A DNA stretch of 35,623 nucleotides from Rhodocyclaceae bacterium (GTDB taxonomy: Bacteria > Pseudomonadota > Gammaproteobacteria > Burkholderiales > Rhodocyclaceae). Positions within the stretch are counted from its first letter, which is position 1. Each line of letters starts with the position of its first letter. Under the pieces are notes generated by a model, which was not told the origin of the DNA, ran no database searches, and saw only the letters and a list, made by a program, of their open reading frames with translations. The stretch covers positions 1 to 35,623 of the forward strand of contig JAGRFZ010000143.1 of assembly GCA_020445785.1 (NCBI GenBank). Direction: 5' to 3'. Made by a program: the position numbers and the translations under genes. Below are positions 1 through 35,623 of the stretch, one piece after another.

Positions 1-18
1 TATCGTGAAATTTCCGGG

Positions 19-1230
19 CTAGCCCTTGACGCATACCACCTGGCGCAGCGTATGCACCACCGCCACCAGCGAGCGCTGGGCGTGCATCACCGCGTCGATG
101 TCCTTGTAGGCCATCGGAATCTCGTCGATCACGTCCCTGTCCTTGCGGCACTCTACGTGGGCGGTGGCGCGTTCCTGGTCGGCCAGGGTGAAGCGGCGCT
201 TGGCCTCGTTGCGGCTCATCGTGCGGCCCGCGCCGTGACTGCAGGAACAGAAGGCATCCTCGTTGCCGAGGCCGCGCACGATGTAGCTCTTGGCGCCCAT
301 CGAGCCGGGGATGATGCCCAGTTCGCCCTTCCTTGCCGACACCGCGCCCTTTCGGGTCACCAGGAGTTCGGCGCCGAAGTGGGATTCGCGCTGTACGTAG
401 TTGTGATGGCAGTTCACCGCCTCTACGTCGGCCGCGAAGGGCGTGGCGATCGTCCGGCGGGCGGCGAGGATGACGTGGTGCATCATCACCGCGCGATTGC
501 GCCGGGCGTAGTCCTGCGCCCAGCCGACCGCTTCCACGTAGTCGTCGAAGTGCTCGCTGCCTTCCTCGAAATAGGCCAGATCACGGTCGGGCAACTGGAT
601 CATATGTCGCTCCATGTCCTTGCGGGCGATCTCGATGAAGTAGGTGCCGATGGCATTCCCCACCCCGCGCGAACCGGAATGCAGCATGAACCAGACCCGG
701 TCGGCCTCATCGAGGCAGACCTCGACGAAATGGTTGCCGGTGCCCAGGGTTCCCAGGTGCTTGTGGTGGTTGGTGTTCTGCAGCCGCGGGTATTTGTCGG
801 TGATGCGCCGGAATCCCGGCAGCAACGCCGCCCACATGGCGTCGACCGTCTCCGGCGGCTGCTCCCAGGCGCCCGGGTCGCGTTTGCCCGGACGGCGACC
901 GTGGGGCACGGCCTGCTCGATGGCGGTGCGCAAGGGATGCAGGTTGTCGGGCAGGTCGGCGGCGGTGAGGCTGGTGCGGGCGGCGATCATGCCGCAGCCG
1001 ATGTCCACCCCCACGGCCGCAGGGATGATGGCGCCCCGGGTCGGTATCACGCTGCCGATGGTCGAACCCTTGCCCAGATGCACGTCCGGCATCACGGCAA
1101 GGTGGCCGAAGACGAACGGCATCTTGGCCGTGTTCATCAACTGGCGGCGGGCCGCCTCTTCCACCGGCACGCCTTCGGTCCACATCTTGATGGGCTTTCC
1201 GCCTTCGACTTCGAGTACTTGGTAGTCCAT
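19..1230 (-). CDS. rtcB: RNA-splicing ligase RtcB
   Basis: GTP- and Mn2+-dependent RNA ligase that joins a 3'-phosphate or 2',3'-cyclic phosphate end to a 5'-OH, acting in repair of cleaved tRNA and rRNA. The protein is close to full length for the short bacterial RtcB type (403 aa here, about 408 in E. coli). Visible motifs include the metal-binding VGVDIGCGM, the LGTLGTGNHF block, HSGSRGVGN, CHHNYVQ, and SCSHGAGR near the C terminus, which holds the histidine that is guanylylated in characterised RtcB. I chose ATG at 1230 (MDYQVLEV) because it lines up with the E. coli start and follows GAAGGA; an in-frame TTG lies 5 codons upstream. It is the last gene seen in the sigma54-driven minus-strand unit that begins at the tRNA-like RNAs. 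Anything downstream of it, including a possible rtcA, is outside the window. Confidence 0.97.
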   Translation of the reverse strand: MDYQVLEVEGGKPIKMWTEGVPVEEAARRQLMNTAKMPFVFGHLAVMPDVHLGKGSTIGSVIPTRGAIIPAAVGVDIGCGMIAARTSLTAADLPDNLHPLRTAIEQAVPHGRRPGKRDPGAWEQPPETVDAMWAALLPGFRRITDKYPRLQNTNHHKHLGTLGTGNHFVEVCLDEADRVWFMLHSGSRGVGNAIGTYFIEIARKDMERHMIQLPDRDLAYFEEGSEHFDDYVEAVGWAQDYARRNRAVMMHHVILAARRTIATPFAADVEAVNCHHNYVQRESHFGAELLVTRKGAVSARKGELGIIPGSMGAKSYIVRGLGNEDAFCSCSHGAGRTMSRNEAKRRFTLADQERATAHVECRKDRDVIDEIPMAYKDIDAVMHAQRSLVAVVHTLRQVVCVKG

Positions 1231-1266
1231 TTCGTTGTCCTTCAACGTGGGGCCATCCCGACCCCG

Positions 1267-1294
1267 GCTCCGCTACCCGGAACGGCAGCGGGGC
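1267..1294 (-). repeat. Intergenic stem-loop, copy 1 (imperfect)
   Basis: Inverted repeat with 11-nt arms at 1267-1277 and 1284-1294 and loop CGGAAC. It has one A-C mismatch and one G-T pair. It lies 13 bases after the zinc-ribbon stop codon, before rtcB. It is nearly the same sequence as the stem-loop at 1684-1710, differing by a few substitutions and one extra loop base. No T-run follows, so a classical terminator is unlikely; a processing, stabilising or attenuating element is possible. Confidence 0.55.
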
Positions 1295-1306
1295 AAAAGA
1301 ATGCCA

Positions 1307-1663
1307 TCAGCGGCGAACGACGGTCTTGCCCAGCACACGGTCCGGATTCGCGCGTCGGGCGTTGGTGAACACCTTGCCCTGGGCGAGCTCGTACCACCAC
1401 TCCTGGCGCGCGGCGGTCCACACGCCTTTCGCACCGCAATCGATGCAGAAAAAATGCAGATCGCGGTAGTAGGCGCGAGTCACGAAATCGGGTTTGCCGT
1501 AGCTGTTGCGCGGGCGCAGCCGCGTGACGTCCATCGGCGCGGTGTGCGGTGGGCGCAGTTCGATCGCCTGCAACACAGCGGCAGCGCGGCGCTTCGCCTG
1601 CCGGCGCAGTCGGGCCGCCATGATATCGGCCCGGCGCTGCCTGCCACTCTTGAAGGCCTTCAT
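1307..1663 (-). CDS. Small zinc-ribbon domain protein
   Basis: A 118-aa basic protein of unknown function. The C-terminal half carries FFCIDCGAKGVWTAARQEWWYE, read as a split motif FFCIDCG then WTAARQEWWYE, followed by an RRANPDR segment. This pattern resembles the small bacterial family described as a probable zinc-ribbon domain, where a CxxC knuckle is followed by an aromatic-rich EQ/EW segment. Only the first CxxC pair is present; the second cysteine pair usual for that fold is missing (NARRANPDR in its place), so metal binding is uncertain. The start is ATG after GAGGAG. It sits between slipin and rtcB on the same strand, with a stem-loop in each flanking spacer, so it is probably co-transcribed. 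A nucleic-acid-binding role in RNA repair would fit the context but is inference. Confidence 0.75.
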   Translation of the reverse strand: MKAFKSGRQRRADIMAARLRRQAKRRAAAVLQAIELRPPHTAPMDVTRLRPRNSYGKPDFVTRAYYRDLHFFCIDCGAKGVWTAARQEWWYELAQGKVFTNARRANPDRVLGKTVVRR

Positions 1664-1683
1664 CTCGGCTCCTCTCGTCTCTT

Positions 1684-1710
1684 TCCCCGCTACCCGAACG
1701 GTAGCGGGGA
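1684..1710 (-). repeat. Intergenic stem-loop, copy 2 (perfect)
   Basis: Perfect 11-bp inverted repeat (1684-1694 with 1700-1710) around the loop CGAAC. It lies about 20 bases after the slipin stop codon and before the zinc-ribbon gene. There is no T-run on the minus strand. It closely resembles the stem-loop at 1267-1294, so the same element follows two consecutive genes of the operon. It could be a REP-like repeat, an RNase-protecting 3' end or a partial terminator that sets gene ratios. Confidence 0.65.
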
Positions 1711-1730
1711 CAACACGGTGCTGGGCGGGC

Positions 1731-2870
1731 TCAGCCCGGTTTGATGCGAACCAGCCCGTTCAGCACCTGGTCGAGTCCGCCGACCACCGAGATGCGATCG
1801 ATCCGATCGGCCACGCGTTCCAGGGTTTCCAGCTCCTTCAGACGCAGTGCGGTCGGGTTGTCTTCCATCACCTTGGCGGTGTTGAGCAGCGACCGGGTGG
1901 CGGCGGTTTCCTCGCGGCGACGGATCACGTTGGCTTCGGCCGACTTCGATGCCTCCACCACCTGGGCGAGAATGGCCTTCATCTCACCCGGCAGGACGAT
2001 GTCCTTGATGCCGACGCCGCTCACTTCCATGCCGTAGCCCTCCAGTTTGTGCCGCACGTGGGCGCCTACCACCTCGTCGATCACCTGCTTGTTCTCCAGC
2101 AATTCGTCCAGTGATCGGGTTCCCACCGCCGCGCGCAGTCCGAACTGCAGTTCGCGATAGAGATGCTCGGCCGGCTTGCTCAAGGCTTCATGGGCCCGCA
2201 GCACATCGGTGTAGCGCCAGGTGGCGGCGAGGTTCATGCGCAGTCCGACCCGGTCGCGGGTCAGGATCTCCTGGCCGCTCACCTCCAGGTTCTGCAGGCG
2301 CGTATCCACCGGGTCCACCTGTACGTCGCGGTTGAAGCGCCAGAATGCGGCCAGGCCAGCCTGCAGCAGGCCTTGCACCTTGCCGTCGATCTTCAATACG
2401 CCCACGTGGTAGGTCGGCACCTGAACCATCAGCAGGCCCGCCAGGCCGGCCACGGCCCGGTTGCGCAAGGCCGGTTGGGCGAGCCGGGCCGCCAGTTGCG
2501 GCGCCACAGCCACGTCGACGGTCAGATCGATGCGCTCCAGGCGATGGGCCACCAGCCCCTTCCAGAAGAAGCGCCGCGCGCCCGGGGGCAGGAGCTCGAC
2601 CAGCACCCCATTCTCGAAGCGCAGACCGGCCTCGTCCTCGGTGAGCTCCATGCGCTCGAAGTGCTCGTCTACGAGCGCAGGGGCATGGCGGAGGAGGTAG
2701 TCCACCAGGTTGCTGTCGTTCATCGCCGCATCGAGCTTCCAGACCTGCAGCACCAGCCGGCCGAACGGATCGAAAAAACAATGGCGTCCGGCGCCGAGGA
2801 GGCAGTCGAAGTCGCCATCCCGCAGCAGCACCCCACATTCGTTCTTCTTCACCACCAAGCGCTTCAACAT
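1731..2870 (-). CDS. Slipin-family SPFH/band 7 protein
   Basis: A 379-aa SPFH (stomatin/prohibitin) family protein. The open frame runs upstream through the tRNA-like region to 3551, but the real start is ATG at 2870 (MLKRLVVKKNE), preceded by AAGGAG. The N-terminal half starts with a ligand-like segment (ECGVLLRDGDFDCLLGAG) also seen in slipins linked to rtcB. The SPFH core spans roughly residues 150-310, with VDTRLQNLEVSGQEILTRD and VGIKDIVLPGEMK as typical blocks, followed by a charged helical C terminus (EASKSAEANVIRRREETAA) suited to oligomer formation. I see no transmembrane helix, unlike classical stomatins, so it is cytosolic or peripheral. It is the first protein gene after the tRNA-like RNAs in the sigma54 unit. 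Its biochemical role in RNA repair is unknown. Confidence 0.9.
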   Translation of the reverse strand: MLKRLVVKKNECGVLLRDGDFDCLLGAGRHCFFDPFGRLVLQVWKLDAAMNDSNLVDYLLRHAPALVDEHFERMELTEDEAGLRFENGVLVELLPPGARRFFWKGLVAHRLERIDLTVDVAVAPQLAARLAQPALRNRAVAGLAGLLMVQVPTYHVGVLKIDGKVQGLLQAGLAAFWRFNRDVQVDPVDTRLQNLEVSGQEILTRDRVGLRMNLAATWRYTDVLRAHEALSKPAEHLYRELQFGLRAAVGTRSLDELLENKQVIDEVVGAHVRHKLEGYGMEVSGVGIKDIVLPGEMKAILAQVVEASKSAEANVIRRREETAATRSLLNTAKVMEDNPTALRLKELETLERVADRIDRISVVGGLDQVLNGLVRIKPG

Positions 2871-3122
2871 CTCGATTCTCCTTGTTCTTGCCGACCGGTC
2901 GCCGGCCCGGCGGGCCGCCCGTTCGGCGCGGACGGGGGGCGGGCGGCGGGCCGGAGGAGGCGGGTGAGTGCACATGCCGCAGCGCGTCACCGAACCGTCC
3001 CCGACCGCGCCGGCCCACCCTGCCGCCTGCGCGGGCCGGGGGCCGAGCGGGCCGGCGGCGGGTGCTTGCGCAATCCGCAGCCGACGGGTGTTGCCGTTTG
3101 CATAACTGTCGTGTGAGGACAG
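2871..3122 (-). other. GC-rich spacer between tRNA-like RNA and slipin
   Basis: About 250 bases that would be transcribed as leader between the second tRNA-like element and the slipin start. Apart from the slipin ribosome binding site next to 2870, I find no gene here. The part at 2890-3060 is extremely GC-rich with short CCGG/GGCC inverted repeats. No T-rich terminator separates the RNA elements from slipin, which supports one transcript that is later processed. Confidence 0.5.
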
Positions 3123-3200
3123 GTTTGGAGCGGGAGTCGAACCCGCGACCGACCGAACGGGCTTGGCCCGCGCGGTTGCTCTACCCAATTGAGCTATCCA
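3123..3200 (-). ncRNA. tRNA-like RNA A: canonical D- and T-arms, no anticodon loop
   Basis: Read on the minus strand, TGGA (3200-3197) pairs with TCCA (3129-3126) as a short 4-bp acceptor remnant. TA at 3196-3195 leads into a canonical D-arm, GCTC/GAGC (3194-3191 with 3181-3178), with a 9-nt loop containing GGG. The T-arm is canonical: GCGGG, TTCGACT, CCCGC (3146-3130). Where the 17-nt anticodon arm should be there is a 25-nt hairpin, 3176-3166 with 3162-3152, eleven positions with one mismatch, one wobble and a CAA triloop. Without a 7-nt anticodon loop or a full acceptor stem it cannot decode. It directly follows RNA B. The Salmonella RtcR operon encodes Y RNAs with a tRNA-mimicking module (YrlA); a similar role is inferred here. 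A decayed tRNA gene is the alternative. Confidence 0.75.
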
Positions 3201-3201
3201 G

Positions 3202-3251
3202 TGGTTTGCGGCCCGGGAATCGAACCCGGATGGACTCACCAAAGTCCGCAA
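3202..3251 (-). ncRNA. tRNA-like RNA B: CCA-ended minimal tRNA without anticodon arm
   Basis: A 50-nt element. TTGCGG (3251-3246) pairs with CCGCAA (3211-3206), giving a 6-bp acceptor stem. It is followed by a discriminator A and an encoded CCA (3204-3202). The T-arm is canonical: CCGGG, TTCGATT, CCCGG (3229-3213). Between acceptor and T-arm only a tiny hairpin (ACT/AGT, loop TTGGTG) remains, which could stand in for a D-arm; there is no anticodon arm. The acceptor plus T-arm is the minihelix recognised by RNase P, CCA-adding enzyme and EF-Tu in ordinary tRNAs, so processing by tRNA-maturation enzymes is plausible. It lies about 115 bases downstream of the predicted sigma54 start site and ends one base before RNA A begins. 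Function unknown. Confidence 0.7.
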
Positions 3252-3366
3252 CGCGACCGAAATCCCTGCGGCGGCATGCGCGGCGACGACAGACCGGGAT
3301 CCGGTTGCCGCGCACCGGCGGGGCTGGGAACCCCGGCCCGTGGGCCATTGCAGCGAGCTGCGGTCG
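3252..3366 (-). other. Predicted 5' leader of the rtcB operon with a hairpin
   Basis: Region between the predicted sigma54 start site (about 3366) and the first tRNA-like element. It contains a 5-bp hairpin CGGGG/CCCCG (3335-3331 with 3323-3319) with 7-nt loop TTCCCAG, which has T-arm dimensions but lacks the T-loop consensus. I see no open frame with a ribosome binding site. A processing site is expected near 3252 if RNase P makes the 5' end of RNA B. Confidence 0.45.
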
Positions 3367-3376
3367 ATTTTGCCAT

Positions 3377-3392
3377 TGCGAATGGCGTGCCA
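3377..3392 (-). promoter_or_regulatory. sigma54 (-24/-12) promoter for the tRNA-like/slipin/rtcB unit
   Basis: The minus strand reads TGGCACGCCATTCGCA, against the sigma54 consensus TGGCACG-N4-TTGCW. The GG and GC doublets are exactly 10 bases apart, with a single change (TCGCA for TTGCA) in the -12 box. The predicted start is near 3366, so the transcript would begin ahead of both tRNA-like elements. rtcR, a sigma54 activator, starts 140 bases away on the other strand. RtcR upstream binding sites should lie between 3393 and about 3500; I could not identify them. Confidence 0.85.
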
Positions 3393-3531
3393 GCTCTGGC
3401 CGGCTGCGGAAAGCCTTTCGTAAGTCGTTGAACAAAATCGGGTTCGCCGATGGAAGTGAGGTTTGGCGCCAGGATCAAGATCGTGAAATACTAGAATCTG
3501 GGATATGAGACTAGCGGACAAGCTAATTTCC

Positions 3532-5148
3532 ATGCGCAAGACCGTCGCCATCGGCTTCCTCGGTACCCAACTCGACTACGGCGGTCGTGGCAGCCAGCGT
3601 TGGCAGAAGTGGCGGCCCACCGTCGGCCTGTGCCAACAGCAAGACCTCGTCGTGCATCGTCTGGAACTGCTGCATGACGCGCGCAGCCGCGGGCTGGCGG
3701 AGCGTGTGCAACTGGACATCCGGTCCGTCTCCCCGGAGACGGAGGTGCGCCGGGTGGCGGTCGAGCTGCGCGACCCGTGGGACTTCGAGGAGGTCTATAC
3801 GGCGCTCTTGGACTACGCGCGCGGCTACGCCTTCGATACCGAGACCGAGGACTACCTCATCCACATCACCACAGGTACCCACGTGGCGCAGATCTGCTGG
3901 TTCCTGCTGGCCGAGGCGCGCTATCTGCCGGCGCGTCTGGTGCAGACCTCGCCGCCGCGCAAGAAGGACGTGGCCAACAGCGTGGGCAGCTACGAGGTGA
4001 TCGACCTCGACCTCTCGCGCTACGACAAGATCGCCCAGCGCTTTCAGCGCGAACACGCCGACACGGTAAGCTTCCTCAAGTCCGGTATCGCCACCCGAAA
4101 CGCCGGCTTCAACCGCATGATCGAACAGATCGAGCGGGTGGCAGGGCGCACCCGGGCGCCGATCCTGCTGATCGGACCCACCGGGGCAGGCAAGTCCTTT
4201 CTGGCCCGTCGGGTCTTCGAATTGAAGCATCAGCGGCAACGGCTGGAAGGGCGCTTCGTGGAAGTGAACTGCGCGACGCTGCGGGGCGACGCCGCGATGT
4301 CGGCCCTGTTCGGCCACATCAGAGGCGCCTTCACCGGTGCCCAGCGCGAGCGTGCCGGCCTGCTGCGGGCGGCGGATGGCGGCGTGTTGTTTCTCGACGA
4401 GATCGGTGAATTGGGCCTGGACGAGCAGGCCATGTTGCTCAAGGCGATCGAGGAAAAGCGCTTCTTTCCCTTCGGCAGCGACAAGGAGATCGGCAGCGAC
4501 TTTCAGCTCATCGCGGGCACCAACCGCGACCTACGCCAGTGGGTCGTGGCGGGCCGCTTCCGCGAAGATCTGCTGGCGCGCATCAATCTATGGACCTTCG
4601 AGTTGCCGGGACTTGCCGGTCGCCGTGAGGACATCGAGCCCAATCTGGACTTCGAATTGGAGTGTCATGCCCGGGAGCACGGCGAGCAGGTGCGCTTCAA
4701 TGTCGAGGCGCGGCGTCGCTACCTGGACTTCGCCGGCTCGGCGGAGGCGCGCTGGTCCGGCAACTTTCGCGAGCTCTCGGCGTCGCTGACGCGAATGGCG
4801 ACCCTGGCCGATGCCGGGCGAATCCGGGAAGATCAGGTGACGGAGGAAATCGAACGCCTGCGACGCAGTTGGTCGGCTGCCGTCCCTGTCGACGCGGCGC
4901 GCCAGGTATTGGGCGATGACGCCGATACCCTGGACCTCTTCGACCGCTGCCAGCTCAACACCGTGATCGAAACCTGCCGCCGCGCCATCAGCCTGTCGGA
5001 TGCCGGCCGCAAGCTCTTCGCCCAATCCCGCCGGAGCCGCAAGCAACCCAACGATGCCGACCGCCTTCGCAAGTATCTGGCCCGCTTCGGGCTCGAGTGG
5101 GGACGGGTCTCTCAGGTGGCACCGGAACCCGTCCTGCACACGGACTGA
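3532..5148 (+). CDS. rtcR: sigma54-dependent RNA-repair operon activator RtcR
   Basis: A 538-aa bacterial enhancer-binding protein. Residues 1 to about 185 form the RtcR sensor domain, a divergent CARF-like fold with the HITTGTH motif at 111-117. The AAA+ domain follows, with Walker A GPTGAGKS at 215-222, the sigma54-contacting GAFTGA loop at 265-270 and Walker B GGVLFLDEIGE at 283-293. The C terminus (NDADRLRKYLARFGLEW) is the expected DNA-binding part. I chose ATG 3532 (MRKTVAIGF) because it matches the E. coli RtcR N terminus; an in-frame ATG at 3505 adds nine unlike residues. In Salmonella, RtcR is activated by 5' tRNA fragments ending in 2',3'-cyclic phosphate. Here it is divergent from a sigma54 promoter that drives tRNA-like RNAs, slipin, zinc ribbon and rtcB, its evident target. 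Confidence 0.97.
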   Translation: MRKTVAIGFLGTQLDYGGRGSQRWQKWRPTVGLCQQQDLVVHRLELLHDARSRGLAERVQLDIRSVSPETEVRRVAVELRDPWDFEEVYTALLDYARGYAFDTETEDYLIHITTGTHVAQICWFLLAEARYLPARLVQTSPPRKKDVANSVGSYEVIDLDLSRYDKIAQRFQREHADTVSFLKSGIATRNAGFNRMIEQIERVAGRTRAPILLIGPTGAGKSFLARRVFELKHQRQRLEGRFVEVNCATLRGDAAMSALFGHIRGAFTGAQRERAGLLRAADGGVLFLDEIGELGLDEQAMLLKAIEEKRFFPFGSDKEIGSDFQLIAGTNRDLRQWVVAGRFREDLLARINLWTFELPGLAGRREDIEPNLDFELECHAREHGEQVRFNVEARRRYLDFAGSAEARWSGNFRELSASLTRMATLADAGRIREDQVTEEIERLRRSWSAAVPVDAARQVLGDDADTLDLFDRCQLNTVIETCRRAISLSDAGRKLFAQSRRSRKQPNDADRLRKYLARFGLEWGRVSQVAPEPVLHTD

Positions 5149-5314
5149 GTTGTCGGGGGGTCGCGGCCGCTCCCCGCAACCGCTTCGAGGCCATCGCAGC
5201 GAATTCGAGTCGGGCGCGAATCGCAACGGCGAAGCGGCGGGGGCGTCTTTTGAACTTCTCCGCCCGCACCGTTTGTCCCGGCCCGTGCCGGCACGCGCTC
5301 CGACGACTGGCCTC

Positions 5315-6568
5315 TCAGCGAGTGCCGAAATGATTGGCGATACGAGCGAGTGGGGGGTCGCCGGCGAGCAGCGTGCCATTGATCTCGACCATCGGCAGTC
5401 CACGTGAGCCCGGCCGCTCCGACAGCGCGAGCCGGGAGGCGAGCAGGCGGGCGAGTTCTGCGTCGTCGTCGAGGTACAGTTCGATATAGCGGACGCCGAG
5501 TCGGTCGAATTCATCGCGTCGGCGGTCGCATGGGGCACAGTCGCGGCGGGTGAACAGAAAGATTTCGTCGCTGGCCGGCGAGTAGGTGCCGAGCAGCGCC
5601 CGCGCGCCGGCATCCGATGCGTCGGCCAGCCTGCGCTCGATGCCGGCGCGCATCCGGTCCTGGGTCAGGGGCAGAACGACGACGGCGAGACCGACGTGGG
5701 CGCCCAGGGCGACGAGCAACCTGCCCCAGCCCGCCGACTCGACGGGTGGGCCGAAGCGATTGTCGTCGGGTGTACCGCGTATTGCCAGCAGCACCAGCGA
5801 GAAGATGGTGCCGACCACTGGCACCGCCGACAGCAGCACCCACCAGCCGGACCAGTCGAGATCGTGGCAACGCATCACGTGCAGGCGCAGGTAGGGGATG
5901 ACGACGGCGACCAGGAGCAAGCCGGCGAGGAAGGTGAAACCGAAGGCGACCGCCGTCATCACGCCCCAGAAGGTCACGCATGTCAGCAGCAAAAAGCCGG
6001 TGATGTAGGCGAGGCGGCCCATGCGGCCCCCGAGCCCGAGCCCCAGCAGCGGAGGGCACGGGTCACGCTGCTCGGCGCCGGCGAGAATCGCCGCCGACAG
6101 CGCAACGCGACCCGCTTGTTCCCGCGCGGGCGTTTCGACGGGGGCGTGATCGCGATTCGCGGCGAAGCGCGGCATGTCGACGCCACAGGCCAGGCAGAGC
6201 GTGCGGCGGGCCTGCCGGTGTCCGCACTTGGGGCAGGACATCGAATCCGCTGTGGCGAATGTCGAACCGGGCTCGGCGGCGGGCACCGCAGCGACAGTCG
6301 TCGTCGGCGCTGGTGTGGCCGGCGGCAGCGGGGGCTTCGGCGGCAGCGGTTCCACCGTCACCTCGATGCCGATGGCCGCCAGTTTGCGCTGGAAGCGTTC
6401 GGCCTGGGCGGCGTCGAGGCCGGACTTGAGACTGACCTTGGCGCCAGAGAACAGACGATCGGCAAGCTCCGGTCCTGCGCCGAGGGCTTTTGCCAGCCTC
6501 TTGCGCGCGGCTTCGGTGTCGTGGCCCGGCAGGGTGCGGCCGCGAAAGACGATCCTGAACTGGCTCAA
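5315..6568 (-). CDS. Zinc ribbon-DUF805-glutaredoxin fusion membrane protein
   Basis: A 417-aa multidomain protein of unknown function. Counting from the TTG at 6568, an N-terminal FRIVFRG module (1-75) resembles one often placed before DUF805. A Pro/Ala linker and a four-cysteine ribbon (C112, C115, C125, C128) follow. A DUF805-type membrane block has about four helices (roughly 186-207, 208-228, 242-264, 281-300), including the family signature GRMGRLAYITG and RCHDLDWSGWW. The C terminus is a glutaredoxin/thioredoxin-like domain with CAPC (C344, C347) and GLPMVEINGTLLAGDPP. No ATG is available near the N terminus. The TTG at 6568 follows GGAAG with good spacing; a TTG at 6583 is the alternative. 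It is convergent with rtcR. The domain order suggests a membrane-anchored thiol redox role, but that is inference. Confidence 0.85.
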   Translation of the reverse strand: MSQFRIVFRGRTLPGHDTEAARKRLAKALGAGPELADRLFSGAKVSLKSGLDAAQAERFQRKLAAIGIEVTVEPLPPKPPLPPATPAPTTTVAAVPAAEPGSTFATADSMSCPKCGHRQARRTLCLACGVDMPRFAANRDHAPVETPAREQAGRVALSAAILAGAEQRDPCPPLLGLGLGGRMGRLAYITGFLLLTCVTFWGVMTAVAFGFTFLAGLLLVAVVIPYLRLHVMRCHDLDWSGWWVLLSAVPVVGTIFSLVLLAIRGTPDDNRFGPPVESAGWGRLLVALGAHVGLAVVVLPLTQDRMRAGIERRLADASDAGARALLGTYSPASDEIFLFTRRDCAPCDRRRDEFDRLGVRYIELYLDDDAELARLLASRLALSERPGSRGLPMVEINGTLLAGDPPLARIANHFGTR

Positions 6569-7135
6569 GGGAACTTCCGGCAATGGCGGTGCCGGAATTC
6601 TATTGTCATCGGCGTAGCCGCGGGATCTGCTTGTCTGCCGGTGTGACGCAATTCACATTCCGGTCGCGACGTGGTACCGGCTCGTATCCACATGTATCAC
6701 GTTGCGCCTGCGTGTTGCCCCGTTGGCATCCCCTGGTGCTCGCGGACGCGACACGGGGTGAGTGGGGCGGGACGAGCCCGTCGCCCTCCCCTCCAGGGGA
6801 TCGCGCGCTTGCGACTGGGCGAGGGGGCGTCGCTCGATGGCGGTCCCGGTGTCGCGCGAGACGAATGCGGTGGAATCCGCGGTAACGATTGCTTGCGTCT
6901 CGCCGCTTGCCCGCGGGCCGGGGGATTGCGCAAGCTCTCGCATCGCACCGGCCTGCGCAGGAGCAAGCCTACAGCGCGGGCCGGGTTTGTCGGACAGATG
7001 GCCTGGCGAACGAACGCTAGGATGCTTCGGGAGAGGTCGGCGCCGGGCAGCGCCCGCGACGCACGATCGCCCGACGACGCAATCGAAGGCTCAGATGCCC
7101 GGAGCGGGCTGCCTGAAAACCGTTTGGAGGTCAGA
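6569..7135. other. Intergenic region without recognisable gene
   Basis: About 570 bases between the divergent starts of the DUF805 fusion gene and the OmpA-family gene. Short open frames occur on both strands but lack a ribosome binding site and any recognisable domain; their composition is typical of chance frames in GC-rich DNA. Promoters for both genes should lie here, but no strong -35/-10 pair stood out. The only clear signal is the GGAGG ribosome binding site of the gene at 7136. Confidence 0.5.
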
Positions 7136-7780
7136 ATGTTCAATCGAATCGCCGTTGCCGTCTCCATCACCGCCGCACTCGGTGCTTGCGCCAACATGAG
7201 CGAGAGCCAGCGCAATGCCGGTCTCGGTGCCGTCGGCGGCGCCGTCGGCGGCGCTGTGATCGGCAGCGCCACCGGCAGTGAAAAAGTGGGTCGCGATGCG
7301 GCCATCGGGGCCGGCGTCGGCGCCCTCGGCGCCTATATCTGGAGCCAGCGCATGGAGGCCCAGCGCCAGGCCATGGCGGACGCGGCGGCGGGATCCGGCG
7401 TCGATGTCAGCCGCACCGAAGACAACCAACTCAAGCTGGACATTCCGAGCGACGTCTCCTTCGATGTGGGCAAGGCCGCGATCAAGCCGGAGATGCGACC
7501 GATCCTGTCCCGCTTTGCGGAGACCCTGCACCAGAATCCGTCGACCACGGTGCGCATCATCGGTCACACCGACAGTACCGGCAGCGACGGCGTCAACGAC
7601 CCCCTGTCGGCCCGTCGGGCTGCCAGTGCACGTGATTTCCTGGTGGACCGGGGCGTCGATGCCGGCCGCATCGCGATCGCAGGGCGCGGATCGCGCCAGC
7701 CCGTGGCGAGCAACGAGACGGCTCAGGGACGCGCCCAGAACCGTCGCGTCGAGATCTACGTCGGCGAGTCTGCCGGCTGA
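7136..7780 (+). CDS. OmpA-family lipoprotein (YiaD-like)
   Basis: A 214-aa outer-membrane lipoprotein. ATG 7136 follows TTGGAGG. The signal peptide ends in a lipobox LGAC with Cys18. Residues about 28-65 are a glycine zipper (GLGAVGGAVGGAVIGSATGS), a membrane-inserting or oligomerising segment. An OmpA C-terminal peptidoglycan-binding domain follows (about 100-210), shown by DVSFDVGKAAIKPEM, IIGHTDSTGSDGVNDPLSARRA and GRGSRQPVASN...RRVEI. The Asp and Arg that bind meso-diaminopimelate in this family appear to be present. The layout matches the YiaD/YfiB type of envelope-stabilising lipoprotein. It stands alone on the plus strand with no obvious operon partner. Confidence 0.92.
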   Translation: MFNRIAVAVSITAALGACANMSESQRNAGLGAVGGAVGGAVIGSATGSEKVGRDAAIGAGVGALGAYIWSQRMEAQRQAMADAAAGSGVDVSRTEDNQLKLDIPSDVSFDVGKAAIKPEMRPILSRFAETLHQNPSTTVRIIGHTDSTGSDGVNDPLSARRAASARDFLVDRGVDAGRIAIAGRGSRQPVASNETAQGRAQNRRVEIYVGESAG

Positions 7781-8097
7781 CGGTCCATGCTCGACCGCTT
7801 TGGGCTGTGGCGGTTCTCGCCGCTGCAGCCTCGCTGCCTGTCCCTTGTAATCGCCTGCGCCGTCACCTAGAACGAAGTCACCCGCACTGCATCCGGCAGC
7901 AACATGGGCCGCGCGGGAGTCGGACGCCATTGTCACGCGCCGGTCGAACCCGCCCTGGGCCCTTGCGGCGGATTCGTGGACCGACGACGTGCGGACTCTG
8001 CCGCCACGGCGCGGCCCGGATCGTCCGTTGGACCGGGCACGGCAACAAACGATCGATGCGGCGCCGGCATCGACGCGGATGAATTCAGGAGACAAGC
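7781..8097. other. Intergenic region without recognisable gene
   Basis: About 320 bases between the OmpA-family gene and the sugar dehydrogenase gene. I see no credible coding frame, RNA gene or terminator with a T-run. The only clear signal is the ribosome binding site CAGGAG just before 8098. Confidence 0.5.
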
Positions 8098-9372
8098 ATG
8101 CGAATCCGAACCTCCCTGCCCGCGCTCATGGTTGCCGTGACCGGCATGGCCTGTGTCGCGGCGATGCCGGCGATGGCGCAGCGGAACATCGAGAAGCTCA
8201 AGCGCTTCCAGGTTGCGACCACCGATCTGAACATTCCGCTGGTGGAACAGAGCGGCCCCAACGCCGATGCCATCCGGGAGAACCTGAAGCGCATCAAGCT
8301 GCCCCCCGGGTTTCACATCGACTTGTTCGCGGTGGTGCCGGATGCCCGTCACATGGCGGTCGCGCCGAGCACCAACATGCTGTTCGTGGGGACCCGCAAG
8401 ACCTCGGTGTGGGCGGTGACCGACCGCAACAGCGACGGCGTTGCGGACGAGGTCAAGTCTTTCGCCCCCTCCCTGAAATTCGCGGTCCCCAACGGTGTCT
8501 GCTGGACGCCGGATGGCTTCCTGATCGTCGCCGAGCACAACCGCATTCTCAATTTCCCCGCGGCCGAGTTCTTCTATGAAGGCCCGGACGTGGCGGTGAT
8601 CGAGGTCGTGGGGCAGGGCAAGCTGATTCCGCCCGAAGAAGAGTCCTTCAATCACGGCGCACGCACCTGTCGGATCGGGCCGGACGGTCTGCTCTACGTG
8701 ACCCTCGGCCAGCCCTTCAACGTGCCACCGCGCGACAAGCTCGAGCGCTACAACGAATGGGGCATCGGCGGCATCGTGCGCATGAATGCGTTCGACGGCA
8801 GCGGCCGCGAGGTGTTCGCCACCGGCGTGCGCAACTCCGTCGGCCAGGCCTTCAACCCGAAGGACGGCTCGCTGTGGTTCACCGACAATCAGACCGATGG
8901 CATGGGTGACGACATCCCCAACGGCGAGATCAATCGGGCCACCGAGGCCGGGCAGTTCTTCGGCTATCCGTGGAAGCAGGGCGAAACACGCATCACCGAG
9001 TCGGGCTACGATCAGGACCCGCTGCCGGACAACATCACCGATCCGCAGGTGCTGACGGTTGCCCACGCTGCCGACCTGGGACTCAGCTTCTACACCGGCA
9101 AGATGTTTCCCGAGAAATACCGTGGCGGCATCTTCTCGGCCCAGCACGGCTCGTGGAATCGTACCGAGCCGGTCGGCGCCCGCGTGTTGTTCACCAGCCT
9201 CAAGGAAGATGGCAGCGCCGATACGACCGAAGTGTTCGCCGAGGGCTGGCTCGACGAAAACGGCATCTATCGTGGGCGGCCGGTCGACGTGGCGGTGATG
9301 AAGGATGGTTCGTTGCTGATCAGCGACGACTTTGCCGGTGCGATCTACCGCGTCACCTACGCGGCGCCATAG
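8098..9372 (+). CDS. PQQ-dependent sugar dehydrogenase (GSDH family), periplasmic
   Basis: A 424-aa predicted periplasmic six-bladed beta-propeller oxidoreductase of the glucose/sorbosone dehydrogenase family. A Sec signal peptide occupies residues 1-27 (AMA|QR) and the start follows TCAGGAGAC. Family blocks include LPPGFHIDLFA (about 69-78), VPNGVCWTPDGFLIVAEHNRI, SFNHGARTCRIGPDGLLYVTLGQ read in two parts with candidate catalytic His186, ATGVRNSVGQ with Arg245-Asn246, and the final DFAGAIYRVTY. In the characterised soluble glucose dehydrogenase the equivalent His and Arg act on the sugar and the PQQ. No CxxCH haem site is present, so electrons would pass to a separate acceptor. The substrate cannot be told from sequence. 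It is monocistronic and convergent with the small gene at 9436, with a strong hairpin between them. Confidence 0.88.
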   Translation: MRIRTSLPALMVAVTGMACVAAMPAMAQRNIEKLKRFQVATTDLNIPLVEQSGPNADAIRENLKRIKLPPGFHIDLFAVVPDARHMAVAPSTNMLFVGTRKTSVWAVTDRNSDGVADEVKSFAPSLKFAVPNGVCWTPDGFLIVAEHNRILNFPAAEFFYEGPDVAVIEVVGQGKLIPPEEESFNHGARTCRIGPDGLLYVTLGQPFNVPPRDKLERYNEWGIGGIVRMNAFDGSGREVFATGVRNSVGQAFNPKDGSLWFTDNQTDGMGDDIPNGEINRATEAGQFFGYPWKQGETRITESGYDQDPLPDNITDPQVLTVAHAADLGLSFYTGKMFPEKYRGGIFSAQHGSWNRTEPVGARVLFTSLKEDGSADTTEVFAEGWLDENGIYRGRPVDVAVMKDGSLLISDDFAGAIYRVTYAAP

Positions 9373-9386
9373 TCGAAGGCGGCAGA

Positions 9387-9411
9387 CCGGTGGCGGCAAG
9401 TCCGCCACCGG
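9387..9411. terminator. Hairpin between convergent genes
   Basis: Perfect 10-bp inverted repeat (9387-9396 with 9402-9411) around the loop CAAGT, between the 3' ends of the sugar dehydrogenase gene and the small gene at 9436. There is no T-run on either strand, so it is either a bidirectional Rho-independent-like structure of reduced strength or an mRNA 3'-end stabiliser. Confidence 0.55.
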
Positions 9412-9435
9412 CGAAGTGCGCCGCCGCGCTCGCGC

Positions 9436-9762
9436 TCAATGGGCGGCGCCGACCAGGGCGCTGGCTTCGGCGCGGGTGAAGAACTGGCCCATTCGAACGA
9501 ATCCCGACTCGAGGCTCTCCTTGATCCGCGTCACGTGGCCGGCGGCGTCCCGGTCCTCGACCACCTCGGACGGCAATCCGTCGACCAGATGGAATGGCGC
9601 GGCACGGCCATCGGCGAAACAAGACAAATAGACGCGGGCGGTCATTCGGTCGCGGAAGGCGGGACGGAAACCGAGATTCGCGTTGCCGGCGCTGACACCT
9701 CCGGTACCGGCGTGGCGGGTGTTTTCTTCCCTGAGCTGCTGGCTGGCTGTGATCGCATTCAT
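9436..9762 (-). CDS. Conserved small protein of unknown function
   Basis: A 108-aa protein with no signal peptide or membrane helix. The start ATG at 9762 follows AGGAGAACGAG. The N terminus is polar and probably disordered (ITASQQLREENTRHAGTGG). The rest, GFRPAFRDRMTARVYLSCFADGRAAPFHLVDGLPSEVV and a C-terminal ESGFVRMGQFFTRAEASALV, looks like a compact fold I recall seeing only as uncharacterised proteins in Proteobacteria. The open frame extends upstream to 10701 on the same strand, but the ribosome binding site and the change in composition favour the short form. It is alone, convergent with the sugar dehydrogenase gene. No function can be assigned. Confidence 0.75.
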   Translation of the reverse strand: MNAITASQQLREENTRHAGTGGVSAGNANLGFRPAFRDRMTARVYLSCFADGRAAPFHLVDGLPSEVVEDRDAAGHVTRIKESLESGFVRMGQFFTRAEASALVGAAH

Positions 9763-10487
9763 CTCGTTCTCCTGATCCTGCCGGGTGGCCCGCTGAGCCA
9801 CCCTGTCACCCGTTCCGCAGCAACTTGTGTTCCCGAATCGTCGATGCTGCAGTGAGGCATCGCGGAAATGGCTCGAGGGAAGGCCGGCAAGCCGATTGGT
9901 GTGGACCTGCAGCACGGCAGCGCCGGGTTGCGAAGCGTTCGAAAGGTGTACGCGAAACGTTTTCGAACAGATGCCGAATGCCCTCGCATGCGCGCGAATC
10001 TGCCCACGTAGGCTGGGCCGCGAGGCGGATTGGTGCAGCCGTTGCTGGCGAAAAAACCGCATGAAAGCAATGGCGTGCGATCGATCGTTGCCGGTGATCG
10101 ATGTCGGATCGAGGCGCCGCCCTGGCAAAGCGCGCCGTTGGGATCGGGCCAACACACCCGCTCGGGTGGGTATTGGGGAAAACTGGGGAATCTTTCCCAC
10201 GAATGGGCGAGTTGCCCCAGATTGCCCAGGACGAGTCGCCGTTGCGCCCGACCGAGGCGACGAACGGCACTCTTGCCATGCCGTCGGGTTGCCCTGGCAA
10301 GCGAACGACGTCACAACCGTGGGGTGCGCAGTGTCATTGGCCCTGCGCGCGGCGACCGTCATCCTCGAGATGGCATGCAAGCGAAGTTCCGGGCCGCCCG
10401 ATCCGGTGACTGTCGACCCGGTGGGCACCCGAACCACGCGCTGCGGCCAGTCGCTCCACGCGCCAGACAATCCGAGGGAGGCCCCCG
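9763..10487. other. Long intergenic region, no confident gene
   Basis: 725 bases between divergently oriented genes. Several overlapping frames of 80-230 codons exist on both strands, but none has a recognisable domain or good start context, and they are rich in Arg, Ser and Pro as expected of chance frames in GC-rich DNA. There is a run of G-rich segments around 10165-10195 and 10205-10235 (GGGGAAAACTGGGGAA and complementary CCC stretches) that could fold, and imperfect dyad symmetry around 9950-9965. I see no tRNA, terminator or mobile element. Confidence 0.5.
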
Positions 10488-11510
10488 ATGAAGAACTGCG
10501 ATCCGACGACGCACGCTTGGCGTAAATCCCACAGCCCTGCCGGGCATTGGCGCAATTCCCTCGGGCGCGGACTGCTGGCGGTAATGATCGTGCTACTGCC
10601 GCCGCTGTATGCGTTGCGGGCTTCCGGTGCGGACGTGATCGTGGTCCCGCTGCCGGGCGGCAAAGCGTACCCCGCGGACGGTGTACTGTTCGGCACGCCA
10701 CCGGCCGACGACGCGGTTGTCGAGGCCCAGGCGCTGGCGTCGGCGGCGCGCGAGGCGATCATCGCGGAGTACGAAGTCGCCGGCGGGCTGGTGCGCTTCG
10801 TCGACGAGGGCGATTCCGTCTCGACCGTCGTCAAGGGCGGCGCGCGGACATTCGAGGTGGTGGCGACGGCCCGCACCGTTGGCGACTTGTTCGTGCGGGT
10901 CGCACCGATCGGGTCGGTGATGCCGCGACGGATTGCCGAGGTCCGCAAGCGCCCGCTCGATCGCCTGGTGGCGATCGGCGACGGCGCCGAGGGACCGACG
11001 CTCGACAACGAGGTGTCGAAGGACGAGGACGACTGGGCAGAAGGCTGCTCGGGTGACGCGATCGGCCTGTGGCAAGGCGCCTTCGAGGACTGGCACGGCT
11101 TTCTGGTGCTCGACGACGACACGTTCTCGACCTCCACGCACTGGGATTTCGGGTTCGGCATGGCAAACGATGCGGTCGGGTATTTCGGATCGGTCGACGA
11201 GATCTGGCTCGCGGTATGCATGGTCAGCGGCGTCGCCTCGCAGGTCCAGATCGAGCATCGGATCTACTCCACCTGCGACGCCGTCCCGGGCGGCTGGGCG
11301 TGTGGCTCGTGGGCGCCGGTGGTGGGGACCACGGCGACCCTCAGTGCAGGCGAGCGCTACCGCTATCACAATCACAGCATCTACTCGGGGCTGCGCAGGG
11401 CCGAGATCGTATCGATCGGCAACGACGACATCTACGGCTGGCAGTACTTCGTCTCGGCTGCGGGCGACGACTCGTTCGCGCCGGACGAGCAGTTGACCTC
11501 GCCCGACTGA
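10488..11510 (+). CDS. Hypothetical exported protein
   Basis: A 340-aa protein that I do not recognise. ATG 10488 follows GGGAGG. A long basic N region (about 30 residues) leads into a hydrophobic stretch LLAVMIVLLPPLYALRASG (residues about 29-47), giving a Sec signal peptide or membrane anchor ending near ASGA|DV. The mature part is acidic. Residues about 60-120 are helical or extended without a clear motif. The region after about 175 is rich in Trp, Tyr, Gly and Asp and contains five cysteines (CSGD, AVCM, STCDA, WACGS), which could form disulfides. Patterns such as YRYHNHSIYSG and GWQYFV suggest a beta-rich secreted domain. It has no same-strand neighbour within 2.4 kb upstream or 4.5 kb downstream. 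Confidence 0.7.
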   Translation: MKNCDPTTHAWRKSHSPAGHWRNSLGRGLLAVMIVLLPPLYALRASGADVIVVPLPGGKAYPADGVLFGTPPADDAVVEAQALASAAREAIIAEYEVAGGLVRFVDEGDSVSTVVKGGARTFEVVATARTVGDLFVRVAPIGSVMPRRIAEVRKRPLDRLVAIGDGAEGPTLDNEVSKDEDDWAEGCSGDAIGLWQGAFEDWHGFLVLDDDTFSTSTHWDFGFGMANDAVGYFGSVDEIWLAVCMVSGVASQVQIEHRIYSTCDAVPGGWACGSWAPVVGTTATLSAGERYRYHNHSIYSGLRRAEIVSIGNDDIYGWQYFVSAAGDDSFAPDEQLTSPD

Positions 11511-11530
11511 TCGGCCGAGGTACGCGCGAC

Positions 11531-11887
11531 TCAGGACGGCTTTGTTCGTCGTCGCGCGCTGCGCTTGGCCCTGGGGTTGAAGTCGAGGCAGCATTGCACC
11601 CACGCCGACAGATCCTGATCCCGGTCGAGGCCTTCCGGTTCGACGAACAGGAAACCCTTCAGCGGCCGCCCCGTGAAGTCCATGGGTCGTGCGCCCGGCA
11701 AGGTCAGCAGCCGGGCGTAGTCCTCCGGATCCGCTCGCGCCATCAGGCGGTCTTCGCTGACGCCCATGCACATCTTGTCATCCACCAGGAAGCATAGGCC
11801 GCCCATCATGCGTTTTTCCTGATAGGGCTGGTGGCGCTGCGCGAGTTGCTGGCGGATCCGGTCGGCGAGGTGTTCGTCGTAGGCCAT
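11531..11887 (-). CDS. TfoX/Sxy N-terminal domain protein
   Basis: A 118-aa single-domain protein. ATG 11887 follows GGGGAGG. The sequence carries the TfoX N-terminal signature: EKRMMGGLCFLVDDKMCMGVSEDRLMAR read as KRMMGGLCF, VDDKMCMGV and RLMAR, then PMDFTGRPLKGFLFV. It ends in a basic tail (RAKRSARRRTKPS). Full-length Sxy/TfoX, a CRP co-activator of competence genes in gamma-proteobacteria, also has a C-terminal helical domain, which is absent here. Stand-alone N-terminal proteins of this kind are common and mostly uncharacterised, so a competence role should not be assumed. The start is 2 bases after the DUF2461 stop codon, so it is the last gene of the four-gene ArsR operon. Confidence 0.88.
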   Translation of the reverse strand: MAYDEHLADRIRQQLAQRHQPYQEKRMMGGLCFLVDDKMCMGVSEDRLMARADPEDYARLLTLPGARPMDFTGRPLKGFLFVEPEGLDRDQDLSAWVQCCLDFNPRAKRSARRRTKPS

Positions 11888-11889
11888 GG

Positions 11890-12585
11890 TCAACCTCCCC
11901 GGTTGGCGGATTCGGCGCACTGTCCGGCCGGCAGATGCCGAGCCAGCCATTTCGAAAGCGGTCTCGCCTCTTCGGCGGCGGCGACGCACCAGTGCTGCAA
12001 CTCGGCGCGTGATCGGAAGCGGCATCCGCGGTTGTCCCGCCATGCGCAGAACTGCTTGTGGCGCAGCCACCGCGCGGCCGACCCTTCCCCCTCGAAGCCG
12101 CGTGGCGTGCGACGCAACTGGGGCGGGTCGACGCGCCAGCCGGCGCCGACCAACGCAGCTTCGACCGGCCCGAGGGCATTGCCTGCGAGGCCTGCGACTG
12201 CGCTGCGCCAAGCCGTCAACTGGGTCTTGTCGAAGGCGATCAGGCCGACCCCGAAGCGGATGTCTTCGGGCTCGATCGACAGATAGCAACCGCCCGCCTG
12301 TCCGCGGGCCTGGAACGCCATCCGCAGCCATGGGTGATACGGCAGCTCACCTGGTTTCGCGAATCGCATGTCGCGCGCCAGCCGGAAGATGCGGCCGTCG
12401 AATGGATGCCCGGCGGACTCGCCGAGCTGGGTTGCCAGGTCGGCGAGAAAGCGGGCGGCCGGCTCGGCGACGGCCTCGCGATAGCGGGGCTTGTTGGCCG
12501 TAAACCAGTCCCGGCTGTTGTGCTCGGCGAGTGCGGTCAGGAAAGCCATGGCCGATCCCGGCCAGCCGAGATCATCCCCGTTCAT
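11890..12585 (-). CDS. DUF2461 family protein
   Basis: A 231-aa protein of the DUF2461 (TIGR02453-like) family of unknown function. The family blocks are FLTALAEHNSRDWFTANKPRYREAV read as FLTALAEHN and RDWFTANK, then GRIFRLARDMRFAKPGELPYHPWLRM, and GGCYLSIEPEDIRFGVG. These aromatic and basic residues are the conserved core of the family. I placed the start at ATG 12585, overlapping the SRPBCC stop by 14 bases; ATG 12549 (MAFLTAL) is a possible alternative because neither has a strong ribosome binding site. Translation is probably coupled to the upstream gene. It is the third gene of the ArsR-SRPBCC-DUF2461-TfoX operon. Confidence 0.85.
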   Translation of the reverse strand: MNGDDLGWPGSAMAFLTALAEHNSRDWFTANKPRYREAVAEPAARFLADLATQLGESAGHPFDGRIFRLARDMRFAKPGELPYHPWLRMAFQARGQAGGCYLSIEPEDIRFGVGLIAFDKTQLTAWRSAVAGLAGNALGPVEAALVGAGWRVDPPQLRRTPRGFEGEGSAARWLRHKQFCAWRDNRGCRFRSRAELQHWCVAAAEEARPLSKWLARHLPAGQCAESANRGG

Positions 12586-13039
12586 GGGCGAGGTGTCCGG
12601 CCAGCTTGTCCAATGTGCCGCTCCAGCCGGCTTCGTGGCGTTGTCGTTCCTCGGCCGAGGCAAAACGCAGATGGCGCAGGTGGAGCTGGGTGCCGCGGGG
12701 GTGCTCGACGAAGTCCAACACGACCGTGGTTTCGACCTCGTCGGCTGGCGAGGCTTCGCTCCAGATCCACGTGAAGGCCAGTCGTTTGGGTCGGTCGATG
12801 GTCAGGTATCGGCCGCGGACCCGACGCAGTCTGCCGCTCCCGTCGTCGAAGGCGATGCGATAGGCTCCGCCTTCGCGAAAGTCCATGTCGACCTCGGTTG
12901 CGTTGACCGCCGCCGATGGACCCATCCACGCCATCAGTGCGTCGGGCCGACGCCATGCGTCGAACACGCGCTCGCGGGAATGGCTGAAGACGCGATGCAA
13001 CTCGAGGGCGAGCATGTCGTGGTCGGCGCGATCATCCAT
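12572..13039 (-). CDS. SRPBCC (AHSA1-like) domain protein
   Basis: A 155-aa START/Bet v1-like protein of the AHSA1 (activator of Hsp90 ATPase-like) subgroup. Visible signatures are HRVFSHSRERVFDAWRRPDAL near the start, WMGPSAAVNATEVDMDFREGGAYRI, VRGRYLTIDRPKRLAFTW and the C-terminal HEAGWSGTLDKLAGHL. Such proteins bind hydrophobic ligands in a cavity, and in bacteria they are very often encoded immediately after an ArsR-type regulator, as here. The start ATG at 13039 overlaps the 3' end of the ArsR gene by 8 bases, which indicates translational coupling and excludes the longer frame that starts inside the regulator. The ligand is unknown. Confidence 0.9.
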   Translation of the reverse strand: MDDRADHDMLALELHRVFSHSRERVFDAWRRPDALMAWMGPSAAVNATEVDMDFREGGAYRIAFDDGSGRLRRVRGRYLTIDRPKRLAFTWIWSEASPADEVETTVVLDFVEHPRGTQLHLRHLRFASAEERQRHEAGWSGTLDKLAGHLAHERG

Positions 13040-13352
13040 CGGCGCGCTCCTGCGCGTCGAGGTGGTCGGCCAGTGCGTCCAGCCGCCCTGACCAGAATGC
13101 GCGGTGACGGGCGAGCCAGCCAAGCGCTTCGTCGATCGGCGCCGGGTCGAATCGCAGGCGATGGGTGCGGCCGTCACGCCGACGGGCCACCAGGCCGGCG
13201 GCCTCGAGGATGCGCACGTGCTTGGTGATCTGCGAGGGGCTGTCGCCGAGCCCGTCGGCTGCTTCGCCCACGGTCAACTCGGCAGCGGCGGCGACGCGCG
13301 CGAGTAGTACCCGTCGTGTCGGGTGGGAGAGTGCGAAGAAGGTCTTGTCCAT
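13032..13352 (-). CDS. ArsR-family transcriptional regulator
   Basis: A 106-aa winged-helix repressor. FALSHPTRRVLLARVAAAAELTVGEAADGL begins the fold, and the recognition helix region is SPSQITKHVRILEAAGLVARRRDGRTHRLRF. It has no metal-binding CxC pair in the usual ArsR/SmtB positions, so metal sensing is unlikely. It belongs to the subgroup paired with SRPBCC proteins. I chose ATG 13352 (MDKTFFAL); an upstream TTG at 13361 is possible. A 16-bp palindrome lies 14 bases upstream at the predicted transcription start, so it probably represses its own operon, which includes the SRPBCC, DUF2461 and TfoX-like genes. Confidence 0.93.
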   Translation of the reverse strand: MDKTFFALSHPTRRVLLARVAAAAELTVGEAADGLGDSPSQITKHVRILEAAGLVARRRDGRTHRLRFDPAPIDEALGWLARHRAFWSGRLDALADHLDAQERADG

Positions 13353-13365
13353 CGGCGCCAATCAA

Positions 13366-13381
13366 TACACCTTGGGGTGTA
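13366..13381. promoter_or_regulatory. Probable ArsR operator (palindrome)
   Basis: Perfect inverted repeat TACACC-TTGG-GGTGTA placed immediately downstream of the -10 box, covering the expected transcription start of the ArsR operon. Its position and symmetry suit a dimeric ArsR-type repressor that blocks its own promoter. Confidence 0.7.
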
Positions 13382-13408
13382 GGATAGGTGCCGCCACAAT
13401 TCTGTCAA
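13381..13408 (-). promoter_or_regulatory. sigma70 promoter of the ArsR operon
   Basis: On the minus strand a perfect -35 TTGACA (13408-13403) is followed after 16 bases by -10 TATCCT (13386-13381). The predicted start falls within the palindrome at 13366-13381. Confidence 0.75.
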
Positions 13409-13426
13409 GCCCGCTCGAACGCGGGC
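13409..13426 (-). terminator. Possible terminator after the DUF4124 gene
   Basis: 6-bp perfect stem GCCCGC/GCGGGC with 6-nt loop, 11 bases after the DUF4124-glutaredoxin stop codon and directly before the -35 box of the ArsR operon. Only two T residues follow, so this is a weak call. Confidence 0.35.
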
Positions 13427-13436
13427 GTTCCCGTGC

Positions 13437-13898
13437 CTACTGCAGTCCCTTGAGATCCTTCGGATAGCCGGCGTCGTCGAGCAGCGCATGCCAGCGTTCG
13501 TCGATGTAGCCGGCGAATTTCTCAGGACCGACCTCGATCGAGGGCACCAGGCCGTTGCCGTTGAAGCGCTCCGTCAGGGCGTCGAGTTCTTCCTGGCTGC
13601 CGACCTTCTCCTCGGTGAATGGTACGCCCCGTGCGGACAGCAATTTTCGGGCGTCTTCGCAGAGCGGGCAGGACTCTCCGGTGTAAAGGGTTACCGGATG
13701 ACTGCGGGCGGCCTCGCGCACCCGGTACGGCTGCGTGCGCACTGCGCCGTTCGGGCCGAAGCGTCGCTGCTGGTGCTGGACCGATGGCGGAGGCGGGCGG
13801 TCCGAATAGTGCTTGCGGCCGTTCTCGTCGGTCCAGACATAGGTCTGGGCCTGGGCGACGGAAGCCAGCAACAGGGCGGCAAGGGTCAGCAAACGCAT
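13437..13898 (-). CDS. Exported DUF4124-glutaredoxin protein
   Basis: A 153-aa protein with a Sec signal peptide (residues 1-17, AQA|QT). The N-terminal DUF4124 module (TYVWTDENGRKHYSDRPPP, about 18-38) is typical of small exported proteins in beta- and gamma-proteobacteria. It is followed by a glutaredoxin-like domain (about 68-150) with the redox motif CPLC (C77, C80), the LVPSIEVG cis-Pro segment and an FAGYIDERW C terminus. The start ATG follows GTGGAGAA. It starts 45 bases after the prlC stop codon on the same strand and may be read from the prlC transcript. A periplasmic thiol-disulfide role is likely from the domains; its partner is unknown. Confidence 0.92.
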   Translation of the reverse strand: MRLLTLAALLLASVAQAQTYVWTDENGRKHYSDRPPPPSVQHQQRRFGPNGAVRTQPYRVREAARSHPVTLYTGESCPLCEDARKLLSARGVPFTEEKVGSQEELDALTERFNGNGLVPSIEVGPEKFAGYIDERWHALLDDAGYPKDLKGLQ

Positions 13899-13943
13899 GG
13901 CCAGTTCTCCACGAACGGGTGCCGGCGGCCCCCGAATCGGCGT

Positions 13944-15986
13944 TCAGGCGGCCTCGGCCAACATCCCACTATGTCGCAACAATGCGTCGGGCTGGGGATC
14001 CCGCCCGCGGAACGCGCGGAATGACTCGATGGCCGGCCGGCTGCCGCCGACGGCGAGAACCTCGTTCCAAAAGCGCTCGCCGGTGACCCGATCGAGCACC
14101 GAGCCGGACTGCTCCGACGCCTCTTCGAACGCCGCAAAGGCGTCTGCCGACAACACTTCGGCCCATTTGTAGCTGTAATAGCCCGCGGCATAGCCGCCGG
14201 CGAAGATGTGACTGAAGCTGTGGGGAAAGCGATGCCAGGCGGGGGGATGAACGACCGCCACCTCCTCGCGGACCTGACGAACCAGTGCCATGGCATCGGC
14301 CTTGCCGTCCCCGTCGCTGTGCAGCATCAGGTCGAACAGCGCGAACTCGAGCTGGCGTACCGTCTGCATGCCGCTCTGAAAGTTCTTGGCCGCGATCATC
14401 CGATCGAACAGCGCGCGCGGCAGCGCCTCGCCAGACGTGGCGTGGCTGCTCATGTCTTGCAGCACGTCCCATTCCCAGCAGAAGTTCTCCATGAACTGGC
14501 TCGGCAGTTCCACGGCGTCCCACTCGACGCCGTGAATGCCCGACACTGCAGGCTCGTCCACCCGGGTCAGCAGGTGGTGCAGGCCGTGGCCGCATTCGTG
14601 GAACAGGGTGATCACCTCGTCGTGGGTGAAGCGTGCCGCTTGTTCGCCGACCGGCGGCGTGAAATTGCACACCAGATAGGCGACCGGTGCCTGCAAGCCG
14701 CCCGCCCGGTGGCGCCGGTTGAGCAACTCACCCATCCAGGCGCCGCCACGCTTGGTCTCGCGGGCGTAGAGGTCGAGGAAGAATTGACCGACCAGTTCGC
14801 CGGCGCGCTGGATGCGGAAGAAGCGCACGTCGGGATGCCAGGTCGAGGTCTGATCGGGCTCGATGGTGACGCCGTACAGCCGTTCGATGACACCGAACAA
14901 CCCCTCGAGAACCTTGGGTTCGGGCAGGTACTGACGCACCACCTCGTTGGAGAAATCGTAGCGGGCGTGCTTGAGCTTCTCCGAAGCCCAGGCCATGTCC
15001 CACGGCTCCAGCCGATCGAGGCCGAGTTCGGTGGACGCGAACGCCTGCAACTCGGCGAGGTCGCGCTCGGCAAAGGGCTTGGCCCGGCGCGCCAGATCGT
15101 GCAGGAATTCGAGCGCCTGCGCGGGCGATTCGGCCATCTTCGGCACCAGCGACACTTCGGCGAAGTTGCGGTAGCCGAGCATGTGCGCTTCTTCGGCCCG
15201 CAACGCGAGGATTTCGCGGATGTTGGCACTGTTGTCCCATTCCGGTTTGCCGAATTCCGCGGCGCGGGTGCCGTAGGCGCGGTACATGCGGGCGCGCAGC
15301 TCCCGGTTGTCGGCATACTGCATCACCGGCAGATAGGAGGGCATGTGCAGGGTGAATTTCCAGCCCGGCTTGCCGTCCTTTTCGGCTGCGGCCCGGGCGG
15401 CGGCGACGACGTCTGCCGGCATGCCGGCGAGGCCGGCTTCGTCGTCGATCCACTCGGCATGGGCGTTGGTGGCGTCGAGCAGGTTTTCGGAGAATTTCGC
15501 TGCGAGTGCCGAGAGCCGCTCCTGGATCGCCTGAAAGCGGGGCTTGCGGTCGTCGGCGAGTTCGGCGCCGGAGAGGCGGAAGTCGCGGATTGCGTTGTCG
15601 ATGATGCGCCGGCGTGTCGGGTTGAGACGGTCGTACTCGGCGCCCTCGCGAATCTTCCGATATTGCCCGAACAGCGCCAGATTCTGGCCGAGCTCGGCAT
15701 AGAAGCGGGTAACTTCCGGCAGTGTCCGGTTGTAGGCCTCACGCCATTCGGGGAGATCCATGACGCCGTGCATGTGCGCGACCACGCCCCAGGCTCGGTC
15801 GAGCGATTCGCCGGCAGTCTCGAGCGGCGCGACGAAATTGTCCCAGCCGGGCGCGGGCAATTGCTGGAGTTCGTCGACCAGACCCCGCAGGGCCCCGAGT
15901 ATTTCGGAAATTCCCGGTTCGACGTGTTCCGGTTTGATCAGGTCGAATCGGGGGAGTGCGGAAAAGTCGAGGAGCGGATTGGTCAT
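13944..15986 (-). CDS. prlC: Oligopeptidase A (M3 metallopeptidase)
   Basis: A 680-aa cytoplasmic zinc endopeptidase that degrades short peptides, including cleaved signal peptides, in the final steps of protein turnover. The zinc motif HECGH is at residues 463-467, and the third ligand Glu is expected in the downstream HGVEWDAVELPSQ block. Conserved M3 segments such as WWDMAW-type EPWDMAWASEKLK and the C-terminal SYKWAEVLSADAFAAFEE are present. I chose ATG 15986 (MTNPLLDF) because it gives exactly the length of E. coli PrlC; an ATG 13 codons upstream at 16025 is less likely. It is divergent from the HDOD gene, 109 bases away, and followed by the DUF4124-glutaredoxin gene. Confidence 0.96.
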   Translation of the reverse strand: MTNPLLDFSALPRFDLIKPEHVEPGISEILGALRGLVDELQQLPAPGWDNFVAPLETAGESLDRAWGVVAHMHGVMDLPEWREAYNRTLPEVTRFYAELGQNLALFGQYRKIREGAEYDRLNPTRRRIIDNAIRDFRLSGAELADDRKPRFQAIQERLSALAAKFSENLLDATNAHAEWIDDEAGLAGMPADVVAAARAAAEKDGKPGWKFTLHMPSYLPVMQYADNRELRARMYRAYGTRAAEFGKPEWDNSANIREILALRAEEAHMLGYRNFAEVSLVPKMAESPAQALEFLHDLARRAKPFAERDLAELQAFASTELGLDRLEPWDMAWASEKLKHARYDFSNEVVRQYLPEPKVLEGLFGVIERLYGVTIEPDQTSTWHPDVRFFRIQRAGELVGQFFLDLYARETKRGGAWMGELLNRRHRAGGLQAPVAYLVCNFTPPVGEQAARFTHDEVITLFHECGHGLHHLLTRVDEPAVSGIHGVEWDAVELPSQFMENFCWEWDVLQDMSSHATSGEALPRALFDRMIAAKNFQSGMQTVRQLEFALFDLMLHSDGDGKADAMALVRQVREEVAVVHPPAWHRFPHSFSHIFAGGYAAGYYSYKWAEVLSADAFAAFEEASEQSGSVLDRVTGERFWNEVLAVGGSRPAIESFRAFRGRDPQPDALLRHSGMLAEAA

Positions 15987-16095
15987 TGGGGTTCCGGAGG
16001 GCAAATTGCGCAAGTTGGGGCTCATTGTGCCGAAAAACAGGGATCGGGGCGTCTTCCCAGATGCGGGGCCGCCGGGGGAAATTCAAGGAGCAGGC

Positions 16096-16956
16096 ATGAG
16101 CGAGTACCGAATCAGCGAACGCGGTCAGCGTTTCTACAGCCGGATGGAGGCGGAGCTGGCCGGCGGCGACCTCGACTTTCCGACCAGCATGCAATTGTGC
16201 CTACGCATCAAGCGAGTGCTCGACGACCCTCTGAGCGGTGTCGACGAAGTCGCGCGCGTGATCTCGGTCGAACCGCTGCTGGCTGCCCATGTCGTCCGTC
16301 TGGCCAACTCCGCGATGTACCACCGCGGCGACAAGCCGGTGGCAGATGTTCGCAGTGCCGTGCTGCTGGTCGGCACCGCAGCAATCCGGCCGATGGCGTT
16401 GGCGCTGGTCGCGCGCCAGATCGCGCAAGCGGTCGATCCCAGCGTACGTGCCCAGGCCGACCAACTCTGGCGACACACGATCGAGGTCGCGGCGCTGACT
16501 TGGGCGATCGCGGCCGACGTGCCCGGGGTTCCGCCCGACCAGGCCCTGTACGCCGGCCTGGTGCACAAGCTCGGCAGCTTCTATCTGCTCGCCCGGGTAT
16601 CCGATTTTCCGGAACTGTTGGCCGAGGACGGGGAACTCTCCGACCTGATCCGCTACTGGAATCCACGCATCTCGCGCGATGTGTTGATGGCCCTGGGAAC
16701 CCCCGAGGCCGTGGCCGACTCCGTCGAGGAGGCCGAGCTTTATTTCGAGGGCTGGCCGCCACGCACGCTGTCGGACGTCCTCTACATCGGCGTCGTCAGC
16801 GCCGAGACGCCGGACCCGTTCGAGGACCTCGGGGGCATATCCCGTGCGGCACTGACCGACGAGGCGCTCGGCCGCATCGACGGCGAGCAACTGCAGGCCA
16901 TGCTGTCGCGCGCCTCGGCGCGTCATGCCGAGGCGCTCGCGACACTTCGCGGCTGA
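16096..16956 (+). CDS. HDOD domain signalling protein
   Basis: A 286-aa protein with a single HDOD domain (about residues 25-220), a degenerate relative of HD phosphohydrolases used in bacterial signalling. Family blocks include DLDFPTSMQLCLRIKRVLDD, VARVISVEPLLAAHVVRLANSAMYH and ALYAGLVHKLGSFYLLAR. The position where an HD pair would lie reads VHKLG, as expected of HDOD proteins without phosphodiesterase activity. ATG 16096 follows AAGGAG; the open frame extends further upstream, antisense to prlC, but that part is not coding. It has no receiver or GGDEF domain. Its partners are not evident from neighbours; it is convergent with the DUF2189 gene. Confidence 0.9.
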   Translation: MSEYRISERGQRFYSRMEAELAGGDLDFPTSMQLCLRIKRVLDDPLSGVDEVARVISVEPLLAAHVVRLANSAMYHRGDKPVADVRSAVLLVGTAAIRPMALALVARQIAQAVDPSVRAQADQLWRHTIEVAALTWAIAADVPGVPPDQALYAGLVHKLGSFYLLARVSDFPELLAEDGELSDLIRYWNPRISRDVLMALGTPEAVADSVEEAELYFEGWPPRTLSDVLYIGVVSAETPDPFEDLGGISRAALTDEALGRIDGEQLQAMLSRASARHAEALATLRG

Positions 16957-16962
16957 GCCCGA

Positions 16963-16981
16963 GCGCCGTTGGCTACGGCGC
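16963..16981. terminator. Bidirectional hairpin between convergent genes
   Basis: Perfect 7-bp stem GCGCCGT/ACGGCGC around loop TGGCT. It begins 7 bases after the HDOD stop codon and covers the stop codon of the DUF2189 gene on the other strand. There is no strong T-run. Its position fits a shared terminator. Confidence 0.5.
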
Positions 16982-17749
16982 AACCTGATCGCGGTAGGCG
17001 TGCCAGGTGGCGTGGCCGAGCAAGGGCAGCAGCACGACCATGCCGATCATCATCGTTGCGAAGGAAACCGCCATCAACGCGACGATGATTGCCGCCCACA
17101 GCGCCATTGCGCCTAGGTTCGTGCCGATCGCCCGGAGGCTGGTCATCATCGCGGTGATCGTGTCGGTGTCGCGGTCCATCGCCATCGGAATCGCGATCGC
17201 GGTCAGCGAGAACACCAGCGCCGCCAGCGAGCCGCCGATCACCAGGTAGGCGACCATGAAGTGGACGTAGTCGCCGGAATACAGGATGTGGTTGTAGAAA
17301 TTGGCGACGTCCGCGATGTCTCCCCGATAGAACAGGGCGAACAGCATGGCCGACAGGCGTTCCCAGACGATCAGCAGGAACGCCAGCATGATGCCGAAGG
17401 TGAACAGGCTGTCGCGGTGGCCGCGAAGCCCGGCCAGCGACGCGAAGAAGCCGACGCGCTCGCCGGCCTCATGGCGTCGCGAGATCTCGTACAGGCCGGC
17501 CGCGGCGATCGGGCCGATCAACATGAAGCCCGAGACCGCAGCCGTGCCCAGGTAGGGCTTGCCGATGGCGTAGCCCATGATCAGGTAGCCGAGGACGGCG
17601 AATATCGCCCCATAGGCGAGACTGGCGACCGGGCTGCGCACCATGTCTTGCCAGCCGGCCTTCAGCCACTTGAGCGGGCGGCTGTGTTCGACGAGTGCGA
17701 TCCGCGGCAGGTCGAAATGACGGTCGAGTGAATTGAATGGCTTGTCCAT
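16973..17749 (-). CDS. DUF2189 integral membrane protein
   Basis: A 258-aa polytopic inner-membrane protein of the DUF2189 family. A cytoplasmic N terminus (KPFNSLDRHFDLPRIALVEHSRPLKWLKAGWQDM, quoted in part as RPLKWLKAGWQDM) is characteristic. About six hydrophobic segments follow, among them SLAYGAIFAVLGYLIMGYAI, AAVSGFMLIGPIAAAGLYEI, FGIMLAFLLIVWERLSAMLF, AYLVIGGSLAALVFSLTAIA and GAMALWAAIIVALMAVSFAT. In this family such proteins are sometimes encoded near cytochrome oxidase or nitrogen-metabolism genes, but not here. I chose ATG 17749 because GGAGGAT lies 5 bases before it; ATG 17761 is the alternative. Function is unknown. Confidence 0.88.
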   Translation of the reverse strand: MDKPFNSLDRHFDLPRIALVEHSRPLKWLKAGWQDMVRSPVASLAYGAIFAVLGYLIMGYAIGKPYLGTAAVSGFMLIGPIAAAGLYEISRRHEAGERVGFFASLAGLRGHRDSLFTFGIMLAFLLIVWERLSAMLFALFYRGDIADVANFYNHILYSGDYVHFMVAYLVIGGSLAALVFSLTAIAIPMAMDRDTDTITAMMTSLRAIGTNLGAMALWAAIIVALMAVSFATMMIGMVVLLPLLGHATWHAYRDQVAP

Positions 17750-17833
17750 GACATCCTCCATGTCCTCAAACGACCCAATTGGGACACGGCGCGAGCCCGG
17801 GAAGTTTCCAGCCGTCCGGCGGACGGCGCGTGC

Positions 17834-18745
17834 TCAGGGCAGACGCCTGCCGGTCAGCAGCGCATAGGCGTCGGCATACTTGGCGGCGGTCGCTGCGATC
17901 ACCTCGGTGGGGAGCTTCGGGCCGGGCGCGCGCTTGTCCCAATCCAGGGTCTCGAGGTAGTCGCGGACGTACTGTTTGTCGAAGGACGGCGGGCTGATGC
18001 CTTCACGGTAGCGCTCGGCCGGCCAGAAGCGGGACGAGTCGGGGGTCAAGGCTTCGTCGATGAGGTGCAGGGTGCCGGCCGCATCGACGCCGAATTCGAA
18101 CTTGGTGTCGGCGATGATGATGCCACGCTGGGCGGCGTATTCGGCGGCCTCGGAATAGAGCGTCAAGGCCGCGTCACGGGCCTGGGCGGCGAGCGCGGCA
18201 CCGTTCGGCAGGGCCTCGGCACAACGTCGGCTGGCAACGTCGAAGCTGACGTTCTCGTCGTGATCGCCGACGTCCGCCTTGGTTGCCGGGGTGAAGATCG
18301 GCTGGGGCAGTCGTGCCGCCTGGGCCAGCCCCTGGGGCAACGGTACGCCGCAGATCGCGCCGCTGGCGAGGTAGTCCTTCCATCCGGAGCCGATCAGATA
18401 GCCCCGCACCACGGCCTCGATCGGCAGCGGCTGCAGGCGCTTGACCACCAGCGCCCGTCCGCTCACCTGCTCGCGTTCGGCCGCGGTCACCACGTCTTCG
18501 GGCGCGATGCCGGTGAGCTGGTTGGGCAGCACGTGGGCGAGGCGTTCGAACCAGAAACACGCCATCGCCGTGAGCACTGCGCCCTTGCCCGGGATCGGGT
18601 CGGGCAATACCACGTCGAATGCCGACAGGCGGTCCGAGGTGACGATCAGCAGCCGGTCGTCGTCGACGGCGTAGATGTCGCGCACCTTGCCGCGGCCGAT
18701 CAGCGGCAGGCTGGCGATGCTGGACTGAAACAGGAGTGGGCTCAC
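17834..18745 (-). CDS. purC: Phosphoribosylaminoimidazole-succinocarboxamide synthase
   Basis: SAICAR synthetase of de novo purine synthesis: it joins CAIR and aspartate with ATP. The 303-aa form, longer than E. coli PurC (237 aa), is the yeast Ade1-like version usual in betaproteobacteria. Blocks include [28 protein letters not shown] (read as [11 protein letters not shown] and TSDRLSAFD), [20 protein letters not shown], and IADTKFEFG with [14 protein letters not shown]. No ATG fits; the start is GTG 18745 (SPLLFQSS), with GGAAG seven bases upstream. It is divergent from accA, 112 bases away. Confidence 0.96.
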
Positions 18746-18857
18746 GGCGGGCTTCCGAAGTGGCGACGTGCCGCGATTATAGTCTGGCGCCGCCGCCACT
18801 GATGGCAGCGACGCGCAAGGTGTAGAATGACACGCTTTGTTTCCGGACGTGTCTTCG

Positions 18858-19826
18858 ATGAAAAACGTTTTCCTCGATTTTGAGCAGCCGATCGCCGAAC
18901 TTGAGGCCAAGATCGAAGAACTTCGCTTCGTTCAGGACGATTCGGCGGTGGATATTTCGGAGGAAATCTCACGCCTGGAGAAGAAGAGCCAGACCCTCAC
19001 GCGGGATATCTACGCCAAGCTCACGCCGTGGCAGATCGCTCAGGTCGCCCGTCATCCGCAGCGGCCTTACACGCTCGACTACGTGCGCCACATCTGCACC
19101 GATTTCCAGGAACTCCATGGCGACCGTGCATTCGCCGACGACAAGGCGATCGTCGGCGGCCTTGCGCGCTTCAACGGTCAGTCCTGCGTGGTCATCGGCC
19201 ACCAGAAGGGGCGAGACACCAAGGAGAAGATCTTCCGCAACTTCGGCATGCCGCGTCCGGAGGGCTATCGCAAGGCGATGCGGCTGATGCGCATGGCCGA
19301 GAAATTCAGCCTGCCGGTGCTGACCTTCGTCGACACGCCGGGTGCCTATCCCGGCATCGGTGCGGAGGAACGTGGCCAGTCGGAGGCGATCGGCCACAAC
19401 CTCTACGTCATGGCGGAACTGACGGTGCCGCTGATCTGCACGATCATCGGCGAAGGTGGTTCGGGTGGAGCCTTGGCGATCGCGGTCGGCGATCAGGTGC
19501 AGATGTTGCAGTATTCGACCTACTCGGTGATCTCTCCGGAGGGTTGCGCATCGATCCTATGGAAGAGTGCCGAAAAGGCGGCCGAGGCAGCCGAGACGAT
19601 GGGCATCACGGCGGCCCGCCTGAAGTCTCTGGGGATGATCGACAAGGTGGTCAACGAGCCGGTCGGCGGCGCCCACCGGGACCATGCGGCGATGGCGCAG
19701 AGCCTGCGCAAGGCGATCGCGGAAGCGTTGCGCCAGCTCGGCGAGTTGCCCGCCGACGAGTTGCTGGCCAGGCGCCAGCAGCGGCTGATGGCCTATGGCC
19801 GCTTCAAGGAAGTCGCGCCCCGCTGA
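18858..19826 (+). CDS. accA: Acetyl-CoA carboxylase carboxyltransferase subunit alpha
   Basis: Alpha subunit of the carboxyltransferase that moves the carboxyl group from biotin to acetyl-CoA, the first committed step of fatty acid synthesis. It works as a heterotetramer with AccD. The 322-aa protein is the normal length. It has the N-terminal coiled-coil ([18 protein letters not shown]), the [20 protein letters not shown] block, [22 protein letters not shown] (read as [16 protein letters not shown]) and [15 protein letters not shown]. The start is ATG 18858; an upstream in-frame TTG is unlikely. A -10-like TAGAAT lies at 18823-18828 without a good -35. Its last 32 bases overlap the start of tilS. 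Confidence 0.97.
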
Positions 19827-21159
19827 TCCGCCGGGCGCGCTGCGCGCCTGCCTCGGGCGCCACCCCATCGACGGGCTGCGAGTCTGCGTCGCGTTGTCCG
19901 GTGGGGTCGATTCGGTGGTTCTACTGCATGCGCTGCAGCGGCACTGTCGGCCAGGCTCGACCGATCTTTCGGCCTGCCACGTCGATCACGGCCTCAGTCC
20001 GGACGCCGGACGCTGGGTGGAATTCTGTCGCACCCTGTGCGCGCGCCTGGGCGTGCCGCTGACGATCCGGCCGGTGCGTGTGGAACGCGACGGCGAGGGT
20101 CTTGAGGCCGCCGCCCGGCACGCCCGCATGGCCGCGCTCGCGGCCCAGCCGGCGGACGTCGTGGTGCTCGCGCATCATGCCGACGACCAGGCGGAGACGG
20201 TGCTCTATCGCTTGTTCCGGGGCGCCGGATTGCGCGGCGCCGGCGCCATGCGCGAGTTCGAGGGCCGCGATGGCGCTCCGTCGCTGCTGCGGCCGATGCT
20301 CGCCCTGAGTCGGGCCGAGATCGAGGCGTGGGCGCGGCGTGAGGGCCTGGCGTGGGTCGAGGACGCGAGCAATCGCAGCGCCGATTTCGACCGCAACTAC
20401 ATCCGCCACGAATTGATCGCCGGCATCCGTCGGCGCTTTCCCGCGGCAACGGAAAGGCTGGCCGCCGCGGCGGAACAGTTTCGAGAAGGCGATGCATTGC
20501 TCGATCGACTGGCCGCGATCGACTGGCTGCGGCTCGGCGGCGGCGCGGTGGCCGCGTCCTGCGCGCGCCTTGCCGAGATCGATGGGGCCGGCCTGTGCAA
20601 TCTGCTGCGTTGGCGCATCCACCGGCTCGGCCACCGTTCACCGGCACGCCCGCGGCTGCGGGAGGCCGCCCGGCAACTGGTCGAGGTGCCCTCGGAGCGG
20701 CCGTTGCGCATCGCATTGGGCGAAACCGAACTGTGCCGTTATCGGTGCGAGTTCTGGCTGCAGCCGGCCTTGGCGGCCGCGCCGGCCGAGTCACCATGGC
20801 ATGGTGAGACGCCTGTGGACTGGGCCGGCGGTGCGATCCAGTTCTCGCATCGGATCGGGATCGGTCTGTCGCCGAGGGCGCTGGGGGGGCGGCTCACGAT
20901 TTCCGTGCGGCGCGACGGCGATCGCCTGCGGACACGGGGTGGCGGCCCATTGCGCGACTTCAAGTCGCTCGCCCAGCAGACCGGCGTGCCGCCGTGGATC
21001 CGCACCCGGCTGCCGGTGCTGCGCGTCGACGGCGCGCCCTGCTGGGCGGCCGAACTCGGCATCGAGGCCTCCGCAGCCTGTGCTGCCGACGAACTCGGCC
21101 TGGTGCCCCGATGGCAGGCGCCGGCGGGTGTGCTCACTCGTCTTCGCGTGGTTCCCTGA
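19795..21159 (+). CDS. tilS: tRNA(Ile)-lysidine synthase
   Basis: Converts C34 of the tRNA-Ile CAU anticodon to lysidine using ATP and lysine, so that the tRNA reads AUA. The 454-aa protein has the PP-loop motif SGGVDS at residues 35-40, the [17 protein letters not shown] block, the conserved [15 protein letters not shown] segment, a middle substrate-binding domain and a C-terminal TilS domain (about 360-435, [12 protein letters not shown]...[13 protein letters not shown]). ATG 19795 overlaps the end of accA by 32 bases, so translation is probably coupled. Its 3' end overlaps the 3' end of the convergent dctR-like gene by 26 bases. Confidence 0.95.
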
Positions 21160-21763
21160 GCCCACTCGCGGCCAGCGCCTGGGCCAGTTCGACTGCCGAG
21201 CGCACGCCCATCTTTTCGAACACACGGGCGCGGTGGACTTCGACCGTACGCATCGAGATGTTGAGCTTGTCGGCAATCACCTTGTTGTACTTGCCGGCGA
21301 GGATCAACTCCATGACCTCGGACTCTCGGGCGGTCAGCTTGCCCAGCCGCAGGGCGACGGTGTCGCGGGTGGCGAGCTGTGCCTGCTTGCGGGCGTCGGC
21401 CTCCAGTGCCTTTTCGACGAGATCCACCAGATCGTTGTCATTGAACGGCTTTTCGACGAAATCGAAGGCGCCGTTCTTGAGCGCGGATACCGCCATCGGC
21501 ACATCGCCGTGGCCGGTCAGAAAGATCACCGGAAGCGAGCATTCGCGTTCGCGCAGCGCGTCGAAGCAGGCCAGGCCGTTCATGCCGTCCATGCGGATGT
21601 CGAGCACGATGCAGCCGCGCCAGTCGGGCTGCCACGCGGCGAGGAAGGCTTCGCCGGAGGCCCACCCGCGACAGGCCACGCCGCGCGTCTCGAACAGCCA
21701 TTCGAGGGCGTCACGGATTGCTTCGTCATCGTCGACGATGTGGGCGAGGGGAGGCAGGGTCAT
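21134..21763 (-). CDS. FixJ-class response regulator (DctR-like)
   Basis: A 209-aa two-component response regulator. The receiver domain (about 5-120) has the acidic pocket DDDE at 11-14, the phosphoacceptor Asp55 in LDIRMDGMNG, the switch Thr83 in LTGHGD and Lys105 in FVEKPF. The output is a LuxR/FixJ helix-turn-helix (about 144-205): LTARESEVMELILAGKYNKVIADKLN (read as LTARESEVMELI and NKVIADKLN), then MRTVEVHRARVFEKMGV. Its ATG overlaps the kinase stop codon (ATGA), so the pair is coupled. With the PAS kinase upstream and a TRAP solute-binding gene next door, the best match is DctR of the DctSR type that controls C4-dicarboxylate uptake. The assignment to dicarboxylates is inferred. Confidence 0.92.
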   Translation of the reverse strand: MTLPPLAHIVDDDEAIRDALEWLFETRGVACRGWASGEAFLAAWQPDWRGCIVLDIRMDGMNGLACFDALRERECSLPVIFLTGHGDVPMAVSALKNGAFDFVEKPFNDNDLVDLVEKALEADARKQAQLATRDTVALRLGKLTARESEVMELILAGKYNKVIADKLNISMRTVEVHRARVFEKMGVRSAVELAQALAASGLREPREDE

Positions 21764-23748
21764 GCGGAGGAACTCGGCAGCCACAACGTAAAGATCGTAC
21801 CACCGTCGGGGTTGTCCTCGAACACCAGCCGACCGTGGTGCAGTTCCGCGATCGAGCGGCAGATGTTGAGCCCCATCCCCATACCTTCGCTCTTGGTCGT
21901 GAAGAACGGCTCGAACAGCTTGCGCGCCAATTCCGGTGGAATCCCGCTGCCGTGGTCCACGACCCGGATCGCCACCTCCTGCGCCGTGCTCGTGGTGCTG
22001 ACCAGCAGTCGACGCCGGCTGGCAGGAATTTCCTTCATGGCATCCATGCCGTTGCGGATCAGATTGATCGCCACCTGTTCGACCATCACCGGATCGGCCT
22101 GGGTGCACGCCAGCGGTTCGATGAGGGCCACCTCGATGTCCACCGCACGTTTGCGGGCGTCCGGTTCGACCAGCCCGATCGACTCGCGCACGATCGCGTT
22201 CAGGTCGAGTCGCTCGCGCTTGGGCTCGCTGCGGCGGACGAAGTCATGTACGCGGCGGATGATCTGGCCGGCGCGTTGGGCCTGCTTGCCGAGCTTGCCG
22301 AGTACGCCACGCATCTCGATCGGGTCCATCGCCCCCTGGTCGAGGCGATTGAGACAGCCGGTGGCATAGCTCGCGATCGCGGTCAGGGGTTGATTGAGTT
22401 CGTGGGCCAGGGTCGACGCCATCTCGCCCATCGTGATCAGACGAGAGGTCGCCTGCAGCCGCTCTTCCTGCTGGCGCGCCAGATGCCGGGCGCGCTTCTG
22501 CTCGGTGATGTCGAGCACCGAGCCCATCCAGCCGGTCTGGCGGCCTTGGGCATCGATCAGCGGTGCTTCGAAGATCAGTGCGTCGAGGCGTTCGCCGTTG
22601 CGTCGCTTGAGTTGGACCTCGACGCCGTCGCCGGTGGTGCCGCGGGCCAGGATGTACTCGTGCAGTGCCTGGGTGCGGGCGAGATCGTCCGGATCCCAGT
22701 ACGGCATCGGCGGCGCATGGCCGATCAGTTCCTCGGTGCTGAAGCCGACCATGCGGCAGAAAGCGGGGTTGACATAGATCATGCGGCCGTCCATGTCGCG
22801 CGCCCGCAAACCGGTAAGCAGGGAATCCTCCATCGCGCGGCGGAAAGCATATTCCTCGCGCAGTGCCAGCTCGGCTTCCTGGCGGCGCACCATGTGGCGC
22901 CGCAACTGCCACACGCTCCACACCACGCCGGCGGCGAGCAGCGCGATCGCGCCGCTGAGCAGGGCCGCGACCCAGCGCACCTGGGCCCGATAGGGGCGCA
23001 CCCGCAGCGAGACTCCGCGCCCCGGTGGATCGAGCGGGATCAGGTATTCCATCTCGGTCGCCGATGCATCGACCTTCGATTTCGACACGATCTCCTCGCC
23101 GGAGGCGTCGAGAATGCTCAGTTCGTAGCGTTCGGAGAACCACCACGGCACCTCGCGATTGACCAGGTCGCGCAGCGAATGCACGCCGACCACCACGCCG
23201 GCGAATTCGCTGCCATGGTAGTAGGGCACATACACGGCGAAGCGCACGTCGTTGTCGATGGCCTTGAACACCGGACCGAACACCGCGCGGCCGCTGGCTG
23301 CGGCGAGTCGGAACAGACCGCTGGAGGGCAGCTCGGTGGTGGTTTCGGCCCGGTCGACCGGCGGCGGCATCACTTCCAGGCGAGGCATCGCCCCGCCGAT
23401 GCTGCCGTCGGGTGCCATCCAGATTACCTGCACGACCGGATTGCCCGGCTGGATCAGGCGCATCGCCCGGGCCGCAGCGTTGTAGCTCATGCCATCGCGA
23501 CCGAGCAATTCCGGCCCCAGTTCGCCCAGCACGTCGGCATTCTTCTCGAGCTGGAAGCGCAGGTTCTGCTCGATCCAGAGGACGTCGCTGATCAATGTCG
23601 CGCGCTGTTCCTCGAGATCGTTGCTGCGCACCAGCCAGACCAGCGACAGGATGGCGCCGATGAACAGGGCCAGCAGCAGATAGGGCAGCCGCCAGCGCCA
23701 GGCGGCGGGCTGGCCCAGCGGTGGCATGGCGACGGTGGGCGTGGTCAT
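21760..23748 (-). CDS. PAS sensor histidine kinase (DctS-like)
   Basis: A 662-aa membrane sensor kinase. ATG 23748 follows AGGAG. Transmembrane helices near 20-42 and 257-280 bracket a periplasmic sensor domain of about 215 residues (double-Cache or CHASE-like, inferred from length). Next come a PAS/PAC region (about 300-413, ending GWMGSVLDITEQK), a dimerisation domain with phospho-accepting His449 in LAHELNQPL, and the ATPase domain with N box NLIRNGMDAM (562-571), G1 VDHGSGIP and G2 GMGMGLNI. The layout matches DctS of Rhodobacter. It overlaps the regulator gene by 4 bases and is divergent from the TRAP-binding-protein gene. The ligand is unproven. Confidence 0.93.
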   Translation of the reverse strand: MTTPTVAMPPLGQPAAWRWRLPYLLLALFIGAILSLVWLVRSNDLEEQRATLISDVLWIEQNLRFQLEKNADVLGELGPELLGRDGMSYNAAARAMRLIQPGNPVVQVIWMAPDGSIGGAMPRLEVMPPPVDRAETTTELPSSGLFRLAAASGRAVFGPVFKAIDNDVRFAVYVPYYHGSEFAGVVVGVHSLRDLVNREVPWWFSERYELSILDASGEEIVSKSKVDASATEMEYLIPLDPPGRGVSLRVRPYRAQVRWVAALLSGAIALLAAGVVWSVWQLRRHMVRRQEAELALREEYAFRRAMEDSLLTGLRARDMDGRMIYVNPAFCRMVGFSTEELIGHAPPMPYWDPDDLARTQALHEYILARGTTGDGVEVQLKRRNGERLDALIFEAPLIDAQGRQTGWMGSVLDITEQKRARHLARQQEERLQATSRLITMGEMASTLAHELNQPLTAIASYATGCLNRLDQGAMDPIEMRGVLGKLGKQAQRAGQIIRRVHDFVRRSEPKRERLDLNAIVRESIGLVEPDARKRAVDIEVALIEPLACTQADPVMVEQVAINLIRNGMDAMKEIPASRRRLLVSTTSTAQEVAIRVVDHGSGIPPELARKLFEPFFTTKSEGMGMGLNICRSIAELHHGRLVFEDNPDGGTIFTLWLPSSSA

Positions 23749-23896
23749 CGGTCGTCTCCTGGGTCGTGCCGGTGGGCGAGGGCGATGGCGGTAAACTCTA
23801 CGCCCCTTGCCGATTTGCCGAACAGCACGCGACGCGCACAGAATTGGCATCCCAAGGCGTCGGTGTCGCGGCACCGGCCGGCACCCCTGTCGAGCG
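23749..23896. promoter_or_regulatory. Divergent regulatory region between kinase and TRAP-binding-protein genes
   Basis: 148 bases between divergent starts. A -10-like TAAACT at 23792-23797 points to the TRAP gene, without a clear -35. A GTGCCGC/GGCACC-type dyad lies around 23866-23884. I see no sigma54 site, as expected if the regulator is the FixJ-class type rather than a DctD. Confidence 0.35.
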
Positions 23897-24892
23897 ATGC
23901 GAATCCTACTGGCGATCCTGTTGTCGGCAATGACCTCGCTGCCCAGTGCGGCGGAGCCGATCGTTCTCAAGTTCAGTCATGTCGTGGCGGTCGGCACGCC
24001 CAAGGGCAAGGCCGCCCAGCGCTTCAAGGATCTGGCCGAGAAGTACACCGGCGGCGCTGTCCGGGTCGAGGTCTACGCGGACAGCAGCCTGTACAAGGAC
24101 AAGGAAGAGTTCGAGGCGCTGCAGCTCGGTGCGGTGCAGATGATCGCGCCGTCACTGGCCAAGTTCAGTCCGCTCGGGATCCACAGCTTCGAAGTGTTCG
24201 ACCTGCCGTTCCTGTTCGATACGGAGGAACAACTCCATCGGGTCACCGGCGGCGAGGTCGGGCGGTCGCTGCTGGAATCGCTCGAAGTACGGGGAATCAA
24301 GGGGCTGGCCTTCTGGGACAATGGCTTCAAGTCCTTCTCGGCCGACCGTGCGATACGCCGACCCCAGGATCTGCGCGGCCTGCGCATGCGCATCCAGTCG
24401 TCCCGCACCTTGTACGAACAGATGCGCACGCTCGGTGCCCAGCCCGAGGTGATGGCCTTTTCCGAGGTGTATCAGGCGCTCAAGGCCGGTGTCGTGGATG
24501 GCACCGAGAACCCGCATTCGAACCTCTTCACGCAACGCATGCACGAAGTGCAATCCCACGTCACGGTGTCGCGCCATGGCTACCTCGGCTATGCGGTGCT
24601 GACCAACCTGCGCTTCTGGGATTCCTTGCCGGGCCGCATCCGCGATGCACTCGAGCGGGCGATGGCCGAGGCCTCCGCCTATGCCAACAGTATCGCGGCG
24701 ATGGAGAACGCCAAGGCCATCGACCGGGTCAAGGCCTTCGGCGGTACCGCAGTGTACGAACTCACCGCCGAGGAACGCGCCGAGTTCCGCCGAGTGCTGC
24801 TGCCGGTGCATCGGAAGATGGAGGATCGAATCGGCCGCGATCTGGTGCGGGCGGTGTACCGGGCCACCGGTTTCGACGCCACCATCGACTGA
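23897..24892 (+). CDS. dctP: TRAP transporter solute-binding protein, DctP type
   Basis: A 331-aa periplasmic substrate-binding protein of the DctP (TAXI-independent) TRAP family. It has a signal peptide (about 1-19, SAA|EP). The mature protein starts IVLKFSHVVAVGTPKGKAA, typical of DctP. The ligand-binding block LRGLRMRIQSSRTLYEQM, then GAQPEVMAFSEVYQALKAGVVDGTENP (read in two parts), carries the conserved Arg that grips the substrate carboxylate. The start ATG follows GAGCG, a modest ribosome binding site. The small and large membrane subunits (DctQ, DctM) that should work with it are not adjacent: the next gene is ndk. It may serve a transporter encoded elsewhere or act as a periplasmic co-sensor for the divergent kinase. 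Confidence 0.92.
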   Translation: MRILLAILLSAMTSLPSAAEPIVLKFSHVVAVGTPKGKAAQRFKDLAEKYTGGAVRVEVYADSSLYKDKEEFEALQLGAVQMIAPSLAKFSPLGIHSFEVFDLPFLFDTEEQLHRVTGGEVGRSLLESLEVRGIKGLAFWDNGFKSFSADRAIRRPQDLRGLRMRIQSSRTLYEQMRTLGAQPEVMAFSEVYQALKAGVVDGTENPHSNLFTQRMHEVQSHVTVSRHGYLGYAVLTNLRFWDSLPGRIRDALERAMAEASAYANSIAAMENAKAIDRVKAFGGTAVYELTAEERAEFRRVLLPVHRKMEDRIGRDLVRAVYRATGFDATID

Positions 24893-25024
24893 GCGCGGTC
24901 GGCCCGCCCCTGCTGCGACCGCAAAGGCCAGCCGCTGCCTCGGGCTTGCGGGTAAGCGGGGCGCCTTTGCTGCTAAAATGGCGCGTTACGCTGCAGTGCA
25001 GTTATTTTCAATCCGGAGTTTTAC

Positions 25025-25450
25025 ATGGCAATCGAACGTACCCTGTCCATCATCAAGCCCGATGCGGTCGCGAAGAACGTGATCGGCAGCATCTACCAGC
25101 GTTTCGAGCAAGGTGGCCTGAAGATCGTGGCAGCGCGGATGGTGCACCTCTCGGCGCAGGAAGCCGGCCAGTTCTACGCAGTGCATAAGGAACGCCCCTT
25201 CTTCAAGGATCTGGTCGAGTTCATGACCTCGGGGCCGGTGATGGTGCAGGTGCTCGAGGGCGAGAACGCGATCGCCAGGAATCGTGAGCTGATGGGCGCG
25301 ACCAACCCGAAGGAAGCGGCTGCCGGCACCATTCGCGCGGATTTCGCCGAATCGATCGATGCCAACGCGGTGCATGGCTCGGATGCGCCCGAGACCGCTG
25401 CGGTCGAAGTGGCCTTCTTCTTCCCCGGCATCAACGTCTACGCGCGCTGA
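25025..25450 (+). CDS. ndk: Nucleoside diphosphate kinase
   Basis: Transfers the gamma-phosphate from ATP to nucleoside diphosphates through a phospho-histidine. The 141-aa protein is the normal length. It starts [15 protein letters not shown] and has the active-site segment ANAVHGSD with His117, preceded by [17 protein letters not shown] 25025 follows CCGGAG. A -10-like TAAAAT sits at 24974-24979 without a good -35. It is the first gene of the plus-strand housekeeping series; a strong hairpin separates it from rlmN. Confidence 0.97.
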
Positions 25451-25452
25451 GG

Positions 25453-25480
25453 ACGGCGCCGCCGCCACCGGCGGGCGGCG
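25453..25480 (+). terminator. Strong hairpin between ndk and rlmN
   Basis: Perfect 9-bp GC-only stem (25453-25461 with 25472-25480) with a 10-nt loop that can pair further (GCC/GGC). It starts 2 bases after the ndk stop codon. No T-run follows, so partial termination, attenuation or 3'-end protection of the ndk message is more likely than full termination. Confidence 0.5.
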
Positions 25481-25510
25481 CCCGCGAGCGCGCCCGCCGA
25501 AGACGATCCC

Positions 25511-26608
25511 ATGAATCCGACTCCGGTCAATCTGCTCGATTTCGATGTGGACGGCCTCGCCGCGTGGTTTGCCGCGCAGGGCGAGAAGCCTTTCCGCGCA
25601 CGCCAGGTCATGCGCTGGCTGCACCGCGAAGGCTGCACCGATTTCTCGCGGATGACCGACGTCGCCAAGAGCCTGCGCGCGCGGCTGGCGGAACAGGCCT
25701 GTGTGCGGCCACCGGCGCCGATCTCGGATCGGGTCTCGGCGGATGGCACCCGCAAGTGGCTGCTCGACGTCGGCGCCGGCAACGCGGTCGAGACGGTGTT
25801 CATCCCGGAGGCCACGCGCGGCACCCTGTGCGTATCCTCGCAGGCGGGCTGTGCCCTCGACTGCGCGTTCTGCTCGACCGGCAAACAAGGTTTCAATCGC
25901 AATCTCTCCGCGGCCGAGATCATCGGCCAGCTTTGGCTTGCCAATCGCCTGCTCGGCGGCGCTGCCGATGGCGAACGGGTGGTGAGCAACGTGGTCATGA
26001 TGGGCATGGGCGAGCCGCTGACCAACCTCGACAACGTCATCCGGGCACTGCGGCTGATGCTGGACGATCATGCCTACGGCCTGTCGCGACGGCGCGTCAC
26101 GGTGTCGACCTCGGGTATCGTGCCGGCCATGGATCGTCTCCGGGAGGAATGCCCGGTCGCGCTGGCGGTGTCGCTGCACGCCCCCAACGATGGCTTGCGC
26201 GACCGCCTCGTGCCGATCAACGCCAAGTACCCGCTGGCCCAGTTGCTGGCGGCATGCCGACGCTACCTCGACCGTGCGCCACGTGACTTCGTGACTTTCG
26301 AGTATGTCATGCTCGATGGCGTGAACGACCACGACGGCCATGCCCGCGAGCTGATCACGATCGCCGCCGAGGTGCCGTGCAAGTTCAACTTGATTCCGTT
26401 CAATCCCTTCCCCGGCTCGCCTTTCCGGCGCAGCCCGGCAGCGCGCATCCGCCACTTCGCCGGCCTCCTGGCAGAGGCCGGCATCGTTGCCACTACGCGC
26501 AAGACCCGCGGCGACGACGTGGATGCCGCCTGCGGTCAATTGGCCGGACGGGTGCAGGATCGGAGCCGCAGAATCATCCGAATGGCCGAGATGGAGCGCA
26601 AGTCATGA
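25511..26608 (+). CDS. rlmN: Dual-specificity 23S rRNA/tRNA adenine C2-methyltransferase
   Basis: Radical SAM enzyme that methylates C2 of A2503 in 23S rRNA and of A37 in certain tRNAs. The 365-aa protein has the cluster motif CALDCAFC (C114, C118, C121), the N-terminal RlmN domain ([18 protein letters not shown]), the [13 protein letters not shown] block and the C-terminal [19 protein letters not shown] that holds the methyl-carrying cysteine. The start ATG is 60 bases after ndk. Its stop codon overlaps the pilW start (ATGA). Confidence 0.97.
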
Positions 26609-27393
26609 AGTCCGCCCTCGCTGGACTCGCCCTGCTGGTTCTTGCGGGTTGTGCCGGCGTGACCGCGCCGCCGCTTTCGGGCAACGCCCAACGGCCGGTG
26701 TCGGAGCTGCCGACGACGACCCAGGCGCAGGCCGCGGCGAAGATCCACGTCGAACTGGGCACGGCCTACTTCCAGGCGCAGCGCTTCGGTGTCGCGCTCG
26801 ACGAGGCGCGTCTGGCCCAGTCGATCGATCCGAACTACGCGCCGACCTATCATCTGTTGGGCCAGGTCTACATGTTCCTGGAAGATCCGGATTCTGCCCG
26901 GCGCAACTTCGAACAGGCGGCCAGGCTCGCGCCCGGCGACCCCGAGGTCAACAACAGCTACGGCTGGTTCCTGTGCGCCATGGGCGAGGAGAAGCAGGGG
27001 CTCGAGCGCCTGGCGACGGTGGTGCGCAATCCGTATTACCGGACCCCGACCCGGCCCTATACCAATGCCGGCCTGTGCCATTTGCGGCTGAGCGACGACG
27101 ACTCGGCCCAGACGCAGTTCCTGCGTGCTGCCCAGGCCGACCCCAAGAACGCGCTGGCTCGCTACCACCTGGCGGCGATCGCCTACCGCCGCGGCGCGAT
27201 CGAGACCGCCAGGCACTACCTCGCCGAGGTGCACGACCTCGCCGAGCCGACGCCCGATTCGCTGTGGCTGGGCGTTCGACTCGAGCGCAAGGCCGGCAAC
27301 CGCGACAATGAGCAGGCTTATGCGGCCCAGTTGCGCTCGCGCTTCCCGACCTCGCGCGAGTACGAGAACTACAGCAAGGGACAGTTCGAGTGA
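26605..27393 (+). CDS. pilW: Type IV pilus assembly lipoprotein PilW/PilF
   Basis: A 262-aa outer-membrane pilotin-type lipoprotein needed for type IV pilus secretin assembly or pilus stability. The signal peptide ends in the lipobox LAGC (Cys16). TPR repeats follow: [27 protein letters not shown], then [35 protein letters not shown] and further units, quoted only in part here. The conserved [12 protein letters not shown] segment is typical of PilW/PilF. ATG 26605 overlaps the rlmN stop, and its own stop overlaps the rodZ GTG start, so the three are translationally linked. The same order (rlmN-pilW-rodZ) is common in beta- and gamma-proteobacteria. Confidence 0.93.
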
Positions 27394-28526
27394 ACGCAGA
27401 TACGGATCCCCAGTACTTCGACGGCGACGCGCGGACCACGCTGTCGGTCGGCGCGCAGTTGCGCGCTGCCCGCGAGATGCGCGGCCTGACCATCGGCGAC
27501 GTCGCCTATTCGCTGAAATTGAATCCACGCCAGGTCGAAGCCCTCGAGCACGAACGCTTCGACCTGCTGCCGGGGCGGGCCTTCGCGCGGGGCTTCCTGA
27601 AGAACTACGCGCGCTTCCTCGATCTCGACCCCCAGCCGCTGCTGGATGCCGCCGAGCACGCCGACGGTGTCGGCGCGATGGAGTTGGCGCCGATCTCGAA
27701 TGCCCGGGGCACCATGCCATCGCCCGACGCGCGCCTGCGTCCGTCGGTGTTTCCTGCGGCGTTGCTGGCCGTGGCCTTGTTGCTGGTGGTCGGAGCCGGC
27801 TGGTACTTCGACTGGTTTCAGCAGCCGGATCCGGCACCGCAGCTCGGTGCCGGGAGCGCGCCGGCTGAACGGCCAGTGTTCGAGCCGCCGGCGATGACGC
27901 CGCCCATGCAGGGCGTGCCTGCGGCGGTCGAGGTGCTGCCGGCCGCGCCGGCCGATGCCGCGGCATTGCCCGGCAGTACCGTCGGCGACGGGATGGTGGC
28001 CGCGCCGCAACTCGGTGCACTCGCGCCGGCAGTCGAGGCCGCGGATGGCGTCGGCGCCGATGGACCCGCACCGGCCGGCGCCGACGGCGCGCAGGTGGAC
28101 GCCGCACAGGGCGCCGTCGCCGCCGATGGCCCGCAGGCGCAAGGGGCGGGCGGTGAGGCGGCGACTGCCGGCGCGCCGGGAACCGACGTCGAGCCGCCGA
28201 CGCCGGCCGCGGATGCCGGCGCCGTTGCCGAGCCCGCCGCGGCAGCGGTGGCCGCCGCCGAGGTGACCGCCGAAGCCCAGGCCACGGACCAGCAGAGCCT
28301 GGTCTTCCGTTTTTCCGAAGACGCCTGGGTCGAGGTGCGGGACGGCTCCGGCCGCATCATCATGTCCCGGATCGGCCAGGCGGGTACCGTCGAGAAGCTG
28401 CAGGGCCGGCCACCGTTCGCGCTGGTCATCGGCAATGCCGCCAAGGTCAGCCTGCAGCATGACGGCGAGCCGGTGGATCTGACCAAGCACACGCGGGTCA
28501 GCGTCGCGCGCCTGAAGCTCCAATGA
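27390..28526 (+). CDS. rodZ: Cell-shape protein RodZ
   Basis: A 378-aa bitopic membrane protein that links MreB filaments to the elongation machinery. A cytoplasmic helix-turn-helix (about 18-85: [44 protein letters not shown]) is the MreB-binding part. One transmembrane helix spans about 119-141. A periplasmic linker of about 150 residues is almost wholly Ala, Gly, Pro, Val and Asp and probably disordered. The C-terminal DUF4115 domain (about 300-378) contains [20 protein letters not shown]. The start is GTG 27390, overlapping the pilW stop (GTGA). The stop overlaps the ispG start. Confidence 0.93.
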
Positions 28527-29785
28527 ACGTTGCGGACAAGGCAGGCACGATGGCGGCGGCAACGCCGCGGCGCACCAGCCGGCGAGTAGACGTGGCCGGT
28601 GTGGCGATCGGCGGCGACGCGCCGGTGGTGGTGCAGTCGATGACCAACACCGACACCGCCGACGTCATCGGCAGTGCGATCCAAGTCGCGGAATTGGCGC
28701 GGGCCGGTTCCGAACTGGTGCGGCTGACGGTCAACAACAATGCGGCCGCCCGGGCCGTGCCCGAAATCCGCGAGCAGTTGGCGCGCATGAACCTGGAGGT
28801 GCCGCTGGTCGGCGACTTCCATTACAACGGCCACACCTTGCTGAGCCGGCACCCGGCCTGCGCCGAGGCGTTGGCGAAGTTTCGCATCAATCCCGGCAAT
28901 GTCGGCGGCGGCGCCCAGCGGGATTCCCGTTTTGCCGAGATCGTCGAGATCGCCTGCCGCTACGACAAGCCGGTGCGGATCGGGGTCAATTGGGGCAGCC
29001 TCGACCAGTCGGTACTGGCCCGCATCATGGACGAGAACGCCCACCGCAGCGAGCCGCGCGATGCCGGTGCGGTGATGCGCGAAGCGCTCGTGACCTCGGC
29101 GCTGGAGTCGGCGCACAAGGCCGAAGAGTACGGTCTCGGCGAAAACCGAATCATCCTGTCGGCCAAGGTCTCGTCGGTGCAGGACCTGATCGCGGTCTAT
29201 CGCGACCTCGCAGGGCGTTGCGACTATCCGCTGCACCTGGGGCTGACCGAGGCCGGCATGGGTTCGAAGGGCATCGTCGCGTCGACCGCGGCGCTGGCGG
29301 TGCTGCTGCAGGAGGGCATCGGCGACACCATCCGGGTGTCGCTGACGCCGGAGCCGGGTGGCAGCCGCAGCCAGGAAGTCGTGGTGGCGCAGGAGATCCT
29401 GCAGACCATGGGCTTGCGGGCATTCACGCCGATGGTCACGGCCTGTCCGGGTTGCGGGCGGACCACCAGCACCTTTTTTCAGGAACTGGCGGCCGAGGTG
29501 CAGGGCTTCGTGCGCGACAACATGCCGCGCTGGCGCGATGCCCACGACGGCGTCGAAAACCTCACGCTGGCGGTGATGGGCTGCGTCGTCAATGGCCCTG
29601 GCGAAAGCAAGCATGCGAACATCGGCATCTCGCTGCCGGGCACCGGGGAATCGCCCGCCGCGCCGGTCTTCGAAGACGGTGAAAAGACCATCACCCTGCG
29701 CGGCGAGGGCATCACCGAAGAGTTCAAGGCGATAATCGAACGCTACGTCGCGCGACGCTACCCCCGCAAGGGCGGTGCGCGCTGA
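28523..29785 (+). CDS. ispG: 4-hydroxy-3-methylbut-2-en-1-yl diphosphate synthase
   Basis: [4Fe-4S] enzyme of the non-mevalonate isoprenoid pathway; it converts MEcPP to HMBPP using flavodoxin or ferredoxin electrons. The 420-aa form is longer than E. coli IspG (372 aa), as usual in betaproteobacteria. The TIM-barrel part begins [14 protein letters not shown]. The cluster ligands are visible in [10 protein letters not shown] and [10 protein letters not shown], which also contains the conserved Glu. ATG 28523 overlaps the rodZ stop (ATGA). hisS follows after 27 bases. Confidence 0.97.
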
Positions 29786-29812
29786 CCGGCGGCAACGGCG
29801 GCATTTCCATCC

Positions 29813-31105
29813 ATGAGTCAGACTTTGCAAGCCGTACGCGGCATGAACGACATCCTGCCCGACGAGGCGGAGGCCTGGGACGCATTCGAGGAAATCGTGC
29901 GCGACTGGCTGCGCGCCTACGGCTACCGGCCGATCCGCATGCCGCTGGTGGAACCGACACCGCTGTTCAAGCGGGCGATCGGCGAGGTCACCGATATTGT
30001 CGAAAAGGAGATGTACTCCTTCGTCGACGCCTTGAACGGCGACCAACTGACCTTGCGCCCCGAAGGCACCGCGTCGTGCGTGCGGGCGACGATCCAGCAC
30101 AAACTGCTCCACGCCGGTCCCCAGCGGCTCTACTATTGGGGCCCGATGTACCGCCACGAACGGCCGCAAAAGGGGCGCTACCGGCAATTCCACCAGATCG
30201 GTGTCGAAGCCCTCGGCCACGCCGGGCCCGACATCGACGCCGAGTTGATCCTGATGGGCGCACGCCTGTGGGACGATCTCGCGCTGGAAGACGTCAGGCT
30301 GGAGCTGAACTCTCTCGGCAGCAGCATCGAGCGGGCAGCCCACCGCAGTGCCCTGGTGGCGTATCTGCAGGCCCGTCACGACCAACTCGACGACGACGGA
30401 CGGCGGCGGCTGCACAGCAATCCGTTGCGCATCCTCGACACCAAGAATCCTGAGCTGCAGGCGCTGGTCGAGGGCGCGCCGAAGCTGATCGATTACCTGG
30501 GCGAGGAGTCACTGGCCCATTTCGAGGCGGTCCAGCAGGTACTCCGGGATGCCGGCATTCCCTACCGGATCAATCCGCGGCTGGTGCGCGGGCTGGACTA
30601 CTACAACCGAACCGTGTTCGAGTGGGTGACCGACAGCCTCGGCGCCCAGGGCACGGTTTGCGCGGGTGGGCGCTACGACGGGCTGATCGAGCAACTCGGC
30701 GGCAAGCCCGCGCCGGCCGCCGGTTTCGCGATCGGGGTCGAGCGGGTGCTGGCGCTGTGGCAGGCGGGCGGCGGCAGCGGCGAGCAGATCGTCCCCGACG
30801 CCTACCTGGTGCATGTCGGCGAGGCCGCAGGCCGGATGGCCTTCCGTGTGGCCGAGGACCTGCGTGGCTGGGGTATCGACGTCGTCATGCACTGCGGCGG
30901 CGGCAGCTTCAAGTCGCAGATGAAGAAAGCCGACGCCAGCGGTGCGGGGGCGGCGTTGCTGATCGGCGAAGACGAAGCGGCGGCGGGCGAGGTCACGCTC
31001 AAGCCGCTGCGTGGCGGCGAGCAGCGGCGGGTCCCGGTGGGCCGGTTGGCCGACGAGATGATGGAAGAAATCTTACAAGTGGATGGTGACGATGGCGGCG
31101 TTTGA
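29813..31105 (+). CDS. hisS: Histidine-tRNA ligase
   Basis: Class II aminoacyl-tRNA synthetase that charges tRNA-His. The 430-aa protein shows the start [13 protein letters not shown], motif 2 [26 protein letters not shown] (read as [16 protein letters not shown]), histidine-specific [15 protein letters not shown] and GRYDGL, and motif 3 [12 protein letters not shown]. The C-terminal anticodon-binding domain starts near [12 protein letters not shown] 29813 has only a weak ribosome binding site. Its last 14 bases overlap the start of yfgM. Confidence 0.98.
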
Positions 31106-31733
31106 CCTTGAAGAACAGGAACAGCTCTCCCAACTCAAGGCGTGGTGGGAGGAGTACGGCAAGAAGCTGGTGGCGCTCGGTTTCCTGGTCCTGCTGGCGG
31201 TGATCGGGCGGTCGGTGTGGCAGAACCACCGCGACGGCCAGGCGAGCGAGGCATCCGCGCTCTATGCCAGCGTGCTGACCGCGGAAGGCAACCCACAACA
31301 GGCGCGGGAAGCGGCGGGCCGTATCCTGCAGAACTACGACGCTACGGCCTACGCTTATCTCGGCGCGCTGGCTGCCGGAAAGATCCAGGCCAAGGCCGAT
31401 GATCTGCAGAACGCTGCCAGCCAGTTGTCCTGGGTGGTGAGCCGTGCGCCGGAGGCGTCGGTGCGGGACATCGCCCGCCTGCGGCTGGCGGCGTTGCAGT
31501 TCGACCAGGCCGATCACGCGGCCGCGCTGGCGACCCTGGCGGCGACGCCGGTGGAGGAACTGGCGGCCGGATTCGCCGACTTGCGGGGCGACATCCTCGC
31601 CGCCGACGGCAAGCTCGACGAGGCACGGACGGCCTATCGCGCGGCGCTCGAATCGGTCGCCAGCGGTGGCGGTGCGGCGCGCATGCGCGAGATCGTCCAG
31701 GTCAAGCTGGACGCACTGGGAGAGGCTCGGTGA
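31092..31733 (+). CDS. yfgM: YfgM-family membrane-anchored TPR protein
   Basis: A 213-aa protein with a short cytoplasmic N terminus ([22 protein letters not shown]), one transmembrane helix ([18 protein letters not shown], about 26-44) and a periplasmic TPR-like part. In E. coli, YfgM is an ancillary partner of SecYEG and PpiD that helps hand over exported proteins. The length is near the E. coli value (206 aa). Two starts are possible, ATG 31083 and ATG 31092; I prefer 31092, with GGATGGTG before it. It lies between hisS and bamB, as in E. coli, and its stop overlaps the bamB GTG start. Confidence 0.92.
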
Positions 31734-32896
31734 GGTCGATCTCCTTCGGCGGCGGGGAGCTCGTCGGCGCGATCCGGCGCAGGGCGATGTTGCCGCTGCT
31801 GGCCGCCATGCTGGCCGGGTGCGGCACCTTCGGTTCGGACCGGGAGCTGCCGCCATTGCCCGAGTTCGTCACCGGTGCGCGGCTCGAACTGGCGTGGAAG
31901 ACGCGATTGAAGGGCTCTCCGATCTACCATCCGGCGCCGGCCGTGGTCGGCCGCCAGGCGGCGATTCTGGCCGGTGTGGACGGTGTCGTCGAACGACGTG
32001 AGGACGGTCGGCAGGTATGGCGGGTCGCGCTGGAACAACCGTTGTCGGCCGGCGTCGGCAGTGACGGTCGGCTGGCGGTGGTGGTCACCCAGAGCGGCGA
32101 GGCCGTTGCGCTGGACGCCGCCGACGGATCCGAGAAGTGGCGAGCCAAGGTCGGCGCCGAGGTGCTGGCGGTGCCGGCAGTCACCGGCATCGCGGTGGTG
32201 GTGCGCGCCTCCGACAGCCGGGTGTTCGGCTTCTCGCCCGCCGATGGCCGCAGGATGTGGGTCTACCAGCGGCCCACGCCGGCGCTCGCGTTGCGCTCCA
32301 GTGTCGGCATGCTCACCGACGAAAACGTCGGTGTCACCGGTTTCCCGGGCGGGAAGATGGTCGCGATCAATCTCGCCAACGGCGGCGCCCTGTGGGAGCT
32401 GACCGTGGCGCTGCCGAAGGGGACGACCGAACTCGAACGCATCGCCGACGTGGTCGGCACGCCGGTGCTGGCCGGTCGCAACATCTGCGCCGTGGCCTTC
32501 CAGGGGCGCGTCGCGTGCTTCGACGCCGTTAACGGCGATCTGATGTGGTCGCGCGATATTTCCAGTGCGGTCGGGCTGACTTCCGACGGCAGTCACATCT
32601 ACCTGACCGACGAGATGGATGCCGTGATCGCCCTCGACGCGGCTACCGGCGCCAGCGTATGGAAGCAGGACAGAATGGCCGGGCGTGGCGTCGGTCGCCC
32701 GTTGGTGCTGGGAGATTTCGTGCTGGTCAGCGACGCCGAGGCCTACGTCTCGATGCTGCGGCGCGACGACGGTGCCCTGGTGGCGCGCGCCGCGACCGAC
32801 GGCAGCGGTGTCGCCGTGCCCCTCGAGCCTCTGGCGCGGGATCGCATCGCGGTGCAGACCGTTGACGGCGGCGTCTTCGTGTTCACCGCGAACTGA
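31730..32896 (+). CDS. bamB: Outer membrane assembly lipoprotein BamB
   Basis: Outer-membrane lipoprotein of the BAM complex that helps insert beta-barrel proteins. The 388-aa protein has a signal peptide with lipobox LAGC (Cys31) and an eight-bladed PQQ-like beta-propeller, seen as repeated blocks GEAVALDAADGSEKWRAKVG, GRRMWVYQRPTPALALRS, GRVACFDAVNGDLMWSRDIS and DAVIALDAATGASVWKQD. The start is GTG 31730, overlapping the yfgM stop and preceded by GAGAGG. An internal ATG at 31787 also keeps the lipobox. der follows after 15 bases. Confidence 0.95.
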   Translation: MRSISFGGGELVGAIRRRAMLPLLAAMLAGCGTFGSDRELPPLPEFVTGARLELAWKTRLKGSPIYHPAPAVVGRQAAILAGVDGVVERREDGRQVWRVALEQPLSAGVGSDGRLAVVVTQSGEAVALDAADGSEKWRAKVGAEVLAVPAVTGIAVVVRASDSRVFGFSPADGRRMWVYQRPTPALALRSSVGMLTDENVGVTGFPGGKMVAINLANGGALWELTVALPKGTTELERIADVVGTPVLAGRNICAVAFQGRVACFDAVNGDLMWSRDISSAVGLTSDGSHIYLTDEMDAVIALDAATGASVWKQDRMAGRGVGRPLVLGDFVLVSDAEAYVSMLRRDDGALVARAATDGSGVAVPLEPLARDRIAVQTVDGGVFVFTAN

Positions 32897-32911
32897 GCGG
32901 ACGGAGCGGCG

Positions 32912-34246
32912 GTGAAACCCACGATCGTGCTGGTCGGCCGACCCAATGTCGGCAAATCGACGCTGTTCAACCGGCTCACCCGCAGCCGCGACGCCCTGGT
33001 GGCCGACCAGCCCGGCCTCACCCGTGATCGCCACTACGGCATCGGCCGCGTCGGCAGTCGGGACTATCTGCTGGTGGATACGGCCGGCTTCGACCCGGTG
33101 GCCCGGGACGGCATCGTGCACGAGATGGCGCGCCAGGCCGAACAGGCGATCGCCGAGGCCGACGTGCTGTTGTTCCTGGTGGACGGCCGCAGCGGTCTCT
33201 CGCCGCACGACGAGGAGATCGCGGTCTTCCTGCGGCGCTGTCACCGACCGGTGCAATTGGTGGTGAACAAGGTCGAAGGGCGCGATCAGGGGGTCGCAGT
33301 CGCCGAGTTCCATGCCCTCGGCCTGGGGGCGCCACTGGCCGTGTCGGCAGCCCACGGCGACGGCGTCCGGGCCTTGATCGACGCGGTCCTCGCGGACTTC
33401 CCTCCCACTCCCGAAACAGCGGAGGAGGAGGACCTCTCCAGGGGCCCCCGGGTCGCGATCGTGGGGCGGCCCAACGTCGGCAAGTCCACCCTGGTCAATA
33501 CCCTGCTCGGCGAGGAGCGGGTGATTGCCTTCGACATGCCCGGCACCACCCGCGATGCGATCGCGATTCCGTTCGAGCGTAGCGGGCGCAACTACACGCT
33601 GATCGATACCGCGGGGCTGCGACGCCGCGGCAAGGTATTCGAGTCGATCGAGAAATTCTCGGTGGTCAAGACCCTGCAGGCCATCGAACAGGCCCATGTG
33701 GTGGTACTGGTGCTCGACGCCAGCCAGGATATCGCCGATCAGGATGCCCATATCGCCGGCTTCGTGGTCGAGACCGGGCGGGCGCTGGTGGTTGCCGTGA
33801 ATAAATGGGACGACGTGGACGACTACCGCCGCGAGCGGCTCAAGCTGGATATCTCGCGAAAGCTGGGGTTCCTCGGCTTCGCCCGCTTCCACTACGTGTC
33901 GGCGCTCCGACGGCAGGGGATCGGTGCGGTCATGAAATCGGTGGATGCCGCGTTTGCCGCGGCCATGGCCAAGTTGGCGACGCCGCGCCTGACCCGCACC
34001 TTGCTCGATGCGGTGAGTCGCCAGCAGCCCCCACGCCATGGCCAGTTTCGTCCCAAATTGCGCTATGCGCACCAAGGCGGCAGCAATCCGCCGGTGATCG
34101 TCGTGCATGGCAACGCGCTCGAACACGTCCCGGCTGCCTACGTGAGATATCTTGAGAGAACCTTCCTGGAGGCGTTCAAACTGCAGGGGACGCCATTACG
34201 GATACAATTCAAGACTGCGCACAACCCGTACGCGAACAAGGCGTGA
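32912..34246 (+). CDS. der: Ribosome-assembly GTPase Der (EngA)
   Basis: Essential GTPase with two tandem G domains that acts in 50S subunit maturation. The 444-aa protein has Walker [10 protein letters not shown] twice (near residues 9 and 185), DTAGF and [10 protein letters not shown] switch II segments, NKVEG and NKWDD specificity motifs, and a C-terminal KH-like domain ([31 protein letters not shown] read in part). The start is GTG 32912, preceded by GGAGCGG. It sits between bamB and hfq, an order common in betaproteobacteria. Confidence 0.97.
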
Positions 34247-34347
34247 TCCACACCCTGAAGGTCGATCCGCAGCCTGCCCAGGTGGCATGTGGCAGTGCAG
34301 CGGAAAATCCTTTAGATTAGCCAGCCACACTCAAAGAGGTTTATAAA

Positions 34348-34587
34348 ATGAGCAATAAGGGGCAACTTCTCCAAGACCCTTTCCTGAACACGCTACGCCG
34401 CGAACACATTCCGGTCTCGATCTATCTGGTGAACGGCATCAAGCTGCAGGGCCAGATCGAGTCGTTCGACCAGTACGTCGTGCTGCTCAAGAATACGGTG
34501 ACGCAGATGGTGTACAAGCACGCCATTTCCACCGTGGTCCCGGCACGGCCGGTCAATTTCCAACACGATCAGGGTGACGGCAACTGA
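34348..34587 (+). CDS. hfq: RNA chaperone Hfq
   Basis: Sm-like hexameric RNA chaperone that brings small RNAs and mRNAs together. The 79-aa protein has the Sm1 motif region [29 protein letters not shown] (read as [11 protein letters not shown] and [13 protein letters not shown]), [10 protein letters not shown], and Sm2 [14 protein letters not shown] with the proximal-face YKH. The C-terminal tail is very short, as in many betaproteobacteria. ATG 34348 follows AGAGG. The 101-base spacer after der has a -10-like TAGATT at 34313-34318 and probably carries its own promoter. Confidence 0.98.
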
Positions 34588-34635
34588 ATTCGTTCGTGCA
34601 GCCCAGGGGCGATGAAGGCGCCTCGATGAGCGTCG

Positions 34636-35623
34636 ATGTTTGAGCGTCCTGCCTCGGGTAACCGGGCGGTACTGGTCCAGCTCGATTTCGGTGAGGGCGC
34701 GACCGCCGAGCGCGTGTCCGAGGCGGCCCTGCTGGTCGGCAGTGCCGGCGCCGAGGTCGTGGCCACGGTCGTGGCGCGGCGGCGGGCGCCGGATCCGGCC
34801 CTGTTCGCCGGCCGCGGCAAGGTCGCTGAAATCGCGAGCCTGATCCGCTCGGTGGATGCCGACATCGTGATCTTCAATCACGAGTTGGCACCGGGCCAGC
34901 AGCGCAATCTCGAGCGCGAGCTGCAATGCCGCGTCGTGGATCGCAACACCTTGATTCTCGACATCTTCGCGCTGCGGGCCAAGAGCCACGAGGGCAAGCT
35001 GCAAGTCGAACTGGCCCAACTCGAGCACTTGTCTACCCGGCTGGTGCGGGGCTGGACCCACCTCGAGCGTCAGAAGGGCGGTATCGGCCTGCGCGGTCCC
35101 GGCGAGAAGCAGCTCGAGACCGACCGACGCTTGCTGGGGCAGCGGGTCAAGCAGTTGCGTTCGCGCCTCAAGACCCACGAGAAGCAGCGCAAGGTGCGGC
35201 GGCGGGCGCGGGAGCGACGTGAAGTCGCTTCGGTCTCGCTGGTGGGCTACACCAATGCCGGCAAATCGACCCTGTTCAACGCGATCACCAAGGCCGGCAG
35301 CTATGCCGCCGACCAGTTGTTCGCAACCCTCGACACCACCAGCCGTCGCGTCTATCTGGGCGAGGCTGGTCATGTCGTGATGTCGGACACGGTCGGTTTC
35401 ATCCGCGACCTTCCACACCAGCTGGTGGCCGCCTTCCATGCCACCCTCGAAGAAACCGCCAGCGCCGACCTGCTGATCCACGTGGTGGATTCGGCGAGCG
35501 AAGACCGGGATGCGCAGATCGCCGCGGTCAACGGTGTTCTCGAGGAGATCGGCGCGGGCGAGATCCCGCAGCTCCTGGTGTGGAACAAGATCGATCTCAC
35601 CCACGCCGAGCCCGGTGTCGAGC
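34636..35623 (+). CDS. hflX: Ribosome-associated GTPase HflX (partial, 3' end outside window)
   Basis: GTPase that binds the 50S subunit and splits stalled or heat-damaged ribosomes. The first 329 codons are present. The N-terminal HflX domain has ADIVIFNHELAPGQQRNLERE and DRNTLILDIFALRAKSHEGK read in part, then the linker GPGEKQLETDRR. The G domain carries G1 GYTNAGKSTLFN, G2 around LFATLDTTSR, G3 DTVGFIRDLPHQLV and G4 NKID at the window edge. ATG 34636 is read as MFERPASGNRAVLVQLDFG. It follows hfq by 48 bases, the usual hfq-hflX pairing. No stop codon lies before the end of the window. Confidence 0.96.
   Translation, partial: MFERPASGNRAVLVQLDFGEGATAERVSEAALLVGSAGAEVVATVVARRRAPDPALFAGRGKVAEIASLIRSVDADIVIFNHELAPGQQRNLERELQCRVVDRNTLILDIFALRAKSHEGKLQVELAQLEHLSTRLVRGWTHLERQKGGIGLRGPGEKQLETDRRLLGQRVKQLRSRLKTHEKQRKVRRRARERREVASVSLVGYTNAGKSTLFNAITKAGSYAADQLFATLDTTSRRVYLGEAGHVVMSDTVGFIRDLPHQLVAAFHATLEETASADLLIHVVDSASEDRDAQIAAVNGVLEEIGAGEIPQLLVWNKIDLTHAEPGVE

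What the first reader, a model, noticed from the sequence alone, without database searches (positions are those of the whole stretch)
3123..3251. Two adjacent tRNA-mimic RNAs inside an RtcR-controlled RNA-repair operon
Between a sigma54 promoter and the slipin-zinc ribbon-rtcB genes are two elements with canonical T-arms (TTCGATT and TTCGACT loops on 5-bp GC stems), on the operon strand. Neither can be a working tRNA. Established: RtcR operons in Salmonella contain Y RNA genes with a tRNA-mimicking module, and RtcR responds to 5' tRNA fragments with cyclic phosphate ends. Inference: these RNAs could be substrates, scaffolds or decoys for RtcB/slipin, or feed back on RtcR. Having two structurally different mimics abutting each other, with no Rsr (Ro) gene in view, makes this a different arrangement from the Salmonella rsr-yrlBA-rtcBA operon.
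Basis: partly seen in the sequence, partly recalled or inferred. Interest (0 to 1): 0.88.

Follow-up and report, generated by a model that had tools for sequence, protein, structure and literature searches.

The report
Paired tRNA-mimic RNAs beside slipin gene
Ahead of an RNA-repair gene cluster lie two linked RNAs that are shaped like transfer RNAs but seem unable to read the genetic code; similar pairs recur beside the same membrane-scaffold-type protein gene in many bacteria, which points to an unstudied RNA partner for that protein.

Summary
On the operon (minus) strand lie a reduced tRNA-like minihelix ending in CCA (E1, 3251-3202) and an abutting tRNA-like fold (E2, 3203-3123) whose anticodon arm is replaced by a 25-nt hairpin. 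Both sit in a roughly 500-nt structured leader between a sigma54 site and slipin-zinc finger-rtcB, opposite rtcR. Protein-first sampling finds a T-arm pair in 33 of 41 loci of this slipin family across the phylum, against 0 of 29 other Band-7 genes. An RNA-first search of 369 genomes puts all seven top hits beside a slipin. RtcR and RtcB are optional; slipin, an SPFH protein with N-terminal beta repeats, is the constant partner. Best reading: a non-decoding tandem tRNA mimic that works with this slipin in tRNA-damage responses, parallel to YrlA, which sits in the equivalent place in some slipin-less rtcR operons. Function in trans is inferred, not shown; a cis-acting leader is the main rival.

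The parts
3377..3392 (-). sigma54 (-24/-12) promoter motif TGGCACGCCATTCGCA ahead of the leader
   Evidence: a strict pattern of this kind precedes the leader in 26 of 50 representative loci
3269..3345 (-). 5' structured leader domain (GGGG..CCCC and GGTGCGC..GCGCATGCC helices), conserved, no accepted Rfam match; boundaries approximate
   Evidence: RNAalifold on 26 leaders, with pairs changed on both sides; Rfam
3202..3251 (-). E1: tRNA-like minihelix: acceptor-type stem (6 of 7 bp), one hairpin, T-arm 3229-3213, then A and CCA
3123..3203 (-). E2: tRNA-like fold: 4-bp acceptor TGGA/TCCA, D-arm 3194-3178, a 25-nt hairpin (3176-3152) in the anticodon-arm position, T-arm 3146-3130
   Evidence: Rfam tRNA 36.0 bits; covariation over 50 sequences
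3106..3122 (-). hairpin CTGTC-CTCACAC-GACAG directly after E2, conserved with compensatory changes
2880..3094 (-). 3' leader domain up to the slipin start; long-range pairs predicted, many of them poorly supported; boundaries approximate
1731..2870 (-). slipin (SPFH/Band 7) with beta repeats before the SPFH core; the constant partner of the RNA pair
   Evidence: Pfam PF01145; model and fold searches
1307..1663 (-). zinc-finger protein (zf_Tbcl)
19..1245 (-). rtcB RNA ligase; the contig ends just beyond it
3505..5148 (+). rtcR, divergent sigma54 activator
   Evidence: NCBIfam NF038308, 845.1 bits against a cut-off of 650

Best explanation
E1 and E2 are a conserved tandem of non-decoding tRNA mimics, transcribed from the RtcR-sigma54 promoter as part of a structured leader. 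Shown by comparison: the pair exists, is under selection for tRNA shape but not for one anticodon, and is genetically tied to one family of repeat-bearing SPFH proteins (slipin). Inferred: after tRNA damage activates RtcR, the RNA is made together with slipin and RtcB, and acts in trans as a tRNA-shaped partner of the slipin, engaging enzymes that recognise tRNA (as a decoy for anticodon nucleases, or as a tether or scaffold for repair factors). It would fill with slipin the role that YrlA fills with Rsr in sister rtcR operons. My split: conserved slipin-linked tRNA mimic about 0.95; trans-acting ribonucleoprotein with slipin about 0.5; decoy in the strict sense about 0.25. The confidence given is for the trans-acting reading.
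For: Pair in 68 of 77 slipin loci, spacing 68-78 nt. Covariation on a sequence-only alignment of 50 representatives: 141 cells changed on both sides against 44.8 (sd 6.9) in shuffles; all five anticodon-stem pairs compensated. Of 76 E2s, 34 lack a 17-nt anticodon arm, with 21 GNRA and 4 UUCG loops; the 18 canonical-looking loops carry 11 different anticodons. RNA-first: all 7 hits of 77 bits or more in 369 genomes, the window included, lie beside a slipin. Protein-first: T-arm pair in 16 of 22 and 17 of 19 loci, against 0 of 29 other Band-7 genes (first run with four wrong strands). YrlA-like RNAs lie between rtcR and rtcB in four slipin-less rtcR loci. Ordinary tRNA arrays lie upstream in several slipin loci without a detected rtcR. 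P. aeruginosa PA4581.1, annotated as a tRNA gene, is expressed (PMC8743555, passage); its place between rtcR and slipin is inferred from its number.
Against: No binding, expression or processing data for this locus. The pair sits just upstream of slipin wherever found, which also fits a cis-acting leader. Three Pseudomonas loci (L083, L085, L089) keep rtcR, slipin, rtcB and recognisable flanking leader blocks but have no T-arm; six more of the 77 have only the second T-arm. In the protein-first samples 8 of 41 loci lack a pair. Of 76 E2s, 18 keep a canonical-looking anticodon loop, and ARAGORN calls E2 a tRNA in many loci.
Confidence: 0.5

Rival explanations
1. Cis-acting processing leader: the tRNA-like folds recruit RNase P (E1 resembles a minimal acceptor/T-arm substrate with CCA; recalled knowledge of such substrates) and perhaps RNase Z, cutting the transcript so that the slipin-rtcB mRNA starts at a protected, structured end.
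For: Same strand, upstream of slipin in the loci read. E1 has 6-7 of 7 acceptor pairs in 55 of 70 cases and CCA in the exact tRNA register in 22 of 70. Leader structured along its length.
Against: Processing should not need E2's D-arm and anticodon arm, yet the anticodon stem is kept by compensatory change. In three loci slipin remains without the folds.
Confidence: 0.25
2. Cis-acting sensor or autoregulator: the mimics bind RtcB, slipin or another tRNA-binding protein, so that free protein represses and damaged tRNA relieves the operon.
For: Leader position and flanking domains; a similar leader block with one T-like arm ahead of slipin-RlaP in E. coli.
Against: No switch (terminator or hidden ribosome site) was looked for or established; tandem copies without a constant anticodon do not resemble a tRNA sensor that I know of.
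Confidence: 0.15
3. Genuine emergency tRNAs that decode after tRNA cleavage.
For: Several slipin loci without a detected rtcR follow ordinary tRNA genes, 17 in L105; 18 of 76 E2s have a canonical-looking loop.
Against: 34 of 76 lack a 17-nt anticodon arm; anticodons differ between relatives; acceptor positions 1, 2 and 3 are unpaired in 38, 25 and 19 of 50.
Confidence: 0.03
4. Decaying tRNA genes or an integration scar.
For: tRNA fragments at genomic junctions are common (general knowledge).
Against: Strong covariation and linkage to one protein family across a phylum.
Confidence: 0.02

Closest known systems
YrlA Y RNA with Rsr (Ro60) in Salmonella-type rtc operons (Rfam RF02553)
   Same: tRNA-mimicking RNA in an RtcR-controlled RNA-repair operon, between rtcR and rtcB
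   Different: YrlA is permuted (T-arm, closed hairpin, D-arm; Rfam consensus) on a Y stem and goes with Rsr. Here the order is normal, there are two units, slipin is the partner, no Rsr was found, and the YrlA score is 25.9 against a gathering score of 69.
tRNA (Rfam RF00005)
   Same: D-arm, T-arm and usual core residues, cloverleaf order in E2
   Different: Short acceptor, anticodon arm replaced or drifting, no CCA at the usual place on E2; E1 in the window has only one side arm.
Anabaena TrcR regulon (26-gene trn operon, rtcB, slipin)
   Same: tRNA operon, rtcB and a slipin gene answer to one regulator of translational stress (PMC10272220, passages)
   Different: Genes are dispersed and under a repressor; no mimic pair in the passages seen.
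Vault (major vault protein, vault RNA, TROVE-bearing TEP1; RNA and TEP1 recalled)
   Same: Beta repeats, then SPFH-like domain, then long helix; Foldseek aligns MVP chains over the whole model (E 2.2e-11)

Membership tests
tRNA | 17-nt anticodon arm with a 7-nt loop | tested here: not met
   Window E2 has a 25-nt hairpin there; 34 of 76 E2s differ from 17 nt, 42 have 17 nt
tRNA | 7-bp acceptor stem followed by N73-CCA on a complete cloverleaf | tested here: not met
   E2: 4 bp in the window, no CCA in register. E1: 6 of 7 bp and CCA, but only one side arm
tRNA | D-arm, T-arm and core residues | tested here: met
   E2 alignment: T8, A14, a D-loop G and T-loop TTC..A invariant or nearly so
YrlA (RF02553) | Score at or above Rfam's gathering threshold over the whole model | tested here: not met
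   25.9 bits, model positions 30-81 only, spanning the T-arm of E1 and the D-arm of E2; no match at E 0.001 in the genome, 150 of 590 candidates scored
YrlA / bacterial Y RNA | Rsr (TROVE) partner encoded | tested here: not met
   0 matches in G000, assembly 89% complete
RtcR-regulated RNA-repair operon | rtcR equivalog, divergent sigma54 promoter, rtcB | tested here: met
RtcR-regulated RNA-repair operon | rtcA in the operon | tested here: inconclusive
   The contig ends after rtcB; RTC-family matches lie on contig C217, in three pieces
SPFH / stomatin family | SPFH core fold | tested here: met
Major vault protein | MVP repeats before an SPFH-like shoulder and cap helix | tested here: inconclusive

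The most novel reading that the evidence does not exclude
A bacterial SPFH-repeat protein with vault-like domain order forms a cage or ring that carries a dedicated, anticodon-drifted twin-tRNA RNA, as a phylum-wide response to tRNA damage. The T-arm-to-D-arm junction of such tandem units is the kind of precursor from which permuted YrlA RNAs could arise, so vault-like RNA and Y RNA systems would meet in one operon family.
Probability: 0.15. Interest if true: 0.95.

Novelty: new variant of a known kind. Interest (0 to 1): 0.85.

Why it matters
It adds a widespread RNA to bacterial RNA repair and gives this slipin, whose place in rtc operons the papers seen here leave unexplained, a likely molecular partner. 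It links three things that meet at the same kind of locus (tRNA arrays, tRNA mimics, RNA ligase), and it suggests that tRNA genes annotated there, such as PA4581.1 in Pseudomonas aeruginosa, may not be working tRNAs.

Tried and rejected
Single-sequence folding was too weak to decide. The YrlA match was considered as membership and rejected on score and on absence of Rsr; I expect that tandem ordinary tRNAs would give a similar partial match (not tested). Model R1 does not separate mimics from ordinary tandem tRNAs below about 77 bits: every one of the 369 genomes has matches, and the next hit, 75.6 bits, is ordinary tRNA genes; so protein-first sampling was added. The vault reading was tested with the N-terminal repeats alone: no Foldseek match at E 0.001 and the best VIA rows are SPFH proteins, so it is kept only as the bold case. 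No phage record matched the slipin of L107. PADLOC lists RtcR models only, for the four operon proteins. Papers: the ten searches showed no title, abstract start or count pointing to a slipin-linked tRNA-like RNA, and the passages opened mention none; two papers recalled as most relevant are not held, so earlier description cannot be excluded. In one search the automatic choice of the anticodon stem misread some arms (L046, L069, L081) and gave none for the window; the census uses fixed positions. The first Band-7 control (0 of 28) used the wrong strand for L225, L240, L243 and L244; it was rerun on the strands: 0 of 29, one of them (L227) with only 265 nt upstream; L239 and L244 match the slipin profile weakly. 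Alignment A5 was made and not used.

Full report
WHAT IS THERE. The window is a whole contig of a 4.58 Mb assembly. On the minus strand run slipin (1731-2870), a zinc-finger gene (1307-1663) and rtcB (19-1245, next to the contig end); rtcR (3505-5148) is divergent. The gap of about 640 nt holds a sigma54 site (3392-3377), then two abutting tRNA-like elements. E1 (3251-3202) has an acceptor-type stem, one hairpin and a T-arm, followed by A and CCA. E2 (3203-3123) has a 4-bp acceptor, D-arm and T-arm and, in place of the anticodon arm, a 25-nt hairpin. Rfam's tRNA model gives 36.0 bits for E2; the YrlA model gives a partial 25.9 bits across the T-arm of E1 and the D-arm of E2. ARAGORN finds nothing, and the fast whole-window Rfam scan lists nothing. 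E2 is the weakest of 35 tRNA-model hits in the genome.

RELATIVES WITH RTCR. Among 200 related genomes I count 18 with a clear rtcR orthologue (57% identity or more), the window's included. Flanks of the other 17 were fetched. Slipin is next to rtcR or rtcB in 7 of the 17 (L031, L032, L034, L040, L041, L046, L047), and each of the seven has two T-arms between the preceding gene and slipin; in L046 and L047 the order is rtcB, RNAs, slipin. Four slipin-less loci (L033, L036, L037, L044) carry YrlA-like RNAs instead, nine in L036 and five in L033; an Rsr gene was confirmed by Pfam in L033 and L036 and not sought in the other two. In the remaining six (L035, L038, L039, L042, L043, L045) neither was found in the stretch fetched; L042 is cut by a contig end. 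In this small sample slipin with the tRNA-like pair, and YrlA, do not occur together.

SLIPIN LOCI AT LARGE. rtcR was seen in 57 of the 80 (some of the others are short). Three were set aside as cut near slipin: L066 and L073 (under 50 nt upstream) and L048 (about 320 nt upstream, no T-arm; ambiguous). Of the other 77, 68 have a pair of T-arms on the sense strand, 68-78 nt apart; 6 have only the second (L072, L079, L087, L090, L106, L116; L106 has under 400 nt upstream); 3 have none (L083, L085, L089). Controls: pair in 1 of 77 antisense strands and 1 of 1540 dinucleotide shuffles.

COVARIATION. E2s (77, window included) were thinned to 50 at 90% identity and aligned by sequence alone. Under the tRNA cloverleaf 89.5% of cells pair; 141 cells changed on both sides against 44.8 (sd 6.9) in shuffles, and slid structures give at most 33. 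All five anticodon-stem pairs are compensated. Acceptor positions 1, 2 and 3 are unpaired in 38, 25 and 19 of 50. A 41-sequence alignment from the first T-arm through E2 gives 122 against 28.1. RNAalifold unaided finds the same four helices, the acceptor cut to three pairs. The shuffle control does not correct for relatedness; the slid control does so in part. For E1, 55 of 70 cases have 6-7 of 7 acceptor pairs at the best of 15 offsets, against 13 of 70 with the 3' strand shuffled; CCA falls in the exact tRNA register in 22 of 70.

NOT DECODING. Of 76 E2s (one duplicate dropped), 33 have a 14-16 nt anticodon arm, 1 (the window) 25 nt, and 42 the standard 17 nt. Among the shorter ones 21 loops are GNRA and 4 UUCG. 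Of the 42, 14 lack U33, 10 have U33 without a purine at 37, and 18 have both, with 11 different anticodons. The stem is kept and the loop drifts: selection acts on shape rather than on one anticodon. The 18 canonical-looking loops are the evidence against this for those members.

THE PARTNER IS SLIPIN. RNA first: a covariance model of the tandem was run on 369 genomes of the class. All seven hits of 77 bits or more, the window included, have a slipin beside them, the other six by tblastn 33-51% identical to ours; an eighth (L144, 74.2 bits) does too; the remaining 22 of the 30 loci fetched hold ARAGORN tRNA genes and no slipin match. Protein first: a profile of the slipin N-terminus matches in 22 of 369 class genomes, and 16 of the 22 loci have a T-arm pair (60-90 nt apart) within 750 nt upstream. 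Misses: L180, L187 and L188 have one T-arm, L182 has T-arms at other spacings, L184 a doubtful one, L189 none. In 398 phylum genomes 23 match, 19 of them new; 17 of the 19 loci have a pair (L197 has one good T-arm, L207 only 103 nt upstream). They include 8 genomes outside the class. Together 33 of 41. In 16 of these genomes, 0 of 29 other Band-7 genes have such a pair or any GG-type T-arm. The profile was built largely from slipins that have the pair, so close kin are favoured. rtcB often follows but not always: in 10 downstream proteins from 9 of 15 such loci Pfam finds RtcB three times, RlaP once, unrelated families three times and nothing three times; L163, L165 and L166 have no rtcB in the stretch.

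ARRAYS. Several slipin loci in which no rtcR was detected stand after ordinary tRNA genes: 17 in L105, 9 in L108, 8 in L122, 5 in L120, E2 not counted; L125 has 11 and also rtcR. In Anabaena a tRNA operon, rtcB and a slipin gene answer to the repressor TrcR (PMC10272220, passages).

LEADER. On 26 leaders with a strict sigma54 match, RNAalifold gives a 5' domain, E1's T-arm, E2, a following hairpin and a long 3' domain; several helices show compensatory changes, part of the 3' domain is poorly supported. The three Pseudomonas loci without mimics keep blocks recognisable by eye on both sides.

EXPRESSION. In P. aeruginosa rtcB (PA4583) shares an operon with rtcA, PA4582 and PA4584, with rtcR adjacent and opposite (PMC8619066, passages), and an SPFH gene lies in the rtc locus of strain PA14 (PMC13086221, passage). 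PA4581.1, called a tRNA gene, is one of two genes singled out among those with the highest expression increase in a late cystic fibrosis isolate, significance unknown to the authors (PMC8743555, passage). That it lies between rtcR and PA4582 is inferred from its number; the PA7 locus L072 has E2, without E1, at that place.

MECHANISM. From Hughes and others 2020 (PMC7790460; title, abstract start and passages seen): damaged tRNAs regulate the RtcR operon; YrlA contains a tRNA-like domain, is not cut by the nuclease studied, and was suggested as a competitive inhibitor. Inferred here: the twin mimics serve with slipin in the same kind of response, as decoy or scaffold. The cis-leader reading stays open because position never separated the RNA from slipin in the loci read.

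VERDICT. A real, conserved, widespread tandem tRNA mimic; a new variant of the tRNA-mimic RNA kind rather than a YrlA or a tRNA. The literature library is partial, so novelty is relative to the ten searches named under Tried and rejected.

Noticed in passing
L036:5165-6937 (-), L033:5004-6054 (+): Nine and five YrlA-like RNAs between rsr and rtcB in rtcR operons; 3 of the 14 reach Rfam's gathering score.
   Followed up: partly
L105, L108, L116, L120, L122, L125: Arrays of ordinary tRNA genes upstream of slipin-rtcB units, all but L125 without a detected rtcR: possible replacement-tRNA operons.
   Followed up: partly
L167:2170-5023: Sixteen tRNA genes directly followed by rtcB; no slipin match in the stretch.
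   Followed up: no
L128:4690-6916: E. coli slipin plus RlaP behind a sigma54-like site, with a similar leader block and one T-like arm read by eye; 1621 of 5426 E. coli genomes hold at least 80% of the slipin query stretch.
   Followed up: partly
L083, L085, L089: Pseudomonas leaders that keep flanking blocks but have no T-arm: look like natural deletions of both mimics.
   Followed up: no
window 3345-3269 (-): Conserved 5' leader domain of unknown type upstream of the mimics, without an accepted Rfam match.
   Followed up: partly
L163:6069-6290 (-), L164:4669-4883 (+): Three tRNA-like elements in a row upstream of slipin; the L163 slipin frame is longer (531 aa) and matches the N-terminal profile twice.
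   Followed up: no
G000 contig C217:9655-10591: RNA cyclase (RTC family) matches in three pieces, away from this operon in the assembly.
   Followed up: no
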